Source: Corynebacterium hansenii (GTDB lineage: Bacteria; Actinomycetota; Actinomycetes; Mycobacteriales; Mycobacteriaceae). From it: a DNA stretch of 64,000 bases. Positions within the stretch are counted from its first letter, which is position 1. Every line of letters starts with the position of its first letter. Below the pieces are notes generated by a model. The model saw nothing but the letters and a program-made list of their open reading frames with translations. It ran no database searches and was not told where the DNA came from. Shown here piece after piece: positions 1 to 64,000 of the stretch. The stretch covers positions 1,612,001 to 1,676,000 of the forward strand of contig NZ_CP047211.1 in assembly GCF_030408795.1 (NCBI RefSeq), read 5' to 3'. The position numbers and the translations under genes are program-made.

Positions 1-525
<525 letters not shown>

Positions 526-581
526 CCGCACCGCCGGGCCGCGCGGCGCCCACCCGCGGAAGATCCCGCCCGGCCAAACGG

Positions 582-587
582 TAGCCT
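582..587 (+). promoter_or_regulatory. -10 box of a leaderless promoter for arc
   Basis: TAGCCT lies 7 nt before ATG 595 and no Shine-Dalgarno precedes the start. This is the usual pattern of leaderless transcripts in corynebacteria and supports ATG 595 over GTG 589. Confidence 0.5.
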
Positions 588-594
588 GGTGGCC

Positions 595-2319
595 ATGACC
601 ACCCCCGCCGACGAAATCCGCGATCTGCGGCAGAAGAACCGGGCCCTGGGCGCGCGCAACGAGAAGCTCGTGGAGCTGCTCCGCGAGTCGCGCGACCAGA
701 TGACGCTGCTGCGCCAGGACCTCGAGCAGATGACCAATCCGCCGAGCACGTACGGCATTTTCCTCGAGCCGGCGAAGGGCAAGATCGACGACCCGAACGG
801 GCCGATCGTGCAGACCGGCGGTTCGGGCAGGCCCGCCCAGGCCGCCGAGGTGTGGACCGGCAACCGCCGGATGCGCCTCAACGTCCTGCGCGGCCTGGAC
901 GTGGAGGAATTCAAGCCCGGCACCATGGTCCGGCTCACCGACGGCAACCTCATCGTCGAGGACTGCGGTTTCCCCGATCACGGCGACCTCGCGCTCGTCC
1001 GGGAAACTTTGCCCGACCGCAAGCGGGTTCTGGCCACCGATCACCACGGCGAGGAGTTCGTCGTTAAGCTCGCCGGCGACCTGAAGGCGAAGGTGGGCGA
1101 CACCGTCCTCATCGACCGCAAGTCGGGCCACGCCTTCGAGGTCATCCCGAAGGCGGAGGTGGAGAACCTGGTGCTGGAGGAGATCCCCGACGTCGAATAC
1201 TCCGACATCGGCGGCCTGAAGCGCCAGATCGCGCAGATCCACGACGCGGTGGAGATGCCCTTCCTGCACCCGGAGCTGTTCACGCGCTACCGGCTGCGGC
1301 CGCCGAAGGGCGTGCTGCTGTACGGCCCGCCGGGCAACGGCAAGACGCTGATCGCCAAGGCGGTGGCCAATTCGCTGGCCCGCAAGATCGCCCTGAACAA
1401 GGGCCATTCGGAGGAGGAGGCGCGCCGCGCGCAGTCCTACTTCCTCAACGTCAAGGGCCCGGAGCTGCTGAACAAGTTCGTCGGCGAGACGGAGCGCCAG
1501 ATTCGCCTGATCTTCGACCGCGCCCGCGACATCGCCGAAGCCGGCCGGCCGGTGATCGTCTTCTTCGACGAGATGGACTCGATCTTCCGCACCCGCGGTT
1601 CGGGCGTGAGCTCCGACATGGAGAACACCGTCGTGCCGCAGCTGCTGGCGGAGCTCGACGGCGTGGAGGGGCTGGAGAACGTCATCGTCATCGGCGCGTC
1701 GAACCGCGAGGAGATGATCGACCCGGCGATCCTGCGCCCCGGCCGCCTGGACGTGAAGATCCGCATCGAGCGCCCCGACGAGGAGGCGGCGAAGGACATC
1801 TTCTCCAAGTACCTCACCGCCGACCTGCCCTACGCGGCCGACGAGATCGAGCGGCACGGGGGAGTCGACCGGCTGGTCGCGGCGCTGACCGATTCCGTGG
1901 TCGAGCGAATGTACCGCACCAGCCCGGACAACGAATACGTGCGCATCCGCTACGCCGACGGGTCGAGCGAGATGCTGTATTTCCGCGACTTCAATTCGGG
2001 CGCGATGATCGCCAACATCGTCGACCGGGCGAAGAAGCACGCGATCAAGGACGTCATCTCGGGCGGCGCCGAGGGCATCACCGAGGCGCATCTGCTGCGC
2101 GCGGTGGGCGAGGAGTTCGCCGAGAACGAGGACCTGCCCAACACGTCCAACCCGGACGAGTGGGCGCGGATTTCGGGCCGGCCCACGGGCCGCGTCGTCG
2201 ACGTGCAGGTCATCCAGCACCAGCACGTCCACGAGGACGCGGAGTTCGGGGTGCTGGGCGGTTCCGCCGCATCCGGGCCGCTTGACGACGGCCACCGCAC
2301 GGGCTCAATGGAGGGGTGA
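595..2319 (+). CDS. arc: AAA+ ATPase ARC/Mpa (Pup-dependent unfoldase)
   Basis: A 574-aa AAA+ ATPase. Residues about 8-45 form a heptad-rich coiled coil that in Mpa captures Pup. Tandem OB-fold regions follow to about residue 200. The AAA module has Walker A GPPGNGKT near residue 244 and Walker B VIVFFDE near 320, then the second region of homology ([16 protein letters not shown]). The C-terminus ends in a polar [15 protein letters not shown] tail and lacks the GQYL-type tail with which Mycobacterium Mpa docks onto the 20S core. That agrees with the absence of prcBA from the locus, so the ring probably unfolds pupylated proteins without proteasomal degradation, as is known for Corynebacterium ARC. 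ATG 595 is preferred because of the -10 box at 582; GTG 589 is the alternative. Confidence 0.93.
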
Positions 2320-2325
2320 CGGCAG

Positions 2326-3894
2326 ATGGCGCGGGTATTGGGCACCGAAATCGAATACGGGATCACGTCGCCGGGCAAGCCGGAGCTGAGCCCCATCCTC
2401 ACGTCGACGAAGGCCGTGCTGGCCTACGCCGAGGAGCATTCCGGAGGGCTCGACCGGCGCACGCGCTGGGATTACGAGCCCGAGTCGCCGCTGCGCGATT
2501 CCCGCGGCTTCGATCTGCGCCGCTATCGCATGGCGCCGGTCATCGACCCGAATGCGCTGGGCGCGGCGAATTTGATCCTGGTCAACGGGGCGCGGTTCTA
2601 CGTCGACCATGCGCACCCGGAGTACTCGGCGCCGGAGACGACCTCGGCGTACGACGCCCTGGTGGCGGATCTGGCCGGCGACCGGATCATGCTCGAGGCG
2701 GCGCGGCTGGCCGGACGCCGCACGATCGGCTCCGGGTCCAGCCGCTCCGACGAGGACACCGAGCCCGTCGAGCTGAAGATCTACCGCAACAACGTCGACG
2801 GCAAGGGCGCCAGCTACGGCGCGCACGAGAACTACCAGTTCCGCCGCGACACCGACTTCGACGCGATCATCGCCGGCCTGACGCCGTTCTTCGTCACCCG
2901 CCAGGTGTTCACCGGTTCCGGGCGCGTCGGGCTGGGGCAGCAGGGCCAGGAGCCCGGGTTCCAGATTTCGCAGCGCGCCGATTACATCGAGACCGAGGTG
3001 TCGCTGGAGACGACGCTGAACCGGGGCATCATCAACACCCGCGATGAGCCGCACGCCGACGCCGACGAGTGGCGCCGCCTGCACGTGATCATCGGAGACG
3101 CCAACCTGTCGCAGACCGCGACGCTGCTGAAGCTGGGCACGACGTCGCTGGTGCTCGACGCGATCGAGGACGGCGTGGACTTCTCGGATCTGAAGCTGCG
3201 CAACCCGGTCGACGACGTCCGGCGCGTCTCGCGCGATCTGGCGTGCACCGAGAAGCTCCAGCTCGACGACCACGTCACGCATCTGACGGCCATCGAGATC
3301 CAGCGCCGGTACCTCAAGCGCGTCGCGCCCTACGCGCGGGCATCGGATGAGGCCACCGGCGCGACGGGCGTGAGGTCCGCCGCCCACATCATCCAGCTGT
3401 GGGGCGAGGTCCTCGACCTGCTCGAGTCCGACCCGGCGTCCACCGCGCACCTGCTGGACTGGACGGCGAAACTCACTCTCATGGAGGGTCTGCGGCGGCG
3501 GGCCGGCATCGGCTGGGACCACCCGAAGCTGGCGCTCATCGACATCCAGTACTCCGACATCGACCCCGCGCGCGGCCTGTATCACGCGCTGGTGCGCCGC
3601 GGCGCGATGAAGACCATCGCCGACGAGGCCGAGGTCGAGCGCGCGGTGACCCACGCACCCGAATCCACCCGCGCGTACCTGCGCGGCGGGCTGCTGCGCC
3701 GCTTCGCCGACGACGTCGCGGCGGCGAGCTGGGACAGCGCCATCGTCGACGTGGGCGACGAGATGGTCAAACTCTCGCTGTCGGACGTGTCCGGGCTGGG
3801 CGCGGGCACCGTCGGCAAGCTCCTGGAGGAGGCGCCCGACATCGCGAGCCTGGTTGCCGGGCTGCGCGAGCGCGGCCTGGCAGGATTGTCGTAG
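2326..3894 (+). CDS. dop: Deamidase/depupylase of Pup
   Basis: A 522-aa glutamine-synthetase-like enzyme of the Dop/PafA family. The N-terminus has the conserved nucleotide-site motif GTEIEYGI, and the central segment has [16 protein letters not shown] and NTRDEPHAD, both shared with PafA. The extra segment near residues 40-60 fits the Dop-specific loop. Dop hydrolyses the isopeptide bond between Pup and target lysines; in species whose Pup ends in Gln it also deamidates it. The Pup encoded just downstream already ends in Glu, so only the depupylase activity should be needed here. ATG 2326 starts 6 nt after the arc stop, so arc and dop are probably cotranscribed. Confidence 0.93.
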
Positions 3895-3899
3895 AGAAA

Positions 3900-3915
3900 C
3901 TTCGCCGCGGCGAAG
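3900..3915. other. Perfect 16-nt palindrome between dop and pup
   Basis: CTTCGCCGCGGCGAAG is a perfect palindrome 6 nt after the dop stop, in the only gap (121 nt) of the pupylation operon. It could be a transcript processing or stabilising hairpin that lets pup be expressed at a different level from dop, or an operator. Nothing else in the gap is recognisable except the pup ribosome binding site. Confidence 0.4.
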
Positions 3916-4015
3916 GACCGAACGCTGCGGCGGCGAACCACGCAGCGGTCCGAGAACCACACAACGAATTCACCGAAGTACTAGCGGCGGCAACGCCGAT
4001 CAAGGGGAGAAGAAC

Positions 4016-4216
4016 ATGGCGGACATCAAGGGCGGCCAGATCCAGGGCGGCGGCGGTTCCGGCGGGGACGACGACGCCATCGACGAGGTCGCCGGCGGCG
4101 GCCAGGCGCAGGCCCACATCGAGTCGACCGACGATCTGCTCGACGAGATCGACGGCCTTCTGGAGAGCAACGCCGAAGAGTTCGTGCGCTCCTACGTGCA
4201 GAAGGGCGGCGAGTAG
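4016..4216 (+). CDS. pup: Prokaryotic ubiquitin-like protein Pup
   Basis: A 66-aa protein, the usual Pup size. The N-terminal half is Gly/Asp rich and disordered. Residues about 36-58 ([20 protein letters not shown]) form the amphipathic helix that binds the ATPase coiled coil, and the C-terminus is [11 protein letters not shown]. The last residue is Glu, so the protein is ready for ligation by PafA without deamidation. ATG 4016 is preceded by AAGGGGAGAAG, a good Shine-Dalgarno. pafA starts 3 nt after the stop. In Mycobacterium prcB and prcA follow pup; they are absent here. Confidence 0.95.
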
Positions 4217-4219
4217 GCG

Positions 4220-5749
4220 GTGACGGAATCGGGCCTCTCCGGACGGGCGCTGACGCGGCGGATCGCCGGACTCGAAACCGAGTACGGCATCACGTGCACC
4301 CTCGACGGCGAGCGCAGGCTCGGCCCCGACGAGATCGCCCGGTTCATGTTCCGCCCGGTCATCGAGGAATTCGGGGCGACGAACATCTTCACCGGCAACG
4401 CCGGGCGCCTGTACCTGGACGTCGGAAGCCACCCGGAGTTCGCCACCGCCGAGTGCGACTCCGTGTCGCAGCTGGTCGCGCATGACCGGGCGGGCGAGAG
4501 GCTTCTCGACGACCTGGCGGCGAAGGCCGAGGCGGGGCTCGTCGGCGAAGACATCGGCGGCAAGGTCTTCCTGTTCAAGAACAACGTCGACTCCGCCGGC
4601 AATTCCTACGGCTGCCACGAGAACTACCTGGTCGGACGCTCGATGGGCCTGAAGGCGCTGTCGAAGCTGCTGCTGCCGTTCCTGGTGACCCGCCAGCTGC
4701 TGTGCGGCGCGGGCAAGATCGCGCGGCCCTATCCCGGCAGCCCCTACGAGGACGAACCGGAGCAGTACTGCTTCTCGCAGCGCGCCGACCACGTGTGGGA
4801 CGGCGTGTCCAGCGCGACGACGCGGTCGCGGCCGATCATCAACACCCGCGACGAGCCGCACGCCGACTCCACCCGGTTCCGCCGCCTGCACGTCATCGTC
4901 GGTGACTCGAACATGTCGGAGACGACCACTGCGCTGAAGCTCGGTTCGACGCAGCTGGTGCTCGAGATGATCGAGGCCGGCGTGGACCTGCCCGACTTCG
5001 AGGTGGCCAACGAGATCAAGGCCATCCGCCTGGTCAGCCGCGACATGACGGGCACCGCTCCGATCCCGTTGCGCACCGGGGCGTCGAAGGAGGAGGCGTC
5101 GGCGCTGGAGATCCAGCGCGCGTACCTCGCCGCGGCGACGTCGTGGCTCGACCGCCGCGACGATTCCGGCGGCGGCACCCCCAACGAGGAGCTCGCCCGC
5201 CTGGTCGAGCTGTGGGGCCGGGTGCTCGACGCCGTCGAATCCGGCGACTGGTCCACCATCGACCGCGACATCGACTGGGCCATCAAGTGGTCGCTGCTGC
5301 GGCGCTTCATGGACCGCGGCCTGGACATCGCCGACCCGAAACTCGCGCAGATCGACCTCGCCTACCACGACATCCGCCCGGGCCGCGGCATCTTCCGTGC
5401 GCTGGAGGCCCGGGGCACGGTGTCGCGTTGGGTGACCGACGAGGAGATCGCGGAGGCCATGTCGGCCCCGCCCGCGACGACGCGCGCCATCCTGCGCGGC
5501 CGGTTCCTCGCCGCCGCCCGCGCGGTCGGCGCCGCCACGGTGGTGGATTGGACGCACCTGAAGATCTCCGGCGACGAACCCCGCATGGTCGTCGTCGACG
5601 ATCCCTTCGCCACCTCTGATCCGGAGGTCGACGCCCTGGTGGAGCACCTGGAGTCCCTTCGTTCCGGCGGCTCCGCCGACACGGACGACGGCGACGGAGG
5701 CGGCCACGGCTCCGCCGACACGGACGACGGCGACGGAGGCGGCCGATGA
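4220..5749 (+). CDS. pafA: Pup--protein ligase
   Basis: A 509-aa glutamine-synthetase-like ligase that activates the C-terminal Glu of Pup with ATP and attaches it to substrate lysines. The N-terminus has the family motif GLETEYGI, followed by NNVDSAGNSYGCHENY and [12 protein letters not shown] 4220 is 3 nt after the pup stop, so translation is probably coupled. The core ends near residue 480. The last roughly 28 residues are an extra Ser/Gly/Asp tail made of two copies of a 13-residue unit, encoded by a perfect-looking 39-nt tandem repeat. The stop overlaps the pafB start (ATGA). Confidence 0.94.
   Translation: MTESGLSGRALTRRIAGLETEYGITCTLDGERRLGPDEIARFMFRPVIEEFGATNIFTGNAGRLYLDVGSHPEFATAECDSVSQLVAHDRAGERLLDDLAAKAEAGLVGEDIGGKVFLFKNNVDSAGNSYGCHENYLVGRSMGLKALSKLLLPFLVTRQLLCGAGKIARPYPGSPYEDEPEQYCFSQRADHVWDGVSSATTRSRPIINTRDEPHADSTRFRRLHVIVGDSNMSETTTALKLGSTQLVLEMIEAGVDLPDFEVANEIKAIRLVSRDMTGTAPIPLRTGASKEEASALEIQRAYLAAATSWLDRRDDSGGGTPNEELARLVELWGRVLDAVESGDWSTIDRDIDWAIKWSLLRRFMDRGLDIADPKLAQIDLAYHDIRPGRGIFRALEARGTVSRWVTDEEIAEAMSAPPATTRAILRGRFLAAARAVGAATVVDWTHLKISGDEPRMVVVDDPFATSDPEVDALVEHLESLRSGGSADTDDGDGGGHGSADTDDGDGGGR
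5669..5746 (+). repeat. 39-nt tandem repeat (2 copies) in the 3' end of pafA
   Basis: Two adjacent 39-nt units begin at 5669 and 5708. They encode a repeated acidic GSADTDDGDGGG tail appended to PafA. The near identity at DNA level points to a recent in-frame duplication. Confidence 0.85.
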
Positions 5750-6750
5750 GCGCCCGCTACTCGGCGACCCGCATCCGCCTGATCAGCCTGCTCACGGCGC
5801 TCGCCGATGAGCCCGGCGGGCTGCGCAAGGATTGGATCCTGCGCAACGTCCGCGGATACGACTCCGTGGCGGAAGGCTCCGCGGACCGGTACCTGCGCGA
5901 CGATCTCCCGGCGCTGGCCGTCGCCGGCATCACGGTGACGTGGGACGACAACGACGTCCTGCGCCTGGACCGCCAGGCGTGGCGCGACGGCGACCCCGGG
6001 TTCACCGAGGAAGAGGCCGAGGTCCTGGCGATGGCGTCGCAGGTGGCCTTCAGCGATGACTCGCTCGGCGATCTGACCCGGGACGCCTGGGCGAAGCTGG
6101 CGCCGGTCGCGCAGCGCGCCGATCTGGCGGGCGGGCGCGGCACGGTCATCCTCGGCGACCGCATCACGCTCGATCGCGATCAGTTCGCCGACCTCAACCG
6201 CGCTATGCAGCCGCCGCGCAAGCGCATCGACTTCTTCTACGCGCCGCAGGTCTTCGGCGAGGAGGTCCAGCGCTCCATTGAGCCGTGGCAGATGGTCAAC
6301 CTCCGGGGCCGGCTGTACGTGGTCGGCCACGACGTCGACCGCGGGGCCGTCCGCGTGTTCCGCATGGCGCGGATGACCGACGTCACGGTCACCGACGTCG
6401 ATGCGGCGCAGCCTTTCCCCGGCGGCGACGTGCAGGCCATCGCGGAGCGGGCGTTGAATCGGGGTTCCGCGCCGCTGCGGGCCGTCGTGAAGCTTGCCGA
6501 CGGCGCGGCGCCCGAGTCGTGCGCCGACGCCCTCGCGGGCGCCCGCGAGCTCGGGGACGGGCGCCACGAAATCGGGCCGATGACCACGGCGGAATTGACG
6601 GACATCGGGATGGAGCACGCCGGGGACCTCATCGTGGAGGAACCCGCGGAGGTGCGCGAGCGGATCGTGGCGACGCTGCACGAGATCGTCGCCGCCGAAG
6701 GCGCTGCGCCGGGATCGGCCGACGCCGGCACGGAAGGGGAGGAGCGCTGA
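5746..6750 (+). CDS. pafB: WYL-domain transcriptional regulator PafB
   Basis: A 334-aa protein with an N-terminal winged-helix segment (RYSATRIRLISLLTALADEPGG) and a central WYL domain around residues 145-215 (RKRIDFFY, PWQMVNLRGRLYVVGHD). PafB and PafC form a regulator that, in mycobacteria, drives the LexA-independent DNA damage response. The gene starts inside the pafA stop codon (ATGA), and its own stop overlaps the pafC start, so pafA, pafB and pafC are tightly coupled. The link to Pup ligation is by operon; a direct role in pupylation is not established. Confidence 0.9.
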   Translation: MSARYSATRIRLISLLTALADEPGGLRKDWILRNVRGYDSVAEGSADRYLRDDLPALAVAGITVTWDDNDVLRLDRQAWRDGDPGFTEEEAEVLAMASQVAFSDDSLGDLTRDAWAKLAPVAQRADLAGGRGTVILGDRITLDRDQFADLNRAMQPPRKRIDFFYAPQVFGEEVQRSIEPWQMVNLRGRLYVVGHDVDRGAVRVFRMARMTDVTVTDVDAAQPFPGGDVQAIAERALNRGSAPLRAVVKLADGAAPESCADALAGARELGDGRHEIGPMTTAELTDIGMEHAGDLIVEEPAEVRERIVATLHEIVAAEGAAPGSADAGTEGEER

Positions 6751-7817
6751 TGGTCACCGGCGGAAAGAAGCCCGGGAAGCGGACGGCGAAGGACGCCCCG
6801 AAGGTGCCCGAACTGTCGTGGGCGCGGACTCTGGCGCTCGTGCCCTACTTCGCGGAGCCCCGGCAGCTCACCGAGGCGTCCGCCGACCTGGGCATCGGCT
6901 ACGGGCAGATCAACGAGGGACTGAACTTCCTGGCCCAGCTGGAAATGCCCGGCGTACCGGGCAAGGCGGCGTTCGCGGTCAAGCGCGAGGGCATCACCGC
7001 CCAGGTCGTTCCCGCGGCTGACCTGCTGGCCGACCCCCTGCATCTGACTCAGGAGGAGACGTCGGCGATGCTGCTGTCGCTGGAAACGCTCGAGTCGTCG
7101 CCGATGCAGCGCGACGCCGGCGTCGTCCGCTCGGCGGCGGCGAAACTGCGCGGGAGCGCGGCGGGGAGGCCCGCCGTCGCGGACACGACCCCGCATGCGG
7201 CCGCCGACGTCGCGCACGCCGACATCCTGGCCACCGTCCGCGGCGCCATCGCGGACGGCCGGGTGCTCGAAATCGACTACCGCAGCGCATCCGGCGAACG
7301 CAGCGTCCGGCGCGTGGACCCGGTTTCCCTGGTCATGGTCGAGGATGACCCGTATCTCCGGGCCGTCGACCGCCGAGACGACGACTCCGATGGCGCGGCC
7401 GGGGACAGGGAGGCGGGGACCGTCGTCAAGTCCTTCCGCATCGACCGCATGCTCGGCGCCGCGGTGACGGGGGAGAGGGCCAAACGGCACCGGGCCCCCG
7501 AATACGCGCCCGACGACCCCCACGGGTTCCTGCGCGACGAGGGGTCGTGGGCGCTGGTCGACATCGCCGACGACGCAACCTGGATCGCCGACTATGACCC
7601 GGTCGCGTGGGTGCACGACCAGGGCGACGACGGCTTCGTCGACGGCGGCCCGCATCCCGCCTGGATCCCCGCCGCCAACGCCGACCGGACCATCGGCTTC
7701 CTGCTCCGCCGCTGGCCGGGCGCGAAGGCCGTCGAACCGGTATCGTTGCCAAAGGCCGTGGCGCAACGGGCGCGCAGGGGACTGCGGGCGTATGGTGAAA
7801 CCCCGAACAACGGGTGA
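6750..7817 (+). CDS. pafC: WYL-domain transcriptional regulator PafC
   Basis: A 355-aa partner of PafB. After a basic N-terminal tail of about 25 residues there is a helix-turn-helix region ([20 protein letters not shown]) and a WYL-type domain around residues 170-230 ([31 protein letters not shown]). ATG 6750 overlaps the pafB stop. An acidic loop ([17 protein letters not shown]) sits inside the WYL domain and looks like a lineage-specific insertion. The C-terminal region (WVHDQGDDG to RRGLRAYGE) follows the WCX-type extension of the family. PafB and PafC act as a heterodimer in mycobacteria. Confidence 0.85.
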
Positions 7818-7888
7818 CCCGGACCGGCGCCACCGATCCATCACCCCGTCCACAGCACACGAACACTCAGTCCCGAAAGGTGAAGCGG

Positions 7889-8233
7889 ATGCCGAATCTC
7901 GGCCCCACCGAGCTCATCATCATCGCCGTCGTCCTCATCCTGCTCTTCGGCGCGAAGAAGCTGCCCGACGCCGCCCGGTCCCTGGGCCGGTCCATGCGCA
8001 TCTTCAAGTCCGAGGTCAAGGAAATGAAGAACGACGACGAGCAGCCGGAGGTTCCGGAGCAGCAGGCCATCCAGCAGGCCCCGCAGGCCCAGCCGCAGCA
8101 CCCCTTCGTGCAGCAGCCGCCGCAGCAGTCTCCGCAGGCCCAGCCGCAGCAGTACCAGCAGCAGCCGCAGGCTCAGCCGCAGGACCACCAGCAGTACCCG
8201 CCGCAGCAGCCGGGCACCGGCGAGCAGCGCTGA
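7889..8233 (+). CDS. tatA: Sec-independent protein translocase TatA
   Basis: A 114-aa protein with the TatA architecture: a very short N-terminus (MPNLGPTEL), one membrane helix (residues about 8-24), the [23 protein letters not shown] amphipathic-helix region with its typical FG turn, then a Gln/Pro-rich tail of about 60 residues. TatA forms the pore-like component of the twin-arginine export system. ATG 7889 is preceded by GAAAGG. tatC starts 8 nt downstream, so the two form an operon. The low-complexity tail is unusually long but this is common in corynebacterial TatA. Confidence 0.92.
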
Positions 8234-8240
8234 CCGAGCC

Positions 8241-9431
8241 GTGACCGTGTCCACGCAACGCCCCCGGGCCCGCAAGAGGAAGAAGCGGGATCCCGAGGGC
8301 GTCATGTCGATCGTCGAGCACATCCAGGAGCTGCGCTCCCGGCTGCTCAAGGCCCTCGCGGGCGTCGTCGTCGGCACCATCATCGGCTTCACGTGGTACC
8401 AGTTCTCCTTCACGATGGGCCCGTGGAAGCTGCCCTTCGGCGATGCGACCTTCGGCCCCGCGCACTTCATGTCGCTGGGCGAGCTGCTGAAGGAGCCCTA
8501 CTGCCAGCTGCCGCCGGAACAGCGGTTCGGCGGCGCGGGCAGCGAGGAATGCCGCCTGCTGGCGACGAGCCCCTTCGAGATGTTCATGCTGCGCCTGAAG
8601 GTCGGCGCCCTCGCCGGCCTGGTGATCTCCGCGCCGTGGTGGCTCTACCAGATCTGGGCGTACATCACGCCGGGCCTGGTTCGGAAGGAGCGCCGCTACA
8701 CCCTCATCGCCGTCACGTCGGCGGCCCTGCTGTTCTCGGCGGGTGCGGTGCTGGCCTACTTCGTCGTTTCCTACGGACTCGAGTTCCTCCTTCAGATGGG
8801 CGACAACGCCCAGATCGCCGCTCTGACGGGTGAGAGGTACTTCAACTTCCTTCTCGCCCTGATCTTGATCTTCGGCGTCAGCTTCGAGCTGCCGCTGTTC
8901 ATCATCATGCTCAACATCGTCGGCGTGCTGCGGTACGAGACGATGAGGGACAAGCGGCGCCTGATCATCCTGATGCTGTTCATCTTCGCCGCGTTCATGA
9001 CGCCGGGCCAGGACCCGGTGTCGATGGTGGTTCTCGCGGTGTCCCTGACGGTCCTGATGGAAGTCGCGATTCAGTTCACCCGAATCAACGACCGTCGCCG
9101 GGAAAACGAACGCCCGGAGTGGATGGACCTCGACGACGACCAGTCGTCGGGCCCGATCACCGCATCCGGCGGCATCGGCGAGTCCGGCGGAATCGAGGCA
9201 CCGACGCCGGTGTCCGCTTCCGGCGCCGTCGGCGGGGCGTCGCCCATCGACGGGGTTGCCCCGATCGGCGGGTCGGGCCCCGTCGCCGGCACCGCCCCGG
9301 TGAATGCGTCGCCGACCCCGCGGACCCGGCCGACGCGCAACTCGCGCCCGGCACCGCCGGCGCCACCGCAGCCGGACGTCACGCCGGATCTGTCCACGCG
9401 TTCGTCGACGGATTTCGACGACGTGCTCTGA
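8241..9431 (+). CDS. tatC: Sec-independent protein translocase TatC
   Basis: A 396-aa membrane protein. The conserved TatC start is MSIVEHIQELRSRLLKA, after a basic 20-residue extension (QRPRARKRKKRDPEG). Six membrane segments follow between residues about 40 and 285, including SFELPLFIIMLNIVGVL and the FAAFMTPGQDPVSM loop typical of the family. TatC binds twin-arginine signal peptides. The last 110 residues are a Gly/Ser/Pro/Thr-rich cytoplasmic tail not needed for the fold. GTG 8241 follows the tatA stop by 7 nt. A strong hairpin at 9478 ends the unit. Confidence 0.93.
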   Translation: MTVSTQRPRARKRKKRDPEGVMSIVEHIQELRSRLLKALAGVVVGTIIGFTWYQFSFTMGPWKLPFGDATFGPAHFMSLGELLKEPYCQLPPEQRFGGAGSEECRLLATSPFEMFMLRLKVGALAGLVISAPWWLYQIWAYITPGLVRKERRYTLIAVTSAALLFSAGAVLAYFVVSYGLEFLLQMGDNAQIAALTGERYFNFLLALILIFGVSFELPLFIIMLNIVGVLRYETMRDKRRLIILMLFIFAAFMTPGQDPVSMVVLAVSLTVLMEVAIQFTRINDRRRENERPEWMDLDDDQSSGPITASGGIGESGGIEAPTPVSASGAVGGASPIDGVAPIGGSGPVAGTAPVNASPTPRTRPTRNSRPAPPAPPQPDVTPDLSTRSSTDFDDVL

Positions 9432-9477
9432 CGCCGATCACCGCGGGTTCTCCCAGCAAGCATCCCTTTTCCGATGA

Positions 9478-9502
9478 CGCGGCGGCCCCTCCGGCCGCCG
9501 CG
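9478..9502 (+). terminator. Hairpin terminator after tatC
   Basis: A perfect 10-bp GC stem (CGCGGCGGCC / GGCCGCCGCG) with a 5-nt loop, followed by TTTCGG, 47 nt after the tatC stop. Confidence 0.7.
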
Positions 9503-9543
9503 TTTCGGCTCCTCGGCCACGGCGCGTCCCCAATAGGCGATGC

Positions 9544-9549
9544 TTTAAT
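9544..9549 (+). promoter_or_regulatory. -10 box, leaderless start of amidase gene
   Basis: TTTAAT lies 6 nt before GTG 9556, with no ribosome binding site between. Confidence 0.4.
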
Positions 9550-9555
9550 GGTGGC

Positions 9556-11331
9556 GTGAGATTGCCATTCATCGCGGATGCGCTCGGAGCATCCTTCGCA
9601 GTGACCGCCATCGCGGTCTTCATCGTCACCGCCGCCATCCTGCTGGGCATCTACGCGTTCATCAGGAAGCGCCGCGGACTCAAATGGGGCAAGGCGGTCC
9701 CCGCCCTGCTCATCGTCATCGCGCTCATCGTCGGCGTCGTCGCCGGGGCTCTCAAGGGGATGCAGCAGCCGGGCGGACTCAACCGGCAGGTGGGCAAGGT
9801 GCTCACGCTGGACGAGAACACCAACAAGTTCCCCCGCCAGATCGAAGTCGACATGGCCGCGTTCGACGCCCTCATCGACCGGGTCGGCGAGGATCGCCTC
9901 CGCGAGATGAAGGACCGCTTCACGGGCGCCGACATGACCGCGCGCCACAAGATGCGCGTGGAGCACGGGTACACGTCCTCCGACATGCTCGCGTACTACG
10001 TGTGGCAGATGAAGGGCCAGGGCGGCGGCAGCACGGCCAAGGACGCCAAGGGCAACGCCTACTACCGGGCCGTCATGGAACTCGACCCCCGCGCCATCGA
10101 AGCCGCCGAGAAGGCGGGCGAGGCCGACCCGAACAACCCGATGCACGGCGCGATCGTCCTGGTGAAGGGCAACATCGCCGTCGACGGGCTGGTCAACGAT
10201 TCCGGCAGCTGGGCGCTCGCCGACTCGAAGGCGACGGCGGACTCCGACGTCGTCAAGCATCTCCGCGAAGGCGGCGCGATCATCGCCGGCCGCACGAACC
10301 AGTCGGAATTCGCGAACTTCCTGACCACCCGCGGACCCAACGGCTTCTCCGGCAGGGGCGGCCAGACGCTGAGCCCCCAGGGGCCGCTCACCGTCGACCC
10401 GCTCGGCTCGTCGACGGGGTCGGCGACCGCCGTCGCGCTGGACTACGCCGACGTGACCATCGGCACCGAGACCTCCGGTTCCGTGCTCGCGCCCGCCGGT
10501 GCGGCCGGCGTGGTCGGCCTCAAGGCCGCCCACGAGGGCTGCTCCATTTCCGGCATCGTCCCCATCGACGATCGCATCGACTCGGTCGGGTTCCTCGGCC
10601 GCAGCCTCCGCGACGTCCAACTCGCCCACGACGCGACGTGCTGGAAGGGCAAGGCCTCCGGCGACGCCGCGGCGGAGAAGCCGGGCGACGAAGAATCCGC
10701 GACCGCGGACCGGGACAAGACCGCGAAGGACGGCGCCAAGCCGAAGAAGATCATGGTGCTCGGCGAGGTCCCGCAGTCTCTGAAGGACCTGGCGAAGAAG
10801 GGCGACCTCGAAGTCGTCGAGGCGCCCCAGAAGGTCAAGGACCTCGCCGGCGAGCTCGACAAGGCCAACGCCGAGGACATCCTCCTGGGCGGGTTCGGCC
10901 CCTCACTGGAGAAGCATCTGCGCGGTTCCACGGGCGCCGCGAAGACGGTGGGCGACGTCGCCAAGTACTTCGACGACAACCCCGACACCGCCCCCTACGG
11001 CTTCGACACGCTGCGCAACTCCGCGGACTTCGACGCCGACGAACGCGCCAAGGGGGCCAAGGAGCTGGAGAAGGTGAAGAAGCTCGTCGCCGACGTCGAC
11101 GCCGAACTGCGCGCCGCCGGCGTCGACGCGCTGGTGACCCAGTCGACCGACCTGGCGACGTTCTCGCTGGCCGGCGTGCCGCGCATCTCCGTGCCGCTGG
11201 AAAAGAAGCCCGCCGGCGAGATGCTCGGCGAAGAGTCGCCCGAGGTCGCCTTCCAGGTCACCGCCGCCCGGCAGGACGCGCTGCCGCAGGTGATGGCCAT
11301 CGCCGAGGCCCTCAAGCCCGACGCCCGCTGA
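9556..11331 (+). CDS. Membrane-anchored amidase-signature protein
   Basis: A 591-aa protein with an N-terminal membrane anchor of two hydrophobic segments (residues about 10-33 and 48-66) and an extracytoplasmic amidase-signature domain. The Ser-cisSer-Lys triad can be placed: Lys in HGAIVLVKGNIA (about 205), Ser in GSSTGSATA (about 283) and the nucleophile region TETSGSVLAPAGA (about 308). The family hydrolyses amide bonds, but the substrate cannot be told from sequence. The C-terminal half has a Lys/Asp-rich insertion (residues about 370-420) before the segment resuming at VDALVTQSTD. It stands alone between two terminators. Export is inferred from the anchor and could place it in the cell envelope. 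Confidence 0.8.
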   Translation: MRLPFIADALGASFAVTAIAVFIVTAAILLGIYAFIRKRRGLKWGKAVPALLIVIALIVGVVAGALKGMQQPGGLNRQVGKVLTLDENTNKFPRQIEVDMAAFDALIDRVGEDRLREMKDRFTGADMTARHKMRVEHGYTSSDMLAYYVWQMKGQGGGSTAKDAKGNAYYRAVMELDPRAIEAAEKAGEADPNNPMHGAIVLVKGNIAVDGLVNDSGSWALADSKATADSDVVKHLREGGAIIAGRTNQSEFANFLTTRGPNGFSGRGGQTLSPQGPLTVDPLGSSTGSATAVALDYADVTIGTETSGSVLAPAGAAGVVGLKAAHEGCSISGIVPIDDRIDSVGFLGRSLRDVQLAHDATCWKGKASGDAAAEKPGDEESATADRDKTAKDGAKPKKIMVLGEVPQSLKDLAKKGDLEVVEAPQKVKDLAGELDKANAEDILLGGFGPSLEKHLRGSTGAAKTVGDVAKYFDDNPDTAPYGFDTLRNSADFDADERAKGAKELEKVKKLVADVDAELRAAGVDALVTQSTDLATFSLAGVPRISVPLEKKPAGEMLGEESPEVAFQVTAARQDALPQVMAIAEALKPDAR

Positions 11332-11339
11332 CACCGCTT

Positions 11340-11371
11340 CCCGGGCACCGGATCCCGCGCCGGTGCCCGGG
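11340..11371 (+). terminator. Hairpin terminator after amidase gene
   Basis: A perfect 12-bp stem (CCCGGGCACCGG / CCGGTGCCCGGG) with an 8-nt loop, starting 8 nt after the stop codon. There is no clear T tract. Confidence 0.6.
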
Positions 11372-11396
11372 CACGTTCTGTGACACTCTGGGATGT

Positions 11397-14240
11397 ATGA
11401 CCCTTCTGGACGACTTCATCGCCGACCTGGGCTTCGCCCCCGATGATTTCCAGCTCCGCGCCTGCCGCGCCATCGAGGCCGGGCGCGGAGTTCTCGTGTG
11501 CGCCCCCACCGGCGCCGGCAAAACCGTCGTCGGCGAATTCGCCATCCGCGCTGCCTTCGCAGACGGCGGAAAGTGCTTCTACACCACGCCGATCAAGGCG
11601 CTGAGCAACCAGAAGTACCACGACCTCGTCGACGTCTACGGCGAGGAGAAGGTCGGCCTGCTCACCGGCGACGTCTCGCGCAACGGCGACGCCGACGTCG
11701 TCGTCATGACCACCGAAGTGCTGCGCAACATGCTCTACGCGCAGTCGCCGACGCTGAACCGCCTGAGCCACGTGGTCATGGACGAGATCCACTACCTCGC
11801 CGACCGCGAGCGCGGGCCGGTGTGGGAGGAGGTCATCCTCAACCTCGACGAATCGGTGAAGCTCGTCGGCCTGTCCGCGACGGTGTCCAACTCCGAGGAA
11901 TTCGGAGACTGGCTGTCCACCGTCCGCGGCCACACCGAAGTCGTGGTCACCGACCACCGCCCGGTGCCGCTGAGCCAGCACATGCTCGTCGGCCAGCGCC
12001 TGTATCCGCTGTTCGAGGCCGGCGGGACCGAAGTCAACCGCGATCTGCTCCAGGCCGCCGCGCGCGCCGAATCCGGCTACGACGGCGGCGGCGGGGGAGT
12101 CCACGGCGGACACGGAGGGCACGGCGGCCGCGGCTTCAAGGGCGGGGGCCAGGGCGGCCCCGGCCGATCCGGTGGCCGCGGGCGCCGCGGTTCCGACGAC
12201 TCCGGCGGCGGCGACTACCTCGGGGGCGGCAAGTTTGCCCGCCACCAGTGGAAGCAGCGGGAGGAAACGCAGAAGTGGCGGCCCCCGCGGCGGGGGGACG
12301 TCGTCAAGCTGCTCGGTTCGCGCTCGATGCTGCCCGCGATCGTCTTCATCTTCTCCCGCGCCGGCTGCGAGGGCGCGCTGCAGCAGCTCGGGGCCTCTCG
12401 GATGGAGCTCACCGACATGGGCGAGCAGGAGGAGATCGCCGCGATCATCGACGCCGGCGTCGCCGACATCCCGCCCGAGGATCTCGAGGTGCTCGGCTTC
12501 CGGCGCTGGCGGCGCACGGTGGTCCGCGGATTCGCCGCGCACCATGCCGGGATGCTGCCGGCGTTCCGGCACATCGTGGAAAAGCTGTTCAACCGCGGCC
12601 TGGTCAAGGTCGTGTTCGCCACGGAGACGCTGGCGCTGGGCATCAACATGCCCGCGCGCACCGTGGTGCTGGAGAAGCTGGTCAAGTTCAACGGCGAGGC
12701 GCACGTCGACCTGACGCCCGGCCAGTACACGCAGATGACGGGCCGCGCGGGCCGCCGCGGCATCGACACCCAGGGCAACGCGGTGGTGCAGTGGGCGCCG
12801 GCGATGGACCCCAAGTGGGTCGCCGGCCTGGCGTCGACGCGCACGTACCCGCTGGTGTCCACGTTCACGCCCGGCTACAACATGTCCATCAACCTGCTGC
12901 GCACCCTCGGCCACGCCGAAGCGCGGAAGATGATGGAGAAGTCCTTCGCCCAGTTCCAGGCCGACGGGGACGTCGTCGGCGACGTGGCCGAGTTGGAGCG
13001 CGCCCGGGCGCGCGTCGAGCAGTTGAAGGCCGAGATGGGCACCGCCGGCGCCGACGTCGAGGGCCTGCTGGCCTACCTGGAGCTGCGGTCGACCATTTCC
13101 GCGGAGGAGAAGGCCGCCAAGCGCCGCAACATCGAGGACCGCCACACCGAGACCGTCACCGTGCTGCGGCGCCTGCGGCGCGGCGAGGTCATCGCCATCC
13201 CGATGGGCAAGAAGGCCCAGCTGGCGGTGGTGGTGCGCGAGGACAATTCGCCCCACAATCCCCGCCCGACCGTCGTCGGCGTCGGCGGTTTCACCGGCCG
13301 CATCGAGCCCGACGCGTTCCCCAGCGCCCCCGAGGTGCTCGGCCGCGTGAAGGTCCCCGGTGACGCCGCCCGCCATCCCAAGCGCGCGGTGAGCATCATC
13401 CGGTCGGAGATCGACCGCCGCAACATCCGCGGCCCCAAGCGCCTGCGCCGCCGCACGGCGGTCACGTCGCCGGAGCTCAAGCGCCTGCGCCGCGAGCTGC
13501 GCGACCACCCCCTGCACGGCGATCCCGCGGTGGAGTCGGTGGCCCGGGACGCGGATGCTTTGCGACGCGCCCAGAACACCGTGAAGACCCTGGAGCGGCG
13601 CGTCTCGGCGGCCTCGGACACGCTGGCGCGCACCTTCGATCGCGTGCTGGACCTGCTCGGCGAGATGGACTACGTCGAGTGGCCCGATGGCGCGGCCGAT
13701 GGTGACGCCGATCGCGGCGAGCCCTACGTTTCCGAGGAGGGCGAACGCCTGGCGCGGATCCACAACGCCTCCGACCTCCTGGCCGCCCAATGCCTGCGCC
13801 GGGGGATCTGGGATGACCTGGATCCGGCCGAACTCGCGGGCGCGGTGTCGACGCTGGTGTTCGAGAATCGCCGGGCCACCCAGGGCTCCGACGAAGTGCC
13901 CACCGAGCCGCTGGCCGCCGCGATCTCCGACACGTACCGCATCTGGCAGGAACTCGCGTCCGACGAGCAGCGCCATCGCCTGCCCATGACCCGCATGCCG
14001 GACCTCGCCTTCGCCACCGCCGTCCACCAGTGGACCGCCGGCGCCCCGCTGGGGTATTGCCTGGCGGCGGCGAAGGATGCCGGCGCCGAGCTCACGCCGG
14101 GCGATTTCGTCCGCTGGTGCCGGCAGGTGGTCGATCTGCTGTCGCAGGTCCGGCAAACGGGGTACTCCACCAGGATCCGCGACAATGCCACGCAGGCGGT
14201 GCAGGCGATTCGCCGCGGCGTGGTCGCGCTGGGGCATTAG
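11397..14240 (+). CDS. helY: Ski2/Mtr4-type DEAD/DEIH helicase, HelY-like
   Basis: A 947-aa superfamily 2 helicase. Motif I is CAPTGAGKT (residues about 35-43), motif II is MDEIHYL (about 127), motif III is LSATVSN, and motif VI is MTGRAGRRGID. The C-terminal region corresponds to the actinobacterial HelY proteins, relatives of eukaryotic Ski2/Mtr4. A Gly/Arg-rich insertion at residues about 224-279 (GGHGGHGGRGFKGG and RGG repeats) lies between the two RecA domains and looks like an RNA-binding RGG box. ATG 11397 is chosen because the helicase domain begins directly there (LDDFIADLGF); a weak -10 (GACACT) lies 9 nt upstream. The precise RNA substrate is unknown. Confidence 0.88.
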   Translation: MTLLDDFIADLGFAPDDFQLRACRAIEAGRGVLVCAPTGAGKTVVGEFAIRAAFADGGKCFYTTPIKALSNQKYHDLVDVYGEEKVGLLTGDVSRNGDADVVVMTTEVLRNMLYAQSPTLNRLSHVVMDEIHYLADRERGPVWEEVILNLDESVKLVGLSATVSNSEEFGDWLSTVRGHTEVVVTDHRPVPLSQHMLVGQRLYPLFEAGGTEVNRDLLQAAARAESGYDGGGGGVHGGHGGHGGRGFKGGGQGGPGRSGGRGRRGSDDSGGGDYLGGGKFARHQWKQREETQKWRPPRRGDVVKLLGSRSMLPAIVFIFSRAGCEGALQQLGASRMELTDMGEQEEIAAIIDAGVADIPPEDLEVLGFRRWRRTVVRGFAAHHAGMLPAFRHIVEKLFNRGLVKVVFATETLALGINMPARTVVLEKLVKFNGEAHVDLTPGQYTQMTGRAGRRGIDTQGNAVVQWAPAMDPKWVAGLASTRTYPLVSTFTPGYNMSINLLRTLGHAEARKMMEKSFAQFQADGDVVGDVAELERARARVEQLKAEMGTAGADVEGLLAYLELRSTISAEEKAAKRRNIEDRHTETVTVLRRLRRGEVIAIPMGKKAQLAVVVREDNSPHNPRPTVVGVGGFTGRIEPDAFPSAPEVLGRVKVPGDAARHPKRAVSIIRSEIDRRNIRGPKRLRRRTAVTSPELKRLRRELRDHPLHGDPAVESVARDADALRRAQNTVKTLERRVSAASDTLARTFDRVLDLLGEMDYVEWPDGAADGDADRGEPYVSEEGERLARIHNASDLLAAQCLRRGIWDDLDPAELAGAVSTLVFENRRATQGSDEVPTEPLAAAISDTYRIWQELASDEQRHRLPMTRMPDLAFATAVHQWTAGAPLGYCLAAAKDAGAELTPGDFVRWCRQVVDLLSQVRQTGYSTRIRDNATQAVQAIRRGVVALGH

Positions 14241-14292
14241 AGGCACCCCGCGCCCGCGCAGCCGTTTCGCTGCGCCCGCGGGTGAGCCCGCC

Positions 14293-14298
14293 TAACCT
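14293..14298 (+). promoter_or_regulatory. -10 box, leaderless start of AhpD-like gene
   Basis: TAACCT lies 6 nt before ATG 14305. Confidence 0.5.
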
Positions 14299-14304
14299 GG
14301 TTTC

Positions 14305-14901
14305 ATGGACGATACTTCCCGCGATCGCGGCCAGGACCCCGCCCTCGACCGCCCCGCCAGCCCGCCGTTGCCCGCCGGCCGCCCCGGCCCGGGAAGCCGC
14401 AGGCAGTTGGGCCTGCTGAACGGGGCGATCGAAGCCATCGGCGCCCGCGCCACGGGCCGCCGCCGCCTGGGCGTGTTCGCAACCATCGGCCGCGCGAAAC
14501 GTCTGTTCCGCGGCTGGCTCATCTATTCGGCGACGATGATGCCCTTCGGCGAACTGTCGCGGACGGACACCGAGCTGGTCATCCTTCGCGTCGCCCACGG
14601 CCGCGGCGCGGACTACGAGCGGGACCATCACAGGGTCATCGGCAAGAGGGCGGGCTTGACCGATGCGGAAATCGCCGCCGTCGACCGCCGCGACCACGGT
14701 TTCACCGGACACCGCGGGGCGATGCTCGCGGTTGCGGATCAGCTCGTCGCAAAGCGAGACGTCGACGACGCCACCTGGGCGGAGCTGACCCGCCACCTGA
14801 CCGACCGGGAATGCGTGGCGCTGGTGCAGCTTGTCACGCATTACGACGGCCTGGCCACCGCCCTCCACGTCCTGGGCACGCCGCCCGACGAGAAGCGGTA
14901 G
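14305..14901 (+). CDS. Carboxymuconolactone decarboxylase/AhpD-like protein
   Basis: A 198-aa protein. After a disordered Pro-rich N-terminus (about 35 residues) it matches the CMD/AhpD alpha-helical fold: SRTDTELVILRVAHGRGADYERDHHRVIGKRAGLTDAEI, then LTDRECVALVQLVTHYDGLATALHVLG. The AhpD-type CxxC is absent; the position corresponding to the first cysteine is occupied by non-Cys residues around ADYERDHH, so a peroxidase-partner role is unlikely and the reaction is unknown. Leaderless start after TAACCT. The downstream SDR gene converges on it. Confidence 0.75.
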   Translation: MDDTSRDRGQDPALDRPASPPLPAGRPGPGSRRQLGLLNGAIEAIGARATGRRRLGVFATIGRAKRLFRGWLIYSATMMPFGELSRTDTELVILRVAHGRGADYERDHHRVIGKRAGLTDAEIAAVDRRDHGFTGHRGAMLAVADQLVAKRDVDDATWAELTRHLTDRECVALVQLVTHYDGLATALHVLGTPPDEKR

Positions 14902-14906
14902 CGCGC

Positions 14907-15800
14907 CTACTTCGCGCGGTCGGCCGCGGCGCCGTCGGCGGCCCAGCGCAGGCCGCGGTTGAGCAGCTTCATCGCGCCGCGGTAGGCCCACGGCATGTTC
15001 ACCTGCGCCCACCGGCCGACCGGCACGTCGGGGGAGGTGGGGATGAGGTACGTGCCGGCGTCGACCTCGTAACGGATGATCGCCGCGGCCTTCGCCGGCG
15101 AGATGGCGTGGTTGCGGAACAGCTTCGTCGCCTTGGTCACGCGCGGGGCGTCGCGGTCGATGCCGTCGATGTCGATGGTGCGCACCAGCGGCGTGTCCAC
15201 GGCACCGGGCACCACGGCGTGGACGGAGATCCCCTTGGGCGCGAGGTCGAATCGCAGCACCTCGCACAGGCCGAGCACCCCGGCCTTCGACGCGGAATAC
15301 GCGCCGTGCCACGGCAGCCCGAGGATCCCGGCGGCCGACGAGACGCACACCAGCCGCCCGCGCCCGGCGTCGGCCATCGACGGGGTGAACGCCTCGACGA
15401 TGTGGATGGTGCCCATCAGGTTGATGTCGATGACGCCGCGCCATTTCGCGTGCGGCAGCGTCGTCGGGTCGCCCCACACGGAGATCCCGGCGGCGTTGTA
15501 CACGTCCCGCGGGGCGCCGTGCTTTGCGACGACGCCGTCCGCCCATCCCTTCACCGCATCGAAGTCGGCGATGTCCAGTTCGGCGGAATCGACGACGGGG
15601 TGGTTGCCCGGACCGGCCGCCCGGCGCGCCGCTTCGGCGGTGTCGGCCAGCCCGGCGGGGTTGCGGTCGGCCATGGCCACGCGCCAGCCGTCGCCGGCCA
15701 GCGAGATGGCCAGGCCGCGGCCGATGCCGGATGCGGCGCCGGTGACCACCGCCAGCGGGCGCGGGTCCACGGGGCGTGCGTCAGTCGCGTCGTCGTTCAC
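14907..15800 (-). CDS. Short-chain dehydrogenase/reductase
   Basis: A 297-aa classical SDR. The NAD(P) site is [12 protein letters not shown] (residues about 17-28); the catalytic residues are Ser in [11 protein letters not shown] and the YSASK motif. The tail ends with a polar [16 protein letters not shown] segment. GTG 15800 is preceded by GGAGG at a good distance and overlaps the stop of the upstream esterase gene (GTGA), so the two are translated from one message. Substrate unknown; the pairing with an HSL-type esterase hints at a small lipid or ester catabolic role, which is inference. Confidence 0.85.
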
Positions 15801-16882
15801 TGTCGGACCTCCAGGGCCAGGCGCACGGCGCCGGCGAGTTCGTCGATGGCCCGGCGCGAGGCGCGCCACAGGCCGGGGGAGTTGAGGAAGGGGTGGACCA
15901 GGCCGCGGTGCATTTTCACGGTCACGGGCACGCCGGCGTCGGCGAGACGGGCGGCGTAGGCCTCTCCCTCGTCGCGCAGCGGGTCGAAGCCGGCCAGCGC
16001 GACGAACGCGGGGGCGAGCCCGGAGAGGTCTTCGGCGTACAGCGGCGACACCCTCGGATCCACGGCGAGCTCCGGCGAGGCCGAATCCCGGGTGCCGTCG
16101 CCGATGTAGAGGTCGGCGAACCCGGCCATGTCGGCGGAGGCGAGGAAGTACCCGGTCTCGAACTCGCGGCCGCTGCCGGTCCAGGCGTCGCGGCCGCCGA
16201 TCCACGCGGCGACGTCGGTCACCGGCACGATCAGGCCCTGCAGCGCCGGCTGAGGCAGCCCGAGGCGCTTGGCCTCCAGGCACACGGCGGCGGCGAGGTT
16301 CGCGCCGGCGGAGTCGCCCATGACCGCCACGCGGCGGTGCGGCCCCGGACCGTCGCCCACCAGCGCCGCGTACACGGCCATGGCGTCGTCGAGCCCCGCC
16401 GGGAAGGGGTGCTCCGGCGCCAGCCGGTAATCCACGGAGACCACGTCGACGCCGGCGGACTCGGCCAGGCGCAGGCACGGGGCGTCGTGCGAATCCAGGG
16501 ATCCCAGCGCCCAGCCGCCCCCATGGAGATACATGACTACGGGCGCGGTGGCGTCGGCAAGCGGAAAACCGAAGTACCTGCGCACGCCGACGCCGGCGAT
16601 GATTTCCCCGCGCGTGCGGATCTTCGGCCGCGGCCCGGCGGCGAGGTACGCCTCGCGGTCCAGTCCCTTGCGGGCCTTGGCGGCCGGGATCTCCCGGATG
16701 CCCTTCGCCGGGCCGAGGCGCTCGAGCATGGCCAGCGACATGGCCACGTCCGCGTCCAGCAGATACCCCCGCCCATTGCGCGGCGGCCGGGCGACCAGAC
16801 GCAGCACCGGCGCCGGCAGCGCCATGATGCCGCGTCCTGCCCTCGCGATGATCCTGGTCAACGGGTCGGGGCGGTGGTTCAT
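15797..16882 (-). CDS. Alpha/beta hydrolase, hormone-sensitive lipase family
   Basis: A 361-aa hydrolase. The oxyanion motif HGGGW (about residue 120) and nucleophile motif GDSAGAN (about 190) define the HSL family IV esterases. The acid and base are placed by [10 protein letters not shown] (Asp) and GLVHPFLN (His). The N-terminal 100 residues form the cap region. ATG 16882 is leaderless with a -10 TATTTT 6 nt upstream. It overlaps the SDR gene by 4 nt. No signal peptide, so cytoplasmic. Substrate unknown. Confidence 0.87.
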
Positions 16883-16888
16883 GCCATC

Positions 16889-16894
16889 AAAATA
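16889..16894 (-). promoter_or_regulatory. -10 box of esterase-SDR operon
   Basis: On the minus strand TATTTT lies 6 nt before ATG 16882. It faces the pepQ -10 box at 16909 across 14 nt, so the two leaderless promoters overlap and may share control. Confidence 0.55.
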
Positions 16895-16908
16895 CCGTCG
16901 CCCGGGGT

Positions 16909-16914
16909 TATCGT
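16909..16914 (+). promoter_or_regulatory. -10 box of pepQ operon
   Basis: TATCGT lies 7 nt before ATG 16922, with no Shine-Dalgarno. Confidence 0.5.
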
Positions 16915-16921
16915 GGGCGAT

Positions 16922-18112
16922 ATGACCGAATCACTCTTCCCATCGGACGTCTATTCCCGCCGCCTGGCCCGCGCCTCCGAACTCGCCGCCGACCGCGGCA
17001 TCGGGGGCCTGGTTTTCGGCACGGGGCCCGACCTGGAGTACCTCATCGGGTCGAAGGTCAGCTCGCATGAACGGCTGACGGCGCTGGCGGTGCCCGCCGC
17101 GAAGCCCGGGGAAGGGGAGCCGGCCCGGCCGGTGCTGGTTTTGCCCGCCGTCGAACGCGGCGATCTGCCGGCGTCGGCGGTGCCGGATCTCGACGTCGAC
17201 GTGGTTCTGTGGGCCGACGGCGAGAGTCCGCACCGGCTCGTCGCCGAGGCGCTGGGCATGGCGGCCGGTTCCGGAGGGGCGCACGGGGTGCTGGGCGTCG
17301 GCGCGTCGCTGACCGCCGACCACCTGCTGCCGCTGCTGGAGCTCACCGACGCGAAGGCGGTGCTGGCGGGGGAGACGCTGCGCGAGCTGTTCATGCGCAA
17401 GGACGACGCCGAGGTCGCCGAGCTGCGCGACGCCGCCGCCGCCATCGACCGCGTCCACGCCCGCGTGCCGGGCATGCTGCGCCCCGGCCGCACCGAGGCC
17501 GAGGTCGCCGACGAGCTTTCCGCCGCGATCCTGGAGGAGGGCCACTCGGCGGTCGACTTCGTCATCGTCGGTTCGGGACCCAACGGCGCGAATCCCCACC
17601 ACGCGTTTTCGGACAAGAAGCTTGGCGACGGTGACGTCGTGGTCGTCGACATCGGCGGCACGTGGGGAGTGGGGTACCACTCGGATTGCACCCGCACCTA
17701 CGTCATCGGCGAGGCGCCGGAACGCGCCGCCGAGGCGTGGGAGGTCCTCCGCGCAGCCCAGGAAGCCGCGGTCGCCGCGGTGCGCCCGGGCGTGACCGCC
17801 GCGTCGATCGACGCCACCGCCCGCGGGGCCATCGCTGCCGCCGGGCACGGGGACGCCTTCATCCACCGCACCGGCCACGGCATCGGGCTGAGCCTGCACG
17901 AGGAGCCCTTCATCATGGAGGGCAACGACCTGGTGCTCGAACCGGGCATGGCGTTTTCCGTCGAGCCCGGCCTGTACTTCGAGGGAGACTTCGGCATGCG
18001 GCTGGAGGACATCGTCGTGGTCACCGAAGACGGCTGCGAGCCGTTGAACCGGGGGCCGCATGAGCTGGTCGTGGCGGGGGAATCGGCCACGCGACAGACG
18101 GGGGACAAGTAG
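16922..18112 (+). CDS. pepQ: M24 family Xaa-Pro peptidase
   Basis: A 396-aa metallopeptidase. The N-terminal creatinase-like domain spans residues about 1-150. The C-terminal pita-bread domain has all metal ligands in order: Asp in [10 protein letters not shown], Asp in HSDCTRTY, His in HRTGHGIGL, Glu in FSVEPGLY and Glu in MRLEDIVVV. It cleaves dipeptides or N-terminal residues with proline in the second position and acts in the cytoplasm. Only 2 nt separate it from the next gene, so it heads a unit running through the DprE2-like reductase, cobL, cobM and cobK. Whether it is a dipeptidase (PepQ) or aminopeptidase (PepP) is not certain. Confidence 0.88.
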
Positions 18113-18114
18113 CG

Positions 18115-18879
18115 ATGGGGCACGTGCTCGTCCTGGGCGGCACCAGCGAAATCGGCGGCGAGGTCGCCGCGCGCCTGGCCAACCACAACACCGTGACGCT
18201 GGCCGCGCGGCGGGTCGAGGCGCTCGACGACATCGCCAAGCGCCTCACCGACTCCGGGGCCGTGGCCGTCCACCGCGTGCGCTTCGACGCCGACGACCTC
18301 GAGTCGCACGGCCGGGTCCTCGACGAGGCATGGGCGCACGGCCCAGTGGACACCGCCGTCATCGCCTTCGGCATCCTCGGCGACCAAGCCGAATGCGAAA
18401 CTTCCGGGGCGGCCGCCGCGCGGGTCATCCACACCGACTTCACCGCGCACGCGGCCATCGCCACCGAGCTCGTCGCGCGCATGTCGGCGGCCGCCGCCAC
18501 CGGCGAACTGCCCGTGCGCGACGGGGTGGCCGGCCGGATCCTCGCGTTCTCCTCCATCGCCGGCGCCCGCGTGCGCCGCGCGAACTACGTCTACGGCTCC
18601 GCGAAGGCCGGGCTCGACGGTTTCCTGCAGGGGATGCAGGACCGCCTCCACGGCGAACCGGTGCAGTTGACCATCGCGCGCCCCGGCTTCGTCATCGGCC
18701 GAATGACCGAGGGCATGAAGCCCGCGCCCATGTCGTCGACGCCGGCGCAGGTCGCCGAGGCGTCGGTGACCGCGCTCGACGGCCGGAAACTCGACGTGTG
18801 GATTCCCGCCCGCCTCGGCTTCCTGGCGCGCGCCACCCGGTTCACGCCGCGGTTCATCTGGAGGAAGATGCCGCGATGA
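18115..18879 (+). CDS. DprE2-like short-chain reductase
   Basis: A 254-aa SDR with the cofactor motif LVLGGTSEIGGEVA, the segment VIAFGILGDQAE, SSIAGARVRRANYVYGSAKAGLDGF with catalytic Ser, Tyr and Lys, and a C-terminus ending FIWRKMPR. These features follow DprE2, the reductase that completes epimerisation of decaprenyl-phospho-ribose to arabinose for mycolata cell walls. It lies alone, without dprE1, between pepQ and cobL and overlaps cobL by an ATGA. It is therefore probably a paralog with another substrate, or an additional copy. The main dprE1-dprE2 pair would be elsewhere in the genome. Confidence 0.75.
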   Translation: MGHVLVLGGTSEIGGEVAARLANHNTVTLAARRVEALDDIAKRLTDSGAVAVHRVRFDADDLESHGRVLDEAWAHGPVDTAVIAFGILGDQAECETSGAAAARVIHTDFTAHAAIATELVARMSAAAATGELPVRDGVAGRILAFSSIAGARVRRANYVYGSAKAGLDGFLQGMQDRLHGEPVQLTIARPGFVIGRMTEGMKPAPMSSTPAQVAEASVTALDGRKLDVWIPARLGFLARATRFTPRFIWRKMPR

Positions 18880-20258
18880 CGCGCACCCGCCTCCGCGTGG
18901 TCGGCATCGGCTGCGACGGCCTCGACGGGTTGACGGCGCGTGCCCGGGCCGTGCTCGCCGACGCGCGGCGCATCATCGGCGCGCCCCGGCAGCTCGAGCT
19001 TCTCGACGTCGGGGAATCCGCCTCCGCTTCGCCCGGCTGCCCCGACAACCCCGACGCCACCGCCTCCTACGCCACCGCCCCGCCGATCACCGCCGAACGC
19101 GCCACGTGGCCCGAGGGCTACTGGCGGCGATGGGGCGAGGTACTCGCCGACCTCGACCCGTCCGGCGACGTGATCCTGGCCAGCGGCGACCCCATGTTCC
19201 ACGGCATCGGTACGACGCTGGTGCGCGAACTCGGCGCCGATGCCATCGAGGTGTTCCCCGCGCCGTCCTCGGCGTCGCTGGCGTGCGCCCGATTGGGGTG
19301 GGCGCTCGACCGCACGCCGGTGGTTTCGCTGGTCACCGGTCCCGCCGGCCGCGAGGGCGCCGGCGCCGTCGTCCCCCTCGCCGACGCCGGCCAGCCCTTC
19401 CTGGTCCTGTGCCGCGGCGCGGATTCGGTGGCCCACGTCGCCGACGCGCTGTCGGACCGCCCCGACTCGGTGCTCACCACACTGACCAACGCCGGCGGCG
19501 GCGAGGCCGGGCCATACCCCGAATCCATCGCGCGGGGGACCGCCGCGCACCCGCCGACGCCCGCCGGCGACCTGACCATCCTCGCCGTCGAACCGTCCGG
19601 CCCCTCCCGCGCCTGGCTCCCCGACGACGCCTTCGACACCGACGGCCAGCTGACCAAGAGCCCCATACGCGAGCTCACCGTCGCCGCCCTCGGCCCGCGC
19701 CCCGGCGCACTGCTGTGGGATGTCGGCGGCGGCACCGGCTCCATCGCCATCGAATGGGCGCGCCACGGCGGCCGCGCCATCTGCATCGAGCGCGACGCCA
19801 CCCGCGCCGAACGCATCCGGGCCAACGCCGCGAACCTGTCCGGCGGTGTCGAGGTCGTCCACGGCAGTGCGCCGGAGGCCCTCGCCCCGCTTGCCGACGT
19901 CCACCGCGCCGCACCCGACGCGATCTTCATCGGCGGCGGGCTCACCGCCGAGGGCATGATCGACGCCTGCGTGGACGCGCTCGCGCCGGGCGGGCGGCTG
20001 GTGGCCAACACGGTCACGATCGAATCGGAGGCGGTCCTGTGGGACGCCCGGTCGCGCTTCGGCGGCGAGGTGCACCGGATCGGCGTGGAACGCGCCGGTA
20101 GGGTTGGATCGTTCACGGCCTGGCGGCCGGCGCTGCCGGTGGTCCAATGGGTCGTGGACGGGCCGTCGCAAAGCAATGCCGCAGGCGGGGCCCCGGCCGG
20201 ACCGGCCGATGCGGAAGGAACCGCCCGCAGGGGCGCGGAAGGGGAGCAGAACCAGTGA
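18876..20258 (+). CDS. cobL: Precorrin-6Y C5,15-methyltransferase (decarboxylating)
   Basis: A 460-aa fusion of a CbiE-like C5 methyltransferase and a CbiT-like C15 methyltransferase/decarboxylase. The N-terminal half begins [16 protein letters not shown] and has the tetrapyrrole methylase motif [13 protein letters not shown]. The C-terminal half has the SAM motif [17 protein letters not shown] and IFIGGG. The reaction converts precorrin-6B to precorrin-8 in the aerobic cobalamin pathway. ATG 18876 overlaps the previous stop, and the stop overlaps the cobM start. A 40-residue low-complexity tail (Ala/Gly/Pro) follows the CbiT domain. Confidence 0.92.
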
Positions 20259-21028
20259 CCGTGTACTTCATCGGGGCCGGGCCGGGGGCGGCCGACTTGC
20301 TGACGCTGCGCGCCGACCGCCTGATCAGGTCCTGCCCGGTGTGCCTGTACGCCGGGTCGATCGTGCCGCCGGAGGTGCTGGCCAACTGCCCCGAGGGGGC
20401 GGAGGTGGTCAACACCGCGCGGATGCCGCTGGAGGACATCATCGCGGTGATCTCCCGGGCCCACGACGAGGGCAAGGACGTAGCCCGGCTGCAGTCCGGC
20501 GACCCGTCCGTGTGGTCGGCGCTGGCCGAGCAGGCCCGCCGCTTGACCGCCCTGGGCATCGACTACGAGATCGTGCCCGGCGTGGCGTCGTTCTCGGCCG
20601 TCGCCGCGGCGCTGGGCCACGAGCTGACGGTGCCGACGGTGGGGCAGTCGGTCATCCTCACCCGCGTCTCCGGCCGCGCGTCGGCGATGCCGGAAGGCGA
20701 GACGCTGGAGAACTTCGGCCGCACCGGCGCGACCCTGTGCATCCACCTGGCGGCGCACGACATCGACCGGGTCGTCGCGGAATTGGAGCCGAACTACGGC
20801 GCCGACTGCCCCGTGGCCGTGGTGGCCTTCGCGTCGCGGCCGGAGGAGACGATCCTGCGCGGCACCCTCGCGGACATCGCCGGCCAGGTGAAGGGCGCCG
20901 GCGTGACCCGCACGGCCGTCATCGTCGTCGGCCGCGTGCTCGGCGCCGAGGGTTTCCCGGACAGCTACCTCTATTCCGACGGCCGTCCCCGCGACGCCGA
21001 GGGGAGGACCCTGACGTGCGGGCACTGA
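20255..21028 (+). CDS. cobM: Precorrin-4 C11-methyltransferase
   Basis: A 257-aa tetrapyrrole methylase. [17 protein letters not shown] at the N-terminus, [17 protein letters not shown] and [15 protein letters not shown] are family motifs; the length equals the usual CobM/CbiF. It transfers a methyl group from SAM to C11 of precorrin-4. GTG 20255 is the first in-frame start and overlaps the cobL stop (GTGA). Its 3' end overlaps cobK by 13 nt. Confidence 0.93.
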
Positions 21029-21759
21029 TCCTCGGCGGCACCGGCGAAGCCCGGCAATTGGCCAAGCGCCTGGTCGACGCAGGCTGGCACGTGACGTCGT
21101 CGCTGGCCGGGCGCGTCGCGGAGCCGAAGCTGCCCGTCGGGCACGTGCGCATCGGCGGCTTCGGCGGCCCGGCGGGCCTGGCCCGGTGGCTGCTTTCCGA
21201 CGCCACCGAGGTCATCGTCGACGCCACCCACCCCTTCGCCGAGCGCATCAGCGCGTCGGCGGCGGAAGCGGCGCGCGCCACCGGCCTGCCCCTGGTCGCG
21301 CTGCACCGGCCCGCGTGGGAGAAGGAGCGCGGGGACCACTGGCTGGAGGTGCCCGACATGGAGGCGGCCGCCGAATTGGCCCGGACGAGGTTCGCCGCTC
21401 CGTTCCTGACCATCGGCCGGCAACAGCTGTCGCACTTCGCCGCCGACGACAAGGGCCGGTACTTGATCCGCTGCGTCGACCAGCCCACCGGCCCGCTGCC
21501 GCGCAACCGGAAGGTGCTGCTGTCGCGCGGCCCCTTCGACGTCGCAGGCGAGCGCAAGCTCATGCGGGACTACGCCGTCGACTGCCTGGTGACCAAGAAC
21601 TCCGGCGGGGCGCAGACCCACGCCAAGATCGAGGCGGCCCGCGACCTGCGCAAGCCGGTGATCATGGTCCAGCGCCCGGAGCTGCCGGGCAAGGACATCG
21701 CCTACGTCGCCGACACCGTCGATCGGGCCTTCGACGCGGTCACGCGCGGCCGCGTCTGA
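21016..21759 (+). CDS. cobK: Precorrin-6A reductase
   Basis: A 247-aa CobK/CbiJ protein: [17 protein letters not shown] at the N-terminus, [15 protein letters not shown] in the middle and [17 protein letters not shown] near the C-terminus are family signatures. It reduces precorrin-6A to precorrin-6B with NADPH, immediately before the CobL step. GTG 21016 lies inside cobM (13-nt overlap), so coupling is expected. The stop codon sits in the first unit of an 18-nt tandem repeat. Confidence 0.92.
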
Positions 21760-21880
21760 GGGGACGGAGCCGCCCGAGGGACGGAGTCACCTGAGGCAGC
21801 GGAGTCACCTGAGGGAGCGGAGCCGACTGAGGGAGCGGAGTCACCTGAGGGAGCGGAGCCGCCTGAGGGAGCGGCGGCCA
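21756..21880. repeat. 18-nt tandem repeat, about 7 units
   Basis: About seven head-to-tail copies of an 18-nt unit, consensus CTGAGGGAGCGGAGTCAC alternating with a variant ending in GAGCCGC, one copy 17 nt long. It starts in the cobK stop codon and ends 28 nt before the stop of the HAD gene on the other strand. It fills the space between two convergent genes. No terminator hairpin is visible here. Confidence 0.9.
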
Positions 21881-21908
21881 GTGGGCCATGGCGCAGTGTC
21901 ACCGAACG

Positions 21909-22514
21909 CTACGGCCGCAGGTCGTCGGGAAGCTGCGTCAGATCGGCGATGACCTCGTGGCCCGCCAACTGCTCGGGCGCGTGGGACGTCGCCACGGCGA
22001 TGACGCGGCACCCGGCGCGGGTGCCCGCCTCCAAACCGGCGGGCGCATCTTCCACGACCACGCATTGCGACGGTTCCGCGCCCAGGCGCCCGGCGGCGAG
22101 GAGATACCCCGTCGGGTCGGGTTTGCCCTGCTCGACGTCCTCCGCGGTGATCAGCACGTCGGGCACGGGCAATCCGGCGGCGTTGAGCCGGGCGCGCATG
22201 AGCTCCCGGGCGCCGGACGTCACCGCGGCCCAACGGTCGCGGGGCAGCGACTCCAGCAGATCGGCGGCGCCGGGCAGGGCCACGACGGAGTCGAGGTCGG
22301 ACATCTCCAGTTCCTCCATGCGCCGGTACGCGGGCGCGACCTGCTCCGGCGGGAGGAAGTCCGCGAGCGTGTCCTCGGTGCGCCGGCCGTGGCTCACGCG
22401 CATGATCTCGTCGCCGTCGACGCCGTTTTCCGACGCCCACGTCCGCCACGCCCGTTCGACCGCCGGGGTCGAGTCGACGAGGGTGCCATCGATGTCGAAG
22501 AGCCAGTACGTCAT
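21909..22514 (-). CDS. HAD-superfamily phosphatase (beta-PGM/PGP-like)
   Basis: A 201-aa haloacid dehalogenase-like hydrolase. Motif I is WLFDIDGTLVDS with the nucleophile Asp at residue about 7; motif II is AAVTSGA; motif III Lys in DVEQGKPDPTGY; motif IV VVVEDAPAGLEAG. A helical cap lies between motifs I and II. The fold and size match small sugar-phosphate phosphatases. It lies between the convergent cob units but has no known corrin role. ATG 22514 begins right at the nucleophile strand. Confidence 0.85.
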   Translation of the reverse strand: MTYWLFDIDGTLVDSTPAVERAWRTWASENGVDGDEIMRVSHGRRTEDTLADFLPPEQVAPAYRRMEELEMSDLDSVVALPGAADLLESLPRDRWAAVTSGARELMRARLNAAGLPVPDVLITAEDVEQGKPDPTGYLLAAGRLGAEPSQCVVVEDAPAGLEAGTRAGCRVIAVATSHAPEQLAGHEVIADLTQLPDDLRP

Positions 22515-22576
22515 GGCCCGGATGGTACCCGCGGGGCCCGGGCCGACGCCCGCACCGAAGGCCCCGGCCGTCCGCC

Positions 22577-24181
22577 TCAGCGATCCCCGCCGAGCGCCCC
22601 GGTTCCCGCGAATCCGCCGCCGCCGTAGTGGCGGGCGGTGAACACGCGCACGCCGTCGACGGCGTCGTAGGCGCGGGTCGACGACGCTCCGACGATGAGC
22701 ATGGTCCGCATGTCCACGACCTCCGGGTCGAGGTCGGCGACGGTGGTGACCGTGACCTTTTCCTCCGGCGCGCCGACCGCGCGGGCGACGACGACGGGCG
22801 TTTCGGGGTCGCGGTACTCGGCGACGAGCTCGCGCAGCGCCACGACCTGCGCGCGCCGCGTCTTCGACGCCGGGTTGTACACCGCGAAGGCCATGTCCGC
22901 GCCGAGGACGGCACGCAGGCGCTTTTCGACGATCGCCCACGGCTTGAGGCGGTCCGACAGCGAGAGCATGGCGAAGTCGTGTCCCAGCGGTGCGCCGACG
23001 CGGCTGGCGACGGCCTGGGCGGCGGTCATGCCGGGCACGATGCGCACGGGCACGTCGCGCCAGGGGTCGTCGTCGGCGGTTTCCAGCACGGCGGCGGCCA
23101 TGGCGAACACCCCGGCGTCGCCGGAGCTGACCACGGCGACGCGGGCGCCGGACTTGGCGAGGTCCAGAGCCATCGCGGCGCGCTCGCCCTCGACGCGGTT
23201 GTCGGACATGTGCTTGGTCTGGCCGGAGCGGTTGGGAACGCGGGCGACGTAGGTGTTGTAGCCGACGACGTCGGTGGCCCGCTCCAGTTCCGCGGCGGCT
23301 TCGGGGGTGAGCCAGCGGTCGGGGCCGGGTCCCAGGCCGATGACGACGACTTCGCCCATCCCCGCCGGGGTGGATTCCGTCGCGGCACCGCCGATGCGGG
23401 AGGCGACGCGCACGCCGGTGTCGGGACCCTCCGCGGGCGTCGAGCCCACGACGACCACCGAGAAGTAGGGCACGTCCGCCGGATCGACGGCGTCGAGCGG
23501 CGCGGACCAGCCGTCGCCCATCGTGGCGCGGACGACGACGCGCGCCCGGTCGAGCATCCCCGCGCCGCGGAGAACCTCGCGGACCTCGTCGACGTGGCCG
23601 CCGAGCTTCATGATCACCAGGCAGTCGGCCGCGTTCGCCGCCGCCTCGAGGCGCTCGCGGCCGGCGGTGGCGGGCAGGATCGACAGGATGTCCCCGCCTT
23701 CCGCCAGGGGAGTGGCCAGTTCGCAGGCCGCGGCGGTGACGCTGGGCACGCCGGGGATGACGTGGGCGGGGAAATCGCCCTCCAGCGCGCGGTGCAGGTG
23801 CTGGTAGGAGCTGTAGAGCATCGGGTCGCCCAGCGAGAGCACCGCCACCGACCGGCCTGCGGCGAGGTGGTCGGCCAGTCGCCGCGTGGCTTCGGCGTAG
23901 AAGGCGCCCATGGCTTCGGCATACCCGCCGTCGTCCCCGCCGCCCCTGGTGACGGGGTAGACCAGCAGTTCCTCGATGGCGGGTTCCGGGCGGGCGTCGA
24001 GAAGCTCCGCCGCGATGCGCCGCGCGGTCGAGCGCCCGTGCGGGCCCGCGTGGAAGACGACGACGTCGGCGGAGGCGATGACGTCCGCGCCGCGGCGGGT
24101 GATCAGGCCCGGATCGCCGGGGCCCAGCCCCACGCCGTAGAGGTGGCCGGGTTCGACGGCCCCCGGGGCGGCGGCGGTCAC
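22577..24181 (-). CDS. cobIJ: Bifunctional precorrin-2 C20- / precorrin-3B C17-methyltransferase
   Basis: A 534-aa fusion of two tetrapyrrole methylases. The first (residues about 10-245) begins LYGVGLGPGDPGLITRRG and matches CobI. The second (about 265-510) begins VVVIGLGPGPDRWLTPEA, contains YNTYVARVP and VSSGDAGVFAMA, and matches CobJ. CobI makes precorrin-3A; CobJ performs the ring contraction step after CobG. CobI-CobJ fusion is usual in actinobacteria. GTG 24181 overlaps the cobH stop. A Gly-rich tail ends the protein. Confidence 0.92.
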   Translation of the reverse strand: MTAAAPGAVEPGHLYGVGLGPGDPGLITRRGADVIASADVVVFHAGPHGRSTARRIAAELLDARPEPAIEELLVYPVTRGGGDDGGYAEAMGAFYAEATRRLADHLAAGRSVAVLSLGDPMLYSSYQHLHRALEGDFPAHVIPGVPSVTAAACELATPLAEGGDILSILPATAGRERLEAAANAADCLVIMKLGGHVDEVREVLRGAGMLDRARVVVRATMGDGWSAPLDAVDPADVPYFSVVVVGSTPAEGPDTGVRVASRIGGAATESTPAGMGEVVVIGLGPGPDRWLTPEAAAELERATDVVGYNTYVARVPNRSGQTKHMSDNRVEGERAAMALDLAKSGARVAVVSSGDAGVFAMAAAVLETADDDPWRDVPVRIVPGMTAAQAVASRVGAPLGHDFAMLSLSDRLKPWAIVEKRLRAVLGADMAFAVYNPASKTRRAQVVALRELVAEYRDPETPVVVARAVGAPEEKVTVTTVADLDPEVVDMRTMLIVGASSTRAYDAVDGVRVFTARHYGGGGFAGTGALGGDR

Positions 24182-24831
24182 GGAAGGATCTCCTGCTTCG
24201 TCGCCAGCGCGTTGAGGGCCGCGCACGTGATGGCCGAACCGCCGCGGCGGCCGGTGACGGTGATGTATTCCAGGCCCGGGATCCCGGGGGCGACGTCGAT
24301 GGTCGCCTGCTTCGACTCCGCTGCGCCGACGAACCCGACGGGCATGGCCAGCACGGCGGCGGGCATGGGCAGCTCGCCGGCGCGCAGGCGGTCGAGCAGG
24401 TGGTACAGGGCGGTCGGCGCGTTGCCGATGGCCACGACGGCGCCCTCGAGACGATCGCCCCACAGGTCGACGGCGGCGGCGGTGCGCGTGGTGCCCAGCT
24501 CCGCGGCGAGCTCAGGGGTGCGCTCGTCGTTGAGCGTGCAGATGACCTCGTTGTCCGCCGGCAGGCGCCGCCGCGTGATGCCCGAGGCGATCATGGTGAC
24601 GTCGGTGAAGATCGGCTTGCCCGCCTCCAGCGCGGCCCGCGCCGCGGCGACCGCGCCGGGGGAGAACACGATGTCCCCGGCAAGATCCGTCTGGCCGGCC
24701 GCGTGGATCATCCGCACGGCCACGACCTCCTGCTCCGGGGTGAATCGCCCCAGGTCGGACTCGGCGCGGATGATGGAGAACGACTCCCGGTAGATGGCCG
24801 GGCCGTCGGTTACGTAGTCGAAGCCTGTCAT
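24178..24831 (-). CDS. cobH: Precorrin-8X methylmutase
   Basis: A 217-aa CobH/CbiC protein. The N-terminus YVTDGPAIYRESFSIIRAE, the catalytic-His region VVAVRMIHAAGQTDL, and MPVGFVGAAESK plus TGRRGGSAITCAALNAL near the end are conserved. It moves the methyl group from C11 to C12 to give hydrogenobyrinate. It lies between cobG (53-nt gap) and cobIJ (4-nt overlap). Confidence 0.94.
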   Translation of the reverse strand: MTGFDYVTDGPAIYRESFSIIRAESDLGRFTPEQEVVAVRMIHAAGQTDLAGDIVFSPGAVAAARAALEAGKPIFTDVTMIASGITRRRLPADNEVICTLNDERTPELAAELGTTRTAAAVDLWGDRLEGAVVAIGNAPTALYHLLDRLRAGELPMPAAVLAMPVGFVGAAESKQATIDVAPGIPGLEYITVTGRRGGSAITCAALNALATKQEILP

Positions 24832-24884
24832 GCGACAAGGGTAAGCCACGGCCGCGCGCCGACGGTGGACGGGCGCGCGGCGGC

Positions 24885-26072
24885 TCAGTCGACCGACGTG
24901 ACCTCGTACTCGCCGTCGCCGGTGGCCAGGTAGTCGACGTAGCCGCCCTTGGGCCGGCCGCAGCGGCGCTCGCAGCCGGAGAAGTGCACGCGCCCCTCGG
25001 GCAGCCGCGCCTGGGCGATGGCGTGCGCCGCGTCGCCGCGGGTGTCCGCCAGCGACTTCGGGCAGCCGGGCCGCCCGGTGCAGGCGGAGACGTTGAGCCA
25101 CGTGGACTTGCGGTCGAAGATCAGCCCGTTGGGCGCCATGACGCGCACGACCTGCTCGGCGACGTCCTCCTCCAGGTCGTGGAGCACCAGCGAGTACCAG
25201 GGGGTGACGTGGACCGGCACCCGGGTGTGCGCGATGGCGCGGGCCAGGCGGGCGGGCAGGACGCCGAAGCGCAGGCCGGCGGCGAGGCTGACCAGGCCGT
25301 CGGGCTGGTCGATCCACCCGATTTGCTCGGTGCCGGGGTGGGCGAAGGCGAAGGACTCGGCGTCGGAGGCCTCGCCGACGGCCACGCCCGCGGCCTCCGC
25401 CGTCATGGCGATCACCCGGTCGGCCAGACCGGATTCGGCCACGCGCCACGCTTCGCCGCGCACTTCCGCCCACGCGCGCGTCGCCGCCAGCAGCAGTTCG
25501 ACGGCGCGGTCGCGCGGCACGGCCAGGCCCGCGGGCGCGCCGGCGACGACGAGCTCGAATTCGCCGCCGCCGAGCGCGACCAGGCCGAGATCGGGGGCCT
25601 CGCCGAGCACGTCGCCGCGGCCGTCGTCGAGCGCGAAGAGGGTGCGCCCCGGCAGGGTCGCCAGGGACGGGTCGGCGCACAGCGCGTCGTCGAAGGCGCG
25701 GACCAGATCCGACACGTCGTCGAGCCCGCCGACGCGGCCGGTCATCGGCGACTGCAGGATGTTGCGCACGCGGTCGTGCTCCGGGTGGGGGAGCATGCCG
25801 GCTTCCTCGGCGGCGTCGGCGAACCCGGCGACGTCGCGGATGCCGCGGATCTGCACGTTGCCGCGGGAGGTGAAGTGGATGTCGCCGTCGCCGAAATTCT
25901 CGGCGAGATCCGCCAGCACCGCGAAGCCCGGCGCGGGCAGGAATCCGCCGGGGAAGCGCAGGCGGCCGATCGCACCGTCGGCGGCGACGTGCACGCGCCG
26001 GGTGCCGGGGCATCCGTCCGGCCGGTCGCGTTCGGGGCGGGGGGATTCGGGCTGGTTGGCGGGTGTGTCCAT
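24885..26072 (-). CDS. cobG: Precorrin-3B synthase
   Basis: A 395-aa protein of the nitrite/sulfite reductase family. The ferredoxin-like half-repeats are at residues about 25-90 (IGRLRFPGGFLP, FTSRGNVQIRGI) and 250-310 (GLRFGVLPARLARAIA). The Fe4S4 cysteines are in SACTGRPGCP and FSGCERRCGRPKGG. CobG hydroxylates precorrin-3A at C20 with O2, so its presence marks the aerobic pathway. ATG 26072 is leaderless, 6 nt from TATGAT, and heads the cobG-cobH-cobIJ unit. Confidence 0.92.
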   Translation of the reverse strand: MDTPANQPESPRPERDRPDGCPGTRRVHVAADGAIGRLRFPGGFLPAPGFAVLADLAENFGDGDIHFTSRGNVQIRGIRDVAGFADAAEEAGMLPHPEHDRVRNILQSPMTGRVGGLDDVSDLVRAFDDALCADPSLATLPGRTLFALDDGRGDVLGEAPDLGLVALGGGEFELVVAGAPAGLAVPRDRAVELLLAATRAWAEVRGEAWRVAESGLADRVIAMTAEAAGVAVGEASDAESFAFAHPGTEQIGWIDQPDGLVSLAAGLRFGVLPARLARAIAHTRVPVHVTPWYSLVLHDLEEDVAEQVVRVMAPNGLIFDRKSTWLNVSACTGRPGCPKSLADTRGDAAHAIAQARLPEGRVHFSGCERRCGRPKGGYVDYLATGDGEYEVTSVD

Positions 26073-26078
26073 GCCCCG

Positions 26079-26098
26079 ATCATACGTCTGCGCAGACG
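26079..26098 (-). promoter_or_regulatory. cobG promoter with palindromic operator candidate
   Basis: On the minus strand TATGAT (26084-26079) lies 6 nt before ATG 26072. Directly upstream, 26085-26098 is the perfect 14-nt palindrome CGTCTGCGCAGACG, where a bound regulator would cover the -10/-35 spacer. No riboswitch can control this unit if the message is leaderless. Confidence 0.5.
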
Positions 26099-26182
26099 GT
26101 CGATCTGCCTGCTTGGCGACGCCCGGCGCGTCCCGGTTCACCCGGTCGGAGGTGATTTTCCCCAAAACGCCGCCGGCAAAAC

Positions 26183-26211
26183 TTACGCGAATGTAACCTT
26201 TGGCATATAAA
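26183..26211 (+). promoter_or_regulatory. Promoter of the lipase gene
   Basis: TTACGC (26183-26188) and TATAAA (26206-26211) are 17 nt apart in a local AT-rich patch. The message would carry a leader of about 80 nt and a strong AAGGAG at 26284. Confidence 0.5.
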
Positions 26212-26296
26212 TAATTTCCCCGCGGCATTCGCCGACGCAGTCGTCGCGAAGCCGCCGCGGCCACATGGCCGCACAGCCACACCAAGGAGCTCGTAC

Positions 26297-27613
26297 ATGA
26301 TCCGACTGCGCCGCACGGTCCTCGCCATCGGCACCTCCGCAGCACTCGTCCTCTCCGCCGCGCCGGCCGCGCACGCCCTGGGCCCGTTCCCGCAGAACCC
26401 GACCCGCTCGGGGGACGCCGGGGTCGTGTCCACCTCGGAGAAGATGGAACTCGTCGGCGGCAACGGCGCCTGGCGCGCCGACGCCACCAAGTTCACCTAC
26501 TCGTCGACCGACTCGATGGGGCGGCCCAGCATCGACCGCGCCACCTACATCGAGCCGCGCACCCCGTGGAAGGGCCCCGGCCCCCGCCCGCTGGTGGCCA
26601 TCGCGCCGGGCACCCAGGGCCCCGGCGAGCACTGCGACCCGTCGAGCACCGCGGCCACGGGCATCCACGTCGGCATGACCCCGCCGGACCTCGGCGTCGG
26701 CTACGAGATGCTGCCGGCCGCCGAGAACCTCTCCCGCGGCGCCGCCGTGGTCATCATCGACCACCACCGCAACCCCGACACCGGATCCCAGGAGTACGCG
26801 GACAACATCTCCTCCGGCCAGTCGATGCTCGACGCGGCCGTCGCCGCCCGCGGCCTCGGCGTCGACCCGGCCGCTCCGGTGGGCCTGTACGGGTACTCGC
26901 AGGGCGGCAGCACCTCCGGCTGGGCCGCGGAAAACGCCCACCGGTACGCGCCCGACCTCAACGTGGTCGCGTCGACCGTCGGCGCCCCGCCGTCGAACCT
27001 CATCGAGGTGCTCGACACCATCGACGGCTCGATCCTGTCCGCGGCCGTCGCCTACGCCATCAACGGCGTGCTGGGCAAGGACGAGGAACTGCGCCGCAAG
27101 ATCACCGAAGAGGAGCTCAACGACGCCGGCCGCGCCTGGCTGAAGTCCTCCGACGGGCTGTGCATCGGCGGCGCCGTGCTCGACTCCGGGTTCCGCTCGA
27201 CCCGCGACTTCACCGCCGACGGCAGCTCGCTGAAGGAGGTCATCGAGGCCCGCTACCCGGAGGTGCTCGAGGAGCTGGCCCGCCAGAAGCTGGGCAAGGA
27301 CGTCCCCGACCACCCGACGATGGTCTACGGCGGCATCGGCGACGACATCATCCCGATCAACCAGATCCGCGAACTCAACGCCGATTGGACCGGCAAGGGC
27401 GCCGACGTGACCTACGTCGAGGACAACACCCCCGCCATCCCGGGCAAGGTGGGCGTCAACCACATCGCGCCCATGCTGTCCCAGCTGCTGCCGGCGATCG
27501 ACTTCCTGTGGGCGCACTTCTCGCCCGAGCCGTCGACGCCGATCCCCGGAGCGCCGGGCTCGCTGACGCCGCAGCTGCCGTCGCAGTCCGAGCTGCCGGG
27601 CCTGTCGCGGTAG
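26297..27613 (+). CDS. Secreted LIP-family lipase
   Basis: A 438-aa exported alpha/beta hydrolase. A Sec signal peptide covers residues about 1-29 (basic start, long hydrophobic core, AHA-LG cleavage site). The nucleophile elbow is GLYGYSQGGSTSG (Ser about 202); Asp and His are likely in GGIGDDIIP and GVNHIAPM. This is the lipase family common in lipophilic and skin-associated corynebacteria, which cleaves triacylglycerols outside the cell. The start has AAGGAG with 7-nt spacing. The C-terminal 40 residues are Pro/Ser rich. It lies between two cobalamin units without obvious functional link. Confidence 0.88.
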   Translation: MIRLRRTVLAIGTSAALVLSAAPAAHALGPFPQNPTRSGDAGVVSTSEKMELVGGNGAWRADATKFTYSSTDSMGRPSIDRATYIEPRTPWKGPGPRPLVAIAPGTQGPGEHCDPSSTAATGIHVGMTPPDLGVGYEMLPAAENLSRGAAVVIIDHHRNPDTGSQEYADNISSGQSMLDAAVAARGLGVDPAAPVGLYGYSQGGSTSGWAAENAHRYAPDLNVVASTVGAPPSNLIEVLDTIDGSILSAAVAYAINGVLGKDEELRRKITEEELNDAGRAWLKSSDGLCIGGAVLDSGFRSTRDFTADGSSLKEVIEARYPEVLEELARQKLGKDVPDHPTMVYGGIGDDIIPINQIRELNADWTGKGADVTYVEDNTPAIPGKVGVNHIAPMLSQLLPAIDFLWAHFSPEPSTPIPGAPGSLTPQLPSQSELPGLSR

Positions 27614-27758
27614 GGAACCGGCAGCCGGGTTCGGCGCGGCACCGGTCCGGCAACCCGGCCGGCCGCAATAAGGGTCCGGGGCCGGACCCACCGCGGCAGC
27701 CGACCGCCGGCCGGGGGAGCGTGTTCCGGGGTCCCCGGTGCCCCGGATCCGGCGGGCG

Positions 27759-27880
27759 GGTAGGCTACCCGCGAAACGTTCAACCACCCGACCCGGGTGT
27801 GGGGAAGCCGGTGGAATTCCGGACGGTCGCGCCACTGTGAGAGTCAGACCCCCACGTTCCGGGAAGCTTGGCCACGGGGC
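27759..27880 (+). ncRNA. Cobalamin riboswitch
   Basis: Upstream of cobN the sequence has the conserved elements of the cobalamin aptamer: a GGGGAAGCCGGTGGAATTCC core near 27811-27830 followed by GCGCCACTGTGAGAGTCAGACC (B12 box region, 27829-27851). A perfect hairpin GCGGGTA/TACCCGC lies at the 5' side (27759 onward), and CCACGTTCC closes the 3' side. ATG 27910 follows by about 30 nt with no T-rich terminator between, so control is more likely at translation initiation. Bound adenosylcobalamin should lower cobN expression. Confidence 0.85.
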
Positions 27881-27909
27881 GCGAGATCCCCGGGAAAGGC
27901 GCAGCCGCG

Positions 27910-31644
<3,735 letters not shown>

Positions 31645-31826
31645 CGCCGGTGGCGGCGGCGGTGCTCAGTCTCCTCCGGTCGTGTCTCCCCTCGGTCAGG
31701 GTTTCCGGGGTCGCCCGGTGATTGGGGCACGACCGGAGGGGGCCGAGCGCCGCCGACGCCTTTCCAGCATGTCATGCGCGGTGGCCGCTGGCCTTCTTTT
31801 GTCCGGCCGGCCACCCCGGGCGCGCA

Positions 31827-32070
31827 ACCCATGCGCCGCGGAAGTCACCCACCCTCGCGCGGACCATCCACGGCGGCGATCGCCGGATGGCCCTCGTCCA
31901 GCCGCACCCCGGTCGATCCGAACCGCAATCCGTGATCCCGTCGCGCCACCCATGCGCCGCGGAAGTCACCCACCCTTGCGCGGACCATCCACGGCGGCGA
32001 TCGCCGGATGGCCCTCGTCCAGCCGCCCCCCGGCCGATTCCGACCACGATCCGTGATCCCGTCGCGCCAC
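31827..32070. repeat. 121-nt direct tandem duplication
   Basis: The unit at 31827-31947 is repeated at 31948-32070 with a few substitutions. Each unit contains a hairpin-forming segment (CCATCC ... GGATGG around a GGCGATCGCC core). Both copies end in GTGATCCCGTCGCGCCAC. Confidence 0.9.
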
Positions 32071-32105
32071 TTTCGTCTCAACTTTCACACCCGTTGACTT
32101 AGCGC

Positions 32106-32187
32106 ATTCATACACACTTTTCGTTGCTCGAAACCGCCGAAATCACCCCAAATCCGCAGTTCCGAGCAACAAAAGGTGTGTATGAAT
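32106..32187. repeat. Inverted-repeat element with 25-nt arms
   Basis: Arms 32106-32130 and 32163-32187 match at 23 of 25 positions, and both mismatches would be G-U pairs in RNA. The loop is 32 nt. The outer ends are ATTCATACACAC. AT content is higher than in the surroundings. It may be a miniature palindromic repeat or a structured RNA; no promoter or T tract makes either certain. Confidence 0.8.
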
Positions 32188-32396
32188 TTCCTGAGTGAGA
32201 ACCAGTGGCGAATCCGAGCCGGCGGGTGATCCACCGCGGAGTTCACACGACGGCGGGATCGAGATGGCCGGCAATTCATCCCTCGGACCACGCAACGACG
32301 GACGCGAACCGGCGGGTGATCCACCATGGAGTTCGTCCAACGGCGGACGCGAGCCAGCGGGCCATCCCGCGCCCCGGCCGCACGACGGCGGGCGGG

Positions 32397-32402
32397 TAGG
32401 CT
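32397..32402 (+). promoter_or_regulatory. -10 box of fxsA-lnt-ppm1
   Basis: TAGGCT lies 7 nt before ATG 32410, with no Shine-Dalgarno. Confidence 0.5.
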
Positions 32403-32409
32403 TGGCCGC

Positions 32410-33435
32410 ATGTCAAGGGTCCTCTTCCCGCTGTATTTGATCATCGAACTGGTCGCCTTCATCGCGGTCTCCAAGTGGATCGGCGTCGGCTGGGCGCTGC
32501 TCGCGCTTGGCGGCCTTTTCATCGTCGGCGTGGTCACCGCGGCGTGGGAAATGCGCCGCCTGACGCAGCGCGCAATGGACGACGCGATCGCCGCGCAGGA
32601 AGCGATGGGCGGCCCCGGCGCCATGGGTCACGGCAGCCCGATGGGCAACCAGGGCGAACCAGGCCACGGAGGATCGATGGGCGCGACCGGCCAGGCCGGC
32701 GATTCGGACGCGGCCGGTGACGACATCATCGACCCCGCCGACCGAGAGAAGCGCGCCCGCCGCGCACTGGCCTCGGCGGGAACTCTCGTCGTGGATTCGG
32801 CGATGCTCATGGTCGGGTGCGTGCTGCTGGCGATCCCGGGGTTCGTCACGACGATCTTCGGCCTGCTGTTGATCCTGCCGCCGACGCGGTGGCTGATCCG
32901 CACGGTCGGCGGCGCGTCGCTGGCGGCGTGGTTCCAGCGCACGGGGTCGAAGAGCATGTTCGTGGTCCAGCGGTACGGCGTGAAGTACGGCGACGACGGC
33001 GCCGAGGTCATCGACCACGACGACCCGTCCTCCCCATCCGCCCCCTCGGGACCGGCGGGTCCGCGCTCCACGGCGGACGACGCCTCCGCACCTCGCCGCC
33101 TCGGCCGGGGCACCGGCGAGCGCATCACGTTCGACGTTCCCGACGACGCCTCCGCGCTCGACGACTGGGCGCGTGACGACGAGAAGAGGCGCGGCGGCAC
33201 CGGCGACCCCATGGTCATCGATGAAGGCCCCGATTCCGGCTCGGACAAGCGTGCGGGCGGAACCCAGAACAAGGGCAACGACAAGGGCAAGAGCGAGAAC
33301 CCCGACTCCAACAAGCGCCGGGGCGAGAACCCCGACAACCCCGGCAACGCCGAGCCCGGCTCCGACAAGCGCCCGGACGAAAACCCGAACCAGAACACGG
33401 ACGGGAACGCCGGCGGCCCGGAGCCGCGCGGATGA
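32410..33435 (+). CDS. fxsA: FxsA-family membrane protein with long polar tail
   Basis: A 341-aa protein. Residues about 1-50 and 120-175 form the FxsA core with membrane segments FPLYLIIELVAFIAV, ALLALGGLFIVGVVTA and MLMVGCVLLAIPGFVTTIFGLLLILPPTRW. In the middle a Gly/Met-rich loop (GGPGAMGHGSPMG) is inserted. The C-terminal 150 residues are a polar, repeat-like tail (SDKR, NPDSNKR, GENPDNPGN) predicted to be disordered. FxsA modulates phage exclusion in E. coli; its general function is unknown. The stop overlaps the lnt start (ATGA), and this is the usual neighbour order in actinobacteria. Confidence 0.8.
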   Translation: MSRVLFPLYLIIELVAFIAVSKWIGVGWALLALGGLFIVGVVTAAWEMRRLTQRAMDDAIAAQEAMGGPGAMGHGSPMGNQGEPGHGGSMGATGQAGDSDAAGDDIIDPADREKRARRALASAGTLVVDSAMLMVGCVLLAIPGFVTTIFGLLLILPPTRWLIRTVGGASLAAWFQRTGSKSMFVVQRYGVKYGDDGAEVIDHDDPSSPSAPSGPAGPRSTADDASAPRRLGRGTGERITFDVPDDASALDDWARDDEKRRGGTGDPMVIDEGPDSGSDKRAGGTQNKGNDKGKSENPDSNKRRGENPDNPGNAEPGSDKRPDENPNQNTDGNAGGPEPRG

Positions 33436-35162
33436 TCCACCTGCGCAAACGCGGCCCGGTCCTGATCCGATTCGCGGCCGCGGCGGTCGGCGGCGCCTTC
33501 GTGGCGTGGTCGTTTCAGCCGGTGGGCCTGTGGTGGTTGGCGTGGCTGGGAGTGGCGGGCCTGCTGGTCGCGCTGCTCGGACGCCCGTCGTGGGGCGCGA
33601 CCGTCGGCATGGCGGTGATCTGGGGGTTCACCACGTCGATGATCGCGCTGCCGTGGATCTCCGAGTTCGTCGGCGCCATGCCGTATGTCGCGTTGTCCGT
33701 CACGCTCGGCTTGATGCAGATCCCCGGTGTGCTGCTGGCGCGGTTCATCCTCGGGGCGGACGGGCGCGGCACCGGCCCCCGCACCCCGGCGGCCGTGCCG
33801 TGGCCGGTCCGCGCGGTTGGCGCAGCGGCCGCGATCCTGGCGGGTGAGGCGCTGCTGGCGCGTTGGCCGTTCGGCGGGTTCCCGTGGTTGCGCATCGGCT
33901 GGGGCCAGCTCGGAAGCCCGCTTGACGACGCCGCCGTCCTCGGAGGAGTTGCCCTCGTCGGTTTCTTGGCGGTGTTGGTTTCCGCGGGTCTGGCGTCGTT
34001 CGTCGTCAAGCAATGGGCTACCGGCCTGGTGCTGATCCTGCTGCCGCTCGCGGTCGGCCTCGTGGCGCAGCCCGCGGCGGGGGAGAACGCGGCCACCGTG
34101 CGCATCGCCGCGGTGCAGGGCAACGTGCCGCGGCTGGGGATGGACTTCAACGCGCAACGGCGGGCGGTGCTGAAGAACCACGCCGACGCCACGCGCGCGC
34201 TCGCCGCCCGGGTGCGCGACGGCGCCGAACCGCGGCCGGACCTGGTGGTGTGGCCGGAGAACTCGTCGGATGTCAGCCCGTTCCGGGATCCGGAGGCGGC
34301 GCGGATCATCGACGCGGCGGCGAAGGACATCAAGGCGCCGATCATCGTGGGGACGTTCACCTACGACGACGGCGTGCAGAACACCATGGTCCTGTGGGAC
34401 CCGGTCGACGGCCCCGTCGACGGGCAGCGCCACGAGAAGATCTACCTGCAGCCCTTCGGCGAGACCATGCCGTTCCGCGATCTGCTGCGGCGCATCACGC
34501 CGCTGGTCGACCGCGCGGGCGACATGACGCCGGGCAGCGGCGACGGGGTGATCCGGGTGGACCTGGATCGCGGTGCGGAAGGCGGCGGGGAAGGCGGCGC
34601 GGACGAAAACGGCGGGGAAGCGCGCGGCGGCGATGATGGCGGGAACGGCACGCGCGAGGGCCAGGGCGAAATCGGTGCCGCCAACGGCGCCCGCGCGGTG
34701 GTCGACACCATCGCGATGGGCATCGCCACCTGCTACGAGGTCGTGTTCGACGATGCCTTCCGCGACGCGGTGAACAACGGCGCGACGATCCTGGCCACGC
34801 CCACGAACAACGCCACCTTCGGCTTCACCGACATGACGTACCAGCAGCTGGCCATGAGCCGCATGCGCGCCATCGAGTTCGACCGCGCCGTCGTCGTCGC
34901 CGCGACCAGCGGCGTCAGCGCCATCGTCGGCCCGGACGGGTCGGTGGAGCAGGAGACGGGGATCTTCGAGCAGCATGTGCTCACCGCGGACCTGCCGCTG
35001 CGCGACAACCTCACCTTCGCCGCCCGGTATGGTGGAGCGGTGGAGTGGGCCATCGTCGCCCTCGCCGCGTTCGCGCTGATCGCAGCCGTGCGCCGTGCCG
35101 CAGCCGCGGTCGCCGCGGCCCGCGAGGACGAACACCAGCAGGATTCCCGTAAGGAGCGATAG
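33432..35162 (+). CDS. lnt: Apolipoprotein N-acyltransferase
   Basis: A 576-aa membrane enzyme. Six or so membrane helices cover residues about 10-215, followed by a nitrilase-like domain with the Glu-Lys-Cys catalytic set: Glu in VVWPENSSD (about 276), Lys in [12 protein letters not shown] (about 336) and Cys in IATCYEVVF (about 434). It adds the third acyl chain to lipoproteins at the outer face of the membrane. An acidic Gly-rich insertion (residues about 378-415) separates the Lys and Cys segments. In Mycobacterium the Lnt domain is fused to Ppm1; here ppm1 is a separate gene starting in the lnt stop codon. Confidence 0.9.
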
Positions 35163-35953
35163 TGTCCAAGCCGAGTGACAGCACCCTCGTCATCATCCCG
35201 ACGTTCAACGAGCGGGAGAACCTGCCTCTCGTCGTCGGCCGCCTGCGCGCGGCGCAGCCGGACGTGCATGTTCTCGTCGTCGACGATTCCTCGCCGGACG
35301 GCACGGGCGACGTCGCCGACGAGCTGGCCGCCGAGGCGCCGGAGCAGATCCACGTCCTGCACCGCGAGAGCAAGGGCGGCCTGTGGGGCGCCTACCGCGC
35401 GGGCTTCGAGTGGGGCCTGCAGCGCGACTACCGGGTGCTGTGCGAGATGGACGCCGACGGTTCGCACGCCCCCGAGCAGCTGCATCTGCTTCTCGACGCC
35501 GTCGATGCGGGAGCCGATCTGGTCATCGGGTCGCGTTACGTGCCGGGTGGTTCGACGGTGAACTGGCCGGCGTCGCGCAAGATCCTGTCGCGCGGCGGCA
35601 ACCTGTACATCTCCGTGCTGCTGGGCGCCGGGGTGCGGGACATCACCGCCGGCTACCGCGCGTTCCGCCGCGAGGTGCTGGAGATGCTGGACCTCGATGG
35701 GATCGGCAAGGAGGCGTACCTGTTCCAGACGGAGATCGGCTGGAAGGCCGTGCAGGCCGGTTTCGACGTCCGCGAGGTGCCCATCACCTTCACCGAGCGC
35801 GTGTACGGCGAGTCGAAGCTGTCGGGCAGCTTCGTCACCGATTCGCTGACGGCCGTGACCAAGTGGGGCATCGGCTACCGCGCCGGCCAGCTGCGCGACA
35901 TCGCGGAGGAAGTGTCCCGCCTGGCCAAGCATTCGATCAAGAAGCGGTTCTGA
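35162..35953 (+). CDS. ppm1: Polyprenol monophosphomannose synthase
   Basis: A 263-aa GT2 glycosyltransferase of the dolichol-phosphate mannose synthase type. [15 protein letters not shown] at the start binds the nucleotide; [12 protein letters not shown] and the metal site MDADGSH follow; [14 protein letters not shown] and [11 protein letters not shown] are further family motifs. It makes polyprenyl-phospho-mannose from GDP-mannose for lipomannan, lipoarabinomannan and protein mannosylation. GTG 35162 is preceded by AAGGAG and overlaps the lnt stop by 1 nt. No membrane segment, so it is cytoplasmic or membrane-associated, possibly through Lnt as shown in C. glutamicum. Confidence 0.92.
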
Positions 35954-36017
35954 CGGGCATTCGCCGCTTTACGGCGCCGCACCATACCTGATGGTCCGCA
36001 CCATCCCGATAACGGCT

Positions 36018-36815
36018 TTACGACGACGCCGCACCATCCTGGATGGGCGGCGCCTCCGCGTTTTCGATGCGGTGGTCGATCAACCGCGCGACATGGCCGA
36101 TCTCCAGGCCGGAGAAGACGATGTCGGGGATGATCACTTTCCGCCGCGGGCGGGTCCTGCCCAGGAACACGGTTTCCTGACGGGGGTCCAGGAGAACATG
36201 AAGGGCCGTGTTTCCTCGGGTGACGACGTATTTCGTGCGGCATTCCTCCGTCAGTTCCACGTCGGCGGCGCTGAGCGTTCCGATTCGGACGTGAAGCCGA
36301 TTTCCGGAGATGCGGATGCATGATTGCCCGGCGGACATCATCGCGAGGATGCAGGCGAAGAGAAACATGAACACGGCCAGGGCCCACGGCGCCGCCGAAC
36401 CCCCGGGAAATGATCCGCCGCCATCGTCGGCCAGTCCGAAGAATGCGAACATCGCCGCCAACGACATCATCAGCCCGATTGCGCCCAGCAGCTGCGGTTG
36501 GGGGAATCGCGCCTCGATGTCCACGTCATCACCGGAAACGCGGATTCGCGCACGGGCGGCGGGATGCGTCAAAAATGGGAACCACAGCAGGCCGACCAAT
36601 ACCGTCCCGAAAAAGGTGCCGGACGCGATCATGAAGAATGGGCCGGCGGGCGGAGTCGCCGCCACGACCCACGTGGCCAGCCCGGCGGCGACGGATACGA
36701 CCAGGACCGTTCCGGCCCACTTTCCGGCGAAGGACCGGCGGTCACGCCGTTGCTTGGCCTCGAGCTCGCGGAATGGCGCAAGGACCTTATCGCGCCGATC
36801 CGGCAGCTTCTTCAT
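36018..36815 (-). CDS. Hypothetical membrane protein
   Basis: A 265-aa protein I do not recognise. After a basic start (KKLPDRRDKV) it has two pairs of membrane helices: residues about 30-50 and 58-78, then 110-130 and 143-163. The C-terminal 90 residues are soluble and beta-rich (RISGNRLHVRIGTLSAADVELTEE, TRPRRKVIIPDIVFSG), resembling bacterial PH-like domains in pattern, which is only a guess. ATG 36815 has a G-rich stretch upstream; an in-frame ATG at 36872 is an alternative. It stands alone between convergent ppm1 and the rbpA terminator. Confidence 0.55.
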   Translation of the reverse strand: MKKLPDRRDKVLAPFRELEAKQRRDRRSFAGKWAGTVLVVSVAAGLATWVVAATPPAGPFFMIASGTFFGTVLVGLLWFPFLTHPAARARIRVSGDDVDIEARFPQPQLLGAIGLMMSLAAMFAFFGLADDGGGSFPGGSAAPWALAVFMFLFACILAMMSAGQSCIRISGNRLHVRIGTLSAADVELTEECRTKYVVTRGNTALHVLLDPRQETVFLGRTRPRRKVIIPDIVFSGLEIGHVARLIDHRIENAEAPPIQDGAASS

Positions 36816-36909
36816 GCGCGCCCACCCCCTCATCCGAACCGACCAAGCTGCATTCTCACGACGATAGGGCACGTGCGGGCCGGCGGATTCGGCGAACGGC
36901 CGAAAAGAA

Positions 36910-36952
36910 CGATCCGACCCGGAAGGACCATGTGGCCTTCCGGGTCGGATCG
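36910..36952 (-). terminator. Terminator of rbpA
   Basis: A perfect 17-bp stem with a 9-nt loop, followed on the minus strand by GTTCTTTTC. It lies 33 nt after the rbpA stop. Confidence 0.85.
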
Positions 36953-36984
36953 TCGTGAGGCGTTCGTGCGCCGGGGGAGGAAAC

Positions 36985-37374
36985 CTACTTGTTCTCGGCC
37001 TCGGCGGCCTCCGCCTCCTGCTGCTGCTTGAGCAGCCGGGCGGCGTTGCGGCGGCGCTTGCGCAGCAGGTCGACGCGCTCGTCGAGCAGGACGTCGAGCT
37101 CCTCGAGGGAACGGCGCTCGCGGAGCATGTCCCAGTGGGTGCGCGGCGGCTTCACGGGCTTCGCCTCGGTGCCCTCGCCCTCGACCAGCTTGCCGATCTG
37201 GCCGTTCTTGCACAGCCACTCGCCGGGGATCTCGGCGTCATCGGCGAAGGGGACCTCGAAAATGCCGTCTTCGGTCTGGTAACGGACCATGCGGCGGGGC
37301 GCGAGGTCGTGGTCGCGGTCGGTCTCGTAGGAGACGGCGCCCATGCGGCTGCCGCGAAGAACTCGATCTGCCAT
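36985..37374 (-). CDS. rbpA: RNA polymerase-binding protein RbpA
   Basis: A 129-aa protein. The conserved N-terminal tail (MADRVLRGSRMGAVSYETDRD), the core domain with RRMVRYQTEDGIFEVPFADDAEIP, the basic linker and the sigma-interacting domain (THWDMLRERRSLEELDVLLDERVDLLR) are in the expected order. RbpA stabilises the RNA polymerase holoenzyme with the primary sigma factor and aids open complex formation in actinobacteria. A Gln/Glu/Ala-rich tail of about 15 residues ends the protein. ATG 37374 starts the conserved tail. Monocistronic, with a strong terminator. Confidence 0.94.
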   Translation of the reverse strand: MADRVLRGSRMGAVSYETDRDHDLAPRRMVRYQTEDGIFEVPFADDAEIPGEWLCKNGQIGKLVEGEGTEAKPVKPPRTHWDMLRERRSLEELDVLLDERVDLLRKRRRNAARLLKQQQEAEAAEAENK

Positions 37375-37502
37375 GGTGTGGCGGCCCTTCTTCCAAAATG
37401 TTCGGGGATGGGACGGGGATGGGGGCGGGCGGCGGAGCAATCTCCGCCGCCACGCTCCCGAAACGCTGACCCTCGATTATAACCCCTGGGTGCGGGGCGT
37501 GC

Positions 37503-37508
37503 CATAAT
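37503..37508 (+). promoter_or_regulatory. -10 box of small Cys-rich protein gene
   Basis: CATAAT lies 6 nt before GTG 37515. It diverges from rbpA. Confidence 0.5.
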
Positions 37509-37514
37509 CCGGTC

Positions 37515-37862
37515 GTGACCGTCAACGACACCGCCCATTGCGAATGGTGCGGCAGGGAAATCGCCCTGTCGCCCCGCGGCCGGCGCCGCAAGTACTGCGA
37601 CCAGACGTGCCGCCAGCGGGCCTACGAGCACCGGCGCGCCGAGGCCGCGGCCGCCGCGGGGGCCGGCGGTGCGGGCGCGGGGGAGCGGGCGGCCGGGTTG
37701 TCGGACGAACGCTTGGCGACGTTGCGCGACGGGCTCTTCGCGCTGCGGTGCGCGGCGGAAGACGTCGAAACCGCGGTCGGCGAGGGCGCCGACGCCGGAG
37801 AAGTGGCGGCGATGTGCCGCGAGTTGGTGGTCAAGGCGCGGGAGCTGGAGCATTTCCGCTGA
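37515..37862 (+). CDS. Small zinc-ribbon-like protein
   Basis: A 115-aa protein of unknown function. The N-terminal 40 residues have CEWCGREI and KYCDQTCRQRAYEHRR, a CxxC...CxxxC arrangement that resembles a treble-clef or zinc-ribbon finger with a basic helix. The rest is an Ala/Gly linker and a helical segment (LSDERLATLRDGLFALRCAAEDVETAV). The arrangement suggests nucleic-acid or protein binding, which is inference. GTG 37515 is leaderless. Confidence 0.65.
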   Translation: MTVNDTAHCEWCGREIALSPRGRRRKYCDQTCRQRAYEHRRAEAAAAAGAGGAGAGERAAGLSDERLATLRDGLFALRCAAEDVETAVGEGADAGEVAAMCRELVVKARELEHFR

Positions 37863-37987
37863 ACCCGGGCGCGCAGGCCGTCGTAAAGTGAAGTGCGCCA
37901 CAGGGGGAGAGGTAAACGGCGAAAACAACAGCTCCGCGGCGGGGCCCGATGCCACTTAAGGGCGCCTGAGGGGATACCATGACGGGT

Positions 37988-38692
37988 ATGAATTCGGGCA
38001 TGAAGAAGTCGATCGTGACGCTGGTCGCGGTGGCGGTGGTCGCGTTGGCGATCGTCATCGTCGGCCCCGTTCTGTACCGCGTGATCACGTCCGAGGGCGT
38101 GCGCACCGGCGGCGTGGACACCGCCAACGTCCAGCCGGCCACAACGGACCGCAACGGCACCTGGGAGGTCGCCCGGTCCGGCGCCGGCACGAGCACGTCG
38201 GTCGGATACACGTTCAACGAGCTGCTGCCGGGCAGCCAGCGGACGACGTCCGGCTCCACGCACGACGTGACCGGCACGTTCGAGATCGTCGGCGACACCC
38301 TGAAGTCCGGGTCGCTGGTCGTGGACATGGAGACCCTGCGGTCCGACGACATGAAGCGAGACAACAACGTCCGCGACACCATCTTCAGCACGGAGTCGTA
38401 CCCGGAGGCGAAGTTCGAGGTGTCCGGCGACACCGACCTGACGGTCGTGCCGGATGATGGCACGCCCGCCGACGTCCAGGTGCCGGGCCGGCTGACCATC
38501 CGCGGGGTGACCAACGACGTCGTCGTGCCGCTGCAGGTCATGCGCCACGGAGATCACGTGCTCATGTCCGGCACGCTCGAGTTCAACCGCCTGGACTACA
38601 ACGTGCGCACGCCGGACTTCGTGGCGGCGTCCGTCGACGAGAACGGCGAGCTGAACCTGCGCATCGTGCTGCGCAAGGCCGAGGCAAAGTAG
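37988..38692 (+). CDS. YceI-family protein with N-terminal membrane anchor
   Basis: A 234-aa protein. Residues about 1-30 are a single uncleaved-looking membrane helix (KKSIVTLVAVAVVALAIVIVG). The YceI beta-barrel follows: GTWEVARSGAGTSTSVGYTF, HDVTGTFEIVGDTLKSGSLVVDM, RDNNVRDTIFSTESYPEAKF and GVTNDVVVPLQV. The family binds isoprenoid-type lipids; a cell-surface lipid-binding role is inferred. TACCAT at 37975 is a -10 box 7 nt before ATG 37988, so I prefer this start; ATG 37979 is in frame 3 codons upstream. Confidence 0.85.
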   Translation: MNSGMKKSIVTLVAVAVVALAIVIVGPVLYRVITSEGVRTGGVDTANVQPATTDRNGTWEVARSGAGTSTSVGYTFNELLPGSQRTTSGSTHDVTGTFEIVGDTLKSGSLVVDMETLRSDDMKRDNNVRDTIFSTESYPEAKFEVSGDTDLTVVPDDGTPADVQVPGRLTIRGVTNDVVVPLQVMRHGDHVLMSGTLEFNRLDYNVRTPDFVAASVDENGELNLRIVLRKAEAK

Positions 38693-38827
38693 CTCGGACA
38701 GTCCCGGGGTGGCCGCGGAGTCGCCGTCGAGTTGCCGCGGCCGACCCGAGGACCGTGCCGGCCCGGCCGACTGACCGAGAAACGGACCGGCCGGCCCGAG
38801 AGCCAAGCAAGGAATCGGCTTGAAAGA

Positions 38828-38858
38828 CCCCGGGGCGCCGCCCGAAGCGCGCCCGGGG
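38828..38858 (+). terminator. Terminator after the YceI gene
   Basis: CCCCGGG pairs with CCCGGGG and an inner GCGC/GCGC extends the stem, then CTTCATCATT follows. It lies 135 nt after the stop codon. Confidence 0.5.
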
Positions 38859-38868
38859 CTTCATCATT

Positions 38869-38907
38869 ACGTCACAGTGACGTTTTGAAGGGGCACTCCG
38901 GTATAGT
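38869..38907 (+). promoter_or_regulatory. Promoter with palindromic operator candidate
   Basis: The 15-nt palindrome ACGTCACAGTGACGT (38869-38883) overlaps a possible -35 (TGACGT), and TATAGT follows about 18 nt downstream near 38902. It precedes the small membrane protein gene at 38971. Confidence 0.4.
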
Positions 38908-38970
38908 CCCGAAACGGTCCGAACACGGCCTGGAACGGCCCGACACGATCCGAACACGAAAGAGAGACCC

Positions 38971-39261
38971 ATGTACGAGAAAATGATCCTGGCGCGCCGG
39001 GTGCGCATGGCGATGCTGGTCGTGTTCGTCCTTTTCGTCGCATGGCAGAAGCTGTGGATCCTGGCCGTCATCGGCCTGGCGCTCATGGCGCTGACCGTGT
39101 GGCAGACCAAGCGCCTGCGCGAGGAGATCGCCGTACGCACCGCGGCGGAGAACGCGGGCGTGCCGTACGGGCCGGCGGCCAACGTCGTGGATGATTCCAC
39201 CCGCGGCTTCGAGGACGGCACCGGCGGCGCCCGGGGACCCAAGAAGCGCCGTACGCACTGA
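38971..39261 (+). CDS. Small membrane protein
   Basis: A 96-aa protein of unknown function. One long or two short membrane helices occupy residues about 12-45 (RMAMLVVFVLFVAW and LWILAVIGLALMALTVW), followed by a charged cytoplasmic-looking tail with a Gly-rich end (GFEDGTGGARGPKKRR). A weak GAGAG lies upstream of ATG 38971. The gene follows the operator-like palindrome at 38869 and may be regulated by it. Confidence 0.6.
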   Translation: MYEKMILARRVRMAMLVVFVLFVAWQKLWILAVIGLALMALTVWQTKRLREEIAVRTAAENAGVPYGPAANVVDDSTRGFEDGTGGARGPKKRRTH

Positions 39262-39308
39262 CGCAGGCGAGGTCATGACGCACCGCCGGCAGGCCCCCTC
39301 TCACCCGG

Positions 39309-39341
39309 TGTCCGATAATATACATTATGACATTCCGGACA
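39309..39341. promoter_or_regulatory. AT-rich dyad, possible operator
   Basis: TGTCCG and CGGACA flank an imperfect dyad containing ATAATATACATTAT, the most AT-rich spot in several kilobases. It may have controlled the decayed gene downstream. Confidence 0.3.
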
Positions 39342-39448
39342 AGGCGGTTCTCCCCTCGCATTTCGGTTTCCCCTCACATGGCTCCGCCCCTCACATGGAT
39401 CCGCGCCTCGCGTGGCGCAGCGCCCGAGCGCCCCGGGTTCGCCGTCGG

Positions 39449-39544
39449 CACGATGCTTCCTGAAGCTCGACCCCCGGACCGTCGTCATCGACCGCACCCG
39501 CCGCCGCTTCCATGCGGCCAACATCGGCGTTGCCGACATGAGCT
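39449..39544 (+). pseudogene. Remnant of a gene 3' end
   Basis: The 306-nt gap between 39261 and the convergent PepSY gene has no intact gene. Near its end one frame reads CFLKLDPRTVVIDRTRR and on to HAANIGVADMS before TGA 39542, with almost all third positions G or C, as in real genes here. No start codon and upstream homologous sequence are found in the same frame, so this looks like the tail of a deleted gene. The family is not recognisable. Confidence 0.35.
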
Positions 39545-39568
39545 GAGGCGGCCCGGGCGACGCGCATT

Positions 39569-41005
39569 TCAACGCCTTCGCAGTCGATCCCACACCATGC
39601 TGCCGACGACGAATGCGAGGCACGTGACTCCGAACACCGGCGCGAGCACCGCGTATGCGGCCACGGCGACGACGAGAACGCCCAGTCGCCAGTCCCGGGC
39701 CACTCGAACGGGTCGGGCCGGCGGCGAAGCCAACCTGAACCCATCCCCTCGCGCCGGACGGCGTTGCCACCACATGCGGTAACCCAGAACGATCATCGCG
39801 ATGATCGCAGCCGCCAGTCCACCCAACACGATCTGGTTGGCGATGCCGAACAACGTGCCCATGTGCAGCTGAATGATCCATGCGGTGGCCTTCGCTGCGA
39901 ACGGCCAATCGTCGAAAAGTAAACGGTGGACGATTTCGCCCGTGGCACCGTCGACGGCAACCGAATCGTTCTTCAGGCGGTACGCGGCACGATTCTCGGT
40001 GGCGGACCAAGCCTGGCCGGCCTCCTTCGGCGGCGTCAGCGTGACGGGGCGCGCCAGTTCCCCATCGACGGCCGCCGCCACCCGATCGATCTCGGCACCG
40101 CGAACCCGGCCGGATCCGGCTGCGCTTTCCCCGGCGCCGTGGTCCCCATGCCCCGACCCGGCGGAGCCCGACGCCGCGCCGGACGCGCCGAGGTCCGTGG
40201 AAACCTTCGGCGTACCCCAGTTGAGGGCGGTGCGCAGTTCGCTGATGTTGTCGCCCGCCACCGAAGACCAGGTGAGACCCGAAAAGGTGAGGAATACCAG
40301 GCCGACCGCGATCACCGTTCCGGTCGCTCCATGCCACCGCAGGCTCCGCACCCGGTTCCGCGCGCCCTTCACCCGGAGCATTGCGGCAATGGCACCGCCC
40401 GTCGTGCGGCGTACCCGATTGCGTTGCCACCACAGGATGACTCCTCCGACGGCGAGCACTCCGAGCCACGATGCCGCGATCTCCGAGTAGAGGCGGCCGG
40501 GCTGCCCCAGCCACGCCATCCGGTGCCCTTCGGAAATCCACTGGCGCAAGGGCAACGCCGCGGAACTGCCGTATTGCGTCATGTCGCCGGTGATCTCCCC
40601 GGAACGCGGGTCGACGAACACCGCGCGCGAGGTCGACTTGGGCAATGTCGGGTCGTTGAAGAGCACGCGCACCGTTGCGCGTGGATCATCGTCGAGCCGA
40701 ATGCCGGCGAGGTCCAAGTCCGGGTGCCGCCGTTGCGCGATGTCGACCAGCTCACTCACGGGTTTGGCCTCCCCTTCGCCCGTGGCGGTCAACGCTTCGT
40801 CGTAGACGATGGTCTCCAAAGTGGGCGCGAAGGCGTATGCCAATCCGGTGGCCGCCGCGAAAAGGATCAGCGGGGCGCAGATGATGCCGGCGAAAAAGTG
40901 CATCCGAAGGAGCAACTTGCGGATGCCAGCTGCCGGCGAGCCCGCACCGTCCGATTGCGCACCGGACTCGACCGGGTCAACTCGTGATGATTCTGTAAGG
41001 GTCAT
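39569..41005 (-). CDS. PepSY-associated transmembrane protein
   Basis: A 478-aa membrane protein of the PepSY-TM family. Four membrane helices: residues about 33-55 (MHFFAGIICAPLILFAAATGLAYAF region), 175-195 (LGVLAVGGVILWW), 225-245 and 385-410, with a fifth pair near the C-terminus. Between them are PepSY-like extracytoplasmic parts (DEALTATGEGEAKPVSELVDIAQRR, SAVDGATGEIVHR type). Conserved His residues occur in LRMHFF, SEGHRM, RWHGATG and IQLHMG. The family is often tied to iron or siderophore reduction, but no such neighbour is present. A His/Gly/Ser-rich loop (GSGHGDHGAGES) lies at about 285-310. Confidence 0.82.
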   Translation of the reverse strand: MTLTESSRVDPVESGAQSDGAGSPAAGIRKLLLRMHFFAGIICAPLILFAAATGLAYAFAPTLETIVYDEALTATGEGEAKPVSELVDIAQRRHPDLDLAGIRLDDDPRATVRVLFNDPTLPKSTSRAVFVDPRSGEITGDMTQYGSSAALPLRQWISEGHRMAWLGQPGRLYSEIAASWLGVLAVGGVILWWQRNRVRRTTGGAIAAMLRVKGARNRVRSLRWHGATGTVIAVGLVFLTFSGLTWSSVAGDNISELRTALNWGTPKVSTDLGASGAASGSAGSGHGDHGAGESAAGSGRVRGAEIDRVAAAVDGELARPVTLTPPKEAGQAWSATENRAAYRLKNDSVAVDGATGEIVHRLLFDDWPFAAKATAWIIQLHMGTLFGIANQIVLGGLAAAIIAMIVLGYRMWWQRRPARGDGFRLASPPARPVRVARDWRLGVLVVAVAAYAVLAPVFGVTCLAFVVGSMVWDRLRRR

Positions 41006-41045
41006 GTTCAGTAGTCGCGCGCGGACGCCGAAGAGTTCCCCCTGC

Positions 41046-41051
41046 TAGCCT
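41046..41051 (+). promoter_or_regulatory. -10 box of phzF-like gene
   Basis: TAGCCT lies 6 nt before ATG 41058. Confidence 0.5.
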
Positions 41052-41057
41052 CGTGAC

Positions 41058-42155
41058 ATGAGGGAACCCACCGGCCACGCATCCACGCACCTGGACCTCG
41101 AGATCGCGCAAATCGACGCGTTCACCGACACCGTCTTCGGCGGCAATCCGGCGGCGGTCGTCCACCTGTCGGAATGGCCGTCCGACGAAACGCTGCAGGC
41201 CATCGCCGCGGAGAACAACCTTTCGGAGACCGCTTTTCTCGTCGGCCGCATCCCTGACGACGCCCCCGCCGCGCCGTCGAACTCCCCGGCCCACCACTTG
41301 CGCTGGTTCACCCCGACCGTCGAGATCGAACTCTGCGGCCACGCCACCCTCGCCGCCGCCGCGCATCTCTTCGCCGCGCTGGACGCCGGCTGCGGAGGCT
41401 TCGGCGCCTGCGACGGAGACGATTCGCTTGACGACGGTCCCTCCGCCTCGCCCGACCGCCTGGACTTCTGGACAATGTCCGGGTGGCTCAGCGTGACGCG
41501 CACGCGGGGCGAATGCGGCGACGGAGCCACCGGACGCGCCGCGGCCCCCGACTTGTTCACTCTGGACTTCCCCGCCGATCCGCCCTCTCCCCTCGACGCC
41601 GACTCCCCCGCATTGTCCGCCGAAGCCAAGACCGACATCGAGATGAGCGCCGGCGGAAAGGTCAGCCCGATGACCGCCGACCCCGTCGTCATGGCGGGCC
41701 GCCTGCGCACGACCATCGCCGACGCGCTGGGCATCGACGCGGCATCGATCACGGACATCCTGTCGGGGCGGACGATGCTCCTGGTGGTCGTCGACTCCCC
41801 CGAGCTGATCCGGCCGCTCTCCCCCGACTTCCCCGCCGTCGCGCGCATCGCGCGACACGGGATCATCGTCACCGCCGACACCACCGGCGTCACCGACGGC
41901 GATGACGCCGGCCACGACATCGTCTCCCGCTACTTCGCGCCCGGCATCGGCATCGACGAGGACCCCGTCACCGGCGCCGCGCACTGCGTGCTCGGCCCCT
42001 TCTGGTTCACCGAACTCGGCCGCGACCGCCTCACCGCGCACCAGGCATCCGCGCGCGGCGGACTGCTGCACCTCGAAGCGGCCGACGAACGCATCAAAAT
42101 CTCGGGCAATGCCGTGCGGTACATGTCGGGCACGATCCGGATACCCGCACGGTAA
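41058..42155 (+). CDS. PhzF-family isomerase-like protein
   Basis: A 365-aa protein of the PhzF/diaminopimelate-epimerase fold. QIDAFTDTVFGGNPAAVVHL at the N-terminus, the catalytic Glu in NNLSETAFLV (about 57), the ELCGHATLAAAA motif, and in the second half GIGIDEDPVTGAAHCVLGPFW are all family marks. Members isomerise small aromatic or related metabolites; the substrate here is unknown. A 60-residue Asp/Ser-rich insertion lies near residues 110-140. Leaderless start. Hairpins at 42189-42235 end the unit. Confidence 0.87.
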   Translation: MREPTGHASTHLDLEIAQIDAFTDTVFGGNPAAVVHLSEWPSDETLQAIAAENNLSETAFLVGRIPDDAPAAPSNSPAHHLRWFTPTVEIELCGHATLAAAAHLFAALDAGCGGFGACDGDDSLDDGPSASPDRLDFWTMSGWLSVTRTRGECGDGATGRAAAPDLFTLDFPADPPSPLDADSPALSAEAKTDIEMSAGGKVSPMTADPVVMAGRLRTTIADALGIDAASITDILSGRTMLLVVVDSPELIRPLSPDFPAVARIARHGIIVTADTTGVTDGDDAGHDIVSRYFAPGIGIDEDPVTGAAHCVLGPFWFTELGRDRLTAHQASARGGLLHLEAADERIKISGNAVRYMSGTIRIPAR

Positions 42156-42188
42156 ACACAGTTAAACACGGGCCGTCGTCACGCAAAT

Positions 42189-42235
42189 GCCCTGATCGCC
42201 CAGGGCGAAACCTCTCCCCCGCGGGTGCGCGGGGG
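42189..42235 (+). terminator. Double hairpin after phzF-like gene
   Basis: Two stems in a row: GCCCTG/CAGGGC (42189-42206) and CCCCCGCG/CGCGGGGG (42216-42235). They separate phzF from the next promoter. Confidence 0.6.
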
Positions 42236-42246
42236 CCGGAGAAACC

Positions 42247-42252
42247 TATAAA
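42247..42252 (+). promoter_or_regulatory. -10 box of the CNNM operon
   Basis: TATAAA lies 8 nt before ATG 42261, giving a leaderless start for the small ORF. Confidence 0.55.
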
Positions 42253-42260
42253 ATCGCGCC

Positions 42261-42401
42261 ATGCCCCCAGAGCGATCCACAACGACGCGGGTTCCCGCGG
42301 AGTCCACCGACGACTCCGCCGCAGCCGAACCCTCCCGAAGTCCCGATTCCGCCCGAGCGGCGGAATCACCCGCCGGCGCCGCAGGGGGTGAGCGCCGATG
42401 A
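42261..42401 (+). CDS. Small leaderless ORF ahead of the CNNM genes
   Basis: A 46-aa ORF, Pro/Ser/Ala/Glu rich (MPPERSTTTRVPAES..., ending GGERR), with no recognisable domain. ATG 42261 sits 8 nt after TATAAA, so it would be translated from the 5' end of the message. Its TGA overlaps ATG 42398 of the next gene (ATGA), which suggests that translating the small ORF delivers ribosomes to the membrane protein gene. GC3 is normal. It could also be simply an N-terminal extension lost by frame, but the overlap favours a coupling leader. Confidence 0.5.
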   Translation: MPPERSTTTRVPAESTDDSAAAEPSRSPDSARAAESPAGAAGGERR

Positions 42402-43759
42402 TCTGGTCCGCGGCCATCCTGCTGGTGGTTCTCCTGCTGCTCGTCCTGGGCAACGCGCTGTTCGTCGCCGTCGAGTTCTCCTACCTGACCGTCAACCGCA
42501 ACGACGTCAGGCGACGCATCGACGACGGCGACGCGACGGCCGCGCTCATCGACAAGGCGCTGACCAAAACCTCCACGAACCTGTCCGGCGCGCAGCTCGG
42601 CATCACCCTGACCAGCCTCATCGCCGGCTTCCTCACCGCGCCGTCCGTCGGCGTGCTCTTCCGCGAGGGATTGGGGCTCACCGGCCTCGACCGTGGCGTG
42701 GTCGCGGCGATTTCCACGACGGGCGCGTTCATCCTGGTCACGTTCACGCAGATGGTGTTCGGCGAGCTGGTGCCCAAGAACTGGGCCATCGCCCAGCCGA
42801 TGCGCGTGGCCGACCTGGTGGTGCGCCCCCAGAACGTCTTCATGTTCCTGCTCGGCTGGCTGGCGCGGATGCTCAACGGCGCGGCCAACCGCGTCCTGCG
42901 CTGGCTCGGGCTGACCCCCGAAGAGGAGCTCGCGTCGGCCCGCACCGCCGAAGAGCTGCTCGCCGTCGTGTCCCGGTCCGGCGACGAAGGCACCCTCGTC
43001 AGCTCCACCGCCGAGCTGGTCGCCCGCTCCATCGAGTTCGGCGACCGCACCGCGGCGGACGTCATGACGCCCCGCCCGCGCGTGCGCTTCATCGAGGACG
43101 AAACCGTCGCCGAAGCCCTCGACGCCGTCGCCGAAACGGGCCACGCCCGCTTCCCCGTCTTCGCCGACAACGTCGACGACATCACCGGCGTCATCCACTA
43201 CAACCGGCTGCTCACCGTGCCCTTCGACCAGCGCGCGACCACTCCGGCCGCGTCCGTCGCCGAACCGGTGCACGTGGTCTCCGATTCGATGACCCTCGAC
43301 CCGCTCATGCGCGAGCTGCGCGAAACCCCGACCCAGCTCGCGGTCGTCGTCGACGAATACGGCGGCACGGCGGGCATCGTCACGCTCGAGGACCTGGTGG
43401 AGGAGATCGTCGGCGAAATCGACGACGAGCAGGACGAGGAAACCCGCGACCACCACCGCATCGACGACTCCACCCTGCTCGTCTCCGGCCTCATCCGCCC
43501 CGACGAACTCGGCGACCTGGTGGACCTGGACATGCCCGAGGGCGACGAATCCGACACCATCGGCGGGCTGATCACCGAAAAGCTCGACCGCATGCCGCAC
43601 GTCGGCGACGTCGTCCGCCTCGACGCGCTGGACCACGCCCACCGCGACGAAGACGACCTGCCCACCACCGCGCAGGTGGAGCTCCGCGTGCAGAAGATGG
43701 CCCGCCGCCGCATCGGCCGGGTCCGCGTCACCGTGACCCGGGAGGAGGACGCCACATGA
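42398..43759 (+). CDS. CNNM/CBS-pair protein (CorC/HlyC family), first copy
   Basis: A 453-aa membrane protein. The CNNM (DUF21) domain with four helices spans residues about 1-180 (start MIWSAAILLVVLLLLVLGNALFVAVEFSYL; FGELVPKNWAIAQP). Two CBS motifs follow at about 205-265 and 275-330 (VVVDEYGGTAGIVTLEDLVEEIVGEI), then a CorC/HlyC C-terminal domain to residue about 440. Bacterial members transport or sense divalent cations such as Mg2+; the hemolysin name is historical. It overlaps the small ORF upstream and the second CNNM gene downstream by ATGA. Confidence 0.88.
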   Translation: MIWSAAILLVVLLLLVLGNALFVAVEFSYLTVNRNDVRRRIDDGDATAALIDKALTKTSTNLSGAQLGITLTSLIAGFLTAPSVGVLFREGLGLTGLDRGVVAAISTTGAFILVTFTQMVFGELVPKNWAIAQPMRVADLVVRPQNVFMFLLGWLARMLNGAANRVLRWLGLTPEEELASARTAEELLAVVSRSGDEGTLVSSTAELVARSIEFGDRTAADVMTPRPRVRFIEDETVAEALDAVAETGHARFPVFADNVDDITGVIHYNRLLTVPFDQRATTPAASVAEPVHVVSDSMTLDPLMRELRETPTQLAVVVDEYGGTAGIVTLEDLVEEIVGEIDDEQDEETRDHHRIDDSTLLVSGLIRPDELGDLVDLDMPEGDESDTIGGLITEKLDRMPHVGDVVRLDALDHAHRDEDDLPTTAQVELRVQKMARRRIGRVRVTVTREEDAT

Positions 43760-44850
43760 CCACCGCAACGGCAATCATCGTGCTCGTGGCCATGCTGGCC
43801 CTCAACGCGTTCTTCGTCGCCGCGGAGTTCGCCATGGTCTCCGCCCGCCGCGATCAGGTCGAGCCGATGGCCCTGGCCGGCCGCCCCGGCGCGAAGCACG
43901 CGCTGCGCGGCATCGAGGACGTGTCGGTGCAGCTCGCCGCCACGCAGCTGGGCATCACCGCATGTTCGCTGATCATCGGCGCGGTCGGCGAACCCGCCAT
44001 CGCCTCGCTGTTCGAGGGGCCCTTCCGCTCCTGGGGCCTGCCCGAGGGCCTGGCGCACCCGGTGGCGCTGGTCATCGCGCTGCTGATCGTGACCTTCCTG
44101 CACATGGTGCTCGGCGAGATGGTGCCCAAGAACATAGCCATCGCCAAGCCCCCGACCACCGCGGCGATGATCGCGGTGCCGTTGCGCATCTTCGTGGTGG
44201 TCATGCGGCCGTTCATCTCGCTGATGAACGCCAGCGCCAACTTCCTGGTGCGCACGCTGTTCAAGGCCACGCCGAAGGACGAGGTCGACTCCGCATTCAC
44301 GTCCGCGCAGGTCCAGGACTTCGTCGCGGAATCGGGCCGGCAGGGACTGCTTGACGACGATGAAATCTCCCTCCTGCAGGGAGCCCTCACGTTCGAGCGG
44401 CTCACCGCGGCCGACGTGATGCTCCCGCCGGAGACCCTGGTCACAGTCACGCGGGAGGTCACGCCGGCGGAGCTGGAGGAGCTGTGCGCCGACACCGGAT
44501 TCTCCCGGTACCCCGTGATGGAGGACGGCGCATGCGTCGGCTACGTCCACGTCAAGGATGCCATCCGCCTGCCCGCCGAGATTCGCGACGACGCCATCCC
44601 GGGCATGCTCATCCGCGATCCCTCGCGGGTGCGCTCCGACGAGAAGCTGCAGACCGTCATGCGCGCCATGCAGCGCGACCAGACGCACTTCGCGCTGGTC
44701 GAGCAGGCGGACGTCGTCGGCCCCGCCGAACCCGGCGAATCCGGGGCGACGACCATCGCCGACCTGGACCGGCGCTACGCGGGCATCATCGCCTTCGAGG
44801 ACGTCCTCGAGGAACTGGTCGGCGAGGTCCGCGAGGCCACGTCGACGTAG
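43756..44850 (+). CDS. CNNM/CBS-pair protein, second copy
   Basis: A 364-aa paralog of the preceding protein. CNNM helices span residues about 1-175 (LNAFFVAAEFAMVSARRDQ; LGEMVPKNIAIAKPP). CBS motifs lie at about 205-265 and 270-345 (GYVHVKDAIRLP; IIAFEDVLEELVGEVREA). The CorC/HlyC C-terminal domain of copy one is missing. The paired arrangement is common in actinobacteria and suggests a heteromeric cation transporter. ATG 43756 overlaps the previous stop. A strong terminator follows. Confidence 0.88.
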   Translation: MTTATAIIVLVAMLALNAFFVAAEFAMVSARRDQVEPMALAGRPGAKHALRGIEDVSVQLAATQLGITACSLIIGAVGEPAIASLFEGPFRSWGLPEGLAHPVALVIALLIVTFLHMVLGEMVPKNIAIAKPPTTAAMIAVPLRIFVVVMRPFISLMNASANFLVRTLFKATPKDEVDSAFTSAQVQDFVAESGRQGLLDDDEISLLQGALTFERLTAADVMLPPETLVTVTREVTPAELEELCADTGFSRYPVMEDGACVGYVHVKDAIRLPAEIRDDAIPGMLIRDPSRVRSDEKLQTVMRAMQRDQTHFALVEQADVVGPAEPGESGATTIADLDRRYAGIIAFEDVLEELVGEVREATST

Positions 44851-44888
44851 GCGCCGCGCTCCCCGTCCCTGCACCGGGAACGCGAAAA

Positions 44889-44920
44889 CCGGCCCGCACA
44901 TCGGATGATGTGCGGGCCGG
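44889..44920. terminator. Bidirectional terminator between CNNM and gltS
   Basis: A perfect 14-bp stem with a GGAT loop in the 121-nt gap between convergent genes. It can serve both directions; neither side has a long T tract. Confidence 0.75.
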
Positions 44921-44971
44921 CCCGTCGTAAAGCGAACCCGGGAATGTCCCGGGCAACCGCGGGAAAACCGC

Positions 44972-46453
44972 CTACACCGGTTCGGCTTCCCCGCCGCCGG
45001 CCGCTTCCTTCTGTTTCACCAGCTTCCGCGCGTGCGGATCATCGGTCTTCTTGCCCCAGAACAGCAGGCCCCACAGCAGCGACGCGACGAAGAGCACCGT
45101 CATGCCTATCAGCAGCGGGTACGGCCCGACCTGGAAGATCAGCGGCACCGCTATCGCGGTGATCAGGCCGCCGCCGAAGAACGGCTCGAACACCAGCTGC
45201 TTGTAGCCGAAGGCCTCGAACGCCGGGGTCTCGCCCTCCGGGTCGACGATGCGCATGAGGATCAGGCCGGTCGCGGTGACGCCCATCGACTGGCCGAAGT
45301 CGCCGATGCCGCGCTCGAGCCAGAACGACGGGATGGTGCGCGGCACCATCCACAGCAGCAGGAACACGTTGAGCACGATGCCCACCAGGCACAGCAGCAC
45401 GAACGCCACCATGTTGTCGGCGATGGCCTGCAGCGAAATGGTGGCCAGCGCGGCGACGATGAGCAGGTCCAGCGCCAGGCCCTGGATGCGCAGCATGATG
45501 CCGGAGTCGATCAGATGGCCGTAGCCGATCTTGTTCAGGCCCAGCTGCAGGAAGATGCCGCCGATCATGGCCAGCGGGAACAGCGGCACGTAGGCCAGCA
45601 GCTCCACGGTGTCGGCCCACAGCATCTGCTCGATCCACTGGAGGCCCTTAAGCAGGACCACGCCGATGAGGATGGCCACCGCCACGAACGCGACGTGCAG
45701 CGACAGCGGCTCGATCGACGACGGGCGCGACGTCAGCGTGCCGGCGGTGTACTGCTCGTCCCGGCGGAACAGGCCGCGCTGCTCGGCGATGGAACGGTTC
45801 TTGACCTCGGTGACGACCTCCGTGCGGCCGGTGCGGATGGCCCAGTTGATCACGCCGACGCCGATGACGATGCCGCCGACGAGGCCGACCGTGGCGATGG
45901 CGACGGCCAGGTCGCCGCCCTGCGCCCAGCCCAGCTCCTCGAAGACGGGGATCATGCCGGCGGCGGTGCCGTGGCCGCCCTCGAAGCCGATCTCGATGAG
46001 CGCGCCGGCCATCGGCGTCATGCCGAACAGCGGCGCCAGAACGGCGACGGCGAGCAGCAGGCCGACCACGTACTGGCCGGAGGCGAACGCCACGCCGACG
46101 GCCAGCTGGGGCCCGGCGAGGTTGTACACGGACTTCGGCCCGGGCAGCTTCTGGCCCAGGAACAGGGTCGCGAAGACCACCGAGATCAGCAGACCCGGCA
46201 GCGTCTTCCACACCTTCAGCACTTCTTCGCCGAAGAGGCCGCCGGATTCCAGGAACTCGCCGACGCCGCCGCCGATGGTTCCGCCCAGCAACCCGAGGAC
46301 TTCGGGGCCCAGCAACAGGGCGACGAAACCGCCCATGATCGAGGCGGGCAGGAACAGCTTCTGCGTCACCTTCATCTGGATCCGCATGACCTTGCCGACG
46401 AACAGCATCAGCGCCAGCAGCAACAGCGCGAATCCAACCATGTTCGGGGACAT
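44972..46453 (-). CDS. gltS: Sodium/glutamate symporter GltS
   Basis: A 493-aa transporter of the ESS family with about 12 membrane segments. It starts SPNMVGFALLLLALMLFVGKVMR; GGHGTAAGMIPVFEELGW is the conserved pore loop and IEPLSLHVAFVAVAILIG begins the second half. A hydrophilic loop around residues 215-245 separates the two halves, as in the family. ATG 46453 has AAGGAGG at 6-nt spacing; the in-frame GTG 46459 lies on that site, so ATG is chosen. It probably takes up glutamate with Na+. The C-terminal tail is charged (KKTDDPHARKLVKQKEA). Confidence 0.9.
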   Translation of the reverse strand: MSPNMVGFALLLLALMLFVGKVMRIQMKVTQKLFLPASIMGGFVALLLGPEVLGLLGGTIGGGVGEFLESGGLFGEEVLKVWKTLPGLLISVVFATLFLGQKLPGPKSVYNLAGPQLAVGVAFASGQYVVGLLLAVAVLAPLFGMTPMAGALIEIGFEGGHGTAAGMIPVFEELGWAQGGDLAVAIATVGLVGGIVIGVGVINWAIRTGRTEVVTEVKNRSIAEQRGLFRRDEQYTAGTLTSRPSSIEPLSLHVAFVAVAILIGVVLLKGLQWIEQMLWADTVELLAYVPLFPLAMIGGIFLQLGLNKIGYGHLIDSGIMLRIQGLALDLLIVAALATISLQAIADNMVAFVLLCLVGIVLNVFLLLWMVPRTIPSFWLERGIGDFGQSMGVTATGLILMRIVDPEGETPAFEAFGYKQLVFEPFFGGGLITAIAVPLIFQVGPYPLLIGMTVLFVASLLWGLLFWGKKTDDPHARKLVKQKEAAGGGEAEPV

Positions 46454-46629
46454 CCGCACCTCCTTTCGTCTCGCGCCCCCGGATCACGGGAGGCGCTCGC
46501 TCACAATGTGTCTTTCGCCATAGACCTTAACCGCTTTAAGGGCGGCCTCAGCATCGCCTGTCCCGTTTCGCGGCAGCGTTTCAGCGCGATTGCTTTGCGA
46601 CGGCCCACCCCGCCGCCGAGCGGCGGGCA

Positions 46630-46665
46630 CGAAAAACCCGCCGACCAGTGACGATGTGGTCGGCG
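46630..46665 (-). terminator. Rho-independent terminator of tpx
   Basis: An 11-bp stem (CCCGCCGACCA / TGGTCGGCGGG) with a 9-nt loop, followed on the minus strand by TTTTT. It starts 26 nt after the tpx stop. This is the clearest intrinsic terminator in the window. Confidence 0.9.
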
Positions 46666-46690
46666 GGGTGACGGTCGAGCGGGCGAGCGC

Positions 46691-47188
46691 CTACTTGAGG
46701 GCGGCGAGGGCGGCGTCGTAATCCGGCTCCTCGGTGATCTCCTCGACGAGCTGCGTGTAAACGACCGTGCCGTCGGAGTCGAGCACCACGACCGCGCGGG
46801 CGAGCAAGCCGGCCAGCGGGCCATCCTGCTGGACCAGGCCGTAGGACTCGCCGAAGCCGTGGCGGAAATCGGACGCGGCGGAGACGTTCTCGATGCCCTC
46901 GGCACCGCAGAAACGGCCCAGCGCGAACGGCAGGTCGCGCGAGACGTTGACCACGACGGTGTCGCCGAGGTCGGCGGCGAGCTCGTTGAAGCGGCGCACG
47001 GAGGCGGCGCACACGCCGGTGTCGACCGACGGGAAGATGTTGAGCACGACGCGCTTGCCGACCAGATCGGCGGAGTTGACGTCCGCGAGGTCGGTGCCCA
47101 CGACGGTGAAGGCGGGCGCCTTCTCGCCATCGGCGGGCAGATTGCCGGACAGGTGGACGGGGGTTCCCTTGAACGCGGTGTTGGCCAT
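46691..47188 (-). CDS. tpx: Thiol peroxidase
   Basis: A 165-aa atypical 2-Cys peroxiredoxin. The peroxidatic Cys is in [18 protein letters not shown] (about residue 61) and the resolving Cys in [14 protein letters not shown] (about 94), spaced as in Tpx. It reduces hydroperoxides with thioredoxin in the cytoplasm. ATG 47188 is leaderless, 6 nt after TACAAC. The gene is monocistronic. Confidence 0.94.
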
Positions 47189-47194
47189 GTCACC

Positions 47195-47200
47195 GTTGTA
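47195..47200 (-). promoter_or_regulatory. -10 box of tpx
   Basis: TACAAC on the minus strand, 6 nt before ATG 47188. Confidence 0.4.
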
Positions 47201-47305
47201 CCCGCGAACGCGGGAAAATGCAGGCCGCGTCACACGGGCCGGGACACGCCGGGGGCGCATGACCCCGGAACCGCATGACACGGGCCGCGTCACACCAGGG
47301 CCGCA

Positions 47306-47617
47306 TCACACCAGAGCCGCGGCCATCTCCACGAGCCACACCGTCGCCGCAGCACCGACCGCCACCGGCATCAGCGACATCCCCCGCCACGCCAGCGCCA
47401 CCGCCGCGACGATGCCGGCGACCCCCGACCACCAATGCGCCGTGGCGTGGACGACCGCCGGCAACGTCATCGCCGTGAGCACCGCATACGGCGTGAACTC
47501 CAGGAACGTGCGCAACCGCCGGTTGTGCAGCTCGCCGCGCACCAGCAGCAACGGCACGGCGCGCAACGCGTAGGTGACCGCGAACATCACCGCCACCGCC
47601 AGCCACGGGGCGATCAT
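47306..47617 (-). CDS. azlD: Branched-chain amino acid exporter, small subunit
   Basis: A 103-aa protein with three to four membrane helices (APWLAVAVMFAVTYALRAVPLLL; TFLEFTPYAVLTAMTLPAVV; GIVAAVALAWRG). It is the AzlD/BrnE partner of AzlC/BrnF, which together export isoleucine, leucine, valine and methionine. ATG 47617 has GGAGG upstream and overlaps the azlC stop (ATGA). Confidence 0.88.
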   Translation of the reverse strand: MIAPWLAVAVMFAVTYALRAVPLLLVRGELHNRRLRTFLEFTPYAVLTAMTLPAVVHATAHWWSGVAGIVAAVALAWRGMSLMPVAVGAAATVWLVEMAAALV

Positions 47618-48444
47618 CGCCGCACCTCCAACTCGGTCCGGGCGCCATCGGCTCCCCCGCCCCTCGACGCGGGCGACGGGCCGTCGGAAAGCCCCGTGCC
47701 CTGCGGGAACAACCACGCCCCAACGGCCGAAGCCACCAACGTGGCCACGATGATGCGCCACCCCGCCTGCAGATCCGCCGTCGCCGGAACGTAGTACAGC
47801 GCCGCGCTGACCGCCGCGGCGATGCCCGCCACGATCGCGATCGGCCGCGAACGCTTCAGCGCCGGGACGACCGTCGCCGTGAACATCGCGTACAGCAGCA
47901 CGCCCATCGGGCCGGCCAGCGACTCCGGCAGCACCTCGCCGGCGACCGCCCCGACGACGGTGCCGGAGGTCCAGCCGAGGATCGGCAGCGTCATCAGGCC
48001 CGCCGCGTAGCGCGCGCGGACGATGCGGTGGCCCAGCTCGACCGCGAAAATCTCGTCCGTCACGCCGTAGGCCACCACCAGGCGGCCCAAAGTCGACGTG
48101 CCGGGGGCGAGGCGCTGCGACAGCGACATGCTCATGAGCAGATAACGCAAGTTGACCAGCAGCGTCGTCAGCGCCAACTCCACCACCGTGCCGCCCGCGA
48201 CGACGGCCACGCCCGCGAACTGCCCGGACGACGACAGATTCGTCGCCGACATCAGCGCCAGGCCCAGCGTCGGGAAACCGACCGCCGCGGCCGCCAGACC
48301 GAAGGCGATGGAAACCGTGAAATACCCCAGCGCGATGGGGATTCCGTCGCGCAACCCCGCCGCGTAACCGGGGGCGGGCCGACCATCCCGGGCCCGCGCG
48401 GCGCCGCCGGAGTCCCCCACAACCTTCTTCACGCCGGTCAGCAT
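47614..48444 (-). CDS. azlC: Branched-chain amino acid exporter, large subunit
   Basis: A 276-aa AzlC/BrnF protein with about seven membrane helices; GLRDGIPIALGYFTVSIAFGLAA, NLSSSGQFAGVAVVAGG and LRYLLMSMSLSQRL are typical. It pairs with AzlD downstream. The start is uncertain: ATG 48444 is given; GTG 48450, in frame two codons upstream, lies 6 nt after GATGAT and would be leaderless. The divergent gene encodes an Lrp-type ligand domain, echoing the lrp-brnFE arrangement of C. glutamicum. Confidence 0.88.
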   Translation of the reverse strand: MLTGVKKVVGDSGGAARARDGRPAPGYAAGLRDGIPIALGYFTVSIAFGLAAAAVGFPTLGLALMSATNLSSSGQFAGVAVVAGGTVVELALTTLLVNLRYLLMSMSLSQRLAPGTSTLGRLVVAYGVTDEIFAVELGHRIVRARYAAGLMTLPILGWTSGTVVGAVAGEVLPESLAGPMGVLLYAMFTATVVPALKRSRPIAIVAGIAAAVSAALYYVPATADLQAGWRIIVATLVASAVGAWLFPQGTGLSDGPSPASRGGGADGARTELEVRR

Positions 48445-48548
48445 AACCACCCGCGTATCATCGGCGGCGTACCGGGCCGGGAGTCTCGGCCCCGGCCGGC
48501 CGCACCGCACCCGATCACCCACCCGACACCGATCACCGAGGAGCACCC

Positions 48549-48833
48549 ATGCCGCTGACCACCGCCATCGTCCACATCGACGTCGAGGCCGACCGGATCC
48601 CCGAGGCAGCGGAGGCCATCGTCAACATCGACGGCGTCACCGAGGTGTACTCCATCACCGGCGATTGGGACCTCATCGCGATGGTGCGCGTCGCCGACCA
48701 CGAGAAGCTCGCCGAGATCATCCCCGGCGGCATTTCGAAGGTCGACGGCGTCATCCGCACCGAAACCCAACTGGCGTTCCGCGCCTACTCGCGCCACGAC
48801 CTCGAGGCCGCGTTCTCGCTCGGCCTGGATTAG
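48549..48833 (+). CDS. Stand-alone Lrp/AsnC ligand-binding domain protein
   Basis: A 94-aa protein consisting only of an RAM (Lrp C-terminal) domain: TAIVHIDVEADRIPEAAEAI, GVTEVYSITGDWDLIAMVRV and GVIRTETQLAFRAYS. No helix-turn-helix is present upstream in any frame. Such proteins bind amino acids and oligomerise but cannot bind DNA alone. It diverges from azlCD, where C. glutamicum has a complete lrp gene. GAGGAG lies 6 nt before the ATG. Confidence 0.85.
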   Translation: MPLTTAIVHIDVEADRIPEAAEAIVNIDGVTEVYSITGDWDLIAMVRVADHEKLAEIIPGGISKVDGVIRTETQLAFRAYSRHDLEAAFSLGLD

Positions 48834-48876
48834 TCGCCGGCGCGCCCTTCGCGCGCACGGAAAAACGGAGACGCTC

Positions 48877-49206
48877 ATGACATTCGCCAATGTCGGGTTG
48901 CTGGGCGCGAAGCCGGGCAAGCGCGACGAACTCATCGCGATCCTGACCAGGCCCAATCCGGAGCTGGCCGACACCGGATGCCTCCTTTACGAGGTCGGTC
49001 CCTCCCAAGACGATCCCGGCACCGTGGTCGTGTCGGAGCTGTGGGAGTCGGCGGAGGCGCATCAGGCGTCTCTTCGGCTGGAGTCCGTGCGGGCGGCGAT
49101 CGCGGAGGCGATGCCCCTGCTGTCGGGGATCATGTCCGGGCATCAGTTCCAGGTGAGCGGGTCGCCGTTGCGCAACGCCGACACGAATTCGCCTGCCACT
49201 CCGTAG
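48877..49206 (+). CDS. Antibiotic biosynthesis monooxygenase-like (ABM) protein
   Basis: A 109-aa single ABM domain (VGLLGAKPGKRDELIAIL; CLLYEVGPSQDDPGTVVVSELWES; HQFQVSGSPL). ABM proteins form dimeric alpha-beta barrels that act as cofactorless monooxygenases or heme-degrading enzymes; which one applies here is open. The start follows ACGGAGA, 43 nt after the RAM gene, so the two may be cotranscribed. The last codons (NSPATP stop) have a degenerate echo at 49947-49970 in the duplicated region. Confidence 0.75.
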   Translation: MTFANVGLLGAKPGKRDELIAILTRPNPELADTGCLLYEVGPSQDDPGTVVVSELWESAEAHQASLRLESVRAAIAEAMPLLSGIMSGHQFQVSGSPLRNADTNSPATP

Positions 49207-49212
49207 CGCGCT

Positions 49213-49316
49213 TCTTTGTCGCCACCGCCCTCTTACCGACACCGCTCTCTTACTGGCACAGCTCTCGTACCGACACCGCTCTCTTTCCACCACCGCTCTC
49301 TTTCCACCACCGCCGC
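49213..49316. repeat. Short C/T-rich tandem units
   Basis: About five imperfect units of 18-20 nt around ACACCGCTCTCTT[A/T]CC follow the ABM stop codon. Confidence 0.7.
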
Positions 49317-49322
49317 TAACGC

Positions 49323-49860
49323 GCCGCACGCCCCGTAGCGCCATTTGCTTTCCGACGCCGCCACCCCCGGTCCGCGAAGCGCCCTGGGAGCCACTCAGGG
49401 CGCTTCTCCATCTGTGCAGGTCACGACGCCGGGAAACACGGAGAATGATGGGTTCCGCCCCACCGATTCGACCACGGCGTTTTCGCCTGCCCCGATCACG
49501 CGACGAACGGGCTGCAGTTGAAGGATTCGGGCCAGATTCCTTCAACTTCGGCGGATTCGCACGAGAAAACCGAGCACGAAAACTCCGGTGTTGAATCCAC
49601 CAGTCCAGGACACCACCGAACGTTGATGATGGGACACATGTGGCACCGCATGGACTGCGCGACGCACTCCGTCCGGGCCACGCACTGGGGTTGCACGGAC
49701 GGGAGTAGACCGCTCCGGCGGGTGTTAATGGTGGGGCTCATGTGGCACTGCATGGACCGTGCGAGCAGACCAACGACTCAAGGGCCGGCCACTCAGTTCA
49801 GTGGGTCGGCGACGCCCGCCATACCCCGGCCAGCCCCGCACTCCACCGAAGGACAATCCC
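49323..49860. repeat. Long direct repeat, copy A
   Basis: Matches copy B at 49955-50492 with a constant offset of 632 nt, checked at several anchor points: GTAGCGCCATTTGCTT (49335/49967), GGTGTTAATGGTGGGG (49721/50353) and CGGCGACGCCCGCCAT (49807/50439). Some stretches between the anchors are divergent. Confidence 0.85.
49466..49596. repeat. Palindromic element, copy A
   Basis: A diverged copy of the element at 50098-50228. The central palindrome (49509-49554) centres on GGGCCA, and the right end is CCGGTGTTGAAT. Confidence 0.65.
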
Positions 49861-49870
49861 CCGAGGAGAG
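49793..49870 (-). pseudogene. Fragment of the flavoprotein gene 3' end
   Basis: On the minus strand the fragment reads LLGGLSFGGV, then after a one-base shift AGRGMAGVADPLN and a stop. It lines up with the last 24 codons of the flavoprotein gene (FLGGCIFSGMRAGRGMAGVAEPLD). It is part of copy A of the 632-nt-offset duplication. It has no start and is certainly not expressed as a protein of its own. Confidence 0.8.
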
Positions 49871-49954
49871 GCGCCCGGTGCGCGATCGCCTGGTGCGTCA
49901 CTCGAGGAGAGACGCCCGGTGCGCCATCACCACGGGTGCCATTGCAGTGAATTC

Positions 49955-50492
49955 GCCACACGCCTCGTAGCGCCATTTGCTTTTCGACGCCGCCACCCCC
50001 GGTCCATGAAACCCCCTGAGAGCCACCCAGGGCGCTTCTCCATCTGTGCAGGTCACAACGCCGGGAAACACGAAGAATGATGGGTTCCGCCCCACCGATT
50101 CAACTCCAGCGGTTTCGCCTAGCTCGAACTCGCGCCGAACCCGCTGAAGTTGAAGAATTCGGGCCCGATTCCTTCAACTTCGGCGGTTTCGCACGGGAAA
50201 ATCGAGCACGAAATCTCCGGTGTTGAATATGCCAGCCCGGATCACAACTGAGTGTTGACAGTGGGGCGCATGGGGCGACGCGAGGATCGGCGTCGCACCC
50301 CGGCCGAGCCGCACACTGCGATCGCACGAACGGACATTAGACCGCTCGGGTGGGTGTTAATGGTGGGGCTCATGTGGCACTGCATGGACCGCGCGAGCAG
50401 ACCAGCGACTCAAGGACTGCGCACTTAATCGAGCGGTTCGGCGACGCCCGCCATGCCCCGGCCAGCGCGCATTCCACTGAAAATGCAGCCAC
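49955..50492. repeat. Long direct repeat, copy B
   Basis: Second copy; its 3' portion is the true 3' end of the flavoprotein gene (stop at 50425). It begins beside a short remnant resembling the end of the ABM gene (GTGAATTCGCC ... TAG at 49947-49970). Confidence 0.85.
50098..50228. repeat. Palindromic MITE-like element, copy B
   Basis: A 131-nt element with 20-nt terminal inverted repeats (16 of 20 match; ends ATTCAAC and GTTGAAT) around a 46-nt near-perfect palindrome (50141-50186) centred on GGGCCC. It has no reading frame. The right end (CGAGCACGAAATCTCCGGTGTTGAAT region) resembles the arm of the element at 32106. Confidence 0.7.
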
Positions 50493-52599
50493 CGAGGAAC
50501 GTCCCCTCCAGCGCATTGTTCCCGTGCATGCCACCGCCGCCGAACCCGGAGGCCTCGCCGGCGGCGAACAACCCTTCGATGGGAGTGCCGTCGTGACGCA
50601 TGACCCGGCCATCGAGGTCGGTTTCGATGCCGCCGAGCGTCTTGCGAGTGAGCATCCGCAGACGCACCGCGATGAGCGGCCCCTCGGTGGGATCGAGAAT
50701 GGGCTTCTGGGGTACCGTCCGAATGAGCTTGTCGCCGAGGAACTTCCGCGCGACGTGCACGTAGTTGACCTGGTAGTCCTTCGAGAAAGCGTTCACCGTC
50801 TGGCGATCGCGGGCCTCGATCTGGCGGCGCAGGTGCTCGACGTCGAGAACCGGCACCGGGCTTTCCGACACGTGATTCTGGTCGGCGGAATCGTGCTGGT
50901 GATCGTCGGCCGCCGCGGGGTCATGGACGTGATCGTCGCCATTGTCCGCGTCACCGGCAGCCTCGTCCGACGCGACTTCATCGTTGGCGGAAGCGTCCGA
51001 CCCCGCATCATCGTTGGTGACCTCGTCCGACCCCGCTTCATCATTGGCGGAAGCGTCCGACCCCGCTTCGTCGTCGGCAACATTCTCGGCGCCGCCGTTG
51101 TCCGCGTCACCGGCAGGCTCGTCCGACGCGACTTCATCGTTGGCGGCAGCGATATCCGCGTCGCCGTCGCCGCCTGGAACGTCATCGCCCGCGCCGCCAT
51201 CCTCCGCGTCGCCGCCGCCCGCATCTTGCTCGCCCACGGCGATGTCGACGTCGTCGGTGGACGCATCGGGGACCGGGCCGTCGTCAAGCGAAATACCTTG
51301 ACCCGAGCCGGAACCGTCCGCGATCAGCTCCTCCGGGACACCCGCAACGCGGTTCATGCCGGCGACGAGCTCCTCGAGAGTCTCGGCGACGACCCAGTCC
51401 TCGCCGTTGTCCATGAACTTGCGCACCGGATCGGGGATGCCCGCGGTCACCTTGCCCATGAGCTTCTTGATCTGCTTGTCCGTCAGATCCGGGTTCTGCT
51501 CCGAGCCCGAGAAAAGGAACTCCTTGGCCACGATCGCGCCATTGAGCACGAACCACGAATAGCCGTGGCCGGTGGAGAGGATGTGCTTCATGGTCTTCAC
51601 CGTGTCCGCGCCGGGAATCAGCGGCGCCGGCAGTCGATTGCCCTCGGCGTCGAACCACAGCGACGACGGCCCCGGAATGATGCGGATGCCGTGACCCGGC
51701 CAAATCGGATCCCAGTTGGCCATGCCCTCGGCGTAGTGCCACATGCGGTCGCGGTTGATCAGATGCGCGCCCGCCGCGCCCGCGATGTCGATGCCGCGGC
51801 CGTCGACGTGCGCCGGCACGCCGACCACCATGTCATCCGGCATCGCACCCAGGCGCTCCTCGGGCCAGCAGCGGCGCACGGCCTCCAGGTTGCCGCCGAC
51901 GCCGCCGGTGGCGATGAGCACGGCGCCGCCGCGGATCTCGAAGGTCTCCCCGACCTCCTCCCGCGGCGACGCGACGCCGCGCGGCAGGCCATCGCACGGG
52001 ACGAGGATGCGCCCGCGGACGCCCACGGCACGGCCATCCTCCATGATGATCTCGTCGACCCGGTGCCTGTGGTGGAACTCGACGCGGCCCTCGTTCGCGG
52101 CCGCCTTCAGCGGCTCGGCGAAAACGCGGACGATCTCCGGGCCGGTGCCCCACGTCAGGTGGAACCGCGGCACGGAATTGCCGTGGCCGTCCGCCGACCC
52201 GTCGCCGCGCTCGGCCCAGCCCACGACCGGCACGAACTTCACGCCGAGATCGCGCAGGTACTCCCGCTTCTCCCCCGCCGCGAAATCGAGGTACGCCTCC
52301 GCCCACTTCCCCGGCCAGAAATCCTCCGGGCGGTCGAACTCCGCCGACCCGAACCAGTCGGACCGGGCGAGCTCGCGTGAATCCTTCACCTTCAGGCGCC
52401 GCTGCTCCGGTGAGTCGATGAGGAAAATTCCGCCGAGCGACCAGAACGCCTGGCCGCCGATGTTGGCCTCGTTCTCCTGGTCGACGATGATGACCTTCCG
52501 GCCGGTGCGCTGCGCCTCGTACGCGGCGACGAGCCCGGCCAGGCCGGCGCCGACGACGATGAGCGGCTGCTGCTTCGCGGTCTCCCCATTGGTTTCCAT
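50425..52599 (-). CDS. FAD-binding dehydrogenase with acidic repeat insertion
   Basis: A 724-aa flavoprotein of the fumarate reductase/3-ketosteroid dehydrogenase (FAD_binding_2) family. The FAD motif LIVVGAGLAGLVAAYEAQRTG is at residues 13-33; GGAVLIATGGVGGN and the C-terminal LFAAGEASGFGGGGMHGNNALEGTFLGGC close the fold. Typical relatives have about 560 residues. The extra length is one block, residues about 434-585: Asp/Glu/Ala/Asn repeats (NDEAGSDASA-like) ending in a His-rich stretch (DDHVHDPAAADDHQHD). It lies between the cap region and the resumed VLDVEHLRRQIEARD. ATG 52599 is leaderless after TAACCT. Substrate unknown. The 3' end is duplicated downstream. Confidence 0.85.
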   Translation of the reverse strand: METNGETAKQQPLIVVGAGLAGLVAAYEAQRTGRKVIIVDQENEANIGGQAFWSLGGIFLIDSPEQRRLKVKDSRELARSDWFGSAEFDRPEDFWPGKWAEAYLDFAAGEKREYLRDLGVKFVPVVGWAERGDGSADGHGNSVPRFHLTWGTGPEIVRVFAEPLKAAANEGRVEFHHRHRVDEIIMEDGRAVGVRGRILVPCDGLPRGVASPREEVGETFEIRGGAVLIATGGVGGNLEAVRRCWPEERLGAMPDDMVVGVPAHVDGRGIDIAGAAGAHLINRDRMWHYAEGMANWDPIWPGHGIRIIPGPSSLWFDAEGNRLPAPLIPGADTVKTMKHILSTGHGYSWFVLNGAIVAKEFLFSGSEQNPDLTDKQIKKLMGKVTAGIPDPVRKFMDNGEDWVVAETLEELVAGMNRVAGVPEELIADGSGSGQGISLDDGPVPDASTDDVDIAVGEQDAGGGDAEDGGAGDDVPGGDGDADIAAANDEVASDEPAGDADNGGAENVADDEAGSDASANDEAGSDEVTNDDAGSDASANDEVASDEAAGDADNGDDHVHDPAAADDHQHDSADQNHVSESPVPVLDVEHLRRQIEARDRQTVNAFSKDYQVNYVHVARKFLGDKLIRTVPQKPILDPTEGPLIAVRLRMLTRKTLGGIETDLDGRVMRHDGTPIEGLFAAGEASGFGGGGMHGNNALEGTFLGGCIFSGMRAGRGMAGVAEPLD
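50860..51240. repeat. In-frame acidic-coding repeats inside the flavoprotein gene
   Basis: Several copies of a unit near GCGTCCGACCCCGCTTC with related GCGTCACCGGCAGCCTCGTCCGA segments, in multiples of three. They encode the Asp/Ala/Glu-rich insertion. Confidence 0.8.
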
Positions 52600-52605
52600 G
52601 TGGAG

Positions 52606-52611
52606 AGGTTA
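52606..52611 (-). promoter_or_regulatory. -10 box of the flavoprotein gene
   Basis: TAACCT on the minus strand, 6 nt before ATG 52599. Confidence 0.5.
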
Positions 52612-52741
52612 TCCCGGTTTCCGGGGCGGGGCCGCGTTCCCGCGAAACTATTTTTCCTCCCGCCGCGCCCGCCGCACCCGCCGCCACCGGGGATTTTCCA
52701 TGCCAAAACAACCCGCGCGGGGAAAACCGCCGAGAAACCCC

Positions 52742-52768
52742 TTGTCAGGCTTACATAAGCCCTATTAG
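52742..52768 (+). promoter_or_regulatory. Promoter and operator candidate of the MHS transporter
   Basis: TTGTCA (52742) and TATTAG (52763) enclose GGCTTACATAAGCC, a dyad with 6-nt perfect arms. The 304-nt gap between the flavoprotein and transporter genes holds nothing else recognisable. Confidence 0.4.
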
Positions 52769-52903
52769 TGTTACCGCGACGGCGACCCCGAGCCATTCGG
52801 TTGCCTCGTCCGCGGCCCACCCCGCCGCGCCGGAGCCGCCGAGACCACGCGCTCGCCATCCTCACACGGAACGGCCGCGCCCCAGACCCCTAGGACGACC
52901 CAC

Positions 52904-54298
52904 ATGAACGCTGGCGACTACACCGCCAACGCCCCGACGAAGACCGCCGCCCCCGAGGCGCACACGGTCGCGGGCGTGACCGATCCGAAGCAGAAGCGCC
53001 GGATCATCTTCTCCTCGCTCGTAGGCACGACCATCGAGTTCTACGACTTCTACATCTACGCCACCGCCGCGGTGGCCGTGTTCCCCCTCCTGTTCTTCCC
53101 CGAATCCGAGGACCCGACGATCGGCCTGCTCAAGTCGTTCGCGACGTTCGGCCTGGCCTTCGTCGCGCGCCCGGTGGGCTCGCTGCTGTTCGGCCACTTC
53201 GGCGACGTCATCGGCCGCAAGGCGACGCTGGTCGCGTCGCTGCTGACGATGGGCATCGCCACCTTCCTCATCGGCCTGCTGCCGACGTACGCGCAGGCGG
53301 GCGTCATCGCCCCGGCGCTGCTGGCCGTGATGCGCTTCTGCCAGGGCCTTGGCCTCGGCGGCGAGTGGTCGGGCGCGGCGCTGCTGGCGACGGAGACCGC
53401 CGAAGAAGGCAAGCGCGGGTGGGCGGCGATGTGGCCGCAGCTCGGCGCACCGCTGGGCTTCCTGTTCGCCAACGGCCTGTTCCTGGTCATCGTGACGGTC
53501 CTGGGCCACACCAACGGCGACACCACGGGCCCGTTCATGGAGTGGGGCTGGCGCCTGCCGTTCCTGCTCAGCGCCGTGATGGTGATCCTGGGACTGTGGA
53601 TGCGCCTGAAGCTCGAGGAGACCCCGGTGTTCCAGCATGCGGTCGCCCGAGGCCAGAAGGTGCAGTCTCCGGCGAAGGAGGCGTTCCGCACGTCGTGGCG
53701 CCCGATGGTTCTGGGCACGGCGATCATGATCTCGTGCTACACGCTGTTTTACCTGGTCACCACGTGGGTGCTGTCCTATGGCATCGGCGCCCCCGAACGG
53801 GGGCTGGGCCTGGGCATTCCCTACGTCGACTTCCTGAAGCTGCAGCTGATCTCCATCTTCGCGTTCATCATCGCGGTTCCGCTGTCGGGCAAGCTCGGTG
53901 ACGCCATGGGCCGCCGCCGCCTGCTGACCATCGTGTCGGTCGGCCTGATCGTGTTCGGCCTGACGTTCGCGGTGTTCCTGAACCCGGAGACGGCGTCGTT
54001 GGCCTCGGTGCTGGTGTTCCTGACCATCGGCATGTTCCTGATGGGTCTGGTCTTCGGCCCGATGTCGGCGGTGTTGCCGGAGCTGTTCCCCACCAACGTG
54101 CGCTACACGGGGTCGGGCATCTCCTACAACGTGGCGTCGATCCTCGGCGCGGCGGTCGCGCCGTTCATCGCCACCGCGCTGGTCGCGTCGTACGGCGTCT
54201 CGTCCGTGGGCGTTTACCTGACCCTGGCCGCGATCCTGTCGTTGGTCGCCATCCTGATCATGCGGGAGACCCGCTACGTCGACCTGGCCGAGCTCTAG
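52904..54298 (+). CDS. MHS-family metabolite:H+ symporter
   Basis: A 464-aa major facilitator protein with 12 membrane helices and the MHS-family marks: SSLVGTTIEFYDFYIY in helix 1, FGHFGDVIGRKATLV in the loop 2-3, GEWSGAALLATE in helix 5 and EWGWRLPFLLSA after helix 6. Relatives carry organic acids, proline/betaine or shikimate; the substrate cannot be read from sequence. The N-terminal 25 residues are polar. It has its own promoter and a terminator. Confidence 0.88.
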   Translation: MNAGDYTANAPTKTAAPEAHTVAGVTDPKQKRRIIFSSLVGTTIEFYDFYIYATAAVAVFPLLFFPESEDPTIGLLKSFATFGLAFVARPVGSLLFGHFGDVIGRKATLVASLLTMGIATFLIGLLPTYAQAGVIAPALLAVMRFCQGLGLGGEWSGAALLATETAEEGKRGWAAMWPQLGAPLGFLFANGLFLVIVTVLGHTNGDTTGPFMEWGWRLPFLLSAVMVILGLWMRLKLEETPVFQHAVARGQKVQSPAKEAFRTSWRPMVLGTAIMISCYTLFYLVTTWVLSYGIGAPERGLGLGIPYVDFLKLQLISIFAFIIAVPLSGKLGDAMGRRRLLTIVSVGLIVFGLTFAVFLNPETASLASVLVFLTIGMFLMGLVFGPMSAVLPELFPTNVRYTGSGISYNVASILGAAVAPFIATALVASYGVSSVGVYLTLAAILSLVAILIMRETRYVDLAEL

Positions 54299-54321
54299 CC
54301 TTTCGCTTCACGACGCCCACG

Positions 54322-54355
54322 CGCCCCGTCCCCGGTCTTCCCGGGAGGCGGGGCG
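54322..54355 (+). terminator. Terminator after the MHS gene
   Basis: CGCCCCG/CGGGGCG stem with an inner CCCGG/CCGGG extension, followed by TTCGG, 24 nt after the stop. Confidence 0.6.
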
Positions 54356-54439
54356 TTCGGCGTCGAGGGGGCGGGACACCGGCGGCGTCCCGCATCGGCG
54401 GGTACGTGGCACTGCACGTCCGCGTCGACGGGGCGCGGC

Positions 54440-55801
54440 TCACCGCCGTTTGCGCGGCTTGGCCATCAGTTCGATCTGCACCATGTCGGTGCGGCCGGTG
54501 GCGACGAGCGCCTGTTGCAGCGCCAGGTGGAAGTCCCACAGGCGGCGGTAGACGCGGTCGTACCCGAGTCCGGCGGCTTCGCGCGAGTGCGCGGCGAACA
54601 GCTCGCGCCACAGCGCCAGGGTGCGTTCGTGGTGGCCGGCGAGGTGCGTTTCGGAGATGATGCGCAGCCCCGTGTCGCGGTCGACGATGCGCCGCAGTTC
54701 GTCCATGGTCGGGTGGTGCAGCGCGGGCCAGACGTAGGATCGCGCCAGGTCGAGCGCGGAGCCGGCGGAGTCGTCGAAGCCGTCGGCGGCCACGGTCATC
54801 TGCACGACGATGGTCCCCCGGTCGGCCAGGACCCGCTCCGCGCCGCGCAGCCAGCTGCGGATGCCGTCGGGGCCGAAGGTCTCCAGCCGCTCGACGTTGA
54901 AGATCGCCTCGTAGTCGCCGTCGAAATCCCGCGGCGACGGGATGACCCGGTCGGCCCGCAGGACGCGGACGGGCCCGGACAGGCCGGCGTCGTCGGCGCG
55001 CTTTCCGACGGCCTCCGCGTGATCGTCCGAAATGGCCAGCACGTCGGCGGAGGCGCCCCGGTCGGCGGCGCGCAACGCCAGTTCGCCTCCCGACGACGGC
55101 CACTCCAGGACGCGATCGCCGGCGCGCACCCGCGCCAGATCGAGCATGCGCTCGACGCGGCGGGCCTGCGCTTCGGGCAGATCGGCGCGGGCGACGCCCT
55201 CGGGCGGGTCGATGCGGGTGACGTCGACCTTCCAGTTGGCGGGCACGCCGCCGCGGCCCGCGCCGGGCGCCTGGTTGGGGATCTCCTCCAGTGACGTCGT
55301 CCTCGCCCCGGAGGCGAACAGCGCCGAACCGCCCGTCAGCGTCGGCCCGGCGAACAGCTCGATCAGCGACGCCGGCAGTTCCCCGCCGGGACCCGTGCCG
55401 CGCGGCGTGGGCCGGCGGCCGGACAGTTTGCGCAGCCCCCTGCCCACGCGGCCCTCGGCGCCGACGTCGAGCCCGGCGTCGAAAAGCGCAGCCAGGGTGC
55501 GGGGCAACGTGTCGGATTCCCACTCGCCGGCGAGGTACGACTCGCCGAGGCCGACCCAGTCGGCCTCCGCGATGCGGCGGAACATGGCCTCCGGGTCGCG
55601 GATGCCGATCGTCGCCGACCCCGGACCATCGATCTCCACGCCGTGGCGGGCGCAGGCGCGGCGGAACGACTTCCGCGCCAGGTCGGCCCGCCTGCCCAGC
55701 AGACGGCCGTCGGGCACCCGGGCCACACCCGGCCAGCGGTCGGCGTCGACGGCGAAGCGCTCCACGGGCAGCGCAGCGTTCCTCACCTCTTTATCGGCCA
55801 T
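54440..55801 (-). CDS. Cyclopropane-fatty-acid-synthase-like methyltransferase
   Basis: A 453-aa protein of the CFA synthase/mycolic acid methyltransferase superfamily. The N-terminal domain (residues about 40-140; WVGLGESYLAGEWESDTLP) and C-terminal end (YDRVYRRLWDFHLALQQALVATGRTDMVQIE) follow the CFAS pattern. The SAM-binding loop reads RVLEWPSSGGELALRA rather than the usual Gly-rich ExGxGWG, so cofactor binding may be altered. It may modify membrane lipids or have lost activity. ATG 55801 is leaderless, 7 nt after TAGCCT. Confidence 0.75.
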   Translation of the reverse strand: MADKEVRNAALPVERFAVDADRWPGVARVPDGRLLGRRADLARKSFRRACARHGVEIDGPGSATIGIRDPEAMFRRIAEADWVGLGESYLAGEWESDTLPRTLAALFDAGLDVGAEGRVGRGLRKLSGRRPTPRGTGPGGELPASLIELFAGPTLTGGSALFASGARTTSLEEIPNQAPGAGRGGVPANWKVDVTRIDPPEGVARADLPEAQARRVERMLDLARVRAGDRVLEWPSSGGELALRAADRGASADVLAISDDHAEAVGKRADDAGLSGPVRVLRADRVIPSPRDFDGDYEAIFNVERLETFGPDGIRSWLRGAERVLADRGTIVVQMTVAADGFDDSAGSALDLARSYVWPALHHPTMDELRRIVDRDTGLRIISETHLAGHHERTLALWRELFAAHSREAAGLGYDRVYRRLWDFHLALQQALVATGRTDMVQIELMAKPRKRR

Positions 55802-55808
55802 GCGGGTC

Positions 55809-55814
55809 AGGCTA
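55809..55814 (-). promoter_or_regulatory. -10 box of the CFAS-like gene
   Basis: TAGCCT on the minus strand, 7 nt before ATG 55801. It is divergent from the ndh promoter (TATCAT at 55857). Confidence 0.5.
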
Positions 55815-55856
55815 CCGGCGGGCGCGACCGAGTAGGCGGCGGCGCACCGCAAGCAC

Positions 55857-55862
55857 TATCAT
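55857..55862 (+). promoter_or_regulatory. -10 box of ndh
   Basis: TATCAT lies about 45 nt upstream of ATG 55907; no good -35 is seen. The message has a normal leader with GAGGAG. Confidence 0.35.
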
Positions 55863-55906
55863 GTGCCGGTACCCCCACCCACGTACGAAATTCGAGGAGA
55901 ATTTTC

Positions 55907-57331
55907 ATGACCGAGACTCCCTACCGTCCTCGAACGGGACGACCCCACGTCGTCATCGTCGGTTCGGGTTTCGGCGGCCTCTTCGCCGCCCGCAAGCTCA
56001 AGGACGAGAACGTCGACGTCACCCTCATCGACCGTACGAACCACCACCTCTTCCAGCCGCTGCTGTACCAGGTGGCCACCGGCATCCTCTCCTCCGGCGA
56101 GATCGCCCCGCCGACCCGCCAGATCTTCGACGGCGACCAGAACATCCGCGTCGTCAAGGGCGAGGTCACGGACATCAACGTCGACGCGCGGACCGTCACC
56201 TCCAAGCTGGGCAACCGCGTCCAGGACTGGGAGTACGACTACCTGCTCGTCGCCGCCGGCGCGGGCCAGGGCTACTTCGGCAACGACCACTTCGCCAAGT
56301 ACGCCCCGGGCATGAAGACCATCGACGACGCCCTGGAGATCCGCTCCCGCATCATCGCCTCGTTCGAGCACGCCGAGCTGGCCAACGACCCGGCCGAGCG
56401 CGAGCGCCTGCTGACCTTCGTGGTCGTCGGCGCCGGCCCGACCGGCGTGGAGCTCGCCGGACAGCTGGCCGAGCTGGCCAACCGCACGCTGAAGTCGTCC
56501 TACCGCAGCTACAACCCGCACGCCGCGCGCGTCATCCTGCTCGACGGCGCCCCGCAGGTGCTGCCGCCGTTCGGCAAGCGCCTGGGCCGCAACGCCCAGA
56601 AGCAGCTGGAGAAGCTCGGCGTCATCGTCAAGCTCAACGCGATGGTCACCGACGTCGACGAGTACGGCGTCACCTACAAGAACGCCGAGGACGGCACCGT
56701 CGAGACGATCCCGTCCTACTGCAAGATCTGGTCCGCCGGCGTCGCCGCGTCGCCGCTGGGCAAGATGATCGCCGACCAGTGCGGCGTCGAGTGCGACCGC
56801 GCCGGCCGCGTCCAGGTCAACCCGGACCTGTCGGTGGGCGAGCACAAGAATGTCTTCGTCGTCGGCGACATGATGGCCCTCAACGGCCTGCCGGGCGTCG
56901 CCCAGGTCGCCATCCAGGGCGGCGAGTACGTCGCCGACCTCGTCATCTCGGAAACCGAGACGCTCGAGAACGCCGAGGGCGAGCAGCCCGCCAGCCGCGA
57001 GCCGTTCGAGTACTTCGACAAGGGCTCGATGGCCACCGTGTCCCGCTTCGCCGCCGTGGTGAAGATGGGCAAGGTCGAGGTCACCGGCTTCCTGGGCTGG
57101 GTCCTGTGGCTGGCCGTGCACCTGATGTTCCTGGTCGGCTTCCGCAACCGCCTGGTGTCGGTGATCAGCTGGGGCCTCAACGTGCTCACGCGCGATCGCT
57201 ACCAGCTGGTGTCCACCCGCCAGCAGATGTACGCCCGCACCGCCATCGACCGCCTGACGGAACTGACCGGCGACGACACCGGCATCCGCGACAAGAAGGG
57301 CATCAGCGAGATCGAGCGCGGCGACAAGTAG
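55907..57331 (+). CDS. ndh: Type II NADH dehydrogenase
   Basis: A 474-aa NDH-2. The FAD motif VVIVGSGFGGLFAARKL is at residues about 13-30 and the NADH motif FVVVGAGPTGVELAGQL at about 175. The C-terminal third has GDMMALNGLPGVAQVAIQGG and a membrane-anchoring stretch GWVLWLAVHLMFLVGFRNRL. It oxidises NADH and reduces menaquinone without proton pumping. Corynebacteria rely on it as the main NADH dehydrogenase. GAGGAG precedes ATG 55907 at 8 nt. Confidence 0.94.
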   Translation: MTETPYRPRTGRPHVVIVGSGFGGLFAARKLKDENVDVTLIDRTNHHLFQPLLYQVATGILSSGEIAPPTRQIFDGDQNIRVVKGEVTDINVDARTVTSKLGNRVQDWEYDYLLVAAGAGQGYFGNDHFAKYAPGMKTIDDALEIRSRIIASFEHAELANDPAERERLLTFVVVGAGPTGVELAGQLAELANRTLKSSYRSYNPHAARVILLDGAPQVLPPFGKRLGRNAQKQLEKLGVIVKLNAMVTDVDEYGVTYKNAEDGTVETIPSYCKIWSAGVAASPLGKMIADQCGVECDRAGRVQVNPDLSVGEHKNVFVVGDMMALNGLPGVAQVAIQGGEYVADLVISETETLENAEGEQPASREPFEYFDKGSMATVSRFAAVVKMGKVEVTGFLGWVLWLAVHLMFLVGFRNRLVSVISWGLNVLTRDRYQLVSTRQQMYARTAIDRLTELTGDDTGIRDKKGISEIERGDK

Positions 57332-57342
57332 CCGCCCGCGGG

Positions 57343-57348
57343 TACGAT
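57343..57348 (+). promoter_or_regulatory. -10 box of the ABC exporter gene
   Basis: TACGAT lies 8 nt before ATG 57357 and 12 nt after the ndh stop. Confidence 0.45.
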
Positions 57349-57356
57349 CCGCCCAC

Positions 57357-59138
57357 ATGACCGAAACCTCTTCCGCGCCCCGCCTCACGCTGAGGCGGGG
57401 CGCGGGCATTCTCCGGGATCATGTCCGCGAATCCCGGGCGGCGCTGGTCGCGGTGGTGGTCCTGTCGCTGATCGGGGCATTCGCGTCTCTGGTGCAGCCG
57501 TTGCTGGTCAACGGGATCATCGAGGCCGTGGGCGCCGGCTCCGCGCTGGCGCCGTTCGTCACCGGCCTTCTCGCCGTCGTCCTGCTGTCGTCGGCGGTCG
57601 GTTCGGTGCAGCAGTACCTGCTCGGCCGCACGGCGGAGTCGATGGTGCGTTCCCTGCGCCATGCCCTGCTCGACCGGTTGCTCCGGCTGCCGGCGGCGAC
57701 CTACGGGCGCCATCGCACGGGCGATCTGGTCTCCCGCGTGGGCGCGGACACCGATTCGGTGCGCACCGCGATCACCGGCGGCGTCGTCGACGCCTTCGGC
57801 GGCGCGCTGATCATCATCGGTTCGGCCGCCGCCATGATCTGGCTCGACGCGCTGCTCTTCGCCGTCGCCTTGGGCGTGCTCGCGGCGGCGGTCATCACGG
57901 TCGTCGCGGCCTCCGGCAAGATCCAGGAGCTGGCGCGGCGCGTGCGCGAATCGACCGGCGCGATGTCGTCGGGCGTCGAGCGGGCGCTGTCGGCGATCGT
58001 GGCGGTCCGCGCGGCGGGGGCGACTGCGGCGGAGGCCTCCGCGCTGAAGTCCGACGCCGACCGGGCCTGGCGCGCCTCGCTGCGCTCGGTGCGGCTGGAG
58101 GCGATCCTGTGGCCGATGAGCGGCCTGGCCATCCAGGTCGCGTTTCTGGTGGTCCTCGGCCTCGGCGGCGCCCGCGTGGCCGCCGGCGATCTGTCGGTGG
58201 CCAATCTGGTGGCCTTCCTGATGTTCCTGTTCATGCTGATGATGCCCGTCGCGCAGTTGTTCGCGGCGATCACGTCGGTCGCCGAGGCCCTGGGCGCCCT
58301 CGCCCGCATCGACGAGGTCATGTCGCTGCCGCCCGAGGACGCCGGCGACTCCCCCGTCGCCGGCGTCCTCCCCGACTTGTCCGGCGCCGTGCCCGCCGTG
58401 GAGTTCGACGGAGTCGAATTCGCGCACGAGGGCCAATCGAGCGACGGACGCGAGAACGAACTCGTCCTGGACGGCGTCACCTTCGCCGCCGACGCCGGGC
58501 GCACCACGGCGCTCGTGGGGCCGTCCGGAGCGGGCAAGTCGACGATCCTCTCGCTCATCGAGCGCCTGCACGATCCGGGCCGCGGCGTGGTCCGCGTCGG
58601 CGGCGTCGACGTGCGCGACCTCGATCGCGCCGATCTGCGCCGCCACATCGCCTACGTCGAGCAGTCCGCGCCGGCGCTGGCAGGCACCATCCGCTCGAAC
58701 CTCACCCTCGGACTCGAGGGCGTCCCCGACGAGCGCTGCCGCGAAGCGCTGGCCTCGGTGAACCTGCTGGACCGCATCGACGCACACGCAGACGGCCTGG
58801 ACGCGACGGTCGGCGACCGCGGCATCGGCCTGTCCGGGGGCGAGCGCCAGCGCCTGGCCATCGCGCGCGCCCTGCTCGCGGACCGGCCGATCCTGCTTCT
58901 CGACGAGCCGACGGCCTCGCTGGATTCCCGCAACGAACGGGCGCTGCAAGCCGCCATCGACACCGCCTCGCGCCGCCGCACGGTGATCATCGTCGCCCAC
59001 CGTCTGGCCACGGTCGCCGGCGCCGACCGGATCATCGTCCTGGAGTCGGGCGCGGTGCGGGCGTCGGGCACGCACTCCGAGCTCATGGCGGAGTCCGATC
59101 TGTACCGGGATTTGGCCCGCGACCAGCTGTTGTCGTGA
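57357..59138 (+). CDS. ABC exporter, fused membrane and ATPase domains
   Basis: A 593-aa half-transporter. Six membrane helices span residues about 28-305, and the ATPase domain has Walker A VGPSGAGKST (about 387), Q-loop, signature LSGGERQR, Walker B ILLLDEPTA and the H-loop IIVAHRL. The type IV exporter architecture suits export of lipids, peptides or drugs; the gene has no partner, so it likely acts as a homodimer. The spacer between domains is short and contains an Asp-rich piece. The leaderless -10 gives it a promoter independent of ndh. Confidence 0.88.
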   Translation: MTETSSAPRLTLRRGAGILRDHVRESRAALVAVVVLSLIGAFASLVQPLLVNGIIEAVGAGSALAPFVTGLLAVVLLSSAVGSVQQYLLGRTAESMVRSLRHALLDRLLRLPAATYGRHRTGDLVSRVGADTDSVRTAITGGVVDAFGGALIIIGSAAAMIWLDALLFAVALGVLAAAVITVVAASGKIQELARRVRESTGAMSSGVERALSAIVAVRAAGATAAEASALKSDADRAWRASLRSVRLEAILWPMSGLAIQVAFLVVLGLGGARVAAGDLSVANLVAFLMFLFMLMMPVAQLFAAITSVAEALGALARIDEVMSLPPEDAGDSPVAGVLPDLSGAVPAVEFDGVEFAHEGQSSDGRENELVLDGVTFAADAGRTTALVGPSGAGKSTILSLIERLHDPGRGVVRVGGVDVRDLDRADLRRHIAYVEQSAPALAGTIRSNLTLGLEGVPDERCREALASVNLLDRIDAHADGLDATVGDRGIGLSGGERQRLAIARALLADRPILLLDEPTASLDSRNERALQAAIDTASRRRTVIIVAHRLATVAGADRIIVLESGAVRASGTHSELMAESDLYRDLARDQLLS

Positions 59139-59221
59139 CCGCCGCCACACCGCCATGCCCGATTCTCCCGGATGTGACCGACCGGGCATTCCCGAGACCT
59201 GCGTTCGGGCATCGACGGGCG

Positions 59222-59404
59222 TATGGTGGCCGGTGAAGCGCGGATCAACGCCTCGGGCCAGTCGCGCCGGCCCCGCCCACCACGCGGGGAGGCGCCGTAG
59301 GCCGATCGCCTCTCACCGGGGGCGGATGTCGTGTGCGGGGCGATCCGCCCGTCAGAAAACATCCGACGAGAGGCGGCCCCACGGGGCCCGGAAAGGTGGC
59401 ACGG
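59222..59404 (+). promoter_or_regulatory. Structured leader of the pfl operon
   Basis: The 266-nt gap before pflB has several hairpins: 59227-59260 (TGGCC/GGCCA plus an inner stem), 59289-59312 (GAGGCG/CGCCTC), and then two mutually exclusive 7-bp stems: GGCGGAT with ATCCGCC (59321-59327 with 59343-59349), or CGGATGT with ACATCCG (59323-59329 with 59359-59365). A last GC stem (59375-59388) sits beside the ribosome binding site. Part of the sequence recalls the ZTP riboswitch (first named the pfl motif), but I cannot find its full conserved core. A single TGTGA half-site lies at 59173. Confidence 0.35.
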
Positions 59405-61516
59405 GTGAGCACTGCCGCGCCCAACGCACGCACGCAGGCCGAAGGATCGCCGCGCGATCCGTGGGAGGGGTTCGCCGGCGACCGGTGGCGTGAGTCCATC
59501 GACGTCCGGAATTTCATCCAGCACAACTACGCGCCTTACGACGGCGACGCGTCGTTCCTGTCCGGCCCCACCGACAAGACGCTGCGCGTGTGGGATCACC
59601 TGGAGAAGAACTACCTGTCGGTGGAGCGCGAGAAGCGCGTCTACGACGTCGACACCACCACCCCGGCGGACATCGACGCGTTCCCGGCGGGGCACATCTC
59701 CGAGGACGACGACGTCATCGTCGGCCTGCAGACGGACGTCCCCCTCAAGCGCGCCATGATGCCCAACGGCGGCTGGCGCATGGTGGAGACCGCGATCAAG
59801 GAGGCCGGCAAGGAGGTCGATCCGCGGGTCAGGGAGATCTTCACCAAATACCGCAAGACCCACAACGAGGCCGTCTTCGACGTCTACACCGACCGCATCC
59901 GCGCGGCCCGCAGGTCGCACATCATCACGGGCCTGCCCGACGCCTACGGCCGCGGCCGCATCATCGGCGACTACCGCCGGGTGGCGCTCTACGGCGTCGA
60001 TCGGCTGATCGAGGAGAAGGAGGCCGCGAAGTCCGCCGTCTCCGGCCGAGGCTTCTCGGAGCACTGGGCGCGCTACCGCGAGGAGCACGCCGAGCAGATC
60101 CGGGCGCTGAAGAAGCTCAAGGCGATGGCGGAGACCTACGGCTTCGACATCTCCGGCCCCGCCACCACGGCGCAGGAAGCGGTGCAGTGGACCTACTTCG
60201 GTTACCTCGCGTCGGTGAAGTCGCAGGACGGCGCAGCCATGTCCATCGGCCGCCTGTCGGCGTTCTTCGACCCGTACTTCGAACGCGATCTCGCCGCGGG
60301 CCGGATCACCGAAACGGACGCCCAGGAGATCATGGACGCGCTGGTGATCAAGCTGCGCATCGTCCGCTTCCTGCGCACCATCGACTACGACCAGATCTTC
60401 TCCGGCGACCCCTACTGGGCGACGTGGTCCGACGCCGGCTTCTCCGACGACGGCCGCCACATGGTCACCAAGACCGCGTTCCGCCTGCTGCAGACGCTGC
60501 GCAACCTCGGCCCCGCCCCGGAGCCGAACATCACCGTGTTCTGGGACCCGCAGCTGCCCGCCGGGTACAAGGAATTCTGCTCGGCCATCTCCATCGAAAC
60601 GTCGTCGATCCAGTACGAGTCGGACGCCCAGATCCGCGATCGATGGGGCGATGACGCCGCGATCGCCTGCTGCGTCTCCCCGATGACCGTCGGCAAGCAG
60701 ATGCAGTTCTTCGGCGCGCGCGTCAACGCGGCGAAGGCCCTGCTCTACGCGCTCAACGGCGGCCGCGACGAGGTCACGGGCGTCCAGGTGGTGGAGGGCC
60801 ACGAGCCCATCGCCGGCGACGGCCCGCTGGACTTCGACGAAGTCTGGGCGAAGTACGAGGACATGCTGGACTGGGTGATCGGCACCTACGTCGAGGCCCT
60901 GAACATCATCCACTGGTGCCACGACAAGTACGCCTACGAGTCCATCGAGATGGCGCTGCACGACTCCGACATCATCCGCTCAATGGGCTGCGGCATCGCC
61001 GGGCTGTCGATCGTCGCGGACTCGCTGTCCGCCATCAAGTACGCCAAGGTCACGCCGGTGCGCGACGACACCGGGCTGATCGTCGACTACGTCACCGAGG
61101 GCGACTTCCCCGTCTACGGCAACGACGACGACCTGGCCGACGACATCGCCGCGACGATCGTCCACACCGTCATGGCGAAGATCAAGGAGATCCCGCTCTA
61201 CCGCGACGCGATCCCCACCCAGTCGGTGCTGACCATCACGTCGAACGTGGTCTACGGTCGCGCCACCGGCAACTTCCCCTCCGGCCACCGCGCCGGCACC
61301 CCGTTCGCGCCGGGCGCCAACCCCGAAAACGGCATGGACACCCACGGCATGGTCGCGTCCATGCTGTCGGTGGGCAAGCTCGATTACGAGGACGCGCTCG
61401 ACGGCATTTCGCTGACCAACACCATCACCCCGTCGGGCCTGGGCCGCACGAAGGACGAGCAGGTGGCGAACCTGGTCGGCATCCTCGACGCGGGCTTCAT
61501 CATGGACGGCGAGTAG
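59405..61516 (+). CDS. pflB: Pyruvate formate-lyase core lacking the glycyl-radical domain
   Basis: A 703-aa protein that aligns with PFL from its N-terminal [22 protein letters not shown] to the segment [19 protein letters not shown], then stops. The active-site pair is Cys422-Cys423 in [20 protein letters not shown], equivalent to Cys418-Cys419 of E. coli PFL. A normal PFL continues for about 60 more residues with the RVSGYAV glycyl-radical motif; that part is absent here and is encoded by the next gene. GTG 59405 has AAAGG upstream and leads directly into the conserved start. It should convert pyruvate and CoA to acetyl-CoA and formate only together with the small subunit. Confidence 0.93.
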
Positions 61517-61619
61517 CCGCGCCACGCCCGGGCCACCACCACGCCCCCGAACGCAACCGACGCCGAAACAACCGATGCCCGCACCACCCCGCCGGGCACG
61601 ACACGACAAGGAGACCCCG

Positions 61620-61871
61620 ATGTCCGCCAAGACCTTCGACGAGCGCCTCGCCGACATGAAGGCGCAGCGCACCGCCAACAACGCCGGTTCCGGCCTGTAC
61701 CACGCCAACATCAACGTGCTGGACAAGTCCACCCTCGAGGATGCGATGGCCAACCCGGAGAAGTACCCGAACCTGACGGTCCGCGTGTCGGGATACGCGG
61801 TGAACTTCGTCAAGCTCACCGCCGAGCAGCAGCGCGACGTCCTGGACCGCACCTTCCACGAAAGCGCGTAG
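61620..61871 (+). CDS. Separate glycyl-radical subunit of pyruvate formate-lyase
   Basis: An 83-aa protein. Residues about 27-83 match the C-terminal domain of PFL and of E. coli GrcA (YfiD): [21 protein letters not shown], then RVSGYAVNF with the radical Gly at about residue 63, then [13 protein letters not shown]. Residues 1-26 ([20 protein letters not shown]) are unrelated to PFL and look like a helical docking segment. AAGGAG lies 6 nt before ATG 61620. The gene starts 104 nt after the pflB stop and is followed after 6 nt by pflA. Unlike GrcA it has no long N-terminal part and pflB lacks any copy of this domain, so it is a required subunit rather than a repair factor. Confidence 0.93.
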
Positions 61872-61877
61872 GCGCCC

Positions 61878-62768
61878 ATGGCCGACGGCCTGAATCGGAA
61901 AGTCACCGTCGCCCCCTCGCGGGGCCCGCGGGTGCGCGGCGCCGCGCAGGGGTTGGGCGGCGTGCCCGGCCCCGCCGCGCCCGGGGACGACGTCGCCGAG
62001 CACAATCGCAGGGCGCTTTTCGACGCCCGCCGCACCGGCGACATCGGTCTGGTCCATTCCTGGGAGCTGGTCACCTCCGTCGACGGTCCCGGCACGCGCA
62101 TGACCCTGTTCATGTCGGGCTGCCCGCTGCGCTGCAAGTACTGCCACAACCCGGACACGATGGAGTTGCGCGAGGGCACGCTCGAGCGCGTCGAGGACGT
62201 CATCGCCCGGGTGAAGCGCTACCGCACGGTCTTCCGCGCCTCGGGCGGCGGGCTGACCATTTCCGGCGGCGAGCCGCTGTTCCAGCCGGCCTTCGTCAAG
62301 CGGGTGCTGGCGGCGGCGAAGGAAGCCGGCATCCACACGGCAGTGGATACGTCGGGCAACCTCGGCCACAGGCTCAGCGACGGGGAACTGGACCTCGTCG
62401 ACCTGTTCCTGCTCGACGTGAAATCGGGGCTGCCGGGGACCTACGAGAACGTGACCGGCCGGCAGCTCAAACCGACGCTGGAGTTCGGCGAGCGCCTGGT
62501 CGCGCACGGGAAGAAGATGTGGGTCCGGTTCGTGCTGGTCCCCGGGCTCACCGATGATCCCGCGAACGTCGAGGCGACCGCCGACATCGTCGCCCGCTGG
62601 GCCGACTGCGTCGAACGGGTGGAGGTCCTGCCCTTCCACAACATGGGCGCCGACAAGTGGGCGAACCTGGGCATGACCTACGAGCTCGGCGACGTCCGCC
62701 CGCCGACGAAGGAATCGCTGGAGCGGGTCCGCGACGTGTTCCGGGCGCGCGGGCTGACCACGTACTGA
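61878..62768 (+). CDS. pflA: Pyruvate formate-lyase-activating enzyme
   Basis: A 296-aa radical-SAM protein with the CxxxCxxC cluster site CPLRCKYC (Cys82, 86, 89), ASGGGLTISGGEP and GMTYELGDVRPPTKE. It makes the glycyl radical on the small subunit using SAM and an Fe4S4 cluster. It has about 50 extra residues before the usual start (MADGLNRKVTVAPSRGPRV...), Gly/Pro/Arg rich; an internal start is possible but ATG 61878 is the first available and 6 nt after the small gene. Neighbour order core, radical subunit, activase supports one operon. Confidence 0.92.
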   Translation: MADGLNRKVTVAPSRGPRVRGAAQGLGGVPGPAAPGDDVAEHNRRALFDARRTGDIGLVHSWELVTSVDGPGTRMTLFMSGCPLRCKYCHNPDTMELREGTLERVEDVIARVKRYRTVFRASGGGLTISGGEPLFQPAFVKRVLAAAKEAGIHTAVDTSGNLGHRLSDGELDLVDLFLLDVKSGLPGTYENVTGRQLKPTLEFGERLVAHGKKMWVRFVLVPGLTDDPANVEATADIVARWADCVERVEVLPFHNMGADKWANLGMTYELGDVRPPTKESLERVRDVFRARGLTTY

Positions 62769-62825
62769 GGGGCCGTCGCCAAGCGCCCTTCCCCGTGCGC
62801 AGCTCCGCGCGCCTCTCCCCGGCCC

Positions 62826-63338
62826 CTACTCCCCCGGGTTCTGGCCCGCGGGCAGAACCGCCAGCCGCAGGTTGGTCCGCGACAGCAGCTTGCCGTCGGC
62901 CTCGCGGGTGTGGCGGATCTCCCACACCTGCGAGGTCCGGCCCAGATGCACCGGCGACGCCGTGGAGATGATCGCATCCCCCGCGACGGCGGAGCGGTAG
63001 AAATCGGTCGAGTTGTTCACGCCGACGACGGGCCGGTCGGCGCCCGCGGCGATGAAGCCGGCGATGGAACCGCAGGACTCACCCATGGTTGCGTACACCC
63101 CACCATTTGCGACGCCCCATGGTTGGAGATGCTCGGGACCGATCTCCACGCGCATGCTCATCAGGCGCGGGCCGACGGCCACGTACGACGCACCCAGGTG
63201 CACGTCCAGGCCCCCGGCGCGCACGTCGCCCGCCATGAGCTCGTTGAGCTCCGCGATCTCGTCATCGGTGAGCACCCGCTCACCGGCGGCCTTGAGCAGC
63301 TTTCCGTACACGCGGAATTTCTCCGGGGGCATGAGCAT
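62826..63338 (-). CDS. PaaI-type hotdog thioesterase
   Basis: A 170-aa hotdog-fold protein. LQPWGVANGGVYATMGESCGSIAGF carries the acidic residue and the helix that form the active site in this family; GVNNSTDFYRSAVAGDAIISTASPVHLGRTSQVWEIRHT is the second conserved part. It probably hydrolyses acyl-CoA thioesters. A 45-residue helical N-terminus precedes the fold. ATG 63338 is preferred because AGAGG lies 8 nt upstream; the next ATG is 63332. It converges on pflA. Confidence 0.82.
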   Translation of the reverse strand: MLMPPEKFRVYGKLLKAAGERVLTDDEIAELNELMAGDVRAGGLDVHLGASYVAVGPRLMSMRVEIGPEHLQPWGVANGGVYATMGESCGSIAGFIAAGADRPVVGVNNSTDFYRSAVAGDAIISTASPVHLGRTSQVWEIRHTREADGKLLSRTNLRLAVLPAGQNPGE

Positions 63339-63455
63339 CGTCGGTACCTCTTTCCTGGCGGTGGCGTGCATGCGGCGGGCGCATGCGGTGGCAAGCGGGC
63401 CCCGGCTTGACGACGGCGCCATGTCCGTCGGAAAGCCGAAGACCTTTCCCCGAGG

Positions 63456-64000
63456 CTACCGGCCCCGATACCGTTCGGTGGACAATTCCCCGTAGCCGGG
63501 GACGTCACCGCCGGCGAACCGCTCCCATGCGCGGGCGTACAGGCTGGGCAGGGGCACCAAGGGCGGGGACGTCGGCACGACGGGGCGGACTTTGGCGTCG
63601 CGCCACAACAGGTGCAGGGGCGCCTTCCACGTCTCCATCGTCTTCTCCCCCGGGCCCGGCTCCATCCACCCACCCGGCAGGAAGCGGGTGCGGCCCGCGC
63701 CCGCGCGCCTGCCCTCGATGAGCAGGCCCTTGTCCACGAGCACGCCGGCGGCTGCGTCGATGTCCTTCTTGCGCCACCCGTTCCACGCGCGGACGTTCGC
63801 GTCGGACGGGTCCGCCAACGCCAGGATCTGCAGGAAGTAGCGGGTCGCATTCTCGTCGATGCCGAGGGACTCCATCGCCGCAGCCACCGTGTCCGGGGCC
63901 GAGTTCGCGGGGTCCATCGGGTTCGGCGCGGCGCCGCGTTTGGCGGGCGAGGCGGGTGCGGCCGCCGGATCGCGTTCGAGGTCCGCGAGCAACTCGTCCA
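63456..64000 (-). CDS. Hypothetical protein, 5' end outside the window
   Basis: The frame is open to the window edge (… DELLADLERDPAAAP), so the N-terminus is missing. At least 181 residues are visible. A winged-helix-like segment is suggested by NATRYFLQILALADPSDANVRAWNGWRKKDIDAAAGVLVDKGLLIEG, followed by a Gly/Pro-rich linker and a helical end (YARAWERFAGGDVPGYGEL). I do not recognise the family. Confidence 0.6.
   Translation of the reverse strand, partial: DELLADLERDPAAAPASPAKRGAAPNPMDPANSAPDTVAAAMESLGIDENATRYFLQILALADPSDANVRAWNGWRKKDIDAAAGVLVDKGLLIEGRRAGAGRTRFLPGGWMEPGPGEKTMETWKAPLHLLWRDAKVRPVVPTSPPLVPLPSLYARAWERFAGGDVPGYGELSTERYRGR

Follow-up and report, generated by a model that had tools for sequence, protein, structure and literature searches.

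A conserved split pyruvate formate-lyase locus in Corynebacterium hansenii, very probably encoding a two-subunit enzyme that arose by gene fission

How can a pyruvate formate-lyase (PFL) work when its catalytic cysteines and its radical glycine are encoded by two different genes? The question is raised by a locus near the end of a 64,000-nucleotide stretch of the Corynebacterium hansenii genome (NZ_CP047211.1, positions 1,612,001 to 1,676,000; hereafter the window). An earlier note, made from the letters alone, had described a pflB that stops before the radical loop, a separate 83-aa RVSGYAV gene with its own Shine-Dalgarno sequence, and pflA next to it, and every part of this arrangement was seen:

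59405..61516, forward strand: pflB core of 703 aa, the PFL catalytic barrel lacking the radical loop (TIGR01255, PF02901 and the first part of PF01228)
60668..60673, forward strand: codons of the catalytic cysteine pair, equivalent to E. coli C418-C419 (IACCVS in the sequence)
61517..61619, forward strand: intergenic gap of 103 nt, with an AAGGAG Shine-Dalgarno at 61608-61613 (from the sequence)
61620..61871, forward strand: small glycyl-radical subunit, 83 aa (NF008341 GrcA2, PF01228 positions 65-106, column conservation)
61878..62768, forward strand: pflA, radical-SAM activating enzyme (TIGR02493, 292.9 bits against a cut-off of 231.75)

The pflB frame starts with GTG at 59405, stops with TAG at 61514-61516 and ends in the C-terminus [15 protein letters not shown], just ahead of the strand that precedes the glycyl-radical loop. 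It matched TIGR01255 at 970.4 bits over model positions 2-679 of 744, below the cut-off of 994.2. The small gene, with its ATG at 61620 and a stop ending at 61871, is read in a different frame from pflB, and its product is laid out as a conserved N-terminal helix, a strand, the radical loop RVSGYAV with the radical glycine at Gly58 (codon 61791-61793), and a C-terminal helix. Because positions 1-65 of the Pfam Gly_radical model lie in pflB and positions 65-106 in the small protein, the cut falls inside a Pfam-defined domain, and the radical glycine that a single-chain PFL carries in the same chain is here the product of another gene. No FNR-like or CRP-like palindrome was found upstream of the locus.

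We consider it highly likely that the locus encodes a PFL of two obligate subunits that arose by gene fission. On this reading the barrel and the catalytic cysteine pair belong to the large subunit, which lacks the radical glycine. The 83-aa small subunit would complete the barrel with its last strand and contribute the glycyl-radical loop and a C-terminal helix, docking at the place of the ordinary PFL C-terminal domain. PflA would install the radical on the small subunit, from which it would be passed to a core cysteine, and the assembled enzyme would convert pyruvate and CoA to acetyl-CoA and formate. The N-terminal helix of the small subunit (R9, M13, R17), which is absent from fused PFLs, may replace the lost covalent tether.

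The earlier note had named two findings that would count against it, a full-length PFL elsewhere in the genome and a single frame joining pflB to the small gene, and neither was encountered. A profile search of the 3.098-Mb one-contig genome with Gly_radical and PFL-like models returned no match beyond pflB and the small gene, and independent assemblies showed the two genes in different frames. The arrangement recurred in another C. hansenii assembly (G175), and because 141 non-redundant loci share it as well, sequencing error is excluded. No FocA-family formate channel was found in the genome, which counts against our reading.

The arrangement was then followed through a sample of 201 Corynebacterium genomes, 102 of which matched Gly_radical. 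In 15 of these (L003-L017) a one-piece match proved to be an anaerobic ribonucleotide reductase (RRLCGYLG motif in 15/15, the assignment being confirmed by NCBIfam for two), so that full-length matches of the L009 type were rejected as a second PFL; this reductase was the sole other glycyl-radical enzyme that the Gly_radical model detected in the genus sample. Five genomes carried the reductase only, leaving 97/201 with a PFL radical piece and 104/201 without one. The PFL was split in 96 of the 97 (95 fetched loci plus the window) and fused in one, G122 (L121). Open frames of about 800 aa were at first candidates for many further fused PFLs and were rejected, as each proved to hold a stop, with the small gene following in frame. 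Two of the 95 fetched split loci showed a partial core: the contig of L209 begins within the core, and L120 (G171) has only the last 99 core residues before the small gene in the stretch examined and is rearranged or decayed. Two loci, L275 and L280, entered none of the counts or trees of this work. The inference of the earlier note that the radical is here always borne by a subunit of its own thus held up, with 96/97 genomes split, no full-length PFL in the genome and an intact catalytic core. Far from being a peculiarity of one strain, the split is conserved.

The NCBI name of the small protein, GrcA2, an autonomous glycyl radical cofactor, would make it a true spare part like E. coli GrcA, with the short pflB incidental, and the two proteins do resemble each other over 58 residues. 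Like GrcA/YfiD (TIGR04365; PDB 6owr), the small subunit is a small separate protein with a strand, a radical loop and a helix. GrcA, however, rescues an otherwise complete PFL, whereas this genome holds no intact PFL alongside to rescue and the core lacks the glycine in 96/97 genomes. The small protein passed the NF008341 GrcA2 model (161 bits, cut-off 145) but did not reach the TIGR04365 GrcA model (88.5 bits, cut-off 170), and the small gene sits between the core and pflA in 137/141 loci. In addition, the N-terminus of GrcA is a disordered segment of 60 residues (PMC8683613), in contrast to the conserved 24-residue helix found here. We therefore judge the spare-part reading very unlikely. 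The NCBIfam models GrcA2 (NF008341) and GrcA3 (NF038360) correspond exactly to the two small-subunit types described in this work; both are termed autonomous cofactors, and the model names are silent on a neighbouring PFL without its own radical glycine. The term fits poorly where an intact PFL is absent.

The obligate two-subunit enzyme proposed here resembles E. coli PflB in its core (about 56% identity), its active-site residues, the fold of the linked pair and a dedicated pflA, but the radical glycine that E. coli PflB carries near the C-terminus of one chain is here on a separate gene product. The predicted fold of the linked core and small subunit matched the PFL fold. Such docking follows from homology and adds no independent support, because the model drew on 34 full-length PFL rows and linked the chains by reading through the stop. 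A further counterpart is the engineered E. coli tPFL(1-695), which Andorfer et al. combined with YfiD (PMC8683613): by alignment the natural core ends about three residues beyond E. coli residue 695, so that the cut is nearly the same and the radical is likewise on a separate chain. In that work, binding of tPFL to YfiD was undetectable by ITC and the radical was 32-fold below that of cPFL:YfiD, while the complex, once activated, had activity equal to wild type. An E. coli PflB G734A strain likewise made formate with GrcA and none without it (PMC12338860). PFL can thus be driven by a radical carried on another chain. As tPFL:YfiD binds weakly and activates poorly, the natural pair would need something extra for binding, and the N-terminal helix, conserved as described below, is a candidate for that contribution. 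It should be kept in mind that tPFL:YfiD is a laboratory construct.

The geometry of the split was compared over the 141 non-redundant loci of this first type (split A). There was a single cut place, with the core ending 5-20 residues (median 6) past NLVGILDAG in 141/141, and the distance from core stop to small-gene start ranged from 3 to 287 nt (median 45) with no overlaps. Within residues 1-24 of the small protein, R9 and M13 were invariant, and R17 and K14 were conserved at 99% and 93%. The gene pflA lay within 800 nt downstream of the small gene in all but four of the loci, two of which are at contig ends and two of which have pflA farther off.

These data bear on whether a fused enzyme is still produced through stop-codon read-through or frameshifting. 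The small gene was in frame with the core in 55 loci, and one species (L047/L121) has lost the stop; the other 86/141, including the window, have the small gene in frame 1 or 2 relative to the core (42 and 44 loci), across gaps of 3 to 287 nt. Translation of the small gene starts separately, at its own ATG (138 loci) or GTG (3 loci), behind a strong Shine-Dalgarno with a median of -7.1 kcal/mol, versus -6.4 for the core. The small-gene signal was the stronger in 81/139 loci and equal in 14 (Wilcoxon p 0.0046, a difference to be read with the caveat that the start sites were picked by the same score). On this evidence continued production of a fused chain is highly improbable.

Decay of the locus, through a mutational loss of the end of pflB that left the pair inactive as a PFL, would accord with a PFL that is dispensable in the genus, given the 104/201 genomes without the radical piece, and with the truncated core of G171. 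Against it, the small gene was under purifying selection, with dN < dS in 12/12 pairs and ratios of about 0.03-0.29. The adjacent catalytic cysteines and the active-site residues were unchanged in 54/54 split-A rows, and one cut point is kept over many genera. We give decay next to no weight.

Beyond the genus, we examined the best 80 of 435 relatives confirmed in a species-representative collection, and 78 of these 80 were split and 2 fused (L107, and L047, which is the same genome as G122). By record title the best 80 included Corynebacterium, Rothia, Actinomyces, Ancrocorticia, Actinobaculum, Propionibacterium, Brachybacterium, Gulosibacter, Varibaculum, Arcanobacterium, Sanguibacter and others. 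One record titled Tissierella sp. (L109) carries a locus very similar to that of a Varibaculum (L106) and is probably mislabelled. In a class-wide sample, 47/394 genomes matched the PFL model; 40 of these were whole-model matches without a stop, 3 were split (G000, G121, G281) and 4 fragmentary, and single-chain PFL is therefore common among other Actinomycetes.

The split enzymes appear to descend from such single-chain forms. With the C-terminal columns removed, a 94-row tree of cores under a simpler model placed the 52 first-type split rows and both fusions in one clade (SH-aLRT 100) nested in the actinobacterial single-chain PFLs, on a stem of 0.68 changes per column. A 48-row mixture-model tree was concordant (100/100, stem 0.91), its bootstrap not being fully settled. 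Over 55 columns of the radical domain, the small subunits had an identity of 0.733 to actinobacterial single-chain PFL C-termini (n=33), 0.683 to other PFLs (n=9) and 0.686 to E. coli GrcA. Because the small subunits are nearest to the single-chain C-termini, the sequence comparison indicates that the first split type is a fission rather than a recruitment. Twenty-two core positions changed with the split, among them E336W and further changes next to W333, as well as a cluster at 619-623, while nine active-site positions were unchanged across it.

Gene fusion is a classical sign of two separate proteins acting as one enzyme. In the L107 fusion ILDAG runs straight into [11 protein letters not shown]; the product scored 1061.2 bits against TIGR01255, above the PFL cut-off. 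L107 was nested in the split clade in the 94-row tree; 28% and 19% of bootstrap trees had split A as one clade minus L107, which runs counter to re-fusion. The other fusion, L047/L121, adjoins a split Corynebacterium, reads through the stop site of its relatives and keeps the small-gene start region. Its core stop has become a sense codon, giving one frame over the core, the former gap and the small gene, and the change is either real or a sequencing error.

A second split type (split B) was cut 15-20 residues earlier than the first. It was read from 17 PFL loci of two families (f59 and f80) in a phylum-wide sample of 346 genomes, and in 17/17 the core matched model positions 1-665 to 1-670 and a separate ORF covered the model from 655-665 on. 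Split B loci (L242-L259 except L245, and L273 and L274) have a GrcA3-like small protein; Collinsella aerofaciens falls within f80, and RefSeq names its pair pflB and grcA3. The second split type is also present in a record labelled Subdoligranulum variabile (Clostridia). Split B cores usually end in an acidic Cys-rich tail with a CxCC-like cluster (e.g. IENPxCGCC), as in L242, L243, L244, L252, L257 and L258, and a similar tail occurs in PDB 38lb. A further locus, L260 (G218), matches the PFL model over 1-637, has a divergent tail with no radical domain in the vicinity, and looks like a broken gene. In a transcriptome of vaginal bacteria (PMC11979175), grcA (-17.96) and pflB (-14.31) of Fannyhessea vaginae were together among the most reduced transcripts, and this pair would be of the split type.

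The second type formed its own clade (support 100). Forcing all split rows together was rejected by the AU test under the mixture model (p 0.0017), and again with long and odd rows removed (p 4.5e-5); on the 94-row quick tree with the simpler model, one clade was not rejected (p 0.18). Under the mixture model there are thus two origins, and split PFL appears to have arisen at least twice. For split B, radical-domain identity was 0.755 to GrcA, 0.747 on average to other full-length PFLs and 0.811 to the best match (L276), values that do not separate fission from recruitment of GrcA.

Why the design persists is a separate matter. The same two-subunit enzyme may have begun as a neutral fission that co-adaptation later fixed, bringing no benefit in oxygen, a course to which we assign close to an even chance. 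The long stem (0.68 and 0.91 changes per column) and the 22 diagnostic core changes after the split are in keeping with it, as are the two natural fusions (L107 and L047), by which the split is reversible. Against it, the two origins with their different cut points and the persistence of the split in many genera hint at selection without showing it. Alternatively, as the earlier note suggested, the split may allow a cell to exchange just the part that is sensitive to oxygen. We propose tentatively, at rather less than an even chance, that the glycyl-radical cofactor became a dedicated exchangeable subunit independently in Actinomycetes (GrcA2) and in Coriobacteriia-like families (GrcA3), the oxygen-cut small subunit alone being replaced while the 79-kDa core survives; with the same reserve, this may amount to GrcA-type repair made permanent. 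A point against an oxygen-related purpose is that the split design is also found in Coriobacteriia-like families and in Actinomyces, which are anaerobes. Comparing split and fused versions would make the oxygen repair question directly testable.

If our reading is correct, this is a natural obligate two-subunit PFL with its radical on a separate chain, and a ready system for inter-chain radical transfer and for radical-loop recognition and activation. It also follows that annotation misleads in many genomes, where the core falls under the PFL cut-off and an indispensable partner is called an autonomous cofactor, and metabolic models may therefore treat either as optional. We found no paper on a naturally split PFL in a search of the open-access literature. 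The anatomy and evolution of split PFL are well supported, whereas complex formation, activation, catalysis and the part played by the helix are inferred; the NCBI names for the small proteins and PDB cores already exist. The recent PDB entries 38lb and 38la (Formate acetyltransferase) are PFL cores without a radical domain, and others are therefore probably working on such split enzymes. By sequence alignment 38lb matches the whole Coriobacteriia-like core, Cys-rich tail included, and both entries, compared by sequence alone, resemble the second split type more closely than the C. hansenii locus. Neither small subunit matched 38la or 38lb, and the two were absent among the 50 structure matches listed for the linked pair (library to 8 April 2026).

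Separate radical-domain proteins like the small subunit, among them Y06I of phage T4 and phage GrcA, are also known from phages. The radical domain of the small protein was matched by 1534/50,697 phage records, many of them annotated as hypothetical protein, and the radical domain of a phage EBPL protein was near-identical to that of E. coli GrcA.
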